Shown here: piece by piece, positions 1 through 64,000 of the stretch | How positions within the stretch are numbered: the stretch's first letter is position 1 | Layout of the letters: the number at the start of each line of letters is the position of its first letter | Assembly (NCBI GenBank): GCA_040743155.1 | Contig: JBFLJU010000001.1 | Location: 1,488,001-1,552,000, forward strand | Length of the DNA stretch: 64,000 bases | Direction of reading: 5' to 3' | Source of the DNA: Cycloclasticus sp. | GTDB lineage: Bacteria; Pseudomonadota; Gammaproteobacteria; Methylococcales; Cycloclasticaceae | Made by a program: the position numbers and the translations under genes | The notes under the pieces: generated by a model | What the model saw: the letters and a program-made list of their open reading frames with translations, nothing else | Database searches by the model: none | What the model was told of the DNA's origin: nothing

Positions 1-681
1 TCTGATGATAACGTGATTCAGTTTGCTGATAATTCTAAAACTGAAAACACCCGTGTTTCATATCCCATTGAGCATATTGAAAATATCGTTAAACCAATTT
101 CAAAAGGTGGTCACGCTAAAAAAGTGATCTTTTTAACAGCCGACGCCTTTGGTGTAACACCGCCTGTTTCTAAATTAACAGCCGAACAAACGAAATATTA
201 TTTCTTGTCTGGCTTCACTGCTAAGTTAGCAGGCACAGAACGCGGAATTACCGAACCAACACCAACGTTCTCCGCAGCCTTTGGCGCCGCTTTCTTGTCA
301 TTACACCCAACAAAGTACGCACAAGAATTAGTCAAACGTATGGAAGCCGTTGATGCTGAGGCATACTTGGTCAACACTGGCTGGAATGGTACCGGTAAAC
401 GTATTTCTATTAAGGACACTCGCGGCATTATTAATGCAATTCTCGATGGTTCTATTGAAACAGCCGATACAAAAAACATCCCCTTGTTCAATCTCGAGGT
501 TCCAACATCTCTACCCGGTGTAGACAGCAATATCCTAGACCCAAGAGACACTTATCAAGACCCAGCACTGTGGGATAAACGAGCGCAGGAACTGGCCCAT
601 CTTTTTATCGCTAATTTCGAAAAATATACCGACAACGACGAAGGTAAATCACTCGTTGCCGCTGGCCCGAAGGTTGATTAA
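1..681 (+). CDS. pckA: phosphoenolpyruvate carboxykinase (ATP), 3' part
   Basis: The frame is open at base 1 and ends in TAA at 679-681, so only the last 226 residues of a roughly 520-residue protein are in the window. The enzyme converts oxaloacetate and ATP to phosphoenolpyruvate, CO2 and ADP, the cytosolic entry to gluconeogenesis. Family motifs are clear: [30 protein letters not shown], a [13 protein letters not shown] segment of the nucleotide-binding region, a [13 protein letters not shown] block and [15 protein letters not shown] near the C-terminus. The segment after NTGW is slightly shorter than in E. coli. A strong intrinsic terminator follows 20 bases after the stop. The identification is secure; the N-terminal half and promoter lie outside the window. 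Confidence 0.96.
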
Positions 682-700
682 CGTCTAGCAAAAACATCAA

Positions 701-730
701 AAAAGGCCGTGCAATAGCACGGCCTTTTTT
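701..730 (+). terminator. intrinsic terminator after pckA
   Basis: A GC-rich stem (AGGCCGTGC / GCACGGCCT) with a four-base AATA loop is followed by a run of six T. It sits 20 bases after the pckA stop and 49 bases before the likely formate dehydrogenase start, so it should separate the two transcription units. Confidence 0.9.
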
Positions 731-778
731 GTGTTATCTTGGCTCTTATCAACCGAGTTCTTATTACTTAACGTTTAT

Positions 779-2470
779 ATGCCCAGCAACGCAACAAACA
801 ATATACGGCCTGGAAATAAAAAAAAACGCAAAGGGCGCATTTTTCAGCGTGGACGCCAGCTTGACGCCACCGCTCAAGTCGAGCTTAAAGAACTGCTAGG
901 CTCCAAGCCCCGACGCAAAGACCTGCTAATCGAATACCTCCATCTGATACAAGATAAATGGGGATATATAGGTTCTTCACATCTCATGGCGTTAGCCAGC
1001 GAACTCCAACTATCTCAAGCATCTGTCTATGAGGTGGCCAGCTTTTACCACCATTTTGATGTCGTTAAAGAAGACCAAACACCCCCGCCAGAACTAACCA
1101 TTCGAATATGTAACTCGCTCAGTTGCAGCATGACGGGGTCAAGTAAGGTACAAGATGAACTCAACAGCCTAGCACCTAGTAATATTCGCATCATACCGGC
1201 ACCCTGCATGGGCTTGTGTAACGAGGCACCCGCGGCTGCCATTGGCAAGAATTACGTCGGTCATGTATCCGCCGCCTCACTGCTTAATGATGCAAACAAT
1301 AAACAAGTCAGCCCAGTGTTACCGAGCTATCAATCCTACGAACAATACATAAAAAACAAGGGTTACCAGCTCTTTCAAAAGCTAGTTCAACAAGAGCTAA
1401 ACAGCAACGACATCATCGACACTCTTGAACAAAGTGGCTTAAAAGGCCTTGGCGGTGCCGGATTCCCTACCGCTAACAAGCTAAGAATTGTAAAAGAACA
1501 ACCGTCGCCAAGGTATTTCTGCGTTAACGCCGACGAAGGTGAACCGGGTACCTTTAAAGACCGGCATTACCTCTCAACCGAACCTCACCAGTTTTTAGAA
1601 GGCGTGTTAATCGCCGCTCACATCATTGATGCGAGCAAAGTGTATATCTATTTGCGTGACGAATACGCCGCCATCTATCAACTATTGAAACTTGAACTTC
1701 AAAAACTTATTGACCACTCGCTCATTGAGGACGGTTATATTGAACTGAGACGCGGTGCAGGCGCTTATATCTGCGGAGAAGAATCCGCCATGATTGAATC
1801 CATTGAAGGGAAGCGCGGATTACCACGCCAACGGCCACCCTACGTCGCCCATCAAGGGTTATTTGACCGGCCAACTCTGGTGCAGAATGTAGAAACCTTA
1901 TATTGGATACCAAACATTTTGCACAAGGGCGCCGAGTGGTTTAACAAGCAAGGCAAAAACGGCGCTTTAGGCATTCGTTCATTTTCCCTATCGGGTAGAG
2001 TTAAAAAGCCCGGCGTTATTAAGGCAGCCGCTGGCAGTACAGTTCGCGAACTGATCAAATTAGCCGGAGGCATGCTTGACGGGCATCATTTCAAGGCCTA
2101 TTTGCCCGGTGGTGCTTCGGGTGGAATTTTACCCGCTTCGTTGGATCAATTACCGTTAGATTTCGGCAGCTTAAGCGAGTACGGCTGCTTTGTTGGCTCG
2201 CATGCCATTATTATCTTATCGGATAAAGACAGCATCAAAACCACTAGTCAGAATTTATTACACTTCTTTCAAGATGAGAGCTGCGGCCAGTGCACGCCAT
2301 GCAGAGTTGGTTGCGAAAAGGCCAGCTTATTGCTATCCGAAAAACAATGGAATAAACCCTTGCTAGAAGAACTTTGTAGCACCATGGCAGATGCCTCTAT
2401 TTGTGGTTTAGGGCAAGCCGCACCCAACCCCATTCTGACCAGCATCAAGTACTTTGCTGATGAAGTTTAA
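779..2470 (+). CDS. fdsB: NAD-dependent formate dehydrogenase, flavin/diaphorase subunit (NuoE-NuoF fusion)
   Basis: This subunit passes electrons from the molybdenum subunit through Fe-S centres and FMN to NAD+. Residues of about 40-190 form a NuoE-like 2Fe-2S thioredoxin fold with cysteines in CNSLSC (near 111) and PCMGLC (near 141). Residues of about 210-560 are NuoF-like: the FMN site GLGGAGFPTANKL near 222, the NADH-binding GAGAYICGEESAMIE near 326, and the 4Fe-4S motif ESCGQCTPCRVGC near 500. In many bacteria these are separate FdsG and FdsB proteins; the fused two-subunit form resembles FDH1 of Methylobacterium. An in-frame GTG at 731 overlaps the pckA terminator, so ATG 779, giving 563 residues, is preferred. 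The stop abuts the start of the alpha subunit gene. A weak ribosome site makes the start the least certain point. Confidence 0.9.
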   Translation: MPSNATNNIRPGNKKKRKGRIFQRGRQLDATAQVELKELLGSKPRRKDLLIEYLHLIQDKWGYIGSSHLMALASELQLSQASVYEVASFYHHFDVVKEDQTPPPELTIRICNSLSCSMTGSSKVQDELNSLAPSNIRIIPAPCMGLCNEAPAAAIGKNYVGHVSAASLLNDANNKQVSPVLPSYQSYEQYIKNKGYQLFQKLVQQELNSNDIIDTLEQSGLKGLGGAGFPTANKLRIVKEQPSPRYFCVNADEGEPGTFKDRHYLSTEPHQFLEGVLIAAHIIDASKVYIYLRDEYAAIYQLLKLELQKLIDHSLIEDGYIELRRGAGAYICGEESAMIESIEGKRGLPRQRPPYVAHQGLFDRPTLVQNVETLYWIPNILHKGAEWFNKQGKNGALGIRSFSLSGRVKKPGVIKAAAGSTVRELIKLAGGMLDGHHFKAYLPGGASGGILPASLDQLPLDFGSLSEYGCFVGSHAIIILSDKDSIKTTSQNLLHFFQDESCGQCTPCRVGCEKASLLLSEKQWNKPLLEELCSTMADASICGLGQAAPNPILTSIKYFADEV

Positions 2471-5194
2471 ATGAGTCGTTTAATTTCATTTTCTTTAGAT
2501 GGGGAAAAAGTATCAGCTTCACCCGACGAGAGTCTTTGGCAAGTAGCAAAAAGACTTGGCACGATCCTGCCACATTTATGTTTTAACGATTCTAGCGACT
2601 ATAGAGCAGATGGTAATTGCCGCGCATGCATGGTCGAAATTGAAGGCGAACGAGCCTTAGCCGCTTCGTGTTGTCGTCACCCCAGTAACGGCATGGTTGT
2701 TAACACACAAAGTAAACGCGCTACGAGCGCTAGAAACATGGTCATGGAATTGCTGTGCACAGACATGAATTCAGATGTAGTGGCTGGATCAAGTTTTGCT
2801 GAGCTAGCCAGCTCGATGCAAATCAGACCCTCTCGGTTTCCGAAAAGCACACAGTCACACAATAACTCTGACCTATCCCACCCTGCCATAGCCGTGCAGC
2901 TGGACGCCTGTATTCAGTGTAACTTATGCGTCAGGGCCTGCCGTGAAATACAGGTTAACGACGTCATTGGCCTGTCGAATCGTGGTTCTAGTGCAGAAAT
3001 CAGTTTTGACTTCGCTGACTCAATGGGTGATTCAACTTGTGTCGCCTGCGGCGAATGCGTCCAAGTTTGCCCGACCCACGCGCTGAAGGAAAACGCCGTT
3101 GGCGCGAATAAAACCAAGCCCGCTATTCGCTCTGTATGTCCTTATTGCGGTGTCGGCTGCCAAGTAAGCATCCATATACAAAATAACAAGATTACCTCTG
3201 TTGATGGCGCTAACGGTCCTTCGAATCAGGGTCGCTTATGCGTCAAAGGTCGATTTGGCTTTGACTACATCTCATCTAAACAACGATTAACCGAACCCCT
3301 GATCAGAAAAACCGGTTTAGAAAAAGGCATTAACATTGACCCTGAAGAGCCTCTAAGCCATTTTAGAACCGCTTCTTGGGAGGAGGCGCTAGATATTGCT
3401 GCTAATGGTTTTGCAGCCTGCAAACAACAATACGGCGGTGACGCGCTAGCAGGATTTGGTTCCGCAAAGTGCTCAAATGAAGAGGCTTATATTTTTCAAA
3501 AGTTGGTTCGTGTGGGCTTCGGCACCAACAATGTAGATCACTGCACACGCCTGTGCCACGCTTCATCCGTTGCTGCACTGATGGAAACTATTGGCTCAGG
3601 CGCGGTGACCGCACCTTTTACAACGGTTAAAGACAGTGATGTCATCATTGTTATTGGCGCAAACCCCACAGAAAATCACCCTGTTGCGGCAACTTTTTTT
3701 AAACAGGCCAGCCAGCTAGGTGCTGAACTTATTGTTATGGATCCCCGTGCGCAAGCGTTAAAGCAGCACGCCACTCATATGTTGCAGTTTATTCCTGGTA
3801 CCGATGTCGCTTTGCTCAATGCCATCATGCACGTCATCGTCGATGAGAAACTCTACAATCAAACGTATATTGAGCGCCACACCACGGGGTTTAAAGAACT
3901 CAGCCATCACCTGAAAAACTTCTCGCCCGAGCTGATGCAAAATATTTGCGGCATTGATGCTAACACTATAAAAACCGTCGCTAGAAAGTATGCGTCTGCT
4001 AAGTCCGCTATTATTTTTTGGGGAATGGGCATCTCGCAGCACACCCACGGTACCGACAATGCCCGCTGCCTGATTTCATTGGCTCTTATGTGTGGACACA
4101 TCGGCAGGCCCGGCACTGGGTTACACCCATTACGTGGACAAAACAATGTCCAAGGTGCCTCTGATGCCGCCTTGATTCCAATGTTTTTTCCTGACTACAA
4201 GAAAACAAACGACGCCGAGGCCTTGGCTTTTTTTGAATCGTTATGGCACGCGAAACTTCAATCGAAGGCAGGACTCACGGTTGTCGAAATTTTGGACGCT
4301 ATCCATGATGATAAAATAAAATCCATGTATATCATGGGCGAAAACCCCGCCATGTCCGATCCAAACTTAAATCATGCGCGGGCAGCCTTAGCAAAGCTGA
4401 AACATTTAGTTGTACAGGATATTTTTATAACCGAAACGGCAATGTTTGCTGATGTCATCTTGCCTGCTGCCGCTTGGCCAGAAAAAATAGGAACGGCGAC
4501 GAATACTAACCGCCAAGTTCAAATGGGCCGCCAAGCCGTTAAACCACCCGGTGATGCAAAAGCCGATTGGTGGATCACAAACCAAATTGCCCAACGTTTT
4601 GGGCTAGACTGGCGTTATAACGAACCGAAGGACATTTACCAAGAAATGCAAACCGCCATGCCGTCACTATCAAACATTAGCTGGGATCGACTCGAAAACG
4701 AGCACTCAGTGACCTACCCCTGCTCAGCTCCAGACAAGGCCGGTGACGATATCGTTTTTGCTAACGGTTTTCCAACAGACAATAAACGAGGCAAATTTGT
4801 TTCCGCTAATATATTGCCACCTAATGATCCGCTAGATAAGGAATACTCGTTTATTCTCACCACAGGCCGGTTATTAGAACATTGGCACACAGGCACTATG
4901 TCAAGACGAAGTGACGTGCTCAATACGCTAGAACCTGAAGCCTTCGTACAAATGAGTCAAGCCGATTGTACGCGGCTTAATATTAATGCGGGTACGATGG
5001 TTTGTATAAAAAGTCGCCGCGGATTCATTAACATAAGAGTACGTATCGATGACAAGGTACAAGCAGGCTTAATCTTTATTCCATTTGCATATGTTGAGGC
5101 CGCCGCTAACATTCTGACTAGCCAAGAGCTTGATCCTTTTGGGAAAATACCCGAATACAAGTACTCTGCCGTTAATATAACGCCGTGCTCTTAA
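2471..5194 (+). CDS. fdsA: NAD-dependent formate dehydrogenase, molybdopterin alpha subunit
   Basis: The catalytic subunit oxidises formate to CO2 at a bis-MGD molybdenum centre. It has 907 residues. An N-terminal 2Fe-2S ferredoxin domain carries CRACMVEIEG. A NuoG-like stretch and a ferredoxin domain with CIQCNLCVRAC (near 147) and CVACGECVQVC (near 189) follow. The Mo/4Fe-4S region starts with VCPYCGVGC near 222. Cys362 in RLCHASS is the expected molybdenum ligand, followed by the catalytic His363, so this is a Cys and not a selenocysteine enzyme. The C-terminus is a molydopterin dinucleotide-binding domain. The gene begins on the base after the fdsB stop, so the two are surely co-transcribed, with mobA next. 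It could be mistaken for a nitrate reductase, but the NuoG-like N-terminus and diaphorase partner argue for formate dehydrogenase. Confidence 0.94.
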   Translation: MSRLISFSLDGEKVSASPDESLWQVAKRLGTILPHLCFNDSSDYRADGNCRACMVEIEGERALAASCCRHPSNGMVVNTQSKRATSARNMVMELLCTDMNSDVVAGSSFAELASSMQIRPSRFPKSTQSHNNSDLSHPAIAVQLDACIQCNLCVRACREIQVNDVIGLSNRGSSAEISFDFADSMGDSTCVACGECVQVCPTHALKENAVGANKTKPAIRSVCPYCGVGCQVSIHIQNNKITSVDGANGPSNQGRLCVKGRFGFDYISSKQRLTEPLIRKTGLEKGINIDPEEPLSHFRTASWEEALDIAANGFAACKQQYGGDALAGFGSAKCSNEEAYIFQKLVRVGFGTNNVDHCTRLCHASSVAALMETIGSGAVTAPFTTVKDSDVIIVIGANPTENHPVAATFFKQASQLGAELIVMDPRAQALKQHATHMLQFIPGTDVALLNAIMHVIVDEKLYNQTYIERHTTGFKELSHHLKNFSPELMQNICGIDANTIKTVARKYASAKSAIIFWGMGISQHTHGTDNARCLISLALMCGHIGRPGTGLHPLRGQNNVQGASDAALIPMFFPDYKKTNDAEALAFFESLWHAKLQSKAGLTVVEILDAIHDDKIKSMYIMGENPAMSDPNLNHARAALAKLKHLVVQDIFITETAMFADVILPAAAWPEKIGTATNTNRQVQMGRQAVKPPGDAKADWWITNQIAQRFGLDWRYNEPKDIYQEMQTAMPSLSNISWDRLENEHSVTYPCSAPDKAGDDIVFANGFPTDNKRGKFVSANILPPNDPLDKEYSFILTTGRLLEHWHTGTMSRRSDVLNTLEPEAFVQMSQADCTRLNINAGTMVCIKSRRGFINIRVRIDDKVQAGLIFIPFAYVEAAANILTSQELDPFGKIPEYKYSAVNITPCS

Positions 5195-5197
5195 AAC

Positions 5198-5839
5198 ATG
5201 CTTGATAAAAAAAATAATATTGTTGGCGTCATTCTCGCCGGTGGGCTCTCACGACGAATGGGGAATCAAAATAAGTCCTTTATGCCACTCGCAAATAAGC
5301 CTTTATTTGAACACGTCTTGGAAAGGTTCCTCCCACAATGTGACACTGTCTTGATAAACAGTAACAGCCAGAGCAGACAACTAGCTTCGTACAATTTGCC
5401 TATTATAAAAGACACCTTGGAAGGCTATCTTGGGCCGTTAGCCGGAATACTATCGGCAATGGAATGGACTAAGCAGCAGCTGCCGGAAACACAATGGATT
5501 GCATCGGTACCCGTTGATACGCCATTCTTACCAAAAGATTTAGTCTCAACGCTATACCAATCCATTGAAAAAAAACATTCCACATTAGTAGGTGTTAGCT
5601 CTAATGGCCGTACACACCCCGTCATTGGCCTATGGTCTACCCGTTTAGTCGACGACTTACGGCTCGCTTTAAATGACGAAGGTCTGCGTAAAATTGATCT
5701 GTGGACAGCTCGTTACAGTATTTCTCATCAAGATTTCAGCAATGAGGTGTTCGACCCATTCTTTAACATCAACAGTCAAGAGGACCTGATACAAGCCGAA
5801 TCATTAATAAAGAAAAACCCCCGTTTAATCGACATCTAG
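5198..5839 (+). CDS. mobA: molybdenum cofactor guanylyltransferase
   Basis: MobA attaches GMP from GTP to molybdopterin to make the MGD cofactor that the formate dehydrogenase needs. The 213-residue protein has the nucleotidyltransferase signature LAGGLSRRMG at 13-22, a lysine in NKSFMPL, GPLAGILSAM in the middle and the metal-binding VPVDTPFLP. The ATG lies three bases after the fdsA stop, so the gene is the third of the fds operon. Its last 15 bases overlap the end of the convergent fdhD gene. Placing a cofactor-assembly gene in the enzyme operon suggests matched production of enzyme and cofactor. Confidence 0.93.
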   Translation: MLDKKNNIVGVILAGGLSRRMGNQNKSFMPLANKPLFEHVLERFLPQCDTVLINSNSQSRQLASYNLPIIKDTLEGYLGPLAGILSAMEWTKQQLPETQWIASVPVDTPFLPKDLVSTLYQSIEKKHSTLVGVSSNGRTHPVIGLWSTRLVDDLRLALNDEGLRKIDLWTARYSISHQDFSNEVFDPFFNINSQEDLIQAESLIKKNPRLIDI

Positions 5840-6628
5840 CAGCACGTTATCAATTCCATTTAGAATTTGAAAGTGCTTACCTTTGGCCCTCGAAATTAGC
5901 GTTACACCAAACTGCTTCGCTATATCAAACCCCATCTTGGTGGCACCGGAGCGCGACAGTAGAATAGGTATTGTCATTTGCGCGACTTTAATCACCATTT
6001 CAGACGTTAAACGCCCCGTTGTATAGAAAATACAGTCATCACCTCTAATCTCGTTCAACAACATATAGCCAGCGATGGTGTCCACCGCATTATGCCGCCC
6101 AACATCTTCCACAAAAAATAAAATTTCTTGCCCCCTGCATAGCGCACAACCATGAACAGCCCCCGCCGTTTTATACACTGTATTGTGTTGTTTTAAATGA
6201 TTAAGCAATGCATAAAGAGTCGATTGCCTAAGCGAGTGCTTTGCTAACACCTGCCCTTTTAGTTCATCCATCACATTGCCGAACATCGTGCCTTGCCCGC
6301 ACCCCGTGGTAATAATTCTGCTTTTTTTAAGAACAGCTAAGTCTTTGCCCGCTTGATTCGATACAACGGCAACGGCTGCTGTTTGCCAGTCCACCTGAAC
6401 GGTTTTTATCTCGTCAAGTTTTTCAAATATAAGTTGGTTTTTAAGATAACCGATGACTAATAACTCGGCAAACGACCCCATCGTCATCAAAGTCACTACT
6501 TCTTGCTTATCAACAAAAATCGTTAATGGCCGTTCTTCAACGAGCATCACATCAACAGCTTTGCCCTGTTCATTTATCACTGATACTGTTGATGTCCCTG
6601 GCAATATTGATTGCGTCATCTCAACCAT
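5825..6628 (-). CDS. fdhD: formate dehydrogenase accessory sulfurtransferase FdhD, variant active-site motif
   Basis: FdhD transfers sulfur from IscS to the molybdenum cofactor so that formate dehydrogenase becomes active. The 267-residue protein keeps the family's EDVGRHNAVD motif and FYTTGRLTSEMV. At the position of the family's usual CxxC sulfur-carrying motif it reads TTGCGQG, so C110 is kept but the second cysteine is G113. A different CxxC, C161-A-L-C164, appears in AVHGCALC about 50 residues later. The gene converges on mobA with a 15-base overlap and faces the fds operon, which supports its role. I cannot tell whether the remaining cysteine suffices or the later pair takes over. Confidence 0.9.
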   Translation of the reverse strand: MVEMTQSILPGTSTVSVINEQGKAVDVMLVEERPLTIFVDKQEVVTLMTMGSFAELLVIGYLKNQLIFEKLDEIKTVQVDWQTAAVAVVSNQAGKDLAVLKKSRIITTGCGQGTMFGNVMDELKGQVLAKHSLRQSTLYALLNHLKQHNTVYKTAGAVHGCALCRGQEILFFVEDVGRHNAVDTIAGYMLLNEIRGDDCIFYTTGRLTSEMVIKVAQMTIPILLSRSGATKMGFDIAKQFGVTLISRAKGKHFQILNGIDNVLLDVD

Positions 6629-6670
6629 AAATTAACTCATATATTGTTTATTGAACTGTTATAACACGCA

Positions 6671-6703
6671 AAAAAAAAGCCATGCAAATGCATGGCTTTT
6701 TTT
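6671..6703. terminator. bidirectional terminator between mdh and fdhD
   Basis: The hairpin AAGCCATGC / GCATGGCTT has an AAAT loop and is flanked by A-runs on one side and T-runs on the other. It lies 15 bases downstream of the mdh stop on the minus strand, so it should end mdh transcripts. It is also just upstream of the fdhD start. Confidence 0.8.
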
Positions 6704-6717
6704 AACTCACATAAACT

Positions 6718-7695
6718 TTAAAGCAGATGCTTCACACCATCACGCTCTTCTTTTAGCTCGTTTTCAGTGGCTGTCATTCTTTCGCGGCTGAAATCATTAA
6801 TTTCAAGACCTTGAACAATTGAATACTCACCATCTTTAACAGTAACTGGGAATGAGTAAATTAAACCTTCTTCGATGCCATAACTGCCATCACTAGGAAT
6901 ACCCATGCTCACCCAATCGCCATCAGCCGTACCTTGAACCCAAGTACGCATATGGTCTAGGGCTGAGCTCGCTGCAGATGCTGCGCTTGATAAGCCACGA
7001 GCTTTAATAATAGCAGCACCACGTTGTTGAACAGCTGGAATATACTCGTCGGAATACCAACTCGCATCAATTTTAGATAAGGCGTCTTCACCACTTACTA
7101 ATGCATTATGAAGATCTGGGTATTGTGTTGCAGAGTGGTTACCCCAAATAGTCATTTTAGTAATGTCTGTATTGTGAGTGCCTGTTTGTTCCGCTAAAAG
7201 GCTCATCGCACGATTATGGTCTAAACGAGTCATCGCAGTAAAGTTACGCGGGTTAAGGTCTGGTGCGTTATTCATAGCAATCAACGCATTTGTGTTCGCA
7301 GGGTTACCAACAACCAATACTCGAACATCACGTTTAGCCACTTTATTTAATGCTTTACCTTGAACGGAGAAAATAGCAGCATTCGCTTCAAGCAAATCTT
7401 TGCGTTCCATACCAGGACCACGAGGGCGAGCGCCTACTAAGAATGCAAAGTCGATATCTTTAAAAGCAACTTCTGCATCATCAGAGATTTCTACACTTTG
7501 TAACAAAGGAAACGCGCAATCCTTTAATTCCATAACTGCACCTTCAAGCGCACCTAGAGCTGGTGTAATTTCTAACAAGTGTAGACAAATCGGTTGCTCT
7601 GGACCCAAAAAGTCACCTGATGCAATACGAAATAATAATGAATACGAAATTTGACCGGCGGCGCCAGTAACTGCTACATGAACAGGTGCTTTCAT
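6718..7695 (-). CDS. mdh: NAD-dependent malate dehydrogenase
   Basis: The enzyme interconverts malate and oxaloacetate in the TCA cycle. The 325-residue protein starts with a Rossmann nucleotide-binding loop, [10 protein letters not shown] at 11-20. The substrate-binding arginines lie in [15 protein letters not shown], the catalytic pair is Asp159 (TRLDHNRA) and His187 ([13 protein letters not shown]), and there is a GEDAL/GLSSAAS segment. Length and motifs fit the cytosolic-type MDH found in Burkholderia and other proteobacteria, not the E. coli type. It is a stand-alone gene with its own terminator. The ATG is preceded on the minus strand by AGGAGA, a good ribosome site. Confidence 0.96.
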
Positions 7696-7811
7696 TTCTA
7701 AAAATCTCCTAAATATAAAAGATGCAATTATAGCTGATAAACAAGCATTTTAGCTTTAAATAACAAGCCATTACCCACTAAATTTATAGCTAAAAAATAT
7801 AAAAAACTTAA

Positions 7812-8126
7812 TTAGCGAAGCTTAAGAATTTTTTTCAAGTCGTAATGGTAAAGAAAACCTGGCAAGGCAAAAACGATAAATAGGCAAAGTGTTATCACGT
7901 AAAACTCCCAATCTTGCGTACTACGTGTACCCATTATTTTATATTCTAGAGCGAATCCGGCAGCGAAAGAAACAACATACCAAACCAACATTTCAAACCA
8001 ACGAAGCCAGCCTGATTTATTAGCTAATTGTCGAATACAAAAAAGCCTATCACTTAACCAAGGAAGGTTTGCAGCGATAATCGTCAAGAAAAGAAATATA
8101 AGAATGGGAGTTTGATTATTCATCAA
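7812..8126 (-). CDS. DUF2818 family membrane protein
   Basis: The 104-residue hydrophobic protein has about three membrane segments (near 8-25, 45-65 and 76-95) and an RLFCI motif after the first. It matches the DUF2818 family, whose function is unknown. In many beta- and gammaproteobacteria this gene follows nuoN, the last gene of the NADH dehydrogenase I operon. Here it sits only 22 bases from tRNA-Leu, with no nuo genes between them. A second in-frame ATG three bases downstream is an equally possible start. Confidence 0.75.
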   Translation of the reverse strand: MMNNQTPILIFLFLTIIAANLPWLSDRLFCIRQLANKSGWLRWFEMLVWYVVSFAAGFALEYKIMGTRSTQDWEFYVITLCLFIVFALPGFLYHYDLKKILKLR

Positions 8127-8148
8127 TGAGCATTAAAGCATATATTGT

Positions 8149-8235
8149 TGGTGCCGAGAGCGGGACTTGAACCCGCACGTCCATAAGGACACTACCCCCT
8201 CAAGATAGCGTGTCTACCAATTCCACCACCTCGGC
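8149..8235 (-). tRNA. leuU: tRNA-Leu (anticodon GAG)
   Basis: On the minus strand the sequence folds into a class II tRNA. The acceptor stem is GCCGAGG / TCTCGGC, discriminator A is followed by an encoded CCA, and the D-loop reads GGAATTGGTAGACA. The anticodon stem CTATC / GGTAG holds the loop TTGAGGG, giving anticodon GAG. A long variable arm (TGTCCTTATGGACG) and the T-loop GTTCAAGTC are intact. It follows secG by six bases, as in many gammaproteobacteria, and is probably co-transcribed with it. Confidence 0.97.
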
Positions 8236-8241
8236 AATCAA

Positions 8242-8637
8242 TTACTCAGGGATAGGCACATCAGCAGGTTTCATGCCTTCTGCTTCTGTCGCCTTATCAC
8301 TTGGTTTAACCAAACTATTTATTAAATCAGCAGGTGTTGCATCTATAGTTTGCGCTGCTTTTAGGTTACTTAAACCATCGATAATATCGTCTGGCTCTGC
8401 TCTATTGCCGCCTAAATATGCTAACGCTAAACTAGTTGAAAAAAACATCGCTGCTAAAATAGCTGTCGAGCGACTTAAAAAAGACGATGAGCCTTTCGCA
8501 CCGAAGACAGTGCCTGAAGCGCCGCTACCAAAAGCTGCACCAGCATCCGCACCTTTGCCGTGCTGAATTAAAATCAAACCTATCATCAATGCAGCAATTA
8601 ACACATGCACTGATAGAACTATTGCAAACACACTCAT
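8242..8637 (-). CDS. secG: preprotein translocase subunit SecG
   Basis: SecG is the small inner-membrane subunit of the SecYEG channel. The protein starts MSVFAIVLSVHVLIA, has two membrane helices (near 3-23 and 52-72) separated by HGKGADAGAAFGSG, and continues with the family's SGTVFGAKGSSSFLSR. ATG at 8637, preceded by AAGGA on the minus strand, is preferred over an ATG nine codons upstream that would enter tpiA. The 131-residue length includes an acidic, proline-containing C-terminal tail typical of proteobacterial SecG. It lies 11 bases after tpiA and just before tRNA-Leu. Confidence 0.94.
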   Translation of the reverse strand: MSVFAIVLSVHVLIAALMIGLILIQHGKGADAGAAFGSGASGTVFGAKGSSSFLSRSTAILAAMFFSTSLALAYLGGNRAEPDDIIDGLSNLKAAQTIDATPADLINSLVKPSDKATEAEGMKPADVPIPE

Positions 8638-8648
8638 AACTTTATCCT

Positions 8649-9395
8649 TTATGCCTTTTGGCAAATTGAAATAAAGGCTTGCGCATCTAGTGATGCACCG
8701 CCAATCAAACCACCGTCTATATCTTTTTGTACAAATAATGACGACGCATTATCCGCTTTAACACTGCCACCGTATAAAATTCGAAGCTTTTCAGCAGAAT
8801 CTACACTTCTTTCTTTAACTAAGTCTCTGATAAAAGCATGTGCCTTTTGTGCTTCTTCGGGAGACGCGGTTAAGCCTGTCCCGATAGCCCAAACTGGCTC
8901 ATAAGCCAGAACAAGTCGAGCCAGATCTACTTCTTTAGAACTTAATAACGCCCCAATTTGATCCTTAATGACCTTAAATGTATTGCCTGACTTATAGTCA
9001 GCCTCTGTTTCACCGACACAATAAACAGGTACTAAACCAGCTCTCTGAGCCGCCAGCACCTTTTCAACTAATGCGTCATTAGACTCGTTAAAAAGTGTTC
9101 GCCTTTCTGAATGCCCTACTAGCACACATTGACAACCAAGTTCTGCCAGCATCTGCGCAGAAACCTCACCGGTATAAGCCCCTGATTGGTATTCAGAAAC
9201 AGTCTGAGCACCGACCCTTATGGATGTCTTATTAACGATACCATTGGCCAAATCTAAATAAACAAACGGCACACAAACAGCAACTTCGCACGCTATTTTA
9301 TCATCAATAGCACCTTCAATTGCATGTAAAAGATCACTCGTTAATCCGAGCGAGCCATTCATTTTCCAATTTCCAATAACCAGTGACTGGCGCAT
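8649..9395 (-). CDS. tpiA: triosephosphate isomerase
   Basis: The enzyme interconverts dihydroxyacetone phosphate and glyceraldehyde 3-phosphate. The 248-residue TIM barrel shows the substrate-binding Lys11 in GNWKMNG, the catalytic histidine in LVGHSERR, the catalytic glutamate in LAYEPVWAIGTG, and the phosphate-binding loop YGGSVKADN and GGLIGGASL. A GTG four codons upstream (9407) is in frame. ATG 9395 gives the usual MRQ-LVIGNWKMNG start and has GAGAAG just upstream. The gene is in the glmM-tpiA-secG order seen in other gammaproteobacteria. Confidence 0.96.
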   Translation of the reverse strand: MRQSLVIGNWKMNGSLGLTSDLLHAIEGAIDDKIACEVAVCVPFVYLDLANGIVNKTSIRVGAQTVSEYQSGAYTGEVSAQMLAELGCQCVLVGHSERRTLFNESNDALVEKVLAAQRAGLVPVYCVGETEADYKSGNTFKVIKDQIGALLSSKEVDLARLVLAYEPVWAIGTGLTASPEEAQKAHAFIRDLVKERSVDSAEKLRILYGGSVKADNASSLFVQKDIDGGLIGGASLDAQAFISICQKA

Positions 9396-9489
9396 CAAGC
9401 TTCTCACCCTAAAAAACGAGAGAGGTTAGCGAGTATTGAGCAATAAATCAATCTTATTAATGCCTAATAAAGCCTAACAATGAAATTGC

Positions 9490-10830
9490 TTAGGAATCGA
9501 GTAAACGTTCAACCGTTTTACTCAGCTCTAATGCCAACGATTCAACTAAAACTATGTCTTCACCTTCCACCATAACCCTAACGAGTGGTTCTGTACCAGA
9601 CGGCCTTAACAACACTCTGCCAGTACCATTCAAGGTACCTTCAACCAAAGCAACGGCTTTATCAAGTTCATCGCTCATTACAAACTTTTTATCTCCCTTG
9701 AGCCGCACATTGATCATGCATTGAGGATATTTTTGTATGTCGCTTTTTAACTCATTTAATGATTTTGATTCGCGCGCCATTATTTCAAGAACTTGTAAGG
9801 CCGATATAATACCGTCACCCGTAGTTGTTCTATCAGCGCAAATAATATGGCCAGAGCCTTCGCCGCCCAGAATTGATCCTGATTCATTCATTAGCTGAAG
9901 AACGTGCCGGTCACCCACTGGTGATCTCAATAGATCCACACCTAACCTATTCAATGCGTGTTCAACACCTAAATTAGTCATTAATGTGCCGACAACGGAT
10001 GAGCCAAGGCAACCTTGATCTTGCCTAGTTTTAGCCAAGATATACAGTATCTCATCACCATCTAAAACCTCACCTAAATGGTCAACCATAATTAAACGGT
10101 CACCGTCACCATCCAGTGCCACACCAAAGTCTGCTGAATTTGATAACACCGCTTCTATTAACGCATTAGGGCTAGTGGCTCCACAACCGTCATTAATATT
10201 AATGCCATTTGGCTCAGCACCAATTTTAATAACGTCTGCACCCAGTTCGCTAAATACAAACGGGGCAATGTGATAAGTCGAGCCATGAGCACAGTCAACA
10301 ACCATCTTCAACTTGGATAGATCCATCATTGGTGGGATGCTGCTCTTACAAAACTCAATATAGCGACCAGCTGCATCTTCCACTCGACTAGCCTTCCCTA
10401 AGCGTGATGATTCGACTACGACCAGAGGTTCATCCATTTTCTGCTCTATCGCTTGCTCAATATCATCAGCGAGTTTCTTACCCTCACTAGAAAAAAATTT
10501 TATACCATTATCATAATGTGGATTATGGGAGGCACTAATAACAATACCTGCATTAGCACGCAGCGTTCTGGTTAAATAGGCTATCCCAGGTGTTGGCATC
10601 GGCCCTAATAATTGCACATCGGCTCCAGCGGCAACTAAGCCAGCTTCTAACGCAGACTCGAACATATAACCTGATATACGCGTATCTTTACCTATAATTA
10701 TTTTGCAATGACCCCGCTCTTCAAACACCTTGCCTGTTGCCCAGCCAAGTTTCAAAATAAACTCAGGCGTAATCACACCTTCACCGACCAAACCTCGAAT
10801 ACCATCCGTGCCAAAATACTTTCTTGTCAT
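9490..10830 (-). CDS. glmM: phosphoglucosamine mutase
   Basis: GlmM turns glucosamine 6-phosphate into glucosamine 1-phosphate for UDP-GlcNAc, the precursor of peptidoglycan and lipopolysaccharide. The 446-residue protein begins [13 protein letters not shown]. It has the catalytic phosphoserine Ser101 in [12 protein letters not shown], the metal-binding DGDGDRL, the sugar-recognition GGEGSGH and the phosphate-binding [12 protein letters not shown]. The frame extends ten codons upstream to 10860, but that would overlap folP and lacks homology, so ATG 10830 after a GAGAAAA site is chosen. It lies seven bases after folP, so the two are almost certainly in one operon. Confidence 0.96.
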
Positions 10831-10837
10831 ATTTTTC

Positions 10838-11695
10838 TCAATCCGCGTTTTGAACGGCATTATATATTTTTAGTGCATCCGAGGTTTCAGCTACATCATG
10901 AACACGCACGATAGAGGCACCTCGCGTCACCGCTAATAATGCAGCCGCCACACTGCCAAACGTTCTTTCTTCAACTTGTTTGTCTAGTATTTCACCGAGC
11001 ATCGATTTTCTTGATAGTCCCGCCAGTATTGGACAATCGTGACGACTAAAAGAGTCTAAGTTCGCCAATAAACTTAAATTGTGCTGTAGCGTTTTGCCGA
11101 AGCCAAACCCCGGGTCTAAGATAATTTTATTTCGTGCAATACCCACATTTTCACAAGCCAATATTTGTTGGCTAAAGAAGTCATTAACTTCTTCAACCAC
11201 ATTTGAATAACTCGGCTTATCTTGCATTGTTTCGGGACGAGCTTGCATGTGCATCAAACACACGGAAACGCCTAAAGTAGCTGCCATTTCAAGAGCACCC
11301 GGCTTTCTTAAGGCATACACATCATTAATCAGATCAGCACCCGCATCTACCGCCGCTTTCATAACATCGGGCTTGCTAGTGTCTATTGAAATAGCGATAT
11401 CTGACTTTAATCGAATACCTTTTATAACCGGAATAACTCTATTTATTTCCTCTTCAATAGAAACCGGCATCGCATTAGGACGCGTAGACTCACCGCCAAT
11501 ATCAATAATTGATGCGCCCAAGTCAGCCATCGCTAACGCCTGTTGAACAGCCGTTTCTACAATGGTGAAACGCCCTCCATCAGAAAAAGAATCTGGGGTA
11601 ACATTAAGAACCCCCATAATGCTGGGGGACTTATTATTTAACAATGGAATCGTATTGGTAGCCTGTACTAAATTAAGGCTGCTCAGCCGGGCCAC
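10838..11695 (-). CDS. folP: dihydropteroate synthase
   Basis: The enzyme condenses dihydropterin pyrophosphate with p-aminobenzoate in folate synthesis and is the target of sulfonamides. Signature motifs are [45 protein letters not shown] and GLSRKSMLG, with the C-terminal RVHDV. No ATG occurs before the core motif, so the best start is GTG 11695. This overlaps the 3' end of ftsH by 23 bases and gives 285 residues, so translational coupling to ftsH is likely. A TTG start about 17 codons later cannot be ruled out. Confidence 0.94.
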
Positions 11696-13604
11696 CCACA
11701 GTTGGTTTGCTTACTTTATCTTCAACCTCTTCTTCTTTTGATGCCGCCGCATTGCCAGAACCTGATGCATCACCGTCTTCCCAATCTTTAGGTGGACTCA
11801 CGGTAGTACGCGCCATTAATTGATCGAGTTGATCGCTATCCAGTGTTTCGTATTTCATTAAGGCGTCGGTCATCGAGTGCAAAATATCAATATTATCTTT
11901 TAGCAATGCCTCTGCACGAGCATAGTTGCGATCGATAAATACTCGGACTTCTTGATTGATAAGCTCCGCTGTATCATCAGAAATCATTTTAGCTCTGCCG
12001 CCAGAATGACCCATCGCATTTTCATCTTCACCGTAATTTAACGCGCCTAGTTTTTCTGAGAAACCCCATAAAGTCACCATATTACGAGCAATTGCAGAAG
12101 CACGTTCAATATCGTTTGATGCGCCCGTTGTTACCGCCTCTTCACCAAAGATAATTTCTTCTGCCAAACGCCCGCCATACAAACTAGATAACTGACTTTC
12201 TAGTTTCTGCTTGCTAATACTAATAGCGTCACGCTCGGGCAAAAACATAGTCACGCCCAACGCACGGCCACGAGGAATAATAGTCACCTTGTAAACTGGG
12301 TCGTGCTCTGGCACTAAACGACCAACAATCGCATGCCCTGACTCATGATATGCCGTACATCTTTTTTCTTCGTCACTCATGACCATAGAGCGACGTTCAG
12401 CGCCCATTAGGACTTTATCTTTAGCGTTTTCCATGTCGTTCATATCAACGACCTTCTTGTTTGCTCTCGCGGCAAATAAGGCCGCCTCGTTAACAAGGTT
12501 AGCTAAATCAGCGCCTGAAAACCCAGGGGTACCACGCGCAATAACATTAGGACTTACACTGTCACCAGCAGGTACTTTTTTAAGGTGCACTTTTAAGATC
12601 TGCTCACGCCCCCTAATATCAGGCAATGGAACAACCACTTGACGGTCAAAACGACCGGGACGAAGTAAAGCAGGGTCTAATACGTCAGGCCGGTTGGTTG
12701 CCGCAATAACAATAACGCCTTCGTTACCTGAAAAACCATCCATTTCAACTAATAATTGATTGAGTGTTTGCTCTCGTTCATCATTACCACCGCCTATACC
12801 GATACCGCGGGAACGACCTACCGCATCAATTTCATCGATAAAAATAATGCATGGCGCACTTTTCTTCGCTTGTTCAAACATATCGCGAACACGCGAGGCA
12901 CCAACACCGACAAACATTTCTACGAAGTCAGAACCTGAAATACTAAAAAATGGTACTTTTGCTTCACCAGCAATTGCTTTAGCCAGTAAGGTTTTACCCG
13001 TACCCGGTGAACCCGACATTAAAATGCCCCGAGGAATCATACCGCCTAGCTTTTGAAATTTAGCAGGTTCTCTTAGAAAATCCACCACCTCTGCAACTTC
13101 TTCTTTAGCTTCTTGAATACCAGCAACATCATCGAACGTTACTTTGATTTCATCTTCGGTCAGTAGCTTCGCTTTACTTTTGCCAAAAGACATTGCACCA
13201 CGGCCACCAGCACCGCCGCCGCCCTGCATTTGACGCATAAAGAAAATCCAAACACCAATCAATAACAACATTGGGAACCAAGAAATCAAAACTGACATGA
13301 TTACCGACTGCTCTTCAGGTGGCTTTGCAACAACTTCAACACCATTTTTAAGCAGATCATCAACTAAGTGAATATCACCCGGGCTACGTGTTTTGAACCG
13401 TTCACCTGACGCTGTTTGACCGATAATATTAGGCCCATCAATAGAAACCTTACTAACCTGACCAGCATTAACAGAATTAATAAACTGCGAATAACTTAAG
13501 TTATTAGTAGATGACTGTTTAGAACCACCAAAATTATTAAATACCGACATTAATACGAAGGCGATCACCACCCACATAATAATATTCTTAACCATTTCGT
13601 TCAA
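11673..13604 (-). CDS. ftsH: ATP-dependent zinc metalloprotease FtsH
   Basis: FtsH is the membrane-anchored AAA+ protease that degrades misfolded membrane proteins and regulators such as LpxC and sigma-32. The 643-residue protein has two membrane helices (near 8-24 and 102-122) around a small periplasmic domain. The AAA module has Walker A GSPGTGKT at 198-205, Walker B IIFIDEID and an arginine finger in RPGRFDRQV. The zinc site is H420-E-S-G-H424. The C-terminal tail is acidic and low in complexity. Upstream lies a leader of 89 bases to rlmE containing a GTAGCA / TGCTAC inverted repeat. The rlmE-ftsH-folP-glmM order is classical. Confidence 0.97.
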
Positions 13605-13693
13605 AGCGATACTCCTCGTTTATTTTATAACAGTAGCAATTATCGGACTGCTACATATAGATTTCGTTCAACTATATGTATGGGGTTAGGTTA

Positions 13694-14320
13694 CTACAAT
13701 TTCAAGCCCTTTGCCAAAAGGTAGACCTCTCGACTGCGTGCCCGCGAGGCCTTTGGTTTGCGAATGGCAACACTCAAGAATATACCCTTGACCTCTTTAA
13801 TATACTGGTCAAAGCCCTCGCCTTGAAAAAGTTTTATTAAAAAGACACCTTTATTGGCTAAACCATTTTTCGCAAAATCCAATGCCAATTCGGCTAAATA
13901 CATCGATTTTGGTTGATCAATAGCCTTGCTACCGCTCATGTTAGGTGCAATATCAGACATCACAACATCAATAGGCTGATTGTTAATTAGGTTTTGCAAC
14001 TCATCGAACACCCCATCATCACTAAAATCACCTTTGATAAAATCTACGCCATTAATTGGCTCAATATCCAATAGGTCTAATGCAATAACACGTCCATTGC
14101 CGGTCACTTTCTTAGTTGCGTATTCAGACCAGCCGCCAGGCGCAGCACCTAGATCGACAACGATTTGGTGCGGACGCAACAGCTTGTCTTTTTTATCGAT
14201 CTCTTCTAGCTTAAAAACCGCACGCGAACGTAAACCCATTTGCTGAGCCTTTTTAACGTATTCATCGTTAAAGTGTTCATCCAGCCATTTTTGCTTATTC
14301 TTATGTTTTGTCATAGTCAT
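13694..14320 (-). CDS. rlmE: 23S rRNA 2'-O-ribose U2552 methyltransferase
   Basis: RlmE (FtsJ) methylates U2552 in the A-site loop of 23S rRNA and is itself often heat-induced. The protein has the N-terminal KQKWLDEHFNDEYVKKAQ, the SAM-binding VDLGAAPGGWSEYA, VMSDIAPNMSGS with a catalytic aspartate, and KLFQGEGFDQY with a catalytic lysine. An in-frame ATG at 14347 would add nine residues without homology. ATG 14320 (208 residues) or the ATG two codons later fits the family better; no clear ribosome site decides. It is divergent from yhbY, with 76 bases between the starts, the usual arrangement. Confidence 0.94.
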   Translation of the reverse strand: MTMTKHKNKQKWLDEHFNDEYVKKAQQMGLRSRAVFKLEEIDKKDKLLRPHQIVVDLGAAPGGWSEYATKKVTGNGRVIALDLLDIEPINGVDFIKGDFSDDGVFDELQNLINNQPIDVVMSDIAPNMSGSKAIDQPKSMYLAELALDFAKNGLANKGVFLIKLFQGEGFDQYIKEVKGIFLSVAIRKPKASRARSREVYLLAKGLKL

Positions 14321-14396
14321 TATTTTAAAGTCAGTCAAGACAACCATTTATGTGTAAAATGCCCGTCCTAACCCAACTCCTATTTAATTAAACATC

Positions 14397-14684
14397 ATGG
14401 CATTATCAAACCAACAGAAAAAGAAATTAAAGGTGCACGCACATAGCTTGAAGCCAGTCGTTCGTGTAGGTCAAGCAGGTTTAACAGATACTGTACTTGA
14501 TGAGATTGAGTCAGCGATAGATCATCATGAACTCATTAAAGTTAAAGTATCCGCTGCTGATCGTGAAGATAAAAAGACTATCATCCAGAAGATTGCCGAG
14601 CAGACTCAATCGGATATTGTCCAAACTATCGGTTTTACGGCCGTTTTTTATAGAGAAAACAACGACAAAAAGAACTATTCGTAA
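14397..14684 (+). CDS. yhbY: YhbY-like CRM-domain RNA-binding protein
   Basis: The 95-residue protein is a single CRM domain (chloroplast RNA splicing and ribosome maturation). The family binds pre-50S ribosomal particles. Diagnostic segments are [20 protein letters not shown], the [18 protein letters not shown] helix and strand, and a final IGFTAVFYR. It faces away from rlmE and converges on greA, with its last ten bases overlapping the greA 3' end. The gene is a standard neighbour of rlmE and greA in gammaproteobacteria, which supports the call. Confidence 0.92.
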
Positions 14685-15151
14685 CGAACGTCTATAATTT
14701 CGAATTCCGTGATGCCGCCTGGTGCTCTCACCTCGGCAATATCCCCTTCTTCTTTACCAATTAGTGCCTTTGAAAATGGCGATGCATACGAGATTAAATT
14801 GTTTTTGATATCTGCTTCATCTTCACCCACGATGGTATAGGTGATGGCATCTTCTGTTTCGATATTTTCCAGCTCGACGGTACAGCCAAAAACGACTTTA
14901 CCATTAGCATTAACTGTCGATACATCAATAATTTGAGCATTGCCCAACTTGCTTTCAATATCTCTAACGCGCGCCTCTACTAAGCCTTGCTCCTCACGAG
15001 CCGCGTGATATTCTGCATTTTCTTTTAAATCGCCGTGCGCACGTGCATCTGCAATCGCTTCAGTAATTCTTGGACGTTTTACATTCTTCAGCTCATCAAG
15101 TTCATCTTTTAAACTTTGTGCGCCTTTCTTCGTTAATGGTGTCTTACTCAT
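14675..15151 (-). CDS. greA: transcription elongation factor GreA
   Basis: GreA rescues backtracked RNA polymerase by stimulating cleavage of the 3' end of the transcript. The 158-residue protein has the N-terminal coiled-coil with the acidic tip ([20 protein letters not shown], containing the catalytic D and E residues). The C-terminal FKBP-like domain ends in [14 protein letters not shown] and a terminal APGG segment. It is the last gene of the carA-carB-greA run, 16 bases after the carB stop. A plain GAGAGTTACTT leader gives a modest ribosome site. Confidence 0.96.
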
Positions 15152-15167
15152 AAGTAACTCTCAATTT

Positions 15168-18100
15168 TTACTTCTTAGTGCGTGCCTGTAAAGCGTGTAG
15201 CTCTCTTACTTCTTTTACAGTAATATCAGCTAAGGCATCAATCGTTGCTTTTGCACCGGCTATGGTGGTGCAATAAGTGGCTTTTTTTTGTAAGGATTCT
15301 CGGCGAATTGAAAATGAATCCATTATCGCCTGCTTCCCTTCTGTGGTGTTAACAACTAGCTGAATGCCTTCATTCTTAATAATATCGACGATATGCGGGC
15401 GACCTTCGTTAACCTTATTAACTACTTCACATTCAATACCCGCGGCTTTTAATGCCTCAGCGGTACCTCTCGTTGCTAAAATTTGCTTGCCACGAAACTC
15501 CAGTGTTTTCGCCAACTCAAGCATTTTCACTTTATCGGCTTCTCTAACACTAAATAACACTTTATCTTCGTTTGATAACTCAATGCCCGCAGCACGTTGT
15601 GATTTACCAAACGCTTCGCCAAATGTTTCGCCAACGCCCATCACTTCACCAGTTGACTTCATCTCTGGACCTAATAAAGGATCAACATTTGGGAATTTAA
15701 CGAACGGGAATACAGATTCTTTAACAGAGAAATAATCTGGAATAATTTCTTTTGTTGTACCTTGTTCTGCCAACGATTGACCCGCCATGCAGCGTGCGGC
15801 AATTTTTGCTAATGGATAGCCCGTTACTTTAGAGACAAACGGTACCGAACGTGAAGCGCGCGGATTAACTTCCAATATGTATATATCGTCGCCTTTAATG
15901 GCAAATTGAATATTCATTAAGCCAAGCACCCCAAGTTCACGCGCCAAATCTTTAGCTTGAACGCGCATTCTATCCTGCACATCTTGGCTCAAATCAAAGG
16001 GTGGTAATGAACACGCAGAATCGCCTGAGTGCACACCCGCTTGTTCGATATGTTCCATAATGCCGCCAATCAACAGCTCTTCACCGTCAAAAATAGCGTC
16101 AACATCCACTTCTACCGCATCATCTAAGAAACGGTCCAGTAACACAGGTGAGTCATTCGACACGCTTACTGCTTCGCGCATATAAGTACGCAATTCAGTT
16201 TCGTTGTACACAATTTCCATTGCACGACCACCTAATACATAAGACGGCCTAACAACCAACGGATAACCAATTTCTTCAGCCAATAAAACAGCTTGCTCAG
16301 GTTCACGCGCCGTTCTGTTTGGTGGTTGGAGTAAACCTAATTTCTCAACTAATTGTTGGAAGCGTTCACGGTCTTCTGCCAAATCAATCGCTTCAGGTGA
16401 TGTACCAATGATCGGTACGCCAGCCGCCTCAAGGTCTTCGGCCAATTTAAGTGGTGTTTGCCCACCGTATTGAACTATCACGCCTTTTGGCTTTTCAATA
16501 TGAACAACTTCCAGCACGTCTTCTAATGTCAACGGCTCAAAATATAGCCGGTCGGATGTATCAAAATCGGTAGAAACGGTCTCAGGGTTACAGTTGACCA
16601 TAATGGTCTCGTAACCGTCTTCACGCATTGCTAAAGCAGCGTGCACACAACAATAATCAAACTCAATACCTTGCCCAATTCTGTTGGGTCCGCCACCTAA
16701 CACCATGATTTTTTCACGCTGGCTTGGTTGCGATTCGCACTCTTCTTCATACGTTGAATACATATACGCAGTAGATGATGCAAATTCACCCGCGCAAGAA
16801 TCAATGCGTTTATAAACTGGGCGAATACCCATTGCATGACGAGCTTGCCTAACCGCGCTTTCATCAATCTCTAGCAGCGCTGCAAGACGAGCATCGGAAA
16901 AGCCTTTACGCTTAAGCCCGAACATGGTTTTTTTATCAATAGAGCTTAATGCCTTACCTGATAAGGCCGCTTCATCATTCAGTAAATCTTCAATTTGAAC
17001 CAAGAACCAACGGTCAATTTTGGTTTGTTCAAAAATGCTTTCTAGGCCAAACCCTTTTCTAAACGCATCCGCCAAATACCAAATACGGTCCGCGCCTGGT
17101 TGTTGGATCTCGTGGCGCAATACTGCATCTACATTTTCTTCGTTTAAATCGACGATGGGGTCTAACCCATTCATACCCGTTTCAAGCCCACGTAATGCTT
17201 TTTGCAACGACTCCTGAAACGTTCGCCCTACCGCCATTACTTCACCTACAGACTTCATTTGTGTCGTTAAACGGTCATCGGCTGTCGGAAACTTTTCAAA
17301 CGTGAAACGCGGCACTTTTGTTACCACGTAATCAATAGACGGTTCAAACGATGCTGGCGTAGCACCGCCTGTAATTTCGTTGCTTAGCTCATCTAGCGTG
17401 TATCCAATCGCTAATTTTGCCGCCACCTTTGCAATTGGGAAGCCCGTTGCTTTTGACGCTAACGCAGATGAGCGCGACACACGCGGGTTCATCTCAATGA
17501 CAATCATCGCGCCATTTTCTGGATTAATGGCAAATTGAACATTTGAACCACCCGTATCAACGCCAATTTCACGCAATACATCAATCGAGGCATTTCTAAG
17601 AATTTGATATTCTTTATCAGTCAAGGTTTGAGCTGGTGCTACGGTTATCGAATCACCTGTATGCACACCCATTGGGTCAAAATTTTCAATGGAGCAAATA
17701 ATAATACAATTGTCTTTGTGGTCGCGAACTACTTCCATTTCGTATTCTTTCCAACCGAGCACAGATTCTTCAATCAGCAATTCATTCGTCGGTGAAAGGT
17801 CTAAGCCACGTTCACAGATTTCTATAAATTCTTCACGGTTATACGAGATACCACCGCCGCTACCACCCATGGTGAACGATGGACGAATAATGGTTGGGAA
17901 GCCAATATCATCAAGCGCAGTAAACGCTTCTTCCATATTATGGGCAACAAACGAACGAGGAGTTGATAGGCCAATTTTGGTCATCGCTTCTTTAAATAAA
18001 GCACGGTCTTCGGCTTTATCAATCGCCTCTTTAGAGGCGCCAATCATTTCAACGTTGTGCTTGGCTAACACACCGTGACGATCCAAATCTAAGGCGCAAT

Positions 18101-18389
18101 TAAGCGCAGTCTGACCACCCATCGTCGGCAACAAAACATCTGGTTTTTCTTTCTCAATGATTTTTTCAACCGTTTGCCAATCAACCGGCTCAATATAAAT
18201 TGCATCGGCTGTTTCTGGGTCCGTCATAATGGTTGCCGGATTGGAATTAACCAAAATAACGCGATAACCCTCTTCTCTTAGCGCCTTACACGCTTGTGTT
18301 CCTGAATAATCAAACTCACAAGCCTGTCCAATAACAATTGGTCCAGCACCTAGGAGTAAAACTGATTTTATGTCGGTTCTTTTTGGCAT
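15168..18389 (-). CDS. carB: carbamoyl-phosphate synthase large chain
   Basis: CarB makes carbamoyl phosphate from bicarbonate, ATP and glutamine-derived ammonia for pyrimidine and arginine synthesis. The protein is full length at 1073 residues. Two homologous ATP-grasp halves each start with a glycine-rich nucleotide motif ([20 protein letters not shown] and [18 protein letters not shown]). Each has an [13 protein letters not shown]- or [13 protein letters not shown]-type metal site. The C-terminal methylglyoxal synthase-like allosteric domain is present, where UMP and ornithine act in the E. coli enzyme. It begins nine bases after the carA stop. Confidence 0.98.
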
Positions 18390-18398
18390 AATTCTCTT

Positions 18399-19535
18399 TT
18401 ATGAATTCTTGTGCGACTGCATCATCGCTGTAAATCGTTCAAACAAATACACAATGTCTTGCGGCCCTGGGCTGGCTTCAGGGTGGCCTTGAAATCCAAA
18501 CGCTGGACAATCGGTACGTTCAATACCTTGTAAGCTTTTATCGAATAACGACAGGTGTGTTGCTGTTAAATTATCGGGCAATGAATCTGCATCCACTGCA
18601 AAACCGTGGTTCTGACTGGTGATCATTACGCGCTGTGTCGCCAAATCTTGTACTGGGTGGTTGGCACCGTGGTGACCAAACTTCATTTTGACGGTAGATG
18701 CGCCACTGGCTAAGGCTAATAATTGATGCCCCAAGCAAATCCCAAAGGTCGGTACTTTTTTCTCGAGAATAGTTTTAATCGCATCAATGGCATAATCGCA
18801 AGGTTCTGGATCACCTGGGCCATTGGATAAAAACACGCCGTCAGGAGACATCGCCAACACTTCAGATGCCGGTGTTTTTGCAGGCACCACATGTACTTCA
18901 CAGCCTGATTCGACTAATAAGCGCAAAATATTACGTTTAACGCCAAAATCGTAAGCCACTACTTTAAAACTGGGCTTCTTCGTTTGCACACTTTCTTTAG
19001 GATCAAGTTGCCACACTGAATCTGTCCAGTCGTACGCAACATCAGAGCTAACAAGTTGAGCGAGATCCAAGCCTTTTAATGAAGCTGCCTCTTTAGCAGA
19101 TTCTAAGGCCAAGGCTTCATCAACCTCTGGGCCCGCAATAATACAGCCGCGTTGCGCACCTTTCTCACGTAAGATTCTAGTCAGTTTGCGCGTATCAATA
19201 TCTGCAATTGCAACAATATTGTGGCGAATCAAATAGTCAGATAACGACTCTTCTGAACGCCAATTGCTATGCACTAGCGGCAAGTCCCTAATAACTAGAC
19301 CACGCGCATGCACCGCTGTTGACTCTTCATCTTCAGCAGTAACGCCCACATTACCGATGTGCGGGTAAGTTAGCGTCACTATTTGATGTGAATATGACGG
19401 ATCTGTGAGTATTTCTTGATAACCCGTCATCGACGTATTGAAAACGACTTCGCCTGTCGTAAGACCTTGAACGCCAATTGATTGGCCGTGAAAAACACTA
19501 CCGTCTTCGAGAACCAGTATTGCTATGTCAGACAA
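18399..19535 (-). CDS. carA: carbamoyl-phosphate synthase small chain (glutamine amidotransferase)
   Basis: CarA releases ammonia from glutamine and feeds it to CarB. The 378-residue protein has an N-terminal CarA-specific domain ([35 protein letters not shown]). A class I glutamine amidotransferase domain follows, with the nucleophilic cysteine in [13 protein letters not shown] and the catalytic His/Glu in [12 protein letters not shown]. Both active-site parts are intact. Only nine bases separate it from carB. Upstream is a hairpin region that separates it from the flavoprotein gene; no obvious arginine or pyrimidine operator was recognised. Confidence 0.97.
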
Positions 19536-19557
19536 ATTACACCACCTTTAGATATGC

Positions 19558-19595
19558 AAAACGGGAAGCGCCTTTTTCTGGCGCTACCCGTTTTG
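19558..19595 (-). terminator. hairpin between FAD oxidoreductase and carA
   Basis: A long imperfect inverted repeat (AAAACGGG..GCGCC / GGCGC..CCCGTTTT) lies 80 bases after the oxidoreductase stop and 22 bases before the carA start on the minus strand. The four-T tail on the minus strand is short, so termination may be partial. It may also be part of the carA leader. Confidence 0.55.
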
Positions 19596-19675
19596 ATTGT
19601 TAATATGTATGACCGCGAATTTTACTGGATTTAGTACCTTATTGTCCATTACAACACGAGCATATTTTTACTGCA

Positions 19676-21064
19676 TTACCGCGCGATATCGAGTGATTGA
19701 GCTAAATACGCGCTCATAATCAACGTTGGGTCTTCAGTTAATTTTTCTTTCCAATCGCCTAGGGGTACTTCCGATTGAATTAAACCACGCATCACACCAA
19801 TATAATCAGTCCGGCCGACAGTGATTGCACCTACTAATAAATTACCCTTAAAGTTCAGTCGAACATATTTGTAATTATCATTATCCACTAACGTAGCTGT
19901 TTCGCCACCTTCTACACCACCCCAACTACCGAATGAGGTTGACACTAAGCCGGCTGTATCAAGTACATTCATGCTCAAACTGCCTTTATAGTGTGCCGAC
20001 CCCCCCATCATGTTGACCGCAGCAATACGGCCGTGATCAACTGCGGTCGGCTGAATAGCGTGTACAGACTGACCACCTGTTGAGAAATCAACACCTTGAG
20101 CAACGTCACCTGCTGCATATATATCGTCAACATTGGTGCGCAAAGCCGAATCTACAATAATACCGTTATCGGTTTCAATGCCACTGCCTTCAAGAAATTC
20201 AATATTTGAATAAACACCTGTTGCAACGATAACCAAGTCAAACTCAGTCAAGCTTCCATCGTCACGTTTTAATGCTGGACCAGGCTCAATTGATTTAATG
20301 CTTGATGGCAATATCGTTGTTACGCCTTTGGCTTCACACCATGACTTAATCATATCACCAGCGGTCTCATCCATCATGCGACTAACCATTCGCCCTGTTC
20401 GCCCCAACATCACTGTCAGATCAACGCCCCTTTTAAGCATCGCTTCAATAATAATAGACGCCACAAAGCCCGCACCCAACAAGGCGACTTTTGAACCTGG
20501 TTTAATCGTATCAAGAATTTCCCTGCCATCTGCTAAAGTCCAGCAGTTAACAACGCCGTCATTATCAGCGCCTGGAAAAGGCGAGTTAGCCGGCCGAGAC
20601 CCTGTCGCGATCATTAATTTATCGTAAGTATGAGTCTCGCCATTATCTAGCGTCACTTGATGGCTATCGGAATTAATTTTTTCGACTTTGGCATGAACAT
20701 GGTCAATGTTCAATTCTTCAAAGTGCCCTTCGCTTTTCCTCAAGTGCGTACCTTGCTCTTCAATCATACCGCTAAGGTAATAAGGTAACGCCATGCGAGA
20801 GTATGGCGACTCTACTTCTAAGCCAATCATCGTAATGACGCATTCGGCGTCTGCTTTGCGAAGCGTTTCGGCCGCACGGACAGATGCAGGGCCCGCACCA
20901 ATCAATACGTATTTTTTTGCACTTGATACTGCTACCTGCACCGCTGACTCGGATGATTTTACTTGTGACATATCTTCATTCTCCTGTTCAACGGGTTCCG
21001 GTGTTACTTCTTTTTCACATGGACCAAAGCCAAACATTGACGCTATTTTACAAAAAATACCCAT
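19676..21064 (-). CDS. FAD/NAD(P)-dependent oxidoreductase of the pyridine nucleotide-disulfide family, with Cys-containing N-terminal extension
   Basis: The 462-residue protein is a two-dinucleotide-binding-domain flavoprotein. FAD is bound through VLIGAGPASVRAAETLR (starting near 52) and the later IYAAGDVAQG motif. NAD(P)H is bound through VALLGAGFVASIIIEAML. The family covers rubredoxin, ferredoxin and NADH-dependent nitrite reductase-type reductases; the electron acceptor here cannot be told. No CxxC redox pair is present near FAD, so it is not a disulfide reductase. About 48 residues precede the core and include MGIFCKIASMFGFGPCEKE with two cysteines, which is unusual. It lies between dapB and carA, where most relatives have no gene, which suggests an insertion. 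Confidence 0.75.
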   Translation of the reverse strand: MGIFCKIASMFGFGPCEKEVTPEPVEQENEDMSQVKSSESAVQVAVSSAKKYVLIGAGPASVRAAETLRKADAECVITMIGLEVESPYSRMALPYYLSGMIEEQGTHLRKSEGHFEELNIDHVHAKVEKINSDSHQVTLDNGETHTYDKLMIATGSRPANSPFPGADNDGVVNCWTLADGREILDTIKPGSKVALLGAGFVASIIIEAMLKRGVDLTVMLGRTGRMVSRMMDETAGDMIKSWCEAKGVTTILPSSIKSIEPGPALKRDDGSLTEFDLVIVATGVYSNIEFLEGSGIETDNGIIVDSALRTNVDDIYAAGDVAQGVDFSTGGQSVHAIQPTAVDHGRIAAVNMMGGSAHYKGSLSMNVLDTAGLVSTSFGSWGGVEGGETATLVDNDNYKYVRLNFKGNLLVGAITVGRTDYIGVMRGLIQSEVPLGDWKEKLTEDPTLIMSAYLAQSLDIAR

Positions 21065-21165
21065 CGTTAACCTCCCCCGAAATTTTAATTTTTTTATACT
21101 AGTACTTACTCTAAATTTCTATTCCTCTGAATACTAACAGAAAATCTTTATTGTGAAACACGCAT

Positions 21166-21972
21166 TTAATCGTTCAAACCCAACACGTCTTGCATATCAT
21201 ACAAACCCGCTGGCTGTGTCGCAGCCCAACAAGCCGCTCTTATAGCGCCGGTGGCAAATGTCATTCTACTGGTTGCTTTATGACTAATTTCAATGCGTTC
21301 ACCCTCATCAGCAAACATCACCGTATGCTCCCCTACGATATCGCCCGCTCTAATGGTAGAAAAGCCGATGGTTCCCTCCTCACGTTCTCCGGTAATCCCT
21401 TCGCGCGCATATACGGCACAATCGTTCAAGCTCTTGCCCATCGCTTCCGCCACTACTTCACCCATTTTAAGCGCAGTGCCCGATGGCGCATCAACCTTGT
21501 GTTTATGGTGTGCTTCGATAACTTCAATATCAACTGATTGACCAATCGCCTTAGCCGCCAATTCAAGTAACTTCAGCGTCACGTTCACACCAATACCCAT
21601 ATTCGGTGCAAACACAACCGGTATTGATTTGGATACGGAGGTTATTTGATCTTTCTGCTCGTCAGTAAAACCCGTCGTGCCAATGACAATCGCTTTTTTA
21701 TTCTCCTTACAAAAAGCCAGTTTTTCTAAACAAGCCTCAGGGCGCGTGAAATCAACCAAGACATCAAACTGAGCGGCTTCATCCTGAAACACGGACACAA
21801 CATGCACCTGCTGAGCGCCTATACCCGCTATTTCACCCGCGTCTTTACCTATCGCAGGTGAACCATCACGTTCAATTGCCACGCCAAGCGTTGCCGTTTT
21901 GTTTTGTTGACAAGCTTTAATTAAATTAAGCCCCATTCGTCCGCTAGCTCCAGATATTGCTATTTTCGCCAT
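21166..21972 (-). CDS. dapB: 4-hydroxy-tetrahydrodipicolinate reductase
   Basis: DapB carries out the second committed step of lysine and diaminopimelate synthesis, reducing the heterocyclic intermediate with NAD(P)H. The 268-residue protein has the nucleotide-binding [15 protein letters not shown] at the N-terminus, the [10 protein letters not shown] and [11 protein letters not shown] segments, the catalytic [16 protein letters not shown] motif with its paired histidines and lysine, and [11 protein letters not shown]. It follows dnaJ on the minus strand by about 110 bases, in the standard dnaJ-dapB-carA order. Confidence 0.96.
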
Positions 21973-22084
21973 CTCTTTTCCTTACCCCAATCTCTTTTTC
22001 AGCCTAAACATAATTTATACTCAAACAACCTTTGCCTCATTGCAACGAAAGAATATTCACTTCCGTTATTTCAGCTTTAAGCAG

Positions 22085-23215
22085 TTAAGACTTCATCTTA
22101 TCAAAAAAACTTTTAACACCGTCCAACCAAGAGTCCTCTTGCGGATTATGTCGTGTACCACCCGTTTTAAAGGATGCTTCCAATTGCTCAACTAGGCTTT
22201 TTTGCTCACTTGTTAAGTTAACAGGTGTTTCGACATTAACACGGCACATTAAGTCACCAACAGGGCCACCTCGCACAGGCTTCACCCCTTTGCCGCGCAA
22301 TCTAAATAATTTGCCTGTTTGCGTTTCAGCTGGAATCTTTAATTTTACTTTCCCGGTCAGCGTTGGTACTTCAAGCTCACCGCCTAACGCTGCTGCGGCA
22401 AAGCTAATCGGCATATCACAATACAAGTTTGCACCATCACGGGTAAAAATAGCATGATCTCGAACATTGACTTGGACATATAAGTCACCTGATGGCCCAC
22501 CGTGTTCGCCAGCTTCACCTTCACCACCTAAGCGAATTCTGTCCCCAGTATCCACACCCGCTGGGATTTTGACCGCCAACGTTTTTTGCTCTTTTGTCTT
22601 ACCGCTGCCTCGGCATTTTCCGCAAGGGTCTTTAATTTCAGAGCCTGAACCACGACATGTAGGACATGTTTGCTGAACAGAAAACATGCCTTGTTGCATA
22701 CGAACTTGCCCATGGCCTCCGCAGGTTGAACAAATACCAGACTTACCACTTTTTGAACCCGTACCCTTACAACCTGTGCAATTAACAGACGTTGGTATTT
22801 TAATTTTAGTTTCCATCCCGGAAACCGCATCTTCTAATGATAAATCCAAGTTGTAGCGCAAATCGGCGCCACGCGTTACTTGGCTACGACGGCCGCCACC
22901 GCCTCCACCGAAAATATCACCAAACACATCACCAAACACGTCACTGAAAGAATCACCACCTGGGTGTCCACGCCCGCCACCCATCGACTGATCTACACCG
23001 GCGTGACCAAACTGGTCATAAGCCGCGCGTTTTTGCTCATCACTTAAAATCGCGTAAGCCTCTTGGATTTCCTTAAACTTCTCTTCCGCTTCCGGATTAT
23101 CGGTATTCCTGTCAGGGTGATGCTTCATCGCTAAACGGCGGTATGATTTCTTTATTTCCCGCTCGCTGGCATTACGTGCAACGTCTAGTGTTTTATAAAA
23201 ATCTGCTTTTTCCAT
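22085..23215 (-). CDS. dnaJ: chaperone protein DnaJ
   Basis: DnaJ is the J-domain partner that loads substrates onto DnaK and stimulates its ATPase. The J-domain has the HPDRN tripeptide near 33. A Gly/Phe-rich linker ([22 protein letters not shown]) follows, then a zinc-binding domain with four CxxCxGxG-type repeats ([32 protein letters not shown]) and the C-terminal substrate-binding domain. ATG 23215 is chosen because TTGAG sits just upstream; an ATG three codons earlier lacks a spacer. It follows dnaK on the minus strand with two stem-loops in the gap. Confidence 0.96.
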
Positions 23216-23242
23216 AATTCTCAAATCTTGAATACGTCAAAG

Positions 23243-23285
23243 CCACCGATAAATCGGCGGCCATGTCGCAGCCCTAAATCGGGCT
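23243..23285 (-). other. two stem-loops in the dnaK-dnaJ intercistronic region
   Basis: Two adjacent inverted repeats fill the 100-base gap: AGCCC / GGGCT at 23270-23285 and CCGCCGAT / ATCGGTGG at 23243-23260. On the transcribed strand they lie after the dnaK stop and before dnaJ, where they may protect the dnaK message or reduce read-through into dnaJ. Neither is followed by a T-run, so they are unlikely to be full terminators. Confidence 0.45.
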
Positions 23286-23318
23286 ATATTAAGTAACTTA
23301 AAACTAATGTTTTAAGGC

Positions 23319-25247
23319 TTATTTCTTATCGTCTTCTTTCACTTCTTCAAACTCGGCGTCAACAACATCATCCGCTTTTGCGTCAGATTCTGCTTCTGCA
23401 GAGGCACCTTCAGCCGCCCCTTCTGCACCCGCATCAGCGTACATTTTTTCAGCCAACTTTCCTGATAAGGCCGTTAACGCTTCAGTTTTCTCTTCAATCG
23501 CTTCTTTATCGTCGCCTTTGATCACTTCTTGAAGCTCAGCAATCGCTGCTTCTATCTCTGCTTTCTCAGAATCGTCAACTTTATCACCCATTTCTTCAAT
23601 AGATTTTTCAGTTGCGTGGATCATGCCATCAGCTTGGTTTCTTGCGGTCACAAGTTCGTGCAATTTTTTATCTTCTTCAGCATGCACTTCAGCATCGTTA
23701 ATCATTGCATCTACTTCTTCATCAGATAAACCACTAGACGCTTTAATAACAACCGATTGCTCTTTGCCTGTTGCTTTGTCTTTAGCCGACACATTTAAAA
23801 TACCATTCGCATCAATATCAAATGAGACTTCAATTTGTGGCGTACCGCGACGTGCTGGTGGGATGTCTTGAAGGTCAAAACGGCCCAATGATTTATTGCC
23901 TGAAGACATTTCACGCTCACCTTGTAGAACATGAATTGTTACTGCTGTTTGATTATCTTCGGCTGTTGAGAACGTTTGACCCGCTTTACTAGGGATAGTT
24001 GTATTCTTTTCAATCAGCTTCGTCATTACGCCGCCCATTGTTTCAATACCTAGCGATAAAGGTGTTACATCCAATAAAAGAACGTCTTTAACATCACCTG
24101 CTAGCACACCCGCTTGAATCGCTGCGCCTACGGCAACCGCTTCATCAGGGTTAACGTCCTTACGCGGCTCTTTACCAAAGAATTCAGCAACAACTTCCTG
24201 AACTTTTGGCATACGTGTTTGACCACCCACTAAAATCACATCATCAACTTCAGAGGCCGATAGTCCAGCGTCTTTAAGTGCTGTTGCACAGGGATCAATC
24301 GTGCGTTGCACAAGATCATCAACCAATGATTCAAGTTTTGCACGCGTCAATTTAACGTTTAAATGCTTAGGACCTGTCGCATCAGCAGTAATGTATGGAA
24401 GGTTTACATCAGTTTGTTGATTAGACGATAATTCGATTTTTGCTTTTTCAGCAGCTTCTTTTAAACGCTGAAGTGCTAGTGGGTCGTTGTGTAAGTCCAC
24501 GCTATTTTCTTTCTTAAATTCATCTGAAAGAAAATCAATAATACGCAAATCGAAATCTTCACCACCTAGGAATGTATCACCATTAGTTGATAACACTTCA
24601 AACTGGTGCTCGCCATCAATTTCTGCAATTTCAATGATTGAAACGTCGAATGTACCACCACCTAAGTCATACACAGCAATGGTACGATCACCGGTCTTTT
24701 TATCCATGCCATACGCTAAAGCAGCCGCCGTTGGTTCATTGATAATACGCTTAACTTCGAGACCTGCAATTTTGCCAGCATCTTTTGTTGCTTGACGTTG
24801 TGAATCGTTAAAATAAGCCGGCACTGTAATCACCGCTTCAGAAACGGTTTCACCTAAGTACGCCTCGGCATCTTTTTTAAGCTTCATCAAAATACGCGCA
24901 GCAATTTCAGGTGGCGCCATTTTCTTGCCTTGTGCTTCAATCCAAGCATCGCCATTATCAGACGCTAGAATCTTATAAGGCACCATGCTGACGTCTTTTT
25001 GAACCACGTCATCTTTGAATTTACGTCCAATTAAACGCTTCGTCGCAAACACTGTATTTGTTGGGTTTGTTACCGCTTGACGTTTTGCTGATTGACCAAC
25101 AAGCACGTCATTTTCCGCTGTAAACGCAACAATAGAAGGCGTTGTTCTTGCCCCTTCGCTGTTTTCAAGCACTTTCGCGCTGTCGCCATCTAACACGGCC
25201 ACACACGAGTTTGTTGTTCCTAAGTCAATGCCAATAATTTTAGCCAT
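23319..25247 (-). CDS. dnaK: chaperone protein DnaK (Hsp70)
   Basis: DnaK is the ATP-driven Hsp70 that binds exposed hydrophobic peptides. The 642-residue protein shows all three Hsp70 signatures: GIDLGTTNS near the start, [14 protein letters not shown] in the middle of the ATPase domain and [17 protein letters not shown] later. The linker [15 protein letters not shown] leads to the substrate-binding domain, and the C-terminal tail is rich in A, E and D, as usual. It is the third gene of the hrcA-grpE-dnaK-dnaJ heat-shock unit, so it should be under the CIRCE element upstream of hrcA. Confidence 0.98.
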
Positions 25248-25314
25248 TTGAATATCTCCGAAATTTAATCATTAAGTTTTGTTAGTTATGATATGCGGGC
25301 TCTAAATAGAGTTT

Positions 25315-25938
25315 TCAAGCCTGCTCATCAATTTTCTTTGTGTCTTCCGGTGCCGAAGGTTGCGACACAATAACCATTGCAGGACGCAGCAAACGGTCAT
25401 TTAATGTGTATCCTTTCTGAAAGACTTGGATAACGGTATTAGGCTCGTGATCAGGGCTAGGAACCATCGATATTGCTTGATGAAAATCCGGACTAAAGCT
25501 TTCTCCCTCAGGGTTAACTTGTTTAACGCCCGACTTCTCTAAGCTAGAAAGTAACTGTTTATAAGTTAACTCCATACCCTCTTTAATGGCCGTCACGTCG
25601 CCCTCAGAAGTCGCCGCTGAGGCCAAACCCATCTCCAAGCTATCAACCACTGGCAACATATCTTTTGCAAACTTTTCTATTGAAAAGCGGTGCGCTTTTT
25701 CGACATCTTTCTGCGTGCGTCGACGTATATTTTCCACCTCTGCTTTAGCCAATAAAACCTTTTCCCAGTTTTCGTCAGCTCGAGCATTTGCCGCATCTAG
25801 TTCTGACTGCAAATCGACAGCCTCTGCTGGCTCCTCTACAGTCGCCGTTTCATCAACCAGCTCGCCAACAATACTCTCGTCTTTATCAGCGGCTGCTTGT
25901 TCAATATTTTCTTGATCTGTGTGTTCTTCAGACCCCAT
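25315..25938 (-). CDS. grpE: nucleotide exchange factor GrpE
   Basis: GrpE releases ADP from DnaK and so completes the chaperone cycle. The 207-residue protein has an acidic N-terminus, a long coiled-coil of about residues 45-100, and the family signature [16 protein letters not shown]. The C-terminal beta domain ends in [20 protein letters not shown]. The E/A-rich first 45 residues are typical and poorly conserved. It lies between hrcA and dnaK on the minus strand, with about 70-90 bases on each side. Confidence 0.96.
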
Positions 25939-26031
25939 AGTCTTTCCTCATTATTTTTTAAACTGGAATGGTTATCGTCAACCTACTCTGTGCAAGCACA
26001 ACGATGGTACTTGCTTAAATGGTGACGAACT

Positions 26032-27069
26032 TTATGATTTCAAGGCTTCGCCTAAAACTTTAGCGGTGACATCAACTAACGGAATAACCTTGTCATACGA
26101 CATACGTGTTGGGCCGATAACACCTAAAACACCGACCATTTTATCATCAACTGTATAAGGCGCCGTCACTAAACTACACCCTCCAAAGGGTTGGTAGCCT
26201 GACTCTTCGCCAATAAATATTTGAACGCCATCCGCATTCATGCAGCGATCGAGCAAGTGCATGATGTCTTGTTTTTGACTAAACGCCTCAAATAAGTGAC
26301 GCATATTATCAACATCAGCCAGTTCTTCAAAATCCATTAAATTGGTTGCACCGGACAAAACCACATCTTCATTTTGCGCACTTGGCACACTTTGATGCGC
26401 CAAATTAATCGCATCAATCATCATTTGATTAACTTGCTTACGTGTCTCGCTCATCTCATAAGCAATAATTGACGTTACCTGACTAAGGCTTTGGCCAGCA
26501 AATAAAGAATTTAAATAGTTAGACGCCTGCTGTAAATCGGCCGTAGAGAAATCTTTTGATGTTTGGATGACACGGTTATGAACCTCGTCATCATTTGTGA
26601 CCAAGATGACCAACACCTGCCCTTTTGATAACGGCATAAATTCAATATGCCGAAAATTAGCACTGTCTCGTTTCGGCATACTCACCACACCCGCCAAGTG
26701 TGTAATGCCAGACAATAGCTGCGAAGCGTTGGTAATAATTTGGCTACTCCCCCGCTCTTTTTCAACATTTATTTTAAGCTGGCTTAATTGCTCTTGTTCC
26801 GGCTGCCTAACCGTCAACAACGAATCAACAAAAAAGCGATAGCCGCTATTGGTAGGTACACGTCCAGCTGATGTGTGCGGAGAATGAATGAGGCCAAGCT
26901 CCTCTAAATCCGCCATCACGTTACGAATGGTTGCTGGGCTAACGCCTAAACTTTTGTCACGAGAAAGCACAGCCGACGCAACTGGCTGTCCATCTGCAAT
27001 ATAACGCTCGACCAGTAACTTCAATAAGTGACGTGAACGTTCATTCAATTCTTGCTTTAAAGGACTCAT
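26032..27069 (-). CDS. hrcA: heat-inducible transcription repressor HrcA
   Basis: HrcA binds CIRCE elements and represses heat-shock operons; GroEL keeps it active. The protein starts with a winged-helix domain (LNERSRHLLKLLVERYIADGQPVAS, SPATIRNVMADLEELGL, SPHTSAGRVPTNSGYRFFVD). The C-terminal part contains IGEESGYQPFGGCSLVTAPY and VLGVIGPTRMSYDKVI. The frame extends to 27102, but ATG 27069 (345 residues) lies closest to the family's N-terminus; ATG 27078 is an alternative. A CIRCE element lies 23 bases upstream of the chosen start, so HrcA should repress its own operon hrcA-grpE-dnaK-dnaJ. Confidence 0.95.
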   Translation of the reverse strand: MSPLKQELNERSRHLLKLLVERYIADGQPVASAVLSRDKSLGVSPATIRNVMADLEELGLIHSPHTSAGRVPTNSGYRFFVDSLLTVRQPEQEQLSQLKINVEKERGSSQIITNASQLLSGITHLAGVVSMPKRDSANFRHIEFMPLSKGQVLVILVTNDDEVHNRVIQTSKDFSTADLQQASNYLNSLFAGQSLSQVTSIIAYEMSETRKQVNQMMIDAINLAHQSVPSAQNEDVVLSGATNLMDFEELADVDNMRHLFEAFSQKQDIMHLLDRCMNADGVQIFIGEESGYQPFGGCSLVTAPYTVDDKMVGVLGVIGPTRMSYDKVIPLVDVTAKVLGEALKS

Positions 27070-27091
27070 AATAAGCATATTATGATTGAAT

Positions 27092-27118
27092 TTAGCACTC
27101 AAAAACAGAGAGCGCTAA
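27092..27118 (-). promoter_or_regulatory. CIRCE operator (HrcA binding site)
   Basis: The inverted repeat TTAGCACTC-N9-GAGCGCTAA matches the CIRCE consensus TTAGCACTC-N9-GAGTGCTAA with a single change in the right half. It lies 23 bases upstream of the hrcA start and in the divergent gap to nadK. It is the expected autoregulatory site of the hrcA-grpE-dnaK-dnaJ operon. Confidence 0.93.
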
Positions 27119-27202
27119 AAATAATTATTGATTTAAGTTTTACATTTTAGGCGCAAACTAGCCGACTTCGTGTACACTTTTCAGCTCTAAAAGAGGAGCA
27201 AA

Positions 27203-28087
27203 ATGAATACGCAATTTAGACGAATCGGGCTTATTTCAAAACCCGACGCCACCGACATCTCCGACACTGTACAAGCGCTACACACGCTTTTAAAGCAGGC
27301 TAATATTACCGTCTACATAGACCCAGAAACTGCTCAGCATATTTCGCTGCCTAGCGATCAAATCATGGCGACCGATTCATTGGCCGAAAAATGCGACCTC
27401 ATTATGTCAATCGGTGGTGATGGCACCTTGCTGTCAGCAGCCCGTGCATTGGTCAACACAGACGTACCTCTTATAGGAATAAACCTTGGTCGACTTGGCT
27501 TCTTGGTGGATATCTCACCTGAAGAAATGGACGTCGAAATTCAGCAAATCTTACAGGGCGAGTATCACGAAGAAGAACGCATTATTTTAAACACACAAAT
27601 CATTCGTGACGACGTTGTGATTCACGAGCAATCCGCCTTTAATGAAGTCGCCATTCACCGATTACAATCACCCGGTTTAATTGATATTGAGACATACGTT
27701 AACAATAATTTTGTAAACGCCCAACGTTCAGATGGGCTCATTATTGCCACACCCACCGGCTCTACAGCGTATGCGCTTTCTGGCGGCGGCCCATTAATGC
27801 ACCCCTCATTGGACGCCTTGGTACTTGTACCCATTAACCCACACACCCTCAGTAATCGCCCTATCGTGGTTGATGGGAAAAGTGAAATTGGCGTCAGATT
27901 CAGCCAACGAGATAAACACAAAGCTCAGTTAACCTGCGATAACGTCATCCTACCGAGCATCCTCGAAGGCGACTTTATTAATATCAAGCAACACAGCAAG
28001 AAAATACGTTTATTACACCCAACTGACCATGACTTTTTTAACATCTTGCGTGTAAAACTTGACTGGAGCAAAGCCCCTCAAGCTTAA
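27203..28087 (+). CDS. nadK: NAD kinase
   Basis: NadK phosphorylates NAD+ to NADP+ and is the only known route to NADP. The 294-residue protein has the kinase motif IGGDGTLLSAAR, then GINLGRLGFLVDI, the conserved NEVAIHR and the glycine-rich TPTGSTAYALSGGGP with PINPHTLSNRPIVV. The ATG has AAGAGGAGC upstream, a strong ribosome site. It is divergent from hrcA and seven bases ahead of recN, the usual nadK-recN pair. Confidence 0.97.
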   Translation: MNTQFRRIGLISKPDATDISDTVQALHTLLKQANITVYIDPETAQHISLPSDQIMATDSLAEKCDLIMSIGGDGTLLSAARALVNTDVPLIGINLGRLGFLVDISPEEMDVEIQQILQGEYHEEERIILNTQIIRDDVVIHEQSAFNEVAIHRLQSPGLIDIETYVNNNFVNAQRSDGLIIATPTGSTAYALSGGGPLMHPSLDALVLVPINPHTLSNRPIVVDGKSEIGVRFSQRDKHKAQLTCDNVILPSILEGDFINIKQHSKKIRLLHPTDHDFFNILRVKLDWSKAPQA

Positions 28088-28093
28088 TAGTAC

Positions 28094-29764
28094 ATGCTTA
28101 AATCAATTGACATAAAAGGACTTGCCGTTGTTGATCAATTAAACCTTGAGCTTGAACAAGGCATGACCGCCTTAACCGGAGAAACCGGCGCCGGTAAGTC
28201 TATTTTACTCACCGCAATGAAGCTCTGTATTGGCGAACGGGCCGATGCTAACTTACTACGACCCGGCGTTAACAAGGCTGACATCAGTTTAGATTTTGAC
28301 ATCAATAACACGGCCACTGCTTATCAGTGGTTGGTTGAAAACGACCTCGACGATGACCGTGATTGCTTAATTCGCCGAACAATTAGCGCAGATGGTCGCT
28401 CAAAAGCCTATATCAATGGCCAAGCCGTTAACCTAAAAACACTGCAACAACTATCTGAACACCTCATCAGTATTCACGGTCAACACGCGCACTTGGACCT
28501 GCTCCATACAAACAAACAATGTCACCTGCTAGACGCATCACTGGCCTCACAAACGACCTTGCATAACTGTCGCGATAGTTTTGAGCAGTGGAAAATATTA
28601 AATAACGAGCTTCTCAATTTAACCGATGGCAATGAAGATAACGACAGCGAGAAACAACTTCTAGCGTATCAAATTAATGAGTTAGAGCAAGCTAACATCA
28701 TTCATCTCGACTACGACAAATTAGTACAAGAGCATTCGCTTGCATCGAACATGAGTAAAATCATTGAGCTTTCAGAAAACCAGATTCACACACTTTATGA
28801 AGCGGAAAGCAGCTCCATTCATAGCCAACTCAGCAACGTATCACATGAATTAGAAGTGCTAACCGAGTTATCTGCTGAGTTTTCAGTTGTCTCGGAACAG
28901 GTCAAAGAGTCAGCGATTCAAGTTCAAGAAGCCTGTAGAGATTTAAGAGCCTTAATTGATAAACAGGAAGACGATCCTGAGCGACTCAGCTTACTTGACC
29001 ACCAATTAAGCGTCATACACGAACTTGCACGAAAACTTCATATTGAACCACAGCAGCTCGTTGAGAAATATGATGAATTGAGCTCTCGGTTGGAATTACT
29101 TGAGCACCGTAATGAACGCCTAGAGAGTATTCAACAGGACATTGCTAGCGCTGAAAAACACTATGAAAAGGTATCTAAACTACTCCATCACGAACGAGTA
29201 GAAGCCGCATTGAAACTCAGCGCTGATATTACAAAAACATTAAAAACACTTGGACTTCCTGATGGCCACCTAAACATCGACGTAGCGTATTCCAAACAAC
29301 AGAAACCGCAAAAAAACGGACTGGACGATGTCTCGTTTTTAGTGACGACGAACCCTGGAATGCCTGCATCTCCAATCGGAAAAGTTGCCTCTGGCGGAGA
29401 GCTTTCTCGTATTAGCCTCGCCATCCAGGTGGTCACCACAAAAAGCAACACAACCCCCACTCTAGTTTTTGATGAAGTTGACGCCGGCATTGGCGGCGGC
29501 GTAGCAGAAACAGTTGGTCTTTGCTTGCGTGACATTGCATCCGACCGACAAGTCCTTTGTGTCACCCATCTTCCACAAGTTGCAGCCCAAGGCCATCAAC
29601 ATTTATTCGTCAGCAAACACAAAGATAATAAGCAGACTAAAACTCAAATAGACTCACTTAGTCAAATGGAGCGCATCAATGAAGTCGCTCGCATGCTGGG
29701 TGGCATCGACATGTCAGACAAGACCATCGCACATGCGAAAGAAATGGTGGAAAAAACTATTTAG
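28094..29764 (+). CDS. recN: DNA repair protein RecN
   Basis: RecN is an SMC-like ATPase that holds DNA ends together in double-strand-break repair. The 556-residue protein has Walker A in GETGAGKSIL near residue 35, IHGQHAHLDLL, a long coiled-coil of about 150-370, and the C-terminal ABC half with the ASGGELSRISLA signature and LVFDEVDAGIGGGVAE Walker B. It starts seven bases after nadK. Its final eight bases overlap the 3' end of the convergent fur gene. No LexA box was recognised in the short gap, so SOS control would have to act at nadK or not at all. Confidence 0.97.
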   Translation: MLKSIDIKGLAVVDQLNLELEQGMTALTGETGAGKSILLTAMKLCIGERADANLLRPGVNKADISLDFDINNTATAYQWLVENDLDDDRDCLIRRTISADGRSKAYINGQAVNLKTLQQLSEHLISIHGQHAHLDLLHTNKQCHLLDASLASQTTLHNCRDSFEQWKILNNELLNLTDGNEDNDSEKQLLAYQINELEQANIIHLDYDKLVQEHSLASNMSKIIELSENQIHTLYEAESSSIHSQLSNVSHELEVLTELSAEFSVVSEQVKESAIQVQEACRDLRALIDKQEDDPERLSLLDHQLSVIHELARKLHIEPQQLVEKYDELSSRLELLEHRNERLESIQQDIASAEKHYEKVSKLLHHERVEAALKLSADITKTLKTLGLPDGHLNIDVAYSKQQKPQKNGLDDVSFLVTTNPGMPASPIGKVASGGELSRISLAIQVVTTKSNTTPTLVFDEVDAGIGGGVAETVGLCLRDIASDRQVLCVTHLPQVAAQGHQHLFVSKHKDNKQTKTQIDSLSQMERINEVARMLGGIDMSDKTIAHAKEMVEKTI

Positions 29765-30167
29765 TACACTCAGAACAAACACCATAGATATATAAGCTAT
29801 GGTCGGTCATCTGGTAACCTTGCGCTTTTGCAATTGCTTTTTGACGCTGCTCTATCACTTCGTCACAAAATTCGTCCACACGGCCACATTTAACACATAA
29901 AATATGGTCATGGTGTTCTTCTTGGCATAACTCAAAGACCGAATGTCCACCCTCAAAGTGGTGTCGACTGACCAAGCCCGCGCCTTCAAATTGGGTTAAC
30001 ACACGGTAAACCGTTGCCAAACCAATTTCTTCGCCTTCCTCTAAAAGCGCTTTATACATGTCTTCAGCAGACAAGTGCTTATTGCCACTGCTTTCTAACA
30101 TAGAAAGAATTTTCAACCGAGGTAAAGTAACCTTTAAGCCTGCAGCCCTTATATCTTTCGACTCCAT
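29757..30167 (-). CDS. fur: ferric uptake regulator Fur
   Basis: Fur represses iron-uptake genes when loaded with Fe2+. The 136-residue protein has the winged-helix segment AGLKVTLPRLKIL..SAEDMYKALL and the recognition helix GLATVYRVLTQFEGAGL. It carries the metal site HHFEGGHSVFEL and EEHHDHILCVKCGRVDEF, with both structural Cys pairs (CVKC, CSEC). The frame is open to 30236, but ATG 30167, preceded by GAGGTT, matches the family start. It is divergent from bamE, an arrangement known from Pseudomonas and Xanthomonas (omlA-fur), so the 81-base gap should hold two overlapping promoters. Confidence 0.96.
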   Translation of the reverse strand: MESKDIRAAGLKVTLPRLKILSMLESSGNKHLSAEDMYKALLEEGEEIGLATVYRVLTQFEGAGLVSRHHFEGGHSVFELCQEEHHDHILCVKCGRVDEFCDEVIEQRQKAIAKAQGYQMTDHSLYIYGVCSECTK

Positions 30168-30248
30168 TTCAACCTCGAATTTATGGTGGGATATAAAAGT
30201 GAGATAATGTATCATCACTAATTCACAATCATACACAGAAGACCCTAA

Positions 30249-30743
30249 ATGCGAAAGCTTCTCATTTCATTAATGATACTTATTTCGAGCTCACTTTTAT
30301 TAGCTTGCTCCACGACTAAAAGCCTAAACGACAAGATGCTTGACGTTGCTGATAACTTGCCTGGCGTATATAAAGTTAATGTTCGCCAAGGCAATTCTGT
30401 CACCCAAGAAATGATTAATCAACTTCGCCCTGGCATGGATAAAAGGCAAGTCAAATTCATACTCGGCACACCCTTATTGGTTGACCCTTTCCACAAAAAC
30501 CGTTGGGACTATTTTTATTATTTAAACATCGCCGGTAAACAGCAGAAAAAAGAACGCGTGACCGTCATTTTCAACGCGGACGAACTCGTTAGTATAAAAG
30601 GTAACTTCAAACCAAGTAATGAGTTTAAGCCGATGACCATTAACACAGAGGTGGTTGACGTACCTAAACGGGAAGAGAAGAAGAAAAGCGCTATTGAAAA
30701 AGCACTACAGGCTGTTGGCATCGAGTACGAAGAAAAATATTAG
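30249..30743 (+). CDS. bamE: outer-membrane assembly lipoprotein BamE
   Basis: BamE (SmpA/OmlA) is a lipoprotein of the BAM complex that inserts outer-membrane beta-barrels. The 164-residue precursor has a lipoprotein signal peptide with the lipobox LLLAC, so Cys20 is the expected lipidation site. The core has LPGVYKVNVRQGNSV, the family motif QLRPGMDKRQVKFILGTPLL and DPFHKNRWDYFYYL. About 40 residues beyond the usual end are charged and lysine-rich. It is followed one base later by a thioesterase gene. Confidence 0.94.
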   Translation: MRKLLISLMILISSSLLLACSTTKSLNDKMLDVADNLPGVYKVNVRQGNSVTQEMINQLRPGMDKRQVKFILGTPLLVDPFHKNRWDYFYYLNIAGKQQKKERVTVIFNADELVSIKGNFKPSNEFKPMTINTEVVDVPKREEKKKSAIEKALQAVGIEYEEKY

Positions 30744-30744
30744 A

Positions 30745-31173
30745 ATGGCTATCAACCCCTATTTAGAAAAAATAAGTCAGACGCCTCACGCCAAAAAGCT
30801 AAAGCTACAATTGGTCTCTGCAGAAAAATCCTCTGTGATATTAAAACTACCGTTTAGCAGCGACATTATCGGTGACTCGGTTAATAACTACATTCATGGT
30901 GGCGCTGTGACTACCGCTATCGATACTGCTTGTGGCGCCGCTATCTTTCAACTGCAAAACAATTTACGCGCTTTGGCAACACTGGACCTGAGAGTAGACC
31001 ATGTTTGCCCCGCCGCATCAGGCGTCGATGTCAACGTGTTCGCAGATTGTTACCACTTAACACATACCATCGCTTTTGTACGTGCCACCGCCTATACCGA
31101 TGATATAAACACCCCGATTGCAACAGCCATCGGCACCTTTATGCGTTCCAACAAAGAATTCCCAATAAGCTAA
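30745..31173 (+). CDS. PaaI-like hotdog thioesterase (first of tandem pair)
   Basis: The 142-residue protein is a single hotdog domain of the PaaI/YdiI thioesterase group. YIHGGAVTTAIDTACGAAIF is the helix that carries the catalytic acidic residue in the family, and LATLDLRVDHVCPA is the central strand. Such enzymes hydrolyse acyl-CoA or acyl-carrier-protein thioesters; the substrate is unknown here. The true start is ATG 30745, two bases after the bamE stop. The stop overlaps the next start as TAATG, so the pair is translationally coupled. Confidence 0.8.
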   Translation: MAINPYLEKISQTPHAKKLKLQLVSAEKSSVILKLPFSSDIIGDSVNNYIHGGAVTTAIDTACGAAIFQLQNNLRALATLDLRVDHVCPAASGVDVNVFADCYHLTHTIAFVRATAYTDDINTPIATAIGTFMRSNKEFPIS

Positions 31174-31619
31174 TGCACTTGGTCAAAAAAATAAATGAAA
31201 TAAAATTACGTTATGACTACGAGGCCATCGTTGATTTGATTCCGTATGCTAAAACGATTGGCGTAGAAACCAGTATGGTTGGTGAAAGCCTTGTCTCTAG
31301 CCTGCGTTTTATGGAAAGCAATATTGGCAACCCCGCTCTGCCTGCACTGCATGGAGGTGTCATCGCTGGGTTTATGGAAAATGCGGCGTTGCTACATTTA
31401 ATTTGGGAGATAGAACTTATCAACATTCCTAAAATAGTCGATTTTTCTATTGACTATCTACGCCCCGGCCAAACATCCACAACCTACTCGAAATGTGACA
31501 TTATTCGCCTAGGAAGCCGAGTCGCTTTATGCAACGTCGTCGCTTGGCAAGAAGATATTAACAACCCTATTGCACAGGCCAGAGGGCACTTTCTATTATC
31601 AGAAAATAAGCCGGTCTAA
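31173..31619 (+). CDS. PaaI-like hotdog thioesterase (second of tandem pair)
   Basis: The 148-residue protein belongs to the same hotdog family as its upstream neighbour but is clearly diverged. It has PALPALHGGVIAGFMENAALLHL as the core helix region, preceded by MESNIGNP, and KIVDFSIDYLRPG as the central strand. It begins inside the stop of the first gene (TAATG). PaaI-type proteins work as tetramers of hotdog domains, so the two could form a hetero-oligomer; this is inference. The 274 bases after it hold an inverted repeat but no gene. Confidence 0.78.
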   Translation: MHLVKKINEIKLRYDYEAIVDLIPYAKTIGVETSMVGESLVSSLRFMESNIGNPALPALHGGVIAGFMENAALLHLIWEIELINIPKIVDFSIDYLRPGQTSTTYSKCDIIRLGSRVALCNVVAWQEDINNPIAQARGHFLLSENKPV

Positions 31620-31701
31620 ACCCTCGCTTTTTCAAGTGAGCGCTATAATTTAATCACACAGGCAGTAAATCTACTCGCTTTCTTACCCCAATTACTTGAT
31701 T

Positions 31702-31731
31702 GACTTCTCATCGCCGTGATAACGAGAAGTC
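31702..31731 (+). other. inverted repeat upstream of the LLM monooxygenase gene
   Basis: GACTTCTC / GAGAAGTC form an eight-base-pair perfect stem around a 14-base loop that contains ATC..GAT. It lies 160 bases before the monooxygenase start and has no T-run, so it could be an operator or a leader structure. Its role is unknown. Confidence 0.35.
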
Positions 31732-31893
31732 GTACGCTTATTTTAGCTGCTCACCCACCAACATTAACCTACTCAGGCTCTCAGCTAATGGCTAAAGAGC
31801 TTGTTCAGAGTAAGTCAGTTATCTTTCTCAAAAAGCTGTACTTATAACCCGGTTATGAGATAGTTAAGGGATAAATAACTGAAAATTCCCAAG

Positions 31894-33231
31894 ATGAGCA
31901 CAACAAAAAAACTACATTTCGGCGCCTTCATGCGCCCCGCCAGTATTCATAGTTCAAGCTGGCGTTACCCCGGCTCTTTTTCTGATGCCAATTTTAATTT
32001 CAAACATCATGTACGCTTTGCACAAACCTTAGAAAAAGGACTCTTTGATGCCATTTTTATGGCCGATCACCTTGCTCTGATGAATATGCCTGCAGAAGCA
32101 CTGAAGCGTAGCGCCACAGTCACTTCATTAGAACCTTTAACTTTATTACCTGCTTTAGCCGCCGTCACCGAACACATAGGGCTAATAGCGACCGCATCAA
32201 CCACCTATAATGAGCCATACCATATTGCACGTAAATTTGCTTCGCTGGATCACATCAGTGATGGCCGCGCAGGCTGGAATGTTGTCACATCGGCAAACCC
32301 ACTTGAAGCACTAAATTTTGGCCTAGATGAAGCGGTTGAACACGACACTCGTTACCGTAGAGGACGTGAATTTTACGAAGTCGTTACTAAACTGTGGGAT
32401 AGCTGGGAGGATGACGCCATCGTTCGCGATGTAGACAGCGGCATTTTTGTTGATTTGGAAAAGCTTCATCCAGCGAAACATAAAGGTGAATTTTACTCTG
32501 TCGAAGGCGCACTAAATGTTGCACGCCCCGTACAAGGTTGGCCGCTAATCGTCCAAGCAGGCGCCTCCGAAGCAGGCAGGCAATTTGCCGCCGAAGTAGC
32601 AGAGATGGTTTTTTCTGCTGCAAGCACCCTTTCAGCGTCTCAAGAATATTATGCAGACGTGAAGAGGCGAGCAAAAGCTTATGGGCGCAACCCTGATCAC
32701 CTTAAGGTCTTTCCAGGCTGTTTTGTTTATATTGGCGATACCTTACAAGAAGCAAAAGATAAAAAGCGCTGCTTAGACAGTATGGTAAACCCAAATTCTG
32801 GCATGGGCTCCCTTTCTGTGCTGCTCGGTTGTGACACCAGCAAATTTGATCTAGATGGCCCTTTACCAGAAATTCCCGAATCAAACGCCACACAAACAAG
32901 CCGTCAAAAACTCGTTGATATGGCGAAAGAAGAGAATATGACCGTACGCGAACTGGCTCAGCACGTGGGCGGCTCTTTTGGTAGTTTGGAAATGCTCGGC
33001 ACGCCTGAAATGATTGCCGACCAAATGGAAGAATGGTTAGTGTCTGATGCCTGTGATGGTTTCAATATCATGTTTCCTTACTTGCCCGATGGACTCGATG
33101 ATTTTGTTGATAAGCTAGTGCCTGTACTGCAAAAAAGAAACCTATACCGTACTGAGTACGAAGGTAAAACATTACGAGAAAATCTTGGTTTACCACGGCC
33201 AGCAAACCGCCACATAAAAGAACCTGCCTAA
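31894..33231 (+). CDS. LLM-class flavin-dependent monooxygenase (NtaA/SnaA/DszA type)
   Basis: The 445-residue protein is a bacterial luciferase-like TIM barrel of the nitrilotriacetate monooxygenase subgroup, which uses reduced FMN delivered by a separate reductase. Typical segments are LHFGAFMRPASIHSSSWRYP, GLFDAIFMADHLAL, GLIATASTTYNEPYHIARKF, HISDGRAGWNVVTSANP and RYRRGREFYEV. The later GWPLIVQAGASEAGRQFAAE also fits. Known members degrade chelators, organosulfur compounds or long alkanes; the substrate cannot be read from sequence. No flavin reductase lies next to it. A bidirectional terminator separates it from leuA. Confidence 0.88.
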   Translation: MSTTKKLHFGAFMRPASIHSSSWRYPGSFSDANFNFKHHVRFAQTLEKGLFDAIFMADHLALMNMPAEALKRSATVTSLEPLTLLPALAAVTEHIGLIATASTTYNEPYHIARKFASLDHISDGRAGWNVVTSANPLEALNFGLDEAVEHDTRYRRGREFYEVVTKLWDSWEDDAIVRDVDSGIFVDLEKLHPAKHKGEFYSVEGALNVARPVQGWPLIVQAGASEAGRQFAAEVAEMVFSAASTLSASQEYYADVKRRAKAYGRNPDHLKVFPGCFVYIGDTLQEAKDKKRCLDSMVNPNSGMGSLSVLLGCDTSKFDLDGPLPEIPESNATQTSRQKLVDMAKEENMTVRELAQHVGGSFGSLEMLGTPEMIADQMEEWLVSDACDGFNIMFPYLPDGLDDFVDKLVPVLQKRNLYRTEYEGKTLRENLGLPRPANRHIKEPA

Positions 33232-33318
33232 CAATATTCCATAAACGAGCATCGCATGCATCATCATATTAAAAACATGATGATCAACAAAGACTACTTT
33301 TAAAATGCACAGTATAAA

Positions 33319-33352
33319 AAAGGCGCACTACTTCTAACAGTAGTGCGCCTTT
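33319..33352. terminator. bidirectional terminator between monooxygenase gene and leuA
   Basis: A 13-base-pair perfect stem AAAGGCGCACTAC / GTAGTGCGCCTTT with an eight-base loop lies between two convergent genes. A-runs on one side and T on the other allow use from both strands. Confidence 0.85.
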
Positions 33353-33394
33353 AAGCTAACGAGCTAAGCTTATCTTTTTAATAAAGCCTAACTA

Positions 33395-34948
33395 TCAAAC
33401 TCCCTGATGCGCTTGAGGGTGAATACGCTGATTGGGGTTAAACAACCTATTAAGTGCATTCACGTAAGCTTTTGCAGATGCTATAACAATATCCGTGTCC
33501 GAACCATGACCGTTAACGATACGCCCACCTTTTTCTAACCTCACAGCAACCTCACCTTGAGAATCTGTCCCTTCGGTCACATTACTCACCGAGTAAAGCT
33601 GTAACGTAGCGTCACTAGCCATCACTTGTTCAATAGCTTTAAACGTTGCATCAACAAGCCCGCTCCCTTGAGAAGTTGCTGACTTCTCAGCATCTTCCAC
33701 CATCAAGGTAATGCTGGCCTCTGGCATTTCACCCGTTTCAGAACAGGCCTTAACTGAGACTAATTTAATCGCTTCACTAAAAGTTTCTTCCATTTGGAAG
33801 TCTGATAATAAGGCTTGGATATCTTCATCAAAAATCTCTGATTTCTTATCCGCCAAATCTTTAAAGCGGCGAAAAGCATTATTTAACTGCTCTTCGCTAT
33901 CAACCGTAATATTTAATTTCTCTAGGCGGTCTTTAAAAGCACTGCGCCCTGATAATTTACCCAATACTAATTTATTAGAGCTTAAACCAACATCTTCTGC
34001 CCGCATAATTTCATAGGTTTCGCGTGCCTTTAGCACACCATCTTGGTGAATGCCGGATTCATGTGCAAATGCGTTTGCACCCACAATCGCTTTATTCGGC
34101 TGCACCGCAAAGCCCGTAATGCTCGACACCAACCTTGAACAAGTCATTATTTGAGTGGTATCCAATCTAACATCACAAGGCAATAAATCCTGTCTTGTGC
34201 GCACCGCCATAACAATTTCTTCAAGCGCCGCGTTACCTGCCCTTTCACCCAAGCCATTAACAGAACATTCAACTTGTCTCGCGCCATTCATAACACCCGC
34301 CAACGAATTAGCTACAGCCAAGCCTAAATCATTATGGCAATGCGTTGAAAAGATAGCATTAGCAGAATTTGGTACTCTTTCAATTAATTGTCGAATGGTG
34401 TTGCCATACTGCCCCGGCAAATTATACCCCACTGTATCGGGGATATTAATGGTTGTTGCACCAGCATCAATCACCGCTTCAATCACACGACATAAAAAAT
34501 CAAGGTCTGAACGACCCGCATCTTCAGGTGAAAATTCAACGTCATTGGTGAAGTTTCTTGCAAGCTTTACCGCATCAATCGCTTGTTCAAATACCTGATC
34601 CGGTGTTAATTGCAACTTCTCTCTCATGTGTAGTGGCGAGGTCGCAATGAAGGTATGGATACGCGACGCATTGGCATCTTTCAATGCTTCACCAGCGCGT
34701 TCAATATCTCCTTTATTGGCACGCGCCAAACCACACACAACACTATCTTTAACGGCTCTAGCGATACCCTGGACTGCGCTGAAGTCCCCATTACTTGAAA
34801 TGGGAAAACCCGCCTCAATGATATCTACCTTCATTTTTTCCAACGCCTTGGCAATACGCAATTTTTCCTCGGGGGTCATCGCCGCACCGGGACTTTGCTC
34901 GCCATCGCGCAAGGTTGTATCAAAAATTATTAATTTTTCTTTACTCAT
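33395..34948 (-). CDS. leuA: 2-isopropylmalate synthase
   Basis: LeuA condenses acetyl-CoA with 2-oxoisovalerate, the first step of leucine synthesis. The 517-residue protein has the DRE-TIM barrel motif [15 protein letters not shown] at the N-terminus, the metal-binding [26 protein letters not shown] and [11 protein letters not shown]. The C-terminal regulatory (leucine-feedback) domain with [15 protein letters not shown] and [22 protein letters not shown] is complete. It is a stand-alone minus-strand gene here, away from leuBCD. A perfect palindrome 15 bases upstream of the start may serve as operator. Confidence 0.96.
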
Positions 34949-34962
34949 TTCTATACTCCACG

Positions 34963-34980
34963 TGTCATAACTTTATGACA
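34963..34980 (-). promoter_or_regulatory. palindrome just upstream of leuA
   Basis: TGTCATAA-CT-TTATGACA is a perfect eight-base inverted repeat with a two-base centre, lying 15 bases before the leuA start. The size and spacing suit a dimeric repressor site or an RNA hairpin at the ribosome-binding region. The 240-base gap upstream of leuA holds no gene. Confidence 0.45.
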
Positions 34981-35188
34981 AATATTTACTCAATAGGTAA
35001 ACGCGTTTCACCTCGCCAGGATTTACTGTTAGCCGCGCAGCGGCAGTCGAGGGAGGGTACGCAGACAGGCAATATGCGTTACAAATGAACATGAAGACGC
35101 CTCACTTAACGTGATAGTAAATGCGATTTTGTCATCATTGAAATTCATGTCATTAATATAATCTATTTCCCTGTTATTTCAAGCCATA

Positions 35189-35497
35189 TCAGCTATTTGC
35201 TGAACGCGCGCCTTTCTTAGTCACTTTCCCTGCTTCAGCACGTTGCCGCCTCACTTCTTTCGGATCCGCTATCAGCGGGCGGTATATTTCAACTCGGTCA
35301 CCTTCTCGTAACGGCGTATCCAATTTACAAGGCTTACTGAATATTCCAACCGAACTGGTTGCTATATCTATGTCAGGGAACCGTTGCAAAATACCCGACT
35401 CCTTTATCGCCTGTTCGGCCGTTAGAGCGTCTTGGAAAGGCACCACTAAAATTAATTGTTTTTCCGGTGTCGCGTAAGCGACCTCAACTTTACCCAT
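35189..35497 (-). CDS. rnfH: RnfH/RatB family ubiquitin-like protein
   Basis: The 102-residue protein is a small beta-grasp protein of the UPF0125/RnfH family (also called RatB). Its pattern is [16 protein letters not shown] at the start, [16 protein letters not shown] and [26 protein letters not shown]. Its biochemical role is unclear in all organisms. The gene overlaps the end of ratA by eight bases, the usual pairing near smpB. The C-terminus is basic and probably disordered. Confidence 0.88.
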
Positions 35498-35921
35498 AAA
35501 TATCGTCTGCTCGTTTTATAAAAGAGTCCATTAAAGATCCGCAAATTTGGCTGAAAATAGCTGAAAAAACAAAATTACTCACGGAATTTTTAAACTCAAA
35601 ATCAATTTCCATTGTTATTTTACAGGCATCTTCACGCAGGTGCTTAAAATGCCACTCACCATACATCGATTCAAACGGCCCATCTAACAACTCAAGCTTT
35701 ATACTTTCGCCCTCTTTTAAAAGGTTTTTAGTACTAAATTTTTTATGCAAGACCTTCCAAGCGACCTCTAATTCAGCCGTCATTTCTTCAGCCGTTTCAG
35801 ACAAGACTTTGCTGGTCTTACACCACTTCAAAAAGGCGGGATATGAAGCCACATCGTTGACAAGATCGAACATGTCTTTGGCTGCGTGACGTACTAGCGC
35901 ACTGCGTTCAATTTTATGCAT
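35490..35921 (-). CDS. ratA: RatA-type START-like protein (ubiquinone-binding / ribosome association)
   Basis: The 143-residue protein has the polyketide cyclase/START fold of the COQ10/RatA family. It starts with [20 protein letters not shown], continues with [14 protein letters not shown], and has [21 protein letters not shown] and the final helix. In E. coli, RatA blocks 70S assembly when overproduced. The mitochondrial relative Coq10 binds ubiquinone. It starts four bases after the SLC6 transporter stop and overlaps rnfH. It is divergent from smpB across the transporter gene. Confidence 0.9.
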
Positions 35922-35925
35922 GACT

Positions 35926-37278
35926 CTAAATCAAATCAATCGCTTTTAAAAACACAATAATAACCGCTACTGGGGATATAAACTTCACTAAAATCTTCCA
36001 CCCGCTATATATCAGTGGCCGTTTTAAATTTAATTCACCCGCACTGTTTTCTTTGCTCATCACCCAACCGGCAAAAACAGCAATACATAAGCCACCCAGT
36101 GGCAACATAATATTGGCTGTTAAATAATCCAAAACATCAAAAAATGTTTTGCCAAAGATTTTAATATCAGCGGCAAGGTTAAAAGACAACACAGTGCCTA
36201 TGCCTACAACCCACGTCACTAGACCCGCCCAAATACAAGCGCGCATCCGGCTCATGTTTTTATTTTCTACCAACCAAGCGACTGCGGGTTCTATTAATGA
36301 TATTGATGATGACCATGCAGCGAAAACAAGCAGTACAAAAAACAAGCATCCAAAGAAAGAACCGTACGCCATATGACCAAAGGCAATCGGTAAGGTTTGA
36401 AAAATAAGCCCTGGGCCACTACTGGGCTCCAAACCGTTGGCAAAAACAATCGGGAAAATAGCCAACCCTGCTAACAAAGCGACTGCTGTATCGGCCAAAG
36501 CAATGATGACAGCTGTTGAGCCAATCGACACTTTTGATGGTAAATATGATCCATACACCATAATGGCGCCCATACCCAAACTTAGCGTAAAAAACGCATG
36601 CCCCATAGCGGTTAAAACACCTTCACTGGTGATTTTGCTAAAATCTGCTTTAAACAAAAAAGACACACCTTGTTCAAACGCACCTTGATCCATCGCATAA
36701 CCAACCAATAAGATCAAAATAACGAGCAACGCTGGCATTAAAAATTTTACCGCCCTTTCCAACCCTTTAACCCCGCGAGCAACCACTAACATCGTCAAGA
36801 TCATAAACAAACTATGCCAAGCTAATAACTTCTCGGGGTCAGCAATAAATTGCCCAAAGATGTTACTAACGCCATCAGCGGTAGCTCCTTCAAAAACACC
36901 CGATGCTAAGCGCACAACGTACGCCATCGCCCAACCGGCAATCACGCTGTAATAAGATAGAATTAAAAAACCTGCGATCACACCAAGCCAACCCAACCAA
37001 GACCAAAACCGGCTAGCGCCCGCTTCTGCTGCCAAGTCTTTCATGGTATTAATGGGGCTTTGCCGTCCCCGGCGGCCCAACATAATTTCAGCCATCATGA
37101 TGGGTATACCAATCGCCAAAATACACAACAAGTAAATTAAGACAAAGGCACCACCACCATTTTCACCCGCAATATAAGGGAACTTCCAGATATTACCCAA
37201 ACCTACGGCCGAGCCTGTTGCGGCCAAGATAAAGGCTAAACGGGATGACCATTGACCATGTTGCGATGCATTTCTCAT
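35926..37278 (-). CDS. sodium-dependent transporter of the SLC6 (NSS) family
   Basis: The 450-residue integral membrane protein has a LeuT-like fold with about 11-12 helices. The first helix carries the sodium-site signature TGSAVGLGNIWKFPYIAGEN, followed by GGAFVLIYLLC and the conserved GIPIMMAEIMLGRRGRQSP. Bacterial members move amino acids or related amines with Na+; the substrate is not predictable here. It lies upstream of ratA with a four-base gap, so the transporter, ratA and rnfH probably form one operon divergent from smpB. Confidence 0.9.
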   Translation of the reverse strand: MRNASQHGQWSSRLAFILAATGSAVGLGNIWKFPYIAGENGGGAFVLIYLLCILAIGIPIMMAEIMLGRRGRQSPINTMKDLAAEAGASRFWSWLGWLGVIAGFLILSYYSVIAGWAMAYVVRLASGVFEGATADGVSNIFGQFIADPEKLLAWHSLFMILTMLVVARGVKGLERAVKFLMPALLVILILLVGYAMDQGAFEQGVSFLFKADFSKITSEGVLTAMGHAFFTLSLGMGAIMVYGSYLPSKVSIGSTAVIIALADTAVALLAGLAIFPIVFANGLEPSSGPGLIFQTLPIAFGHMAYGSFFGCLFFVLLVFAAWSSSISLIEPAVAWLVENKNMSRMRACIWAGLVTWVVGIGTVLSFNLAADIKIFGKTFFDVLDYLTANIMLPLGGLCIAVFAGWVMSKENSAGELNLKRPLIYSGWKILVKFISPVAVIIVFLKAIDLI

Positions 37279-37390
37279 AAAACAATAAATCTAATTTTTA
37301 TCGTTCATAAACTAACCCAACTTCAACATTTAACCAAGTTATTAACTGACTTTTATAGCGCTATTTTGCCTGCTCGCTTAGAATACCGTT

Positions 37391-37867
37391 ATGGCAGGTA
37401 AAAAGAAAAAAGCACACCCAAATTCCATCGCATCCAACAAAAAAGCAACGCACGATTATTTTATCGAGCAACGTTTTGAAGCGGGTATGGTATTAGAAGG
37501 CTGGGAAGTAAAAAGCATCCGCGATGGACGAGTACAATTAAAAGAAAGCTACGTGGTAATAAAAAATGGCGAGGCGTGGCTTGCTGGTGCGCACATCTCT
37601 CCTCTGTTATCAGCCTCAACACATATTGACCCAATCCAAACACGCTTGAGGAAGCTGTTACTCAACCGTAGAGAACTTATTAACCTTGTCGCCCTTGTTG
37701 AGCGCAAAGGTTATACCATCGTTCCCTTATCCATGTATTGGGTAAAAAGCCGTGTGAAGCTTGAAATAGGCTCAGCTAAAGGTAAACAATTACACGATAA
37801 GCGAGCCTCATCAAAGAATAAGGACTGGCAGCGTGAAAAACAACGCATTATGAAGCACGCAGGCTAA
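37391..37867 (+). CDS. smpB: SsrA-binding protein SmpB
   Basis: SmpB binds tmRNA and takes it into stalled ribosomes for trans-translation. The 158-residue protein has [40 protein letters not shown] and the lysine-rich C-terminal tail ([21 protein letters not shown]) that occupies the empty mRNA channel. The gene encoding its partner RNA, ssrA, starts about 800 bases downstream on the same strand, with one opposite-strand membrane protein gene between them. Confidence 0.97.
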
Positions 37868-37936
37868 TACCAAATAGTAAAAAGCACTTCATCCGTCAAC
37901 TGGCCTTATATCCCTAGTGTCTCACTATATATCACC

Positions 37937-38620
37937 CTAAGGCTCGATCACCCCTTTGAGAATTTCTTGCACTGACTTAAGAATTAAAAACCCAACACCC
38001 CAAATAATCCAGCTTATGCTTAATATCCAATAAGCGGCTAAATAAACCAACTCCATAGCATCCACTCCACCAGCCATCATATTTGAGTCGTAATAAGGTA
38101 AAAAGGCCAGCGGCGCAAACGTCAGAACCATAAAGGATGTTTCTTTGTTTTTTACAAAATGAGGTAAACGCGTCTTCGCATAAAGAAACGCACTCCCCCC
38201 CCAAAACAAATACATGGGATAACAAATCAATAAAATAATTGCCTGAGCAGGCATCACCTCATTACTATTATGCAACACTTCATACCAAGAAGCGTCTTGG
38301 TGCACCAAAAATCCGCCGGCTAAAGAGCCAACGAAAACTTGTCCAAGATAAAACATCACTAATATCAAATGCCGCCTGACATAAGTATCTCCATCAATTC
38401 TTTCCGTCTTCTTTGAATAACTGATCAACACCAGCCAAACAACGATAATGACTACCAACTCAGCCTTAAAAAAACTCAGCATAGAAATATTATGATATTT
38501 CGCCTTTTCAGCATACAAGAACAGATCACCTAAGCTTAAAAAACTAGGAACCCAAATCACGCCTAACATTAAAAACAAAATAATGAACACCACAGGAAGC
38601 ATTTTGTTTGATAACACCAT
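37937..38620 (-). CDS. hypothetical integral membrane protein
   Basis: The 227-residue protein has about six hydrophobic segments (near 8-28, 48-66, 82-105, 122-145, 160-178 and 190-215). There is little sequence outside the membrane apart from YSKKTERIDGDTYVRRH and a loop with YYDSNMMAGGVDAME. I do not recognise a family. It lies alone between smpB and ssrA, on the opposite strand to both. Base composition is like that of the neighbours, so nothing points to recent transfer. Confidence 0.6.
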   Translation of the reverse strand: MVLSNKMLPVVFIILFLMLGVIWVPSFLSLGDLFLYAEKAKYHNISMLSFFKAELVVIIVVWLVLISYSKKTERIDGDTYVRRHLILVMFYLGQVFVGSLAGGFLVHQDASWYEVLHNSNEVMPAQAIILLICYPMYLFWGGSAFLYAKTRLPHFVKNKETSFMVLTFAPLAFLPYYDSNMMAGGVDAMELVYLAAYWILSISWIIWGVGFLILKSVQEILKGVIEP

Positions 38621-38673
38621 TAACCTCTATTTAATGAACTAATCATCCGGTATAGTATCAAAATCTTACCAAA

Positions 38674-39048
38674 GGGGACGACCTGGCTTCGACGTGGGTA
38701 GCAAAACCTAAGGTGCATGTCGAGCTTTCAGGAACCTCGTAAAACATCTGAAAAATTATAGTTGCAAACGACGACAACTACGCAATCGCTGCTTAAGAAC
38801 CAGTAGATTGCTGTCTGACTGGAGCCGTGCTTATGCGTCCAGAGACTTTCGAGTCATTCAGGCATCATAGCTCATAAGATCGCAGTGAAGCTTGTTCGGG
38901 GCGGATCTACTAAAACTTTACCGGAATCGTTTTTGGTCTTCCTAGCCTATCGGGTAGCCACTGATTAAACTAAAAGTTATAGGATAAACATGTAGAGCCA
39001 AGGGCGGAGTGCTTGCGGACGCGGGTTCGATTCCCGCCGTCTCCACCA
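38674..39048 (+). ncRNA. ssrA: transfer-messenger RNA (tmRNA)
   Basis: The RNA rescues stalled ribosomes by acting first as tRNA-Ala and then as mRNA. The 5' end GGGGACGACCUGGCUUCGACG pairs with the 3' end CGUCUCC before the encoded ACCA. The T-arm reads GCGGGTTCGATTCCCGC. The resume codon GCA at 38764 opens the tag reading frame ANDDNYAIAA, which ends with TAA at 38794-38796. The 3' tRNA-like end is the integration site of the mobile element that follows; the element regenerates it intact. Confidence 0.97.
39025..39048 (+). repeat. left attachment site (attL) in the ssrA 3' end
   Basis: The last 24 bases of tmRNA, from the T-arm to CCA, serve as the left boundary. The core CGCCGTC.CCACCA recurs at the right end of the element. 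Confidence 0.75.
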
Positions 39049-39081
39049 TTTACCGGTCTAACACAGACCAAGAAAGTCCAT

Positions 39082-39107
39082 GAAACCCTGCTTAATTGCG
39101 GGGTTTC
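39082..39107 (+). terminator. element-borne terminator after ssrA
   Basis: GAAACCC-T-GC pairs with GC-G-GGGTTTC around a six-base loop, 33 bases after the tmRNA end and inside the mobile element. It would replace the native ssrA terminator, which integration moved to the right end (48328-48358). Confidence 0.7.
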
Positions 39108-39162
39108 TTGCATCTAACGTCCTAACTTGTCCACCTCCATCTATTGACATCTTATGCCCAAT

Positions 39163-39183
39163 GGGGGCAATATTAGGGGCAAC
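39163..39183 (+). repeat. left pair of GGGGGCAA repeats (putative integrase arm site)
   Basis: Two direct copies, GGGGGCAA at 39163 and GGGGCAAC at 39176, are 12 bases apart between equivalent positions. A pair with the same spacing and orientation occurs at the right end (48227-48247). Two inverted copies (GTTGCCCCC) follow at 39202-39210 and 39326-39334. The position just upstream of the integrase gene fits integrase or excisionase binding. Confidence 0.6.
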
Positions 39184-39214
39184 AAGTCTTTTCAAAATGG
39201 AGTTGCCCCCCCAG

Positions 39215-40453
39215 ATGCCATTAACCAATATAAAAGTAAAGAACGCTAAGCCATGTATAAAACCAGACGGCAGTGCGACAACAAAACCTTACCGTCTGTC
39301 AGATGAAAAAGGTTTATATCTTGAAGTTGCCCCCAGTGGTGGAAAATGGTGGCGATTGAAGTACAGGATAAATGGCAAGGAAAAAAGGTTATCACTTGGT
39401 GTTTATCCTGACGTTAGTTTGAAAAATGCCAGAGAGCGTAGAGATGAACTTAGGAAACAAATTGCTAATGGAATAGACCCCTCTCACACGAGAAAAGCAG
39501 AAAAACAATCCATAGGTGATCAAAATAGCTTTGAAGTTGTCGCACATGAGTGGCACACAAAATTTAGCGCAAACTGGACACAGGACCATGCTGCTAGAAC
39601 ACTTACCAGAATTCAAAAAAATGCTTTTCCATGGATTGGTAATAAAAACATTAATGACATTACTGCTCCAGAGTTATTGACCGTTTTAAGAAGAGTTGAA
39701 TCTCGAGGTGCATTAGAAACAGCTCATCGCATCAACCAAATTTGTGGTCAAATTTTTCGATATGCAATTGCAACGGGAAGAGCTGAACGTGATCCAGCGG
39801 CTGATCTCAAAGGCGCCCTACCACCAACTAAGACCAAACATCACGCTTCTATCATTGAACCTGAAAAAATTGGCGAGCTGATGCGTGCGATAAATGGGTA
39901 TTCAGGTTCTTTCATAGCTTCAACAGCATTGAAACTATCTCCATTACTTTTTGTTCGCCCCGGTGAATTACGTCAGGCGGAATGGTCAGAGATTGATTTA
40001 GAAATTGCCGAATGGCGCATACCACCTGAAAAAATGAAAATGAGAACACTTCATATCGTACCCTTATCATCCCAAGCTGTTGACCTCTTGGAAGAAATAC
40101 AACCATTAACAGGTAGAGGTAAATTCGTTTTCCCAAGCACTCGAACCGTAACACGACCAATGAGCAACAATACTATAACCGCAGCCTTAAGGCGGCTTGG
40201 ATATACCAAAAAAGAAATGACAGCTCACGGCTTTAGAAGCATGGCCTCTACTGTCTTAAATGAACAGGGCTGGAATAGAGACGCAATAGAAAGACAACTT
40301 GCACACAGTGAAAGAGATGGCGTAAGAGCCGCTTATAACTATGCTCAATACATGCCTGAACGTAAAAAGATGATGCAAGCATGGGCTGACTATTTGGAAA
40401 AATTAACAATTGGTGCAGACATTATTCCTATAAATAGAAATAAAAAGATCTAG
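39215..40453 (+). CDS. int: tyrosine recombinase / integrase (DUF4102-containing, P4-like)
   Basis: The integrase catalyses site-specific insertion at ssrA. The N-terminal DUF4102 arm-binding domain has MPLTNIKVKNAKPC, LSDEKGLYLEVAPSGGKWW and RLKYRINGKEKRLSLGVYP. The catalytic domain has the first arginine in RPGELRQAEWSEID, HxxR in HGFRSMASTVLNEQG, the second histidine in LAHSERD and the nucleophilic tyrosine in the AAYNYAQY region. The frame is open from 39080. ATG 39215 (412 residues) matches the family start; ATG 39197 is possible. The gene lies immediately after ssrA, the standard position. Confidence 0.93.
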   Translation: MPLTNIKVKNAKPCIKPDGSATTKPYRLSDEKGLYLEVAPSGGKWWRLKYRINGKEKRLSLGVYPDVSLKNARERRDELRKQIANGIDPSHTRKAEKQSIGDQNSFEVVAHEWHTKFSANWTQDHAARTLTRIQKNAFPWIGNKNINDITAPELLTVLRRVESRGALETAHRINQICGQIFRYAIATGRAERDPAADLKGALPPTKTKHHASIIEPEKIGELMRAINGYSGSFIASTALKLSPLLFVRPGELRQAEWSEIDLEIAEWRIPPEKMKMRTLHIVPLSSQAVDLLEEIQPLTGRGKFVFPSTRTVTRPMSNNTITAALRRLGYTKKEMTAHGFRSMASTVLNEQGWNRDAIERQLAHSERDGVRAAYNYAQYMPERKKMMQAWADYLEKLTIGADIIPINRNKKI

Positions 40454-40511
40454 CTAAATTATTTAATATAGAAATTCATGATAAAAATAACAAAACAGAT
40501 GGAGTTATAGC

Positions 40512-41357
40512 GTGTACCCAGAGAGTTTACAAAAATATATTCCACCAGAGTTTGATCTAGCCAAGTATGAGTCAGCAGCTAATATGGAGTTAACTGACTG
40601 GTTTGAAAACTTATGGGTAAGAAGAGGATACAGGTCCATTAAGACAGTAGAAGACGAAGAGCAAACACAAGCTTTAAAAACACTAAATCAAATAAATATT
40701 AGCCGTGGTTTAGTGATTGACGGCCCTTTCTACAAAATCATGTATGGAATATTTGGACTTGATCAAACCACACAAACATCAGTAGTTAGGGATATAAGTT
40801 ATATAGATTTGTTTCATAAAGCCGATCTTCTTAAAACAGATGAATTAGCGAAGCTTTATGTTGAAACAAGTTCTTTTGTCACACCTATGCTTGATCAAGA
40901 TCGGTATGGAAAATTAACTGAACCTGTCAGGCTTAACGGCTCGATAAATGAGCATAGTTTTGCTTGGTTAGAACTAGATATGGATTGCTCAGATAGTGAG
41001 ATAAATGAAGCATTTTCTGATTGGTTGAAACGCTCTAGACAGAAACAAAAAGCCGAAAAAAAACCCAAAAGAAGAGATCATAAACTTAAGAATCTTAATA
41101 AGGTTACTTTTAGAAAATGGCACGATGAAAGAGTTCTTGCGTATATAGACTTGGCAATGTGGAACCAATTAAACGGTACTGATGTTACGAACAATATTTA
41201 TGGGAAAATACTCTTCCCTGACCCAAGAGACATAAGGAGTAAAGAAAAAAAAGTCGAGGATACAATACAGCAGTATGCGCAGGAGTTAACATCACCTGAC
41301 TTCTTAAAAAGAGTATTTAAACTATTATCTGATATAGACCGGAAGAAAACCAGGTAA
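40512..41357 (+). CDS. hypothetical protein of the integrative element
   Basis: The 281-residue protein has no domain I recognise. It starts at GTG 40512 after GGAG with eight-base spacing. The sequence is charged, with a lysine- and arginine-rich stretch near 175-200 (RSRQKQKAEKKPKRRDHKLK) followed by VTFRKWHDERVLAYIDLAMW. It is AT-rich like the flanking integrase and replication genes. Its place between integrase and AlpA suggests an element-maintenance or regulatory role, which is only inference. An imperfect hairpin at its 3' end may end the transcript. Confidence 0.55.
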   Translation: MYPESLQKYIPPEFDLAKYESAANMELTDWFENLWVRRGYRSIKTVEDEEQTQALKTLNQINISRGLVIDGPFYKIMYGIFGLDQTTQTSVVRDISYIDLFHKADLLKTDELAKLYVETSSFVTPMLDQDRYGKLTEPVRLNGSINEHSFAWLELDMDCSDSEINEAFSDWLKRSRQKQKAEKKPKRRDHKLKNLNKVTFRKWHDERVLAYIDLAMWNQLNGTDVTNNIYGKILFPDPRDIRSKEKKVEDTIQQYAQELTSPDFLKRVFKLLSDIDRKKTR

Positions 41358-41462
41358 AAAACTTCCTAGGGAACTTTTTACATAAATCTCGTTGGGTGTA
41401 TTCAATGCTTGATGGGCGGAACATTACCCCCTGTATTCATTAGCAATCACAGGGAGACAACT

Positions 41463-41663
41463 ATGTCCGAGCAAATACTAAAACTGCCAGAAGTTACAAA
41501 AGTAACTGGCTTAGCACGATCTACGATTTATAAACTCATCAGTGAAAATAATTTTCCAAAGCAAATCAAGCTAACTACATTTTCCAGTGGATGGATTAAA
41601 TCCGAAGTAGACCAATGGATTGATGAACGCATCGCTTTTTCTCGCAACATGGGGGCAGCTTAA
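41463..41663 (+). CDS. alpA: AlpA-family excisionase/transcription regulator
   Basis: The 66-residue protein is a MerR/AlpA-like winged-helix DNA-binding protein: LKLPEVTKVTGLARSTIYKL is the helix-turn-helix, followed by FPKQIKLTTFSSGWIKSEVDQWI. AlpA controls integrase expression and excision in P4-like and other integrative elements. ATG 41463, preceded by AGGGAGACAACT, is the obvious start; the frame is open 18 codons further upstream. Its stop overlaps the next ATG (TAATG), so the regulator, the small unknown gene and the replication gene form one coupled operon. Confidence 0.9.
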   Translation: MSEQILKLPEVTKVTGLARSTIYKLISENNFPKQIKLTTFSSGWIKSEVDQWIDERIAFSRNMGAA

Positions 41664-41932
41664 TGCCTCGCAAATTAACTCCTACACAACTTGATTACCT
41701 TCAATGGATAAAAGAAGGGCATTCGATTCACTTCTGCACTGAAGTTTCTAATCAATTAGGTGAAATGGTTTATTCAACACCGCCAACTTTTAAGACAAAT
41801 CATAGGGCTATCTTAAATTTACTACGTGATGGCTATTTAAACCTTAAAGAGGAATACAGCTTTGGCATTCGGTGGGCAAACCTTTTCATAAACCAAAAAG
41901 GCTTGAACCTATTGGAAAGTAACAATGAATAA
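41663..41932 (+). CDS. small hypothetical protein between AlpA and replication initiator
   Basis: The 89-residue protein starts MPRKLTPTQLDYLQWIKEGH and contains NHRAILNLLRDGYLNLKEEY, which may be a winged-helix fold. I do not recognise a family. It overlaps alpA by one base at its start and the replication gene by eight bases at its end, so it is translated in an operon with both. A role in replication or copy control is plausible but unproven. Confidence 0.6.
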   Translation: MPRKLTPTQLDYLQWIKEGHSIHFCTEVSNQLGEMVYSTPPTFKTNHRAILNLLRDGYLNLKEEYSFGIRWANLFINQKGLNLLESNNE

Positions 41933-43484
41933 AAATAATATTCATCCACACGATGAAGCCTTTGTTAAAGAAAAACTTCGCTTACTTCCGAAACCTTTCA
42001 GGAAAAATGTTCTACGTGATTATGGGGAGATAGCCACTAAAAAGGGCCGCACAGCAGCCAACCTTTATTTACTTGATATTGAAGAAATGGTTTCAACTTC
42101 AATCAGACATCGCCTTAACAAATCATCATTAAACTGTGATGAAGATGACTTAAAGAAATTATCTATATTAAAAGCTAAAAAATGTACTGAGCTTTGGTAT
42201 CTCGCAAAATCAAAAGACCCCAGAAAACTAGAATCTCCTTATAAGAAAGTTCTTATCTTTATTCGAAAACACGGTATAGAACCTATTTTTCTCAAAGAAA
42301 ATCCGACCGAAAATGACTACAGATTTCTTATAAGAAAATCTCAAGATTCATCATGGTGGTTGCGTAACCTTAGAAAGGTGCAAAGCCGAGATATAGAAAC
42401 AATGGCTAGGGTGCTAAACCTTATAAGCAAGCATAAAGAGATTTACGCCAGCGATATGAGTGTTTTTCGCCGTAAAAAACAAAAAGAACAGCAAAAAGAA
42501 TATCTTGAAAAAATGTTTGCAACGAATGAGCTTGGCGATCAATTTCAATTAAGTGAACTTAAAGAAAAAAGCGTATCGAATCCTTACATACGAAAATCAG
42601 AATTGATGGTTCGGTGCAGAGGGTTTGAAGACTACGCAAAACATGCTGGGCATATTTCATTATTCCTTACTATGACCTGCCCTTCTAAATACCACCGAGC
42701 TTATAGCAAAAGCGGAGACGCTTCCCCAAACTGGAATGGAGCTAGACCTATTGAGGGCCAAGAGTATCTAGGCCATACATGGAAAAGGATTAGAGCTTCT
42801 TTCGAAAGAAGTAACATCAAGCCCTACGGCTTTAGAATTGCCGAACCTCACCATGATGGAACGCCCCACTGGCACTTATTGCTTTTTGTAGAACCAGAAA
42901 ACAAAACTCAGCTTCTCGATATTATGAAACGTTACTGTTTTGAAGAAGATGGAGACGAAAAAGGAGCTATTGAGCATCGGTTTGAAATCGTTGAAATAGA
43001 CCCTAAGAAAGGCAGCGCCACAGGCTATATAGCGAAATACATATCGAAGAATATTGATGGAAAAGATTTAGATGAAGGCGTGTATGGAGAAAACCCAATA
43101 GTTGCAGCCGAACGCGTTGAAACATGGGCCTCAATATGGGCTATTAGGCAGTTTCAGCAAATTGGAGGTGCTCAGGTTAGCATTTGGAGAGAGCTTCGAC
43201 GGCTTGAAACCTTAGTAGAAACTGAACCTGTTATTGAGAAAGCAAGACATGCCGCAGACACATCTGATTGGTCAGGCTATCAAGAGGCCATGGGTGGCGT
43301 TATATGCCCAAGAAAAGAACGGCCTATTAAGCTTGTGTATAAAGACAGTGTGAACATCTCTACAGGCGAATTAAAGCAGAACCAATACGATGAAATCAGC
43401 GCCCCTAAGATCTTAGGGCTTCAACATAAATCTGCCCGCGTTATCACTCGCAAACATGAGTGGAAAATTTCTAAATCTCTATGA
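41925..43484 (+). CDS. gpA-type HUH replication initiation endonuclease
   Basis: The 519-residue protein belongs to the P2-like gpA / replication endonuclease family, which nicks at an origin and starts rolling-circle replication. The HUH motif is in GTPHWHLLLF near residue 313, inside the family's FRIAEPHHDGTPHWH block. The tyrosine-lysine helix is ATGYIAKYISKNIDG near 366. An upstream conserved segment reads LFLTMTCPSKYHRAY. It lies in an operon with alpA. A gpA homologue without virion genes points to a phage-derived satellite or an integrative element that replicates on excision. Confidence 0.88.
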   Translation: MNKNNIHPHDEAFVKEKLRLLPKPFRKNVLRDYGEIATKKGRTAANLYLLDIEEMVSTSIRHRLNKSSLNCDEDDLKKLSILKAKKCTELWYLAKSKDPRKLESPYKKVLIFIRKHGIEPIFLKENPTENDYRFLIRKSQDSSWWLRNLRKVQSRDIETMARVLNLISKHKEIYASDMSVFRRKKQKEQQKEYLEKMFATNELGDQFQLSELKEKSVSNPYIRKSELMVRCRGFEDYAKHAGHISLFLTMTCPSKYHRAYSKSGDASPNWNGARPIEGQEYLGHTWKRIRASFERSNIKPYGFRIAEPHHDGTPHWHLLLFVEPENKTQLLDIMKRYCFEEDGDEKGAIEHRFEIVEIDPKKGSATGYIAKYISKNIDGKDLDEGVYGENPIVAAERVETWASIWAIRQFQQIGGAQVSIWRELRRLETLVETEPVIEKARHAADTSDWSGYQEAMGGVICPRKERPIKLVYKDSVNISTGELKQNQYDEISAPKILGLQHKSARVITRKHEWKISKSL

Positions 43485-43532
43485 ATTGGGGCCTAAAACA
43501 CTTGGAGTTCTGTCAATAACTGTACGAAAGAA

Positions 43533-46500
43533 TTAAGTCGCAGACTTGTGCTTCCTCATAGTTAGGTCAATGACAACCACTTTTATCTCCTCAACACCTT
43601 GGAATTCAGCAGCAATCGTCTGCCAATAACATTCCAAGGCTTCCGCTAGCCCATTTAACCCAACCTTGCGTTTATTGATCATCCAAGTTTTGTCTTGGTT
43701 TTTCCCCTGCCATACCAACAGCATCACGCCGCACCTCGCGCTTTCTTCTCGTAAATAATCGCCCGCCAACTGATTGCGCAACCGCTCGCAAAGATTTGGA
43801 CCAGACCACCCTTTGTCAAGCAACTTTAGTTCGATAGGTACCGGTGAGTGTACGCGTGTATTTTGCATCCAAATATCCATGCGCTGACTATTGGCAAGTT
43901 CTGGTTCTTGTGCAGTCGTGTATTGACCGCGACACTTCATGTTAAGCCAACCAGCTACCAAGGTACGCACCTCGTTTTCACAACCGGCACGCTTCCAAGT
44001 CTTCCAAGGGCTATCGTTTCCTCGCTCCAGCCAGTACTTCAAATCTAGTAGACGATTTATCGTAAGGTCAAAAAGCTGATGATGTGTTGCGGGAGTGATT
44101 GTTTGCGCCTTATCAAAGTCACTGACCTGCTCAGCCGTCCAAGGCTCCAGATTGCCATCTTCTTCCGCTCGCTTATAGGCCTGCCTGGACATCCAAGGGC
44201 GATAATCGGGGTCAGGGTGGTCATTAATGAGTTGCTTGATGACTGAATAGCTCTCTTTCCCCGGAATTTCCGATAGAAGGTTAAATAGCCTGTTGCGCGC
44301 ATCCTGTGCATCATCGCGCAGCTCTGGGGAATACATGCCTCCACCTGCACGGTTGATGTCCTCTTTTGCCCGAATATAACGGTGCATCAGGAGATATAGC
44401 GATTTCAGGTGCTCAGCTCTGCGGAAACCACCAGTATAAGGGCCACCATCATTCACGTGCCTACCTTCCATCAGCGTTGTAATGAAGATTTGGGCAGCGC
44501 GCTCTGCAACATCTCTATCAAGACATGACAACCACTTTTCGACTTCTGGAATACCAGTTAGCGGCTCGCAATCGACGCGAAGCGCGTACCACCATGCAAT
44601 AATGTCCGAGTCACTTGTCTGCTCCATCTGTCGGCTAGCCAACACCGCCAGCCTTGCTGGGGCGGTTCCTCCATTGACCAATATGCGCAGGCAATAGTAT
44701 CGGTTGGTATTGATACGTGTGGGGTTGGACCTCAACCACTCCATTATCACAAGAGCCATGGATGCATGCAGCCAAGGCGCATGGTAAACCAAATCGTGCA
44801 AAATATAGTTCATCGGCTCGTCCGGAGCAGTGTTATCAAGCTCCCAAAGTAGTTCCTTAATCACAGCCTCTTCAACCAAGGTTGTAAATACCTGATGCAT
44901 ACGCTCAAACCAACATGGAAACCCATTAAGCTCCCATGTGACATAGCGTAAAGCATGACATACCTGTGCTTCGTTCAGATTACCTAGAAAATCAGAGTGC
45001 TCATTTGCTTCTATTTCAAGACCAGCTATTGCGAATATCATTGAATACGGTGTGGTGTTATCTCTTTTAACTCCTTCAGATTGTAGGGTCGGAACATAAT
45101 TATGCCAATGAGTTACGGCAGCATCACGATACGCGTAAGCGATATCATCACCGAAGTCAGGGATAAGAGCTCGCCAATCCGCGTACTTAGAGCGGCCTGT
45201 TGCCGAATTTCTGTCCTGCAATTCAATCATCAGCCAATAATGATCCTTAGTAAATTCGGCTGACTCCAGTTTTGGTGGATTGCGAACGCGACCCGGATTA
45301 GAGCGTAACCCCGCTATCCAGGTGTCGCGAGCTTGGTTTCCTCGCTCTTCCTCCTTATCCCGCTTTCGTTTATATTCTGCGTGTTCTTCTTCATATTTTC
45401 GCATCATCTCTGACACTGGCGGATTGCACAAAACCTCCAACTGGTCTCGCAAGACAGAATCATTGGTCACGGCATCTTGCAAGCTTGTTAGAATATTTGC
45501 TGGTTTGTCGGCTTGCATATAAACCCTATGTGCCGTACTAAGTGCGACCAATCTGTCATCATGCAGTTGGCGGGAACTCATGTAGTCGAACAACCTAGGT
45601 AGGCTCGTCGTGTCGAAGGCCCAATAGTGGCCTAGCCATGAAACTGACCAATCATCGGCCATCGGTTCACCTGATTTCGCTACCTTTTTAGCAGCTCGCG
45701 CCTGTTCGATGCTGGCCCAATAAAGCTGGTCATTTAGTTCTGGCCAACCGGGGACGAGTGTCTGTAAATCTCCCTTGTAATCGCAGTAATCACTGTAATC
45801 ACTGCCAGACAAATGGCGCAAAGCAGGCACCTTCAACAAAATGGACAAGGACGTCACCCCGAGCGCCACAGTGCTTCGAGCTTTGACCAGTCTTTCTACC
45901 GCATGCGTAGCGGGATTAAGTAACCATGCGTATTTCTTTGAAACATAACATTCTCGACGTTCCACATATGGTGGCATGTTGAGATAGCTGTTCAGTCCGT
46001 CGAGCAGTTGGGCGATTTCCTCTTGATTACTACCAACAGGCAAGCGCTCGACAAATGCATGAAGCGAACGACCGAGACCGCTAGCTTTGTATCGTTCGTA
46101 AGGTGGCAATTTACCCAGTGATATCAACAGCCTTTCGACACTGTGGCTATCAGGCTCCTCTGCTTCAACCAATTCCTCGAGCAATTCTCGCGGAATTTGG
46201 GCATCGATTTCATTAAGCCTTTGCCACAAGCTTTGTTTCTGCTCAACAGACCCACAAGTCATCACAGCGCGTGCCGATGCTCTTCGGGCATATATCCCTC
46301 GCGAACTATCTTCCGCAATGGCAACTAAAGGAGCTACGCAGCTTGCAATTTCTCCCTGCCAGACCAACCTGCCAAGAAAGAAGATAGCATCGTCATTGTC
46401 ACCGTATTCGTTGATAAGCTGTTGCGTGTCTTCCGCTAGGTCTGGATTCGCTATTCGCGCAATTGAGCTGTTGTCTCGTGCAGAACGGTCATCTTCGTCC

Positions 46501-47840
46501 GAAACGATTCGACGAACGATGTCTACCAAAACCCTCTTCCTTTCTAACAAAGGCAGTCGGGATGGATCGCCACCTTCGACTGCAATTTCTGGATGAATTT
46601 CCAGTGCCCTGCTACGAATTCCCTCATCAAACAAGATAAGCCATGGCAAGACAGGTCGAAGTAAGGGAGTAACAATTTTTTGTCCATATTGCTCACGGAA
46701 GAATAAAGCTTCGACCGTATAGGGACTGTTGCCCAACTTCAGTAACCCGCCAAACCACTCAGCAGCAAGCAGTTCACGCACACCCCGATGTCGAAATCGC
46801 ACTCCGCCATAAATGATGTCGTTAAAAATTCCGCGTTCTAGTAGTGCACGAACATCCTTTGGATCCCAGTCAGCGAGGACGGTTTCTGCCTCAATACCCG
46901 GTTTGACCGATGCTACATCGGGTACATTGAGACCAGCCTGACCAGTCAACACAACGGCGGCGGCCAAACGACGAGCACCTTCTCGTGCCTGTTCAAGGTT
47001 TAGAGGTTGACGCTGGGCTCGGTCACTATTGTGAGCATCGCGCAACCGCGCGTCGATGTTGTGGCGAAACAGTTCCAGACGACTGCCAAGAGCTTTGTCC
47101 TCTGCCCATTTAGCAAGAATACCTTCGAGGTCAAATGGGCGCTCCGCTAGACTCCAAAGGTTGGTACGTGCAATTTCAAGTAACAGATAATCAATATCCT
47201 TCGCTTCACGAGTCACGCAAAAGCGCCGAATCCTTTCTTCATCCAAGTGGCGCATGGTGCAAATGGTGAGCGAACTTTTCGGTTTTGCTTGCTTAACTTC
47301 TTCACTACCCTCATCCTCCAGAGCAGCGAGGAATAGGATATCATCCAATAGTCTTCGATCTTCCCTCGGACGCCATGCGTAGGGTCGACTTGAGATATAG
47401 ATATGCGCTCTGTGTGCACCTATTGATATGTCTTTAGCAAAGCGGCGTAGTGCTTTTTCGAAAGCTCTCGGACTTTCAAGCCGTGCCTCATCGACTGAAT
47501 CTAGAAAAAACCATGCTTCCTCTGTCGATTGCAACCACGTCTGGAATTGGGCTTCCTCGCCTATCTCAAACGCCTCATAAAAGTCAGCCTCAATATCCTC
47601 AATGCGAATAAAGAAAGCTGGCTTCCCTTGGCTCGCCAATACACTTGCGCGCTGCCGCAATTCCTCGGTCTTGCCTGCGCCTGCTTCAGCCAAAATGACG
47701 CAACGAAATTCGTGGTCCATATCACCCCAAACCTTAGGATTGGCAACGCCCCAAACCGAGAGGATTTCATCGCTTTCGACCTCTTCTTGGCTTTTGGGGA
47801 CAGGTGAAAATTGTCGATCTAATGGGACGTAGTTTTCCAT
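43533..47840 (-). CDS. large STAND/NACHT-like NTPase with C-terminal PD-(D/E)XK-like domain, putative defence protein
   Basis: The 1435-residue protein begins with a P-loop NTPase of the STAND/NACHT type: Walker A AEAGAGKT at 51-58, Walker B FFLDSVDEA at 111-119, sensor-like YISSRP at 148-153, and the winged-helix signature FRHRGVRELLAAEWF at 349-363. Residues of about 400-1280 are helical, with many Arg/Leu/Ala-rich repeats resembling ARM/HEAT scaffolds. The C-terminal 145 residues look like a PD-(D/E)XK nuclease: E1312, D1322 in MDIWM, E1337-x-K1339 in PIELKLL, then NQLAGDYL and GVMLLVW. STAND proteins with nuclease effectors are typical anti-phage sensors. It is the only reverse-strand gene of the element and visibly more GC-rich. 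Confidence 0.75.
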   Translation of the reverse strand: MENYVPLDRQFSPVPKSQEEVESDEILSVWGVANPKVWGDMDHEFRCVILAEAGAGKTEELRQRASVLASQGKPAFFIRIEDIEADFYEAFEIGEEAQFQTWLQSTEEAWFFLDSVDEARLESPRAFEKALRRFAKDISIGAHRAHIYISSRPYAWRPREDRRLLDDILFLAALEDEGSEEVKQAKPKSSLTICTMRHLDEERIRRFCVTREAKDIDYLLLEIARTNLWSLAERPFDLEGILAKWAEDKALGSRLELFRHNIDARLRDAHNSDRAQRQPLNLEQAREGARRLAAAVVLTGQAGLNVPDVASVKPGIEAETVLADWDPKDVRALLERGIFNDIIYGGVRFRHRGVRELLAAEWFGGLLKLGNSPYTVEALFFREQYGQKIVTPLLRPVLPWLILFDEGIRSRALEIHPEIAVEGGDPSRLPLLERKRVLVDIVRRIVSDEDDRSARDNSSIARIANPDLAEDTQQLINEYGDNDDAIFFLGRLVWQGEIASCVAPLVAIAEDSSRGIYARRASARAVMTCGSVEQKQSLWQRLNEIDAQIPRELLEELVEAEEPDSHSVERLLISLGKLPPYERYKASGLGRSLHAFVERLPVGSNQEEIAQLLDGLNSYLNMPPYVERRECYVSKKYAWLLNPATHAVERLVKARSTVALGVTSLSILLKVPALRHLSGSDYSDYCDYKGDLQTLVPGWPELNDQLYWASIEQARAAKKVAKSGEPMADDWSVSWLGHYWAFDTTSLPRLFDYMSSRQLHDDRLVALSTAHRVYMQADKPANILTSLQDAVTNDSVLRDQLEVLCNPPVSEMMRKYEEEHAEYKRKRDKEEERGNQARDTWIAGLRSNPGRVRNPPKLESAEFTKDHYWLMIELQDRNSATGRSKYADWRALIPDFGDDIAYAYRDAAVTHWHNYVPTLQSEGVKRDNTTPYSMIFAIAGLEIEANEHSDFLGNLNEAQVCHALRYVTWELNGFPCWFERMHQVFTTLVEEAVIKELLWELDNTAPDEPMNYILHDLVYHAPWLHASMALVIMEWLRSNPTRINTNRYYCLRILVNGGTAPARLAVLASRQMEQTSDSDIIAWWYALRVDCEPLTGIPEVEKWLSCLDRDVAERAAQIFITTLMEGRHVNDGGPYTGGFRRAEHLKSLYLLMHRYIRAKEDINRAGGGMYSPELRDDAQDARNRLFNLLSEIPGKESYSVIKQLINDHPDPDYRPWMSRQAYKRAEEDGNLEPWTAEQVSDFDKAQTITPATHHQLFDLTINRLLDLKYWLERGNDSPWKTWKRAGCENEVRTLVAGWLNMKCRGQYTTAQEPELANSQRMDIWMQNTRVHSPVPIELKLLDKGWSGPNLCERLRNQLAGDYLREESARCGVMLLVWQGKNQDKTWMINKRKVGLNGLAEALECYWQTIAAEFQGVEEIKVVVIDLTMRKHKSAT

Positions 47841-47948
47841 TTCTATTCACATTCTCACATGTGCAATTGCATAATTAAAAGGCAGCATAATAGGCAATCA
47901 TTTTCGCCCACACTTAATTAAGTATATACCAACATACTCACACTCTGA

Positions 47949-47964
47949 GTTTACTTAAGTAAAC
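47949..47964 (-). promoter_or_regulatory. 16-base perfect palindrome upstream of the STAND gene
   Basis: GTTTACTTAAGTAAAC is perfectly self-complementary and lies about 110 bases upstream of the reverse-strand STAND gene start. It could bind a dimeric repressor. The 400 bases around it, up to the right end of the element, hold no convincing gene. Confidence 0.45.
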
Positions 47965-48226
47965 CTGAGCTCCGAAACCTAACAGGTTTTAACCTTACTA
48001 ATTCGGCAGGCTACCTGCTTCTTCCCAACTGCGAAAGCTCAACACCTATAATCCTTCTTTGTAGCAAAACCCATGGGAACTTTTGTCTTAGAATTGTGAA
48101 CATACAAAAAGTTCTGGATAGGCTTTTCGATAATCTACATAACAGAAAAGGCCTAAACGATAATTCGAACTTCGGACAAATGAGTTATATCTTTGATGTA
48201 ATTGAAATAAAAACTTATGATTAGGC

Positions 48227-48247
48227 GGGGGCAACTATGGGGGCAAC
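48227..48247 (+). repeat. right pair of GGGGGCAAC repeats (putative integrase arm site)
   Basis: Two direct GGGGGCAAC copies start at 48227 and 48239, with the same 12-base register and the same orientation as the left pair at 39163-39183. They lie about 50 bases inside the right attachment site, as expected for arm-type binding sites. Confidence 0.6.
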
Positions 48248-48298
48248 TTAGTTTTCTACAAAAGACAATCCCTTTATTTATATGCCTTGAAACCTGTA

Positions 48299-48321
48299 GT
48301 TGGATTGACGCCGTCCCACCA
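48299..48321 (+). repeat. right attachment site (attR), imperfect copy of the ssrA 3' end
   Basis: The 23-base sequence aligns with the tmRNA 3' end with three mismatches and one missing base, and it keeps GATT, CGCCGTC and CCACCA. No cloverleaf can be drawn around it, so it is not a second tRNA gene. The native ssrA terminator follows it. Confidence 0.65.
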
Positions 48322-48327
48322 ATAAGT

Positions 48328-48358
48328 AAACCCTATCACTTTAGTGATGGGGTTTTTT
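48328..48358 (+). terminator. probable native ssrA terminator, displaced by the element
   Basis: CCCTATCAC pairs with GTGATGGGG around TTTA and is followed by six T. It lies seven bases after the attR core with no gene upstream that would need it, so it is best explained as the original tmRNA terminator. Confidence 0.75.
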
Positions 48359-48411
48359 ATTGATTGTCGAAAATATAAAAAACCAAGTGGTGCAGTATTC
48401 CACAACTCGTA

Positions 48412-48444
48412 TGTCGTGTTGGGCTTTTCAAGCCCAACACGACA
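48412..48444. repeat. REP-like 15-base-pair hairpin
   Basis: TGTCGTGTTGGGCTT and AAGCCCAACACGACA form a perfect 15-base-pair stem around TTC. A further partial copy, CAGCCCAACCTAAC, lies near 48503-48516. GTTGGGCTT/AAGCCCAAC stems are typical of repetitive extragenic palindromes in gammaproteobacteria. No T-run follows, so it is not a standard terminator. Confidence 0.55.
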
Positions 48445-48556
48445 CATACAATATTTTATTGCCCATCATGCGTTTGATCTAGTTTGCTGGGGTTCATACT
48501 TCAGCCCAACCTAACCTTCTTTTAAATTAAGAACCATCACCAACGAACTCAAACGA

Positions 48557-48643
48557 GGGTGATGGATGTACGCAGATTGGAAGATCGGAAGGAGCATTGC
48601 TGGTAAAACCGGTGAAGCGAAACTCCCCACACACATCCACCAT
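48557..48643 (+). other. possible structured RNA or repeat remnant
   Basis: A closing stem GGATGT / ACATCC encloses two inner pairings (GGAG / CTCC and CTGGT / ACCGG around AAA), giving a compact roughly 85-base fold. It lies in the gene-free gap of about 500 bases between attR and the DUF4041 gene. I cannot assign it to a known RNA family, and no reverse transcriptase or transposase lies next to it. Confidence 0.3.
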
Positions 48644-48828
48644 AAAATTCAGGCATAAAAAACACGATGGAAACACGCTTTTTGCTCAATACTCATTCGC
48701 AGGGTCTCAAGCCTGTTCACTTGATTTTGACAGTAAGATTATAGGCTAATGACTGTATTGTACTTTGCCAAATAAAAGTTATAGAGTGATAACGAACAGA
48801 GCTTAACGCTATTTAAGGAAAATTATTC

Positions 48829-50355
48829 ATGGAAGAATCAAGAAATATTGGCACGATTATATTTTTAGTTGTTTTATTTGCTCCTTATATTTATTTATGG
48901 ATTTTAAAAAAGAGACTGAAAGAACGAAATGAAAAAATAAAGTCCCTTAAGTTATGGCTACAAAAAGCTACAACAGATACCGATAACCTAGAAAAAAAGT
49001 ACAAGCCAATCATCGATGCCGAGTCTCACATCGCAAAAATAATGGCTGAGTCTAAAATGCTCGAGGCGAAAGCCGAGCAAGAAATAGCCAACATAACAGC
49101 CGATACCAAACAAATAAATTCAGCCGCAAGAAACAAGCTTGCAGAGGCAAAAGAAAAAGCAATCTCTATAAAAGAAGAAGCGCATATAAAGGGACAAAGG
49201 GTCATAGAGTACGCAAGAAAAGAAGCCGTTGAGATAGCGGGAGATGCATTTGAAGCAAAAGAGAAAGCCGACTCATACGCAGCCGCTATTAAAGCAATGA
49301 AAAACACGATTAATGGCTACAACGACGACTACATTGTCCCTAACCATTCTGTTTTAGACGATTTAGCAGAAGAATACAGCTTCAAAGAAGCAGGCCGTGA
49401 GTTAAAAGAATCCCGAGCATTAGTAAAAAGCACAGTAAAAAATAACCATGCTGGAACCTGTGATTATGCCGAGCAAAACCGAAAAACATACGCTATTCAC
49501 TTTGCTGTTGATGCATTCAATGGAAAAGTAGACACCGCATTAGCTAAAGTTAAACACGACAACTATGGAAAAATAAAACAAGAGATTATTGACGCATACT
49601 CACTGGTTAATCATAACGGTACCGCTTTCAGAAACGCTCGAATAAACCAATCTTATCTTGATATGAGGCTTAATGAATTGAAATGGGCTGTAGCCACACA
49701 CGAACTAAGACAAATAGAAATGGCCGAACAAAGAGAGATAAAACAACAAATTCGAGAAGAAGAAAAAGCTCAACGAGAAATGACAAAGGCAATTAAAGAA
49801 GCCGCCAAAGAAGAAAAAATAATCCAAGAAGCTTTAGAGAAAGCAAGAGCCGAGCTGTCACATGCAAACGCTCAAGAAAGAGACGCTTTTCAAAGCAAAC
49901 TTACAGAACTAGAAAACCAATTAGAGGAAGCCGAAAAAAGAGGTCAACGAGCTATGTCATTGGCACAACAAACTAAACGTGGCCATGTATATGTTATTAG
50001 CAATATAGGAAGTTTTGGCGAAGACGTATTTAAAATAGGAATGACAAGGCGGCTAGAACCACTTGATAGGGTAAAAGAACTTGGTGATGCATCTGTGCCT
50101 TTTTCGTTTGACGTTCATGCCATGCTATACAGTGAAAACGCTCCTGCATTAGAGAAGCAATTGCATAGATTTTTTTCTGAAAACAGCGTTAATAAAATAA
50201 ATCCAAGAAAAGAATTTTTCAGGGTAGCGTTGCCTTTAATTAAACAAGCTGTAACGGAGCAAGACATAACCGACGTGCACTGGACAATGAAAGCCGAAGC
50301 TGCTGAATTTAGAGAATCACTAGCAATTTCTAATAGCAATAAAATTGTGGCTTAA
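48829..50355 (+). CDS. DUF4041 / T5orf172 (GIY-YIG-like) domain protein
   Basis: The 508-residue protein has an N-terminal membrane helix (near 8-26), a long alanine/lysine/glutamate-rich coiled-coil (about 35-165), a DUF4041-like domain with YNDDYIVPNHSVLDDLAEEYS, a second coiled-coil (about 290-380), and a C-terminal T5orf172 domain (GHVYVISN near 384, FKIGMTRR, ALEKQLHRFF). T5orf172 is a GIY-YIG nuclease relative common in phages and defence islands. The membrane anchor with coiled-coils suggests a surface-tethered sensor and nuclease; this is inference. It is AT-rich and followed closely by a putative abortive-infection gene. Confidence 0.82.
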   Translation: MEESRNIGTIIFLVVLFAPYIYLWILKKRLKERNEKIKSLKLWLQKATTDTDNLEKKYKPIIDAESHIAKIMAESKMLEAKAEQEIANITADTKQINSAARNKLAEAKEKAISIKEEAHIKGQRVIEYARKEAVEIAGDAFEAKEKADSYAAAIKAMKNTINGYNDDYIVPNHSVLDDLAEEYSFKEAGRELKESRALVKSTVKNNHAGTCDYAEQNRKTYAIHFAVDAFNGKVDTALAKVKHDNYGKIKQEIIDAYSLVNHNGTAFRNARINQSYLDMRLNELKWAVATHELRQIEMAEQREIKQQIREEEKAQREMTKAIKEAAKEEKIIQEALEKARAELSHANAQERDAFQSKLTELENQLEEAEKRGQRAMSLAQQTKRGHVYVISNIGSFGEDVFKIGMTRRLEPLDRVKELGDASVPFSFDVHAMLYSENAPALEKQLHRFFSENSVNKINPRKEFFRVALPLIKQAVTEQDITDVHWTMKAEAAEFRESLAISNSNKIVA

Positions 50356-50392
50356 CATTAAAAGACATGAAGCTACCAAAGCATTACACAAA

Positions 50393-51196
50393 ATGACTGA
50401 ATCAAAATTTAGCGGCCTCGTAAAGGTAATAGCAATATTTGTCGTCCTTTGCGTGTGCGGCGTCATTTTTATTTATATGTATCAGTTCTCAATAAGCAAA
50501 GGCTATGGCCTTGGTGGAACAACCGCGTTTGGTGAATTTGGTGATTACATAGGCGGCATACTTAATCCAATACTCGGTTTTGCCACCGTCATACTCCTGA
50601 TCTTTTCCATTCACATACAAATGAAAGAACTAGGCGATAGCACAAAGGCATTACAGGCCAGCCAAGCAGCTATGGAGGCACAAGTAGAAACAAGCAAAAA
50701 CGAGCTAAACTTAATAAAAGCCGGTCAATTAGCACAGCAAAAAGCACTGAAAGACGACCTATACCTTAGCCAACTAAACGAAAATGCCGAACGGATTATA
50801 AAAACATTTGATGAATTAATTAACCATGACTACCTGAACTTTAATCACATCCAATATAGCCTGTACGACCTGCTCTATAATGTCACGCACCTCGATAAAT
50901 CCACCATTGAGCACAATCTAGCAAGAATCAAAGTACTAATGGAATCCAGCCCGGCAGAACACATTGATAAAGTCAAAAAAATCCAACTGAACTCAATAAA
51001 GAACAATATGAACCTGCTCCTGATGATCTTTCAAGAATTAAAACCAAAGCTGGCCAGTACTATTTTACAAAAAGCTTGGGAAGAGCGCTTATTATCAAGA
51101 GCACAAGACTGTTTCGGCTTAATGATTTATAGCGAAAGTGAATTAAACCTCACCATGGAAATGATTAAATCCCCATCAACAGCCGCCCCCGTCTAA
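50393..51196 (+). CDS. putative phage abortive-infection membrane protein (putAbiC-like)
   Basis: The 267-residue protein has two N-terminal membrane helices: one at about 8-30, and a second (about 58-80) after the conserved FGEFGDYIGGILNPILGFAT. A coiled-coil and a helical cytoplasmic domain follow. That FGDY-GG-NP segment between two helices is the hallmark of the 'putative phage abortive infection protein' family. ATG 50393 is preferred over an overlapping TTG at 50345. It follows the DUF4041 gene by 37 bases, so the two probably act together. Its 3' end overlaps the remnant methyltransferase by 21 bases, tail to tail. Confidence 0.72.
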   Translation: MTESKFSGLVKVIAIFVVLCVCGVIFIYMYQFSISKGYGLGGTTAFGEFGDYIGGILNPILGFATVILLIFSIHIQMKELGDSTKALQASQAAMEAQVETSKNELNLIKAGQLAQQKALKDDLYLSQLNENAERIIKTFDELINHDYLNFNHIQYSLYDLLYNVTHLDKSTIEHNLARIKVLMESSPAEHIDKVKKIQLNSIKNNMNLLLMIFQELKPKLASTILQKAWEERLLSRAQDCFGLMIYSESELNLTMEMIKSPSTAAPV

Positions 51197-51520
51197 CCTC
51201 CCAACCGCCAACTCAAATTCAGCCTCACCCATTTCACAACCAATAAACGTGCGGCCAGTAGATCGGCAAACCAGCGCGGTTGATCCGCTACCCACAAAAC
51301 CATCAAAAACAACATCACCCGGTAACAAACTGGTTTTAATAATATGCTCCATTAAATCCAGCGGTTTTTCACAGGGGTGCTTGCCCTCATACCATCGCAC
51401 CGTGTCAAAATCCCACACATTCGTATAGGGCACATGCTTAGTTACGTTAAGTACCCCCGTACTTTCTTGATGGATTATATTCCGCTCGAAGAAACAACTG
51501 GGGCCAGAGTAACCTTCACC
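51176..51520 (-). pseudogene. truncated DNA adenine/cytosine-N4 methyltransferase (C-terminal fragment)
   Basis: The frame holds the C-terminal part of an N6/N4-type DNA methyltransferase: VLNVTKHVPYTNVWDF, GKHPCEKPLDLMEHIIK and the SAM-binding VVFDGFVGSGSTALVCR, followed by GRTFIGCEMGEAEFELA. The catalytic (D/N)PP(Y/F) motif and the rest of the N-terminus are missing, with a stop just upstream at 51521-51523, so it cannot be a working enzyme. It probably belonged to a restriction-modification system next to the two defence-like genes. The next 280 bases hold only debris. Confidence 0.78.
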
Positions 51521-51804
51521 TTAGATTTTCCTATTTCTTTGACGTAACACGTTTAGCTGTTATTCTTTCAACTTACATCGTGAACTCTTCACCCCTTCGA
51601 AACCAAACCTTGATTGGAGCCGCTAAAGTCGTTAACGTAACTATCATCTCCCATGAATAATCGAGGTTAAAAGTCGAGGGTTAAGCCGTTTTCAGCACTT
51701 TCGTTTGGTGATACTTCCTCAGTTGATCAATTGATTCAATCACCGGTAAATTCAACCACTTAACGAGCGCGTCGAAAAAGTTATCAAGGCTACTTTGCCG
51801 CAAA

Positions 51805-52701
51805 CTATAAGGGCCTGCTACTTAGGGGTAACTTAATACCGAATGTGGTGCCTTTTCCAACTTCGCTTCGCACCTCTACCGTGCCATTCATAAGTTCAAC
51901 AAGCTGTTTGGTTAGCATGAGACCAAGACCGGTGCCTTCGACATTAGAATACTCCTTACCCAGACGGCGAAATGGTTTAAAGAGGTCTTTGAATTGTTCA
52001 GTACAGATACCATGGCCTGTGTCCGTCACCTCAATACAAAGATACGATTGATCGACTATGTGACTTTTAACGATGATTTCGCCGGCATCTTTGTTGTATT
52101 TAACTGCGTTGCTCAAAAGATTTAACATGACCTGCTTGAAGCGAGTTCGGTCTGCATAAATGCATACCGTTGACTGTTCATTGTGCTTGATACAGATACC
52201 CCGCTCCATCGCTTGTTTACCGATCAGCATCATGCATTCTCGAATAACAGGGTCTACCTCTACCGCGGTTAGCACGAGCTCCATTTCTCCTGCTTCGACT
52301 TTAGACAAGTCCAGAATTTCGTTAATAAGTTCCATCAGGTGGTCACTGGCTTTAACAATTTCACCTACATTTTCCTTTTGAGAAACACTCAAACCTTCAT
52401 CTAGGCTCAATAATTCACCGAAGCCTATAATCGCATTCATTGGGGTGCGTAACTCATGGCTCATACTGGAAAGGAATTGAGTTTTAGCTAAACCCGTTGC
52501 TTCTGCATGAGTACGGCCAATCTTCTGAAGGTTCACCTCTTCCTTTAAAACGATATTTCGCTCAAATACAGAATAGGCATCACCACTGTTGCGGATAGTC
52601 TTCTTAACCCGTTCCTTCAGCGAGCTAATAATTTTGATCTGTTTCTCGTGCTTTATTTCAAGCTCTTCTATTCGAGCGTGTAGCTTTTCTCTCAACGACA
52701 T
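51805..52701 (-). CDS. soluble sensor histidine kinase coupled to a FIST protein (NahK-like)
   Basis: The 298-residue protein has an N-terminal coiled-coil (1-70), a HisKA domain with the phospho-acceptor His82 in SSMSHELRTPMNAIIGF, and an HATPase domain with the N box NLLSNAVKYN, G1 box DTGHGI and G2 box GTGLGL. It has no membrane segment, no sensor domain of its own and no receiver. Its start overlaps the FIST gene stop as TGATG, so the FIST protein is almost certainly its sensory partner, as in NosP/NahK pairs. Candidate targets are the receiver/HPt/EAL protein and the receiver-PP2C protein encoded divergently. Confidence 0.9.
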   Translation of the reverse strand: MSLREKLHARIEELEIKHEKQIKIISSLKERVKKTIRNSGDAYSVFERNIVLKEEVNLQKIGRTHAEATGLAKTQFLSSMSHELRTPMNAIIGFGELLSLDEGLSVSQKENVGEIVKASDHLMELINEILDLSKVEAGEMELVLTAVEVDPVIRECMMLIGKQAMERGICIKHNEQSTVCIYADRTRFKQVMLNLLSNAVKYNKDAGEIIVKSHIVDQSYLCIEVTDTGHGICTEQFKDLFKPFRRLGKEYSNVEGTGLGLMLTKQLVELMNGTVEVRSEVGKGTTFGIKLPLSSRPL

Positions 52702-53846
52702 CAGCGACCTTTACCAATCACAACACCTGTCAGTGTCTGGTTCACATGATTGGCGTTGAATTGTTCACCGAAGGTGCTGAAACCGAGAAAATTAATCTCT
52801 TTGAGCAATCTTTCCACCGGCTTTTGTACATCAAGCGCCTTCATTTCAAGCCGTCTCCACAGACAGTCAAAGCCCAGTGCCAACTCAATAGTATCCCCCT
52901 GAAATTCTTTTTTTAACCTACTTATTCCCAGCCGTAAGCTATCAACAAAATCAAGGGGTTTCGCAAGGGTCAACGGTAGCCCATTATCAATTGCACATAT
53001 AAAAGCTAGGCTGCCATCCTCATTCGCCCGTTTAATCGCACGCACGAACCACTCATTGCCCATTTCTATCATCAAAGGGTGTTGTGAAAAGACACTTTGA
53101 TCTAGTTGCTTAACGTTCAGCCCCAGTAGGTTGGCGTACGCTTCAGCGGCCGGTTCACCGTCAATCTCATAAACGGTACGCGTTAATGGGTCAGCCCGAG
53201 TAATAACCATATCCATGCCAGTTGGCTCAAAATGCTGAAACTTGAGCGTATGAAACCGCACTTTAGTTTCAATCAAAGCAAAGGCTGCTGCATTAGAATA
53301 AAAACCATCTCCGGTATAAACATGTGTCTTTTCAAACTTCAAGCTATCACCAGCTGAACCACCGACAATGGAGACGCCTCTCAAGGCGTGATAAAGCGGC
53401 CCAACAATTTGCTCTTCCAACATTGATAAGCCATCAATGAGACTTAACCCAAACATTTTCTCGCTATCCAGTTGATCCGAAAATTCCAGCTTACCTTCCA
53501 GTTCAGCGGCAATACATTGGGCTTGCTCTTCGTCAAATTCATTCAACGACGGGATAGCCACGGTATGGAATCGAAACACTTCACTCGAGAAGCTAGCACC
53601 TACCATGCCGCCCTTCTGATACCTTGTGCCTATCTCACCCGCGCTAGTACAACCAATCACCGGACAAGAAAACCGACCTTTCAGCCCATCCGCCAGTTTT
53701 TTTAGATCATAGTCGGCAGAGCAAAAAAACACGACCCCTGCCATATCCTGCTGTTCTACATCCCTTGCAAAGGCCTCAACAGCCAACTTTTCATCTGCAA
53801 GAGTCACCTCTGCTCGTTTCACATACCCAAGTTCTGAGCTCCCCAT
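52701..53846 (-). CDS. FIST-domain sensor protein (NosP-like)
   Basis: The 381-residue protein has the FIST_N domain (VVFFCSADYDLKKLADGL, CPVIGCTSAGEIG, GMVGASFSS) and FIST_C domain (GGSAGDSLKFEKTHVYTGD, YEIDGEPAAEAYANLLG, LGFSTFGEQF). FIST proteins bind small molecules. The NosP branch is a haem protein that senses nitric oxide and inhibits a co-encoded histidine kinase, often beside c-di-GMP enzymes. His205 in FQHFEPTG is a candidate haem ligand; this assignment is inference. The gene is coupled to the kinase gene and divergent from an EAL-domain regulator, which strongly resembles the NosP setting. Confidence 0.85.
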   Translation of the reverse strand: MGSSELGYVKRAEVTLADEKLAVEAFARDVEQQDMAGVVFFCSADYDLKKLADGLKGRFSCPVIGCTSAGEIGTRYQKGGMVGASFSSEVFRFHTVAIPSLNEFDEEQAQCIAAELEGKLEFSDQLDSEKMFGLSLIDGLSMLEEQIVGPLYHALRGVSIVGGSAGDSLKFEKTHVYTGDGFYSNAAAFALIETKVRFHTLKFQHFEPTGMDMVITRADPLTRTVYEIDGEPAAEAYANLLGLNVKQLDQSVFSQHPLMIEMGNEWFVRAIKRANEDGSLAFICAIDNGLPLTLAKPLDFVDSLRLGISRLKKEFQGDTIELALGFDCLWRRLEMKALDVQKPVERLLKEINFLGFSTFGEQFNANHVNQTLTGVVIGKGR

Positions 53847-54181
53847 CTCTACCTCTACTAATAAATGAATGATACAAACCTTTTTAGCTAATAAATTAAA
53901 TAAGATTTATTCATTAGCTATCCCTTTTTATTATTGTTTTCTAGTTTTACCATTCCTTAGTATTGTCAAAAAGGTTAACACCTAAAATTCTTAGCATTAA
54001 CCACTTTAGTCACTTTATAGCTCGTTAGTTTATGGCTCCCTGCTTCAAGTAGTCTAGACTGGTCTAACAACCCACAGTAAGGCAAAGAACGCATCTTAAT
54101 TACGGTAAAAGTAACGAGCAAACTTATGTTGATAACACCAATTGAACGACTTACATTTACTGCGATAGTAAGCTGCACGAA

Positions 54182-56926
54182 ATGAATGATATTCAAACGC
54201 CGCAGACAGAAACCTTACCGAACCTAGCCGTTTCCGTAATACCTCGTTCTACCGTTAAGCAGCATAAAATTAGAAAAATATTACTGACCGGCGATGATGT
54301 TGATCAAAGGTCTTTGCTGGAAATAACTCTTAAACATCATGGCTATCAGGTTCACGCAACCGATGGCACAGAAAAAGCGTCAGCAGCTCTTAAAAAATTT
54401 CAACCTGACCTGTTTATTGTCGACATCATTACCCCCAACGATCCCAATGCAGGTTTTGATACAGTTAAATCACTGAAAAATAACGGTGAATTAACCTGCC
54501 CAATGGTGTTTATAACCAGTGAACATGACTTCCTATCAAAGCTGAAAACCATCCGTTCAAAAGGCGATACCTTTATTACAAAGCCTGTTAATACGTTGGA
54601 GCTGACTAACTGTATTGAGCGTTTAAATATAGTACATCACCCCGAATCATACCCCGTTCTTATCTTAGAGGACGACGCCGCCCTCGCTAACTTTTATGAA
54701 TTCATAGCGCAAAATGTCGGCATACATTTGCTTCAACCGACGAACGAGTTGTTTGATCTCAATCGAGCAGATACTGACATTATTGATTTAAAACAGCCAC
54801 CCGAACTAGCGCAAACGTTAGTGGACGATAGGGTTCTCCCCATAGCTGACGCCAAGACTGATGTTCAAACGAAGCGCATCTTAGTCGTTGAAGACCATCG
54901 CCCCAATCAATTACTGATTGAACGTCAACTCGCTCACCTCGGCTTTGATTTGAAGATTGCTAAAGATGGTGAACAAGGTTTACAAATGTGGCGAGATAAA
55001 CAGTTCGACCTCATCATGACAGATTGCTTGATGCCCGTGATGGACGGGTATGACATGACTCAGGCAATACGCCTTGAAGAAAAAAAAGGCGGCGCACGCA
55101 TTCCCATTATTGCTATTACCGCCAATGCGATGCCCAGTGATGTGGACAAATGCCTTGCCGTTGGCATGTCGGCGGTCATCACCAAGCCCACTTCTATCTC
55201 TAAGTTATCAAAGGTTTTGGATGAATGGTGCCCTCCCTTTGATACCGAAAAAGCAAACTCAGCAACGCCTGTTAAATCAGAATCATCACCTGATAAACAG
55301 AACAGCAATAAGCAGGATATCAACTTTTCTGTTATTTCAGCCTATATAGGCGATGACATCACTGCGCACAAAGAATTAATATCTGCCTTCTTGGAGTCCG
55401 CACCGGCGAATATTGAAACGCTAATAGCGGCAATAGAAACGCAATCTTGGGACGACATTATTCAGGAGAGTCATAAACTTAAGTCCACCTCAAAATCTGT
55501 TGGTGCCATTAAGTTAGCCGAGCATGTGCTGCAAATTGAATGTGCGGGAAAAGAAAGAGATATAGACGCCGCCTTACAACAAAGCCAGCCTATAAGAAAG
55601 CTACTGAGTGAGTACATAAAAGCTTTTAAACAACATTTCGACGAGAAAGATAATTCGGTTGAGCAAACATCCATCGTTAACGATACGTACTTCAACAGTC
55701 TCAAACTCTGTTTAATCGATGACGATGAGGTAGTACTGACGCACCTTTCTTCCCTACTAAAATCGTTTGGTATCAGTCAGGTAGATACGGCAAAGTCAGC
55801 AGAAAACGTGTTAACGAGATTGGATAATGCACACCTTAACGTAGATATCATGGTGATTGACATCAATATGCCGGATGTCGATGGTATTGCCTTCTTAAGG
55901 CATCTAGCTGAACGTCAGTTCAGTGGAGGAATTATCATTATCAGCGGAGAAGATAAGAAAATTCTAAAAACAGTTGCAAGCTTGGTGGAAAACCATCAAT
56001 TAAACCTACTGGCTGCGCTTGAAAAACCGGTACAAGCTAAAGAACTTAAAAACGCACTCAATAATTTCAAGTATTTATCTGATAGCGATGAAACAAACGC
56101 TAAGAACGATGAGATAACCGCAGAAGATTTACTCGCGGCCCTAAACAATGAAGAAATAGTGCCCCACTTCCAACCACAAGTGAACGCTAAAACCGGAGAA
56201 TTAGTCGGCGTTGAAGCGTTGGCAAGGTGGTTTAGCCCCGAGTTTGGCTTCGTATCACCCGGTCAATTTATCCCGCTCGCAGAAGAACATGGACTGATCA
56301 AAAAGCTGACCGAATCAATCTATCTGCAATCGCTCACACAGGTCGCTCAATGGAAAAAAGCGGGGTTACAAACAAGGGTATCGGTAAACTTTTCAATGAA
56401 AACACTGGATGATGTTGAGCTGACAGAAGAGCTTCAACATATTGCTGAAGACTGTGACCTTCAGCCTTCGCAGGTTGTTATCGAGTTAACGGAAAGCGCC
56501 TTGGAAGGCAATATCTCTATCGTTATGGAAATTTTAAGCCGCCTTCGTCTGTATGGGTTCGGGCTATCCATTGATGACTTTGGCACGGGTTACGCCACAC
56601 TGGAGCAATTGCAAAGACTCCCCTTTGGTGAAATGAAACTTGACCTGGGTTACGTCAGTAAAGCCACAAAAGAATTAGAAGCAAGGGTCATCTTAGAATC
56701 AAGTATTTTGCTCGCCAAACGGCTGGACTTGGAAACAGTCGCAGAAGGCGTTGAAGATGAGGAAACACTCAACCTGTTATTAGAATTAGGGGCCGATGTA
56801 ATACAGGGATACCATATCAGCAGACCGATGAAAGGGTCTGAGCTATTAACATGGTATGAAAAGTGGAAAAAAGGCAATAGCTTAAACAGCACGCCCCTTC
56901 AACAGCCCGAGGACGGGCACAAATAA
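54182..56926 (+). CDS. multi-receiver HPt-EAL response regulator (c-di-GMP phosphodiesterase)
   Basis: The 914-residue soluble protein has, in order: receiver 1 (about 32-150, Asp81, Lys134); a shortened, degenerate receiver-like piece (about 157-181, LILEDD); receiver 2 (232-350, Asp281, Lys335); an HPt domain (384-485, His431 in ESHKLKS); receiver 3 (508-628, Asp560, Lys615); and an EAL domain (645-895). EAL residues are intact (EALAR at 678, ELTESAL, IDDFGTGYATL, AEGVEDEETL, QGYHISRPM), so it should hydrolyse c-di-GMP. It is divergent from the FIST/kinase pair across a 335-base gap. An internal phosphorelay from the kinase through HPt to the last receiver is the likely control. Confidence 0.9.
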   Translation: MNDIQTPQTETLPNLAVSVIPRSTVKQHKIRKILLTGDDVDQRSLLEITLKHHGYQVHATDGTEKASAALKKFQPDLFIVDIITPNDPNAGFDTVKSLKNNGELTCPMVFITSEHDFLSKLKTIRSKGDTFITKPVNTLELTNCIERLNIVHHPESYPVLILEDDAALANFYEFIAQNVGIHLLQPTNELFDLNRADTDIIDLKQPPELAQTLVDDRVLPIADAKTDVQTKRILVVEDHRPNQLLIERQLAHLGFDLKIAKDGEQGLQMWRDKQFDLIMTDCLMPVMDGYDMTQAIRLEEKKGGARIPIIAITANAMPSDVDKCLAVGMSAVITKPTSISKLSKVLDEWCPPFDTEKANSATPVKSESSPDKQNSNKQDINFSVISAYIGDDITAHKELISAFLESAPANIETLIAAIETQSWDDIIQESHKLKSTSKSVGAIKLAEHVLQIECAGKERDIDAALQQSQPIRKLLSEYIKAFKQHFDEKDNSVEQTSIVNDTYFNSLKLCLIDDDEVVLTHLSSLLKSFGISQVDTAKSAENVLTRLDNAHLNVDIMVIDINMPDVDGIAFLRHLAERQFSGGIIIISGEDKKILKTVASLVENHQLNLLAALEKPVQAKELKNALNNFKYLSDSDETNAKNDEITAEDLLAALNNEEIVPHFQPQVNAKTGELVGVEALARWFSPEFGFVSPGQFIPLAEEHGLIKKLTESIYLQSLTQVAQWKKAGLQTRVSVNFSMKTLDDVELTEELQHIAEDCDLQPSQVVIELTESALEGNISIVMEILSRLRLYGFGLSIDDFGTGYATLEQLQRLPFGEMKLDLGYVSKATKELEARVILESSILLAKRLDLETVAEGVEDEETLNLLLELGADVIQGYHISRPMKGSELLTWYEKWKKGNSLNSTPLQQPEDGHK

Positions 56927-57075
56927 TTGACTTTTTACAACATGCCAAACTACTAATTAATAAGACTGCACATTAAAAACAGCGATGCTATTCACGCTCA
57001 GAAAAATGAGCAATATATTAGCCAGTTAGATGTTAATAATCATACAAATGGAACAAGGAAAAGAGGGAAATCAAC

Positions 57076-58203
57076 ATGACGTCATCATTAAAAACCATTC
57101 TCATTATTGATGATGAGCAGGTCAATATAACGCTACTGAACTTAGCCTTACAACATGACTACCGTCTATTAAGCGCATTAAACGCTTCAGCTGCACTTGA
57201 ACACCTAGAAAATTCGGCCGTTGACCTTATCTTGCTTGATATTATTATGCCAGAGGTGAATGGCTATGAGCTATGCACAATCATTAAAGCTAATCCACAA
57301 ACAGCAGACATCCCGATCATTTTCTCGACGGCAAAAGATGATGTCGATGATGAAGCTAAAGGACTCGAATTAGGTGCCGTTGACTACCTAACTAAACCTA
57401 TCCATAAACCCATATTACTAGCACGCGTAAAAACACATCTCAGTTTGCGTGATGCACTTCAAACGGTTATTGAGCAAAACGACTTATTAAGAAATGAAAG
57501 AGAAACTGTAGAAAATATTATTTTGCGAATGAGAACAGCTGAAAATTTTTATTCTGAAGGCATTCGACAAATCATCCTCCCACTAGAGTCAACAAATGGT
57601 GATATTTTCCTTTCCACTTTGGCCACTGATGATAAAACTCAATACATGCTAATGGGAGATTTCACAGGCCATGGTCTACCCGCCGCTGTGGGCGGACCTT
57701 TGATATCCCATATTTTCTACGAGGCAGCCGCCAATGGAGAAAGCCTAGAAAGCATTATTAAGCGCATCAACCATGCCTTATGGGAAAAACTACCTGCAGG
57801 AATATTTATGGCCTGCGCATTTATAGCTTATCAAAGAGAAACATCTGAGCTGAAAGTATATAACTTTGGCTTCCCTGAATTATTTTATTATAGAAACAAC
57901 AGGCTTTTATCACGTATCTGCTCAAAAGAAACGATGTTAGGCGTGCTTGAAATAATTCCCATCGACACAGCTAATGAGCCCATGCCCATCATCAGCGGAG
58001 ACAAAATTTATTCCTTTTCAGACGGCCTATTTGAAACCGTCTCTGAGGCCGGAGAAGCATATGGCATGAAACGACTTGAGTCTTTGCTATCATTAATTCA
58101 GGACACTAATCGCCCGCTCGAAGATGCGGTAGATGAGCTCACTGTTTATGCCGGTAAAAATGGGTTTGCTGATGATGTTTTTCTAATGGAATTGAGCTTG
58201 TAA
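57076..58203 (+). CDS. receiver-PP2C (SpoIIE/RsbU-type) phosphatase
   Basis: The 375-residue protein has an N-terminal receiver with acidic IDDE near 11, phospho-acceptor Asp55 in LILLDIIMPE and a lysine in YLTKP. A coiled linker leads to a PP2C-type serine phosphatase domain. Metal sites are seen in MLMGDFTGHGLPAAVGG and FSDGLFETV, and NFGFPELFYYR is characteristic of RsbU-like phosphatases. Such proteins act on anti-sigma antagonists, as HsbR does downstream of HptB in Pseudomonas. No anti-sigma or STAS gene lies in the window. AGGGAAATCAAC precedes the ATG. It is the third signalling gene in a row. Confidence 0.9.
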   Translation: MTSSLKTILIIDDEQVNITLLNLALQHDYRLLSALNASAALEHLENSAVDLILLDIIMPEVNGYELCTIIKANPQTADIPIIFSTAKDDVDDEAKGLELGAVDYLTKPIHKPILLARVKTHLSLRDALQTVIEQNDLLRNERETVENIILRMRTAENFYSEGIRQIILPLESTNGDIFLSTLATDDKTQYMLMGDFTGHGLPAAVGGPLISHIFYEAAANGESLESIIKRINHALWEKLPAGIFMACAFIAYQRETSELKVYNFGFPELFYYRNNRLLSRICSKETMLGVLEIIPIDTANEPMPIISGDKIYSFSDGLFETVSEAGEAYGMKRLESLLSLIQDTNRPLEDAVDELTVYAGKNGFADDVFLMELSL

Positions 58204-58409
58204 CTACAGACGGTGACTTTAATTAAGACAACAACCCATTAGGAATTAGCCAGTTATAGAGAGCAGCGTAATGGTTAATTCGAATAAAAGACATCAATTT
58301 AACTAAGGGATGGTGATCGACAACGCGATTCAAAATCACGCCCAGTTTACAATGAAACTTAATACAAACCACCCGACAACAATCAACAACGTTTTACATT
58401 TAATAGCCT

Positions 58410-59402
58410 CTACATCGAATTAACTTGATTTCGCCCGAAATTTTTCGAGGTATATAGTGCTTCGTCTACTCGCTTAATAAATGCTTTCAAGTCATCTTTA
58501 TCTAATAACTGCGTCACACCAAAACTTGCGGTAACAGAAAACTCTTTAATACCAGGCTGAGAACTTATTAACTCACGAAGTTTCTCAGCAAGTAAAACTG
58601 CTTTGCTCACGCTTGTATTTGGTAATAACACCACAAACTCATCCCCACCCCATCTAGCAGCAATATCCACTTCCCTAATGTTATTCAACACTAAGTCGCC
58701 AACTTTAGTTAAAACCAAATCACCTGACGCATGCCCGTAAGTATCGTTAACTGGCTTAAAATTATCCAGATCGAAAGCAATTAAGGATAACGGTTCATTA
58801 AAGCGCCTTGACCTTGCTTTTTCTTCTGTCATCTTTTTGTCGAAAAAATACCGACTTGATAACAATGTAAGTGCATCAGTATTTACCAACCTTTCGACCT
58901 CAAGCATCTTCTGCCTAAGCTCCTCATTTACTTGATTGAGCTCATCTGTCCGTACATCAATGAGCGCTTGTAGAGATAATTTTTCCAGTTTGTTTTTCTC
59001 TTCGAGTAATTTTTCAGTATTTATGTCACGGTGAGCGCCGATCATTCTAGCCACCGTATTGTCTTCATTCCATTCAACTACTAGCGCTTTATCTTCTACC
59101 CAAACGTAGTCATCGCTGGAGGTTCGACAACGGTACTGGATTTTATAAGCATCAGATTTATGGGTAATATAACGATCAAAGTGCTCCATTACACGAGCAT
59201 AATCATCTGGGTGTATGATATTCTCCCAAGTGAACACCGTGTTTGCAAAAGAATTCAGGTCATAGCCAAGCATCAAGTACCAAGCAGGGTTTCGATAAAC
59301 ATAGCCGCTATTAGCGTCCCAATCCCATATGCCATCACTGACAATCTCTAAAACAGCAGACTGAGATTCTTTCGTTAATTTTGGTAGCAAAGGTTCTTTC
59401 AT
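58410..59402 (-). CDS. PAS-GGDEF diguanylate cyclase
   Basis: The 330-residue protein has an N-terminal PAS domain with PAC (SDGIWDWDANSGYVYRNPAW, MLGYDLNSFA, IHPDDYARVMEHF), a coiled linker and a GGDEF domain. The active site RWGGDEFVVLL is intact. An inhibitory I-site, RxxD (REVD), lies five residues before it. It should make c-di-GMP and be product-inhibited. No membrane segment is present. The gene points away from the riboswitch and faces the receiver-PP2C gene, 206 bases beyond the latter's stop. Confidence 0.92.
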   Translation of the reverse strand: MKEPLLPKLTKESQSAVLEIVSDGIWDWDANSGYVYRNPAWYLMLGYDLNSFANTVFTWENIIHPDDYARVMEHFDRYITHKSDAYKIQYRCRTSSDDYVWVEDKALVVEWNEDNTVARMIGAHRDINTEKLLEEKNKLEKLSLQALIDVRTDELNQVNEELRQKMLEVERLVNTDALTLLSSRYFFDKKMTEEKARSRRFNEPLSLIAFDLDNFKPVNDTYGHASGDLVLTKVGDLVLNNIREVDIAARWGGDEFVVLLPNTSVSKAVLLAEKLRELISSQPGIKEFSVTASFGVTQLLDKDDLKAFIKRVDEALYTSKNFGRNQVNSM

Positions 59403-59897
59403 ATAAGCCTCTTATATAGAGCCTACATTGATAATAGCCTGTTTTTGTATATATGCTCGCCGATATTCAAGATATGGATCAAGAAATGACTCTGAGCACA
59501 TAAATAAAACAAGGCCCAAACAGGACTGACGTTCAAAAGCTCATAAAAGTACCCACTCATCAATATTTGCTTAAATAAATGATAGCAAGGGGCTGCAGAT
59601 AAAAGAGTTCGTTCCCCTACTCCCGCGACCATTTGGGTATCTTGGAAAGACTTAAAATATCAGGTCATCTCTTTTCCATGCCACCTAGTCCCTTTCATTG
59701 AACATTGAAAATTAAACAAGAGTTCTGACCTAATTCAAAAACCACACTTGCCAAGCTTACCATTTCGCCTCATTACCAATGAATTGAGACATAGTTCACA
59801 AATAATTAAGCCTCCTCGCCTAAACTTTATTTCATTAGTCATTACCAACGGATCGCAACACAACACTGTTATGTTTTTCACCACTCAAAATATTAGC

Positions 59898-59925
59898 TTG
59901 AAATATCAAAAACTTATGTTAGTAT
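59898..59925 (+). promoter_or_regulatory. candidate sigma-70 promoter for the riboswitch leader
   Basis: TTGAAA at 59898 and TAGTAT at 59920 are separated by 16 bases. It lies about 235 bases upstream of the aptamer, in the gene-poor gap of about 900 bases between the GGDEF gene and the M11 gene. It is only a sequence match. Confidence 0.35.
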
Positions 59926-60045
59926 GTGCGCCAGCTACCTTGGCGGTCATAACAATAATTTCAAAGTTGTACGCCAGATTAGTTAGTTTCAGTACCAAAA
60001 TAAGTCGAACAATAAATAATAATTCAAAGAATAAAGGGGCCGAAC

Positions 60046-60168
60046 ATGCAAGTAAATAATTACCTGCTAACTGCTGCGCGCGCGCAGTATTTTTTTAACC
60101 ACAACCTTGGAGGCTGTGCCTACTCGCACACCCGTCGATTAAAAATTAGAAAGATCTCATCCCGATAA
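60046..60168 (+). CDS. possible 40-residue leader peptide overlapping the riboswitch start
   Basis: An ATG preceded by AAGGGGC (six-base spacing) opens a 40-codon frame that ends at TAA 60166-60168, inside the 5' strand of the GEMM aptamer. The product would contain TAARAQYFFNHNLGG and a basic C-terminus. A terminator-like hairpin lies within it. I know no homologue. It may be a leader peptide that couples translation to the riboswitch, or chance. Confidence 0.3.
   Translation: MQVNNYLLTAARAQYFFNHNLGGCAYSHTRRLKIRKISSR
60073..60097 (+). terminator. terminator-like hairpin upstream of the riboswitch
   Basis: CTGCGCG / CGCGCAG is a GC-only palindromic stem followed by TA and seven T. It lies about 60 bases before the aptamer. 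It may end a short upstream transcript or act as an attenuator within the leader. If it terminates fully, the aptamer must have a closer promoter. Confidence 0.5.
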
Positions 60169-60243
60169 TAGCAAACCCCGAGTAATCGAGGGACGCAAAG
60201 CCACGGACCCGCCTACAGCGGGCTGCCAGACTGCCGAAGGAGA
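60160..60243 (+). ncRNA. GEMM-I cyclic-dinucleotide riboswitch (A20-type)
   Basis: The aptamer core is present: GCAAACC at 60171, a P2 stem capped by a GUAA (GNRA) tetraloop, the invariant GGGACGCAAAGCC at 60190, a P3 stem CCCGC / GCGGG, and the 3' strand CTGCCGAAGG. Canonical c-di-GMP-I aptamers have G at position 20, two bases before the GCAAA cytosine. Here that base is A (60170) in the context AATA, as in the cGAMP-binding Geobacter aptamer GM0970. It lies 55 bases upstream of the M11 metalloprotease start. GAAAGATC at 60149 can pair with GATCTTTC at 60269, a candidate expression platform near the ribosome site. Confidence 0.85.
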
Positions 60244-60298
60244 GAAAACGACCTTCCATTAGCATGGGGATCTTTCATCAACCGAGATGAGGATATCT

Positions 60299-62710
60299 AT
60301 GCAACATATCAATTTTACACACGCTAAATTCAACAACCGTTTTTGTTTCGCCACTGAATCAAGAACTTCAGCCCAAACACAGCTAGGACAAGCGTCCAAA
60401 CGCCGCGTTAACGGCATCCTTTTTACCTTGCTTATTTTCATGCTTGGGCTTGCGTCAATGTCCAGCCCAGCACTGGCCAACAACGATAACGCACTTACTC
60501 AGGCCGAAGCACTGACCCATTCATTGGTCGGACTCAATAAGGCCTATCAACACGCGGCAGCCAATGCCCAAGCCAATGCGCTAGACGAACTACTCAGCGT
60601 CGCCGCCGAACGCCACGCTCTGCTCTCCAGCCTGATTGAGGAAGATCCCGGCGCCGTACTGCGGGTCGCTATACCCGCTCAGGTTCGTGCCGGTATGCCT
60701 GATGAAGTTTCCAGCTTTATCGAGCAACGGCTAGAACTCGAAGGCGAACTAGAAGTTTTATATGAGGACTACACAGACGGCAGCCATCGCCTGCGTCACT
60801 CCCTCAAGGCTGACGATGAACTTATCTCGCTATATTTCAAAACCAATCCAGCTGGTCTACTCAGCGGTAATTCGGTGATTGCGCACGGAATCTATCTCGC
60901 AGGTGCTGATGGCACAGACGGCTCTATAGCACTGGAATCTAGCGAAAATATTTTAATGCTAGCCGCCGGCGGCGGATCCGATGGAGGCAGTAACGGCGGC
61001 ACACCGGCACCGACGCCCAATACCCTCGGCGAACAGCACACTGTCGTTTTACTGGTTAATTTCCAGGACGACCCCAACAACATGCCGTGGACAGTGGACG
61101 AAGTACGTGACCTAGTGTTCGGCACTGTCAACGATTTCTACATCGAAAACTCCTACCAGCAAACCTCGCTCACTGGTGATGTCCATAACTGGGTTACGCT
61201 TCCCGTGGGGAGCAACACCTGTAGCACCACGACGATACAAAACGAGGCCGATACAGCAGCTAGCAACCAAGGTATAGACATTTCTGCTTATAATCGCATC
61301 GTCTACATTTATCCCCGCTACAACTGTTTTTATGCCGGCAAAGCCACCGTGGGCGGCACCCCATCACGCGCCTTCATCGCGGGATATTTAAACTTGAAAA
61401 TCATTGGCCACGAGCTAGGACACAACTTTGGCCTGATGCATTCTCACGGCATGAACTGCACCGGAACTGTGGTCGGCTCTGGATGCCCATGGCTCGATTA
61501 TGGCGACAGCTTAGACATCATGGGTAGCGTGGCTCTGCATATCAACAGCTTCCAAAAACAACTACTGGGTTGGTTGGATTACGACGTATCACCACCGATC
61601 ACAACAATTAATACAGGCGGTAGCTACCAGATCGCACCTTATACAACAGGCGGTAATGCCCCGCTTGCTCTACGGATTGCACGCGACCCCGATCCAACGA
61701 CTGGTCAGCAACGTTGGTTCTATCTTGAATACAGGCAAGCACTCGGCTTCGACAGCCCTATCGGAAGTTCATCCCAGCTTGATCAGGGTAATATACTGAA
61801 CGGCGTGGTATTCCACTTAGGCACAGAAGGTGACAGATCTAGCAGCTTCCTGCTGGATATGACCCCCGACAGCAACCCAACGGGTTCATTTGAAGATCTT
61901 TATGACCCAGCACTAACCATTGGGCAGAGCTACACCGACCCGGTAACGGGTGTTACGATAAAGACCGATTGGTCGGATGGCAGCGGCGCCACGGTGCTCG
62001 TAAACTTTGACTCAGAAAGTTGCCTACGCGCTAACCCAAGCATTGCACTATCGCCAGCCGAAGGCCCCTGGGTTGAACCAGGAATGCCCGTTACTTATAC
62101 CGTGACGGTTACCAACAACGATGGAGGTTCCTGCGCCGACGCCAGCTTCGATAGCACGGCCAGCGTACCAACCGGCTGGACAGCAAACTTTGCCGATTCC
62201 ACCTTAATTCTCGCACCTGGCGCTAGCGTTACAAGCAACCTGACTGTTACTTCATCAAACAGCGCAGCCGATGGCTTCTACAACGTTGACATCAGTACCA
62301 GCAATAGCGCCGCTAACTATAGCGATTCGGCCATTGCCACCTACGTAGTCAGTGCAGACACCGGTGGCACACCGGCCAATAACGCACCGGTGGCAGTCAA
62401 CGACAGCGCCACCCTGCTACAGGTAGAACCCGTGGTGATTAACGTGCTCAACAACGACTGGGACCCAGACAATGACAGCATCTGGATTGAAACTTTATCT
62501 CAGGGCACTAAAGGCACAGTCGCTATTAATAACGACGGCAGCCTGACCTATATTCCCGGCCGGCGCTTCAAGAACAACGACAGCTTCACGTATGCCATTA
62601 GTGACGGTATCGCAATAACAACCGCAACCGTCACCATTGCATTACAGAAGTCTTCCGATGGCGGGGGCGGCAAAGGCGGTGGTAAAGGCGGCGGCAAAGG
62701 CGGTAAGTAG
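60299..62710 (+). CDS. secreted M11 (gametolysin-like) zinc metalloprotease with NEW3 and cadherin-like domains
   Basis: The 803-residue precursor has a long N-terminal region of about 36 residues before the hydrophobic core of its signal peptide (GILFTLLIFMLGLASM) and a cleavage site after SPALA. The catalytic domain has the zinc motif H371-E-L-G-H375-NFGLM-H381 and a later DIMG met-turn, as in M11 gametolysins. A NEW3-like domain (about 580-685) and a cadherin/VCBS-like domain (about 695-790, NDWDPDNDS) follow. The tail is GGGK repeats. ATG 60299 is chosen over 60287 because GAGGA lies five bases upstream. The gene is visibly GC-richer than its neighbours and is controlled by the riboswitch. 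Confidence 0.88.
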   Translation: MQHINFTHAKFNNRFCFATESRTSAQTQLGQASKRRVNGILFTLLIFMLGLASMSSPALANNDNALTQAEALTHSLVGLNKAYQHAAANAQANALDELLSVAAERHALLSSLIEEDPGAVLRVAIPAQVRAGMPDEVSSFIEQRLELEGELEVLYEDYTDGSHRLRHSLKADDELISLYFKTNPAGLLSGNSVIAHGIYLAGADGTDGSIALESSENILMLAAGGGSDGGSNGGTPAPTPNTLGEQHTVVLLVNFQDDPNNMPWTVDEVRDLVFGTVNDFYIENSYQQTSLTGDVHNWVTLPVGSNTCSTTTIQNEADTAASNQGIDISAYNRIVYIYPRYNCFYAGKATVGGTPSRAFIAGYLNLKIIGHELGHNFGLMHSHGMNCTGTVVGSGCPWLDYGDSLDIMGSVALHINSFQKQLLGWLDYDVSPPITTINTGGSYQIAPYTTGGNAPLALRIARDPDPTTGQQRWFYLEYRQALGFDSPIGSSSQLDQGNILNGVVFHLGTEGDRSSSFLLDMTPDSNPTGSFEDLYDPALTIGQSYTDPVTGVTIKTDWSDGSGATVLVNFDSESCLRANPSIALSPAEGPWVEPGMPVTYTVTVTNNDGGSCADASFDSTASVPTGWTANFADSTLILAPGASVTSNLTVTSSNSAADGFYNVDISTSNSAANYSDSAIATYVVSADTGGTPANNAPVAVNDSATLLQVEPVVINVLNNDWDPDNDSIWIETLSQGTKGTVAINNDGSLTYIPGRRFKNNDSFTYAISDGIAITTATVTIALQKSSDGGGGKGGGKGGGKGGK

Positions 62711-62734
62711 TCTCTCAAAGACCATACCAATCAC

Positions 62735-62767
62735 AGGCCCTACTCATTCCCAGTAGGGCCTTTTTTT
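62735..62767 (+). terminator. intrinsic terminator after the metalloprotease gene
   Basis: AGGCCCTACT / AGTAGGGCCT form a ten-base-pair stem with a seven-base loop, followed by a run of T. It lies 24 bases after the stop. Confidence 0.9.
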
Positions 62768-62867
62768 ATTAAGGCCCTTTAGAAGGATCAAGCACCATGA
62801 TTCTGTAGAGTAAATTAGAAACTTTTCTTTACTGTAAAACTGCGTCGACAGGCAACCAGCAATGACC

Positions 62868-63230
62868 TTACTTTTCAGTTAGGTAGAAAACCAGAACCCG
62901 ACTCGCTGTCTCCTTGTTTGGATTGCCAACACCCATCACGGTTCCAGGTGTAACATGAAATACCTCGCCGGTCTTTAACGTGCGCACGGTTTGCCCAACG
63001 TGTAACGTAACACTGCCTTCGAGCACGTAGATAATCTCGTGGCCGTCATGGTCGTGGACACCTGCATCCTCGTCAGGTGGTAATTCGATGCGTTGAATAA
63101 AGAATTTATAAGGATCGAGCAAACCGCGGAGCAACCCTTCAGTTTGACCATTATCAGCATGGGCTATTGGGACTGAAATCAATTGCATAACCACCAACAA
63201 GGCAACGGCAAATTCGCTCATTATCTTCAT
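62868..63230 (-). CDS. exported single-domain cupin protein
   Basis: The 120-residue precursor has a signal peptide (VALLVVMQLISVPIAHA) and a Cupin_2 barrel. The first metal-binding cupin motif is VHDHDGHE, followed by YVLEGSVTLHVG; the second (FHVTPGTVMGVGNP) lacks the usual histidine. It would sit in the periplasm or outside the cell. Cupins of this type are often sensor or binding domains; no substrate can be assigned. It points toward the metalloprotease gene and has no obvious partner in the window. Confidence 0.75.
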   Translation of the reverse strand: MKIMSEFAVALLVVMQLISVPIAHADNGQTEGLLRGLLDPYKFFIQRIELPPDEDAGVHDHDGHEIIYVLEGSVTLHVGQTVRTLKTGEVFHVTPGTVMGVGNPNKETASRVLVFYLTEK

Positions 63231-63332
63231 AAAAACCTCTTTCTCAAAAGGACGGGGCGGGGTAATTCTGATGTTCCATCATAATACTATTGCTTCCTTA
63301 GACCAACAGAGCCAACCTGCTAAAAAAAGAAA

Positions 63333-63360
63333 GGAACGATGGGGAAAGACCCATCGCTCC
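63333..63360 (-). terminator. terminator of the surface protein gene
   Basis: On the minus strand GGAGCGATGGG pairs with CCCATCGTTCC and is followed by CTTTCTTTTTTT. It lies 63 bases after the stop of the partial gene at 63424. Confidence 0.7.
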
Positions 63361-63423
63361 AAGTTATTGCCTTGTGTCTTTCAGCTTATGCCGTAAGGCA
63401 CAAGGCGGGGTTGCCAATACTAA

Positions 63424-64000
63424 CTAATCTTGGCAAATTTCATCTGCAGGACAAAGCGGACAAGTCGCAGTGTCCGAAATAATGTCCATGCCCTCACCAC
63501 CGTTGGTGTTATCGTTGTCACCAAGTATGTCGTTGGAAAGCGCGCCCGTACCTTGAAGATACGCCGTATCTAAGAAGGCAGCACTACTTGCCACGTACTT
63601 GTCAGTCGTCGACAAACAAACACCTGCTTCCTCGTGGGGCAGACCATTACTTCTGCAATCCGCATCAACGTCGCAAGCCTCACCAACATCATCCGTTCCC
63701 TGACAAGTTGTAATAGTCCCTGTCGTGGGAGCCGAAGGCATATAAGCGGCTCTAAACGTTTTAATGTCACCAGGTAACAGTGTATCGCCTGAAGTGATAC
63801 AAAAGTCCGTAGGACCCGAGCAGATTTGATCATCCGTCACCTTGACTGATTGCAACAATTCATTGCCATCATTTTCGATGGTAAATTCAACAATAGTCTC
63901 GACGACCAATGGACCCGAACCGGATTCAGCCATTAGACGCGTTTCAACGCAGTCTTTGGTGATTATCAAGCTACCCGCTGGGGCCAACCCGCAGGTATCA
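63424..64000 (-). CDS. partial surface protein with DUF11-like and Cys-rich segments
   Basis: The frame is open to the end of the window; only the C-terminal 191 residues are visible. A stretch with GSLIITKDCVETRLM, VVETIVEFTIENDGNELLQS and LLPGDIKTFRAAYMP resembles DUF11-type beta-sandwich repeats of secreted and cell-surface proteins. GEACDVDADCRSNGL resembles short Cys-rich repeats found in some secreted bacterial proteins. The C-terminus holds DNDNTNGGEGMDI and ends CPLCPADEICQD. No sorting signal is evident. A function cannot be given. Composition is GC-rich, like the metalloprotease gene. Confidence 0.6.
   Translation of the reverse strand, partial: DTCGLAPAGSLIITKDCVETRLMAESGSGPLVVETIVEFTIENDGNELLQSVKVTDDQICSGPTDFCITSGDTLLPGDIKTFRAAYMPSAPTTGTITTCQGTDDVGEACDVDADCRSNGLPHEEAGVCLSTTDKYVASSAAFLDTAYLQGTGALSNDILGDNDNTNGGEGMDIISDTATCPLCPADEICQD

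Follow-up and report, generated by a model that had tools for sequence, protein, structure and literature searches.

A GEMM-I riboswitch with A at position 20 before a metalloprotease gene in Cycloclasticus sp.: most likely a c-di-GMP sensor with relaxed selectivity

Does an adenine at position 20 of a GEMM-I aptamer indicate a riboswitch for cGAMP? The question is raised by the leader of a metalloprotease gene in Cycloclasticus sp., which lies in a stretch of 64,000 nucleotides (contig JBFLJU010000001.1, positions 1,488,001 to 1,552,000; hereafter the window, whose numbering is used throughout). The initial annotation took this adenine to suggest cGAMP or dual specificity. We believe, with a probability of about 0.65 and judging by sequence comparison and folding, that this A20 GEMM-I riboswitch is most likely a c-di-GMP sensor of relaxed selectivity that represses the translation of the M11 metalloprotease. 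The relaxed selectivity is proposed because of the A at position 20.

The aptamer and its binding pocket

The identity of the aptamer, assigned earlier from the sequence by eye, is borne out by a cmscan search of the 64-kb window on both strands against 4227 families. Over the whole genome (2.56 Mb), no second GEMM-I match was found. The features of the aptamer are as follows.

60160-60238, + strand: GEMM-I (c-di-GMP-I) aptamer, RF01051, full length (model positions 1-87), scoring 52.2 bits where the gathering cutoff is 35, with E = 2.5e-7 on the basis of this search
60170, + strand: A, aligned with Vc2 G20 (model position 11 of the Rfam alignment)
60171-60172, + strand: lower P2 G21-C22, pairing with C46 (60196) and G45 (60195), Vc2-type (Rfam alignment)
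60234, + strand: C, aligned with Vc2 C92 (model position 83 of the Rfam alignment)

The Infernal alignment to RF01051 is free of gaps in the 5' half, which sets model position 11 (Vc2 G20) at A60170, exactly where the adenine had been placed before. G is typical, though not universal, at this position in RF01051, where A is also frequent; the window aptamer has A there, in the context A18-U19-A20-G21-C22. The equivalent of A47 is A60197, and the P1/P2/P3 three-way junction with C92 and A47 is present (P2 and P3 from the Rfam alignment, P1 from folding). The Vc2 numbering of these residues comes from placing the Vc2 sequence on the Rfam alignment. It agrees with the cGAMP aptamer in which the selectivity base A14 adjoins the first P2 pair C15-G40 (PMC6274999).

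The combination of A20 and C92, known from the cGAMP riboswitch (GEMM-Ib), is thus present in the window. A20 with C92 makes up the pocket of cGAMP aptamers (PMC6274999), and A20 is the base that marks such aptamers and is called a selectivity factor (PMC9262584). Both facts speak for a true 3',3'-cGAMP riboswitch, fed by a GGDEF protein with Asn348 and Pro304 that would act in a Hypr-like manner; we consider this quite unlikely, for reasons given in the next two sections. A selectivity factor is not a hard filter, and the G11A mutant of Cd1, equivalent to G20A, still binds c-di-GMP (PMC9262584). In view of these two points, the binding of both cGAMP and c-di-GMP by the window aptamer in vitro is plausible.

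A dual c-di-GMP/cGAMP specificity is a reading of its own. According to the account of structure 4YB1 given in PMC6274999, a Vc2-type scaffold with G20A admits cGAMP without losing its c-di-GMP pocket, and a protonated A permits c-di-GMP binding, as related in PMC9262584; the window has exactly A20 on a Vc2-type lower P2. We nonetheless regard dual specificity as unlikely, considering that duality in vitro may have no physiological meaning where the genome gives no sign of cGAMP synthesis.

Two known systems are close enough for comparison. Vibrio cholerae Vc2 (RF01051) shares with the window aptamer the fold, C92, A47, the lower P2 pairs G21-C46/C22-G45 and, as far as folding of the window leader suggests, the translational OFF architecture derived from P1 competition; the window differs in having A for G at position 20, a GUAA loop without the 11-nt tetraloop receptor and a metalloprotease target. 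The Geobacter cGAMP riboswitch (GEMM-Ib, e.g., pilM/Gs1761) is similar in A20, C92 and the A18-U19-A20 context. It differs in the lower P2, which is C21-G46/U22.G45 in Geobacter and G21-C46/C22-G45 in the window; moreover, the genome studied here has a single aptamer copy, a target gene unrelated to electron transfer and no Ser/Thr Hypr GGDEF enzyme that we could find.

The P2 loop of the window aptamer is GUAA, and its P3 is without the CUAA-type 11-nt tetraloop receptor. The missing receptor could be taken as a trace of decay, i.e., of a non-functional aptamer carried with a horizontally acquired gene. A simple motif test on 130 distinct A20 sequences gave the CTAA-type receptor in 50 of the 88 with GAAA loops and in none of the 27 with GUAA, GUGA, GCAA or GCGA loops. 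Since these other GNRA loops never occur with the receptor, its absence here is a normal variant. The pocket residues other than position 20 are all kept, and the score is well over the cutoff, which also argues against decay.

Distribution of A20, of the lower P2 pairs and of Hypr cyclases

The view that Geobacter relatives are the main known source of A20 aptamers could not be upheld. The exact A20 pattern (AGCAAACC-N4-20-GGGACGCAAAGC), scanned over genome contigs, occurs in at least 119 stretches from many phyla, other Gammaproteobacteria included. The matches listed come from Firmicutes, Chloroflexi, Omnitrophota, Gemmatimonadota, Planctomycetota, Actinobacteria, Desulfobacterota and Gammaproteobacteria, and Pseudoalteromonas and Shewanella are among them. 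All of the 13 A20 loci run through cmscan are c-di-GMP-I or c-di-GMP-I-GGC matches. Among 369 genomes sampled evenly from the class, the exact motif occurs in the genome studied here and in one other; the A20 form is therefore uncommon in the class and not unique to this genome. The ratio of A20 to G20 in viral contigs (5:8 raw) was set aside, as two of the five A20 matches (L031, L035) are without the rest of the fold.

In Shewanella fodinae, an A20 GEMM-I aptamer is found directly before motY in the flagellar cluster (L173:3152-4234), and motility, the process in which motY takes part, is a classic c-di-GMP target. Pseudoalteromonas species have an A20 copy before the gene for a CBM2/PKD secreted protein. 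The aptamers of these gammaproteobacteria (L173, L098, L115, L155, L157, L159) resemble that of the window: they have A20 on a Vc2-type lower P2, precede genes for motility or secreted proteins and occur where no Ser Hypr GGDEF was found; they differ in the GAAA loop with a CTA-type receptor and in their outputs, motY and the CBM2/PKD protein. Two further arrangements were observed: A20 and G20 GEMM-I aptamers 1.2 kb apart in a gammaproteobacterial MAG (L116:3251-4573), and a tandem pair of A20 GEMM-I copies (L198, G114:C36) in front of the gene for a secreted-type protein that matches FlgD_ig weakly.

In Hypr GGDEF enzymes, Ser or Thr replaces the canonical Asp (PMC6456294, PMC8835794, PMC9140294). 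We searched 52 A20-bearing genomes by a codon pattern for FKxxNDxxGHxxG followed by a residue other than Asp. Codons of the AG type (Ser or Arg) were found in five of the six genomes of Desulfuromonadales/Geobacteraceae (G466, G468, G469, G470, G471). The remaining 46 genomes gave no Ser or Thr at the Hypr position by this pattern, which needs the full FK..ND..GH motif and would let divergent enzymes escape; judged by eye, it would cover 27 of the 30 GGDEF domains read in the genome studied here, the Asn copy counted. An AA codon (Asn or Lys) was found at this position by the same pattern in seven of the 46, including the genome of the window.

The lower P2 may provide a second marker. In G466 and G470, A20 aptamers form a multi-copy subfamily whose lower P2 pairs are C21-G46 and U22.G45 (AATACTAAACC...GGCGGAAAGC), with 7 and 10 copies, respectively, counted over parsed loci; its exact pattern is absent from the remaining genomes of the 52, three Hypr genomes among them. 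The window copy, read from the Rfam alignment instead, has G21-C46/C22-G45, and its lack of the lower P2 of this subfamily is an argument against the cGAMP riboswitch. The marker is our own and has no published definition, although its first pair corresponds to C15-G40 of the solved cGAMP aptamer. As a mark of cGAMP aptamers, it is suggestive and unproven: the five Hypr genomes were selected for holding one A20 copy with a window-type core, three of them lack the subfamily, and some loci were left unparsed. In genomes of the same order (L009-L030), most GEMM-I aptamers have G20 with the flipped pair C21-G46.

Cyclases of the genome

If the window aptamer sensed cGAMP in the cell, an enzyme that makes it would be expected. 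A GGDEF protein had been reported near the aptamer, and it is indeed there.

58410-59402, - strand: divergent PAS-GGDEF gene (Pfam), canonical diguanylate cyclase residues, with equivalents of Asp348 and Arg304

Both selectivity positions of this protein are therefore canonical. The whole genome has 32 GGDEF matches, of which 30 domains were read and two weak ones left out. Of the 30, 26 show the canonical Asp within GHxxGD; one domain has Asn, and three are divergent or degenerate (L064 of these keeps Asp). The 30 domains include no Ser/Thr Hypr type, and neither a SMODS-type (DncV-like) CD-NTase nor a DAC cyclase was found in the genome.

The Asn domain belongs to a protein outside the window (G000:C1:1709589-1710572; locus L055:1003-1986), which has Pro at the position of the stacking Arg (304) and is possibly, from its residues, a non-canonical cyclase. 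Asn348 is kept in all eight orthologues of the genus, the copy studied here included, with Ala or Pro at position 304. Such conservation counts in favour of the cGAMP riboswitch, and so does the fact that Hypr enzymes shift towards cGAMP when the stacking Arg is lost (PMC6456294). Against it, Asn is not the residue of the known Hypr enzymes, which carry Ser or Thr (PMC9140294), and the Asn348 protein is also present in seven genomes of the genus without an A20 switch; within the searched set, where several relatives are incomplete, the genome studied here is the only one of the eight with the switch. A role of the Asn348 protein in cGAMP synthesis is unproven, considering that it carries a GGEEF motif and that the literature surveyed describes no Asn-type Hypr enzyme.

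The cGAMP reading is weakened by four facts taken together: A20 is widespread, the Hypr Ser is limited, among the 52 genomes, to Desulfuromonadales/Geobacteraceae, the P2 is of the Vc2 type, and the cyclase set of the genome is as described. Thus, one part of the original suggestion is kept, namely that some cGAMP binding beside c-di-GMP is plausible in vitro. The other part, the step from A20 to cGAMP, is not supported, given the Vc2-type lower P2 and a genome in which no Ser/Thr Hypr GGDEF, SMODS or DAC enzyme was found. We infer that the ligand is c-di-GMP and consider cGAMP unlikely as the physiological one; whatever possibility there is of physiological cGAMP sensing comes mainly from the Asn348 protein. 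A cGAMP or dual GEMM-I switch outside Geobacter relatives, combined with an undescribed, genus-conserved and promiscuous Asn-type GGDEF enzyme (Ala or Pro for the stacking Arg), would be very unlikely.

The protease gene, its origin and its control

The output gene was described earlier as encoding a secreted protease, and the zinc motif together with the Pfam match confirms it.

60287-62710, + strand: gene for a secreted M11-type zinc metalloprotease, HELGHNFGLMH, PF05548 (E 7.6e-11), PF17963 (E 1.1e-19)

In addition to M11, Pfam gives NPCBM_assoc and Big_9 domains. The start at 60299 is more likely than that at 60287. Neither the 60 relatives nor the 369 genomes of the class hold orthologues of the riboswitch and the gene; the C-terminal repeat-type domains alone match, and the peptidase part gave no match there (residues 1-683 were the query for the 369 genomes). 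The plasmid and viral collections offered no source of the gene; two Pseudoalteromonas records in them align to about 32% of the query with an identity of 30%. The gene and leader (60149-62710) have a GC content of 52-53% vs 41% in the upstream genes and 44% in the window. The riboswitch and gene were likely acquired laterally as a unit.

The single copy absent from relatives and the GC content above that of the surroundings (41-44%) also suit an aptamer that came with the gene and decayed. We find this highly improbable, as folding points to an organised expression platform, which consists of the following elements.

60149-60157, + strand: 5' strand of anti-P1 (GAAAGAUCU), overlapping the 5' strand of P1 (pairing with 60268-60276)
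60155-60164, + strand: 5' strand of P1, pairing with 60235-60245 (minimum-energy fold)
60235-60245, + strand: 3' strand of P1 (minimum-energy fold)
60262-60302, + strand: hairpin over the SD (GAGG, 60289-60292) and the AUG at 60299 (minimum-energy fold)
60268-60276, + strand: 3' strand of anti-P1, shared with the 5' arm of the hairpin that sequesters the SD (folding)

The anti-P1 helix has eight Watson-Crick pairs and one G-U; among 5000 shuffled versions of the downstream region, 145 reached eight pairs. When P1 was enforced in constrained folding, the SD and AUG were about 99% paired and about 1% unpaired; when anti-P1 was enforced at 37 C, they were 55-67% and 75-79% unpaired, respectively. 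The ensemble cost of anti-P1 relative to P1 is 1.7-1.8 kcal/mol, and a transcript ending at 60280 has anti-P1 as its minimum-energy fold. In the full leader at equilibrium, the SD is paired with or without P1, and the unconstrained fold is OFF in all cases; hence the ON state must be kinetic, and we assume that the choice is made during transcription. Since relatives have no orthologues of the riboswitch and gene, comparative covariation lends the switch itself no support.

The folding results speak for a translational OFF design, and Vc2 itself is a switch of this type (PMC9262584). From this we infer the direction of regulation. Bound ligand would stabilise P1 (60155-60164/60235-60245), which would leave the strand 60268-60276 free to join the hairpin 60262-60302, and the hairpin would bury the SD and the start codon, so that translation is OFF. 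If there is no ligand, the nascent RNA would pair 60149-60157 with 60268-60276 and break the outer P1; this pairing would release the SD and turn translation ON.

Some features of the neighbourhood may be added. The sole sigma-70-like candidate promoter found nearby on the + strand (59898-59925) lies upstream of a strong terminator-like hairpin (60072-60098, + strand; TGCTGCGCGCGCGCAGTA, then seven T), which is placed between this promoter and the aptamer. An ORF of 40 amino acids (60046-60168) has AAGGGG upstream and ends in UAA-UAG within the aptamer junction; it is probably due to chance.

An adenine at position 20 of a GEMM-I aptamer is not to be equated with cGAMP specificity: combined with a lower P2 of the Vc2 type, it occurs widely in phyla in which Hypr cyclases were not found, and the lower P2 pairs together with the co-occurrence of Hypr enzymes look like a better predictor of cGAMP aptamers. 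Should the cGAMP alternative with the Asn348 protein prove correct, cGAMP signalling would gain a new lineage and a new cyclase signature. If, as we presume, the switch senses c-di-GMP, the protease would be on at low c-di-GMP, as in dispersal.
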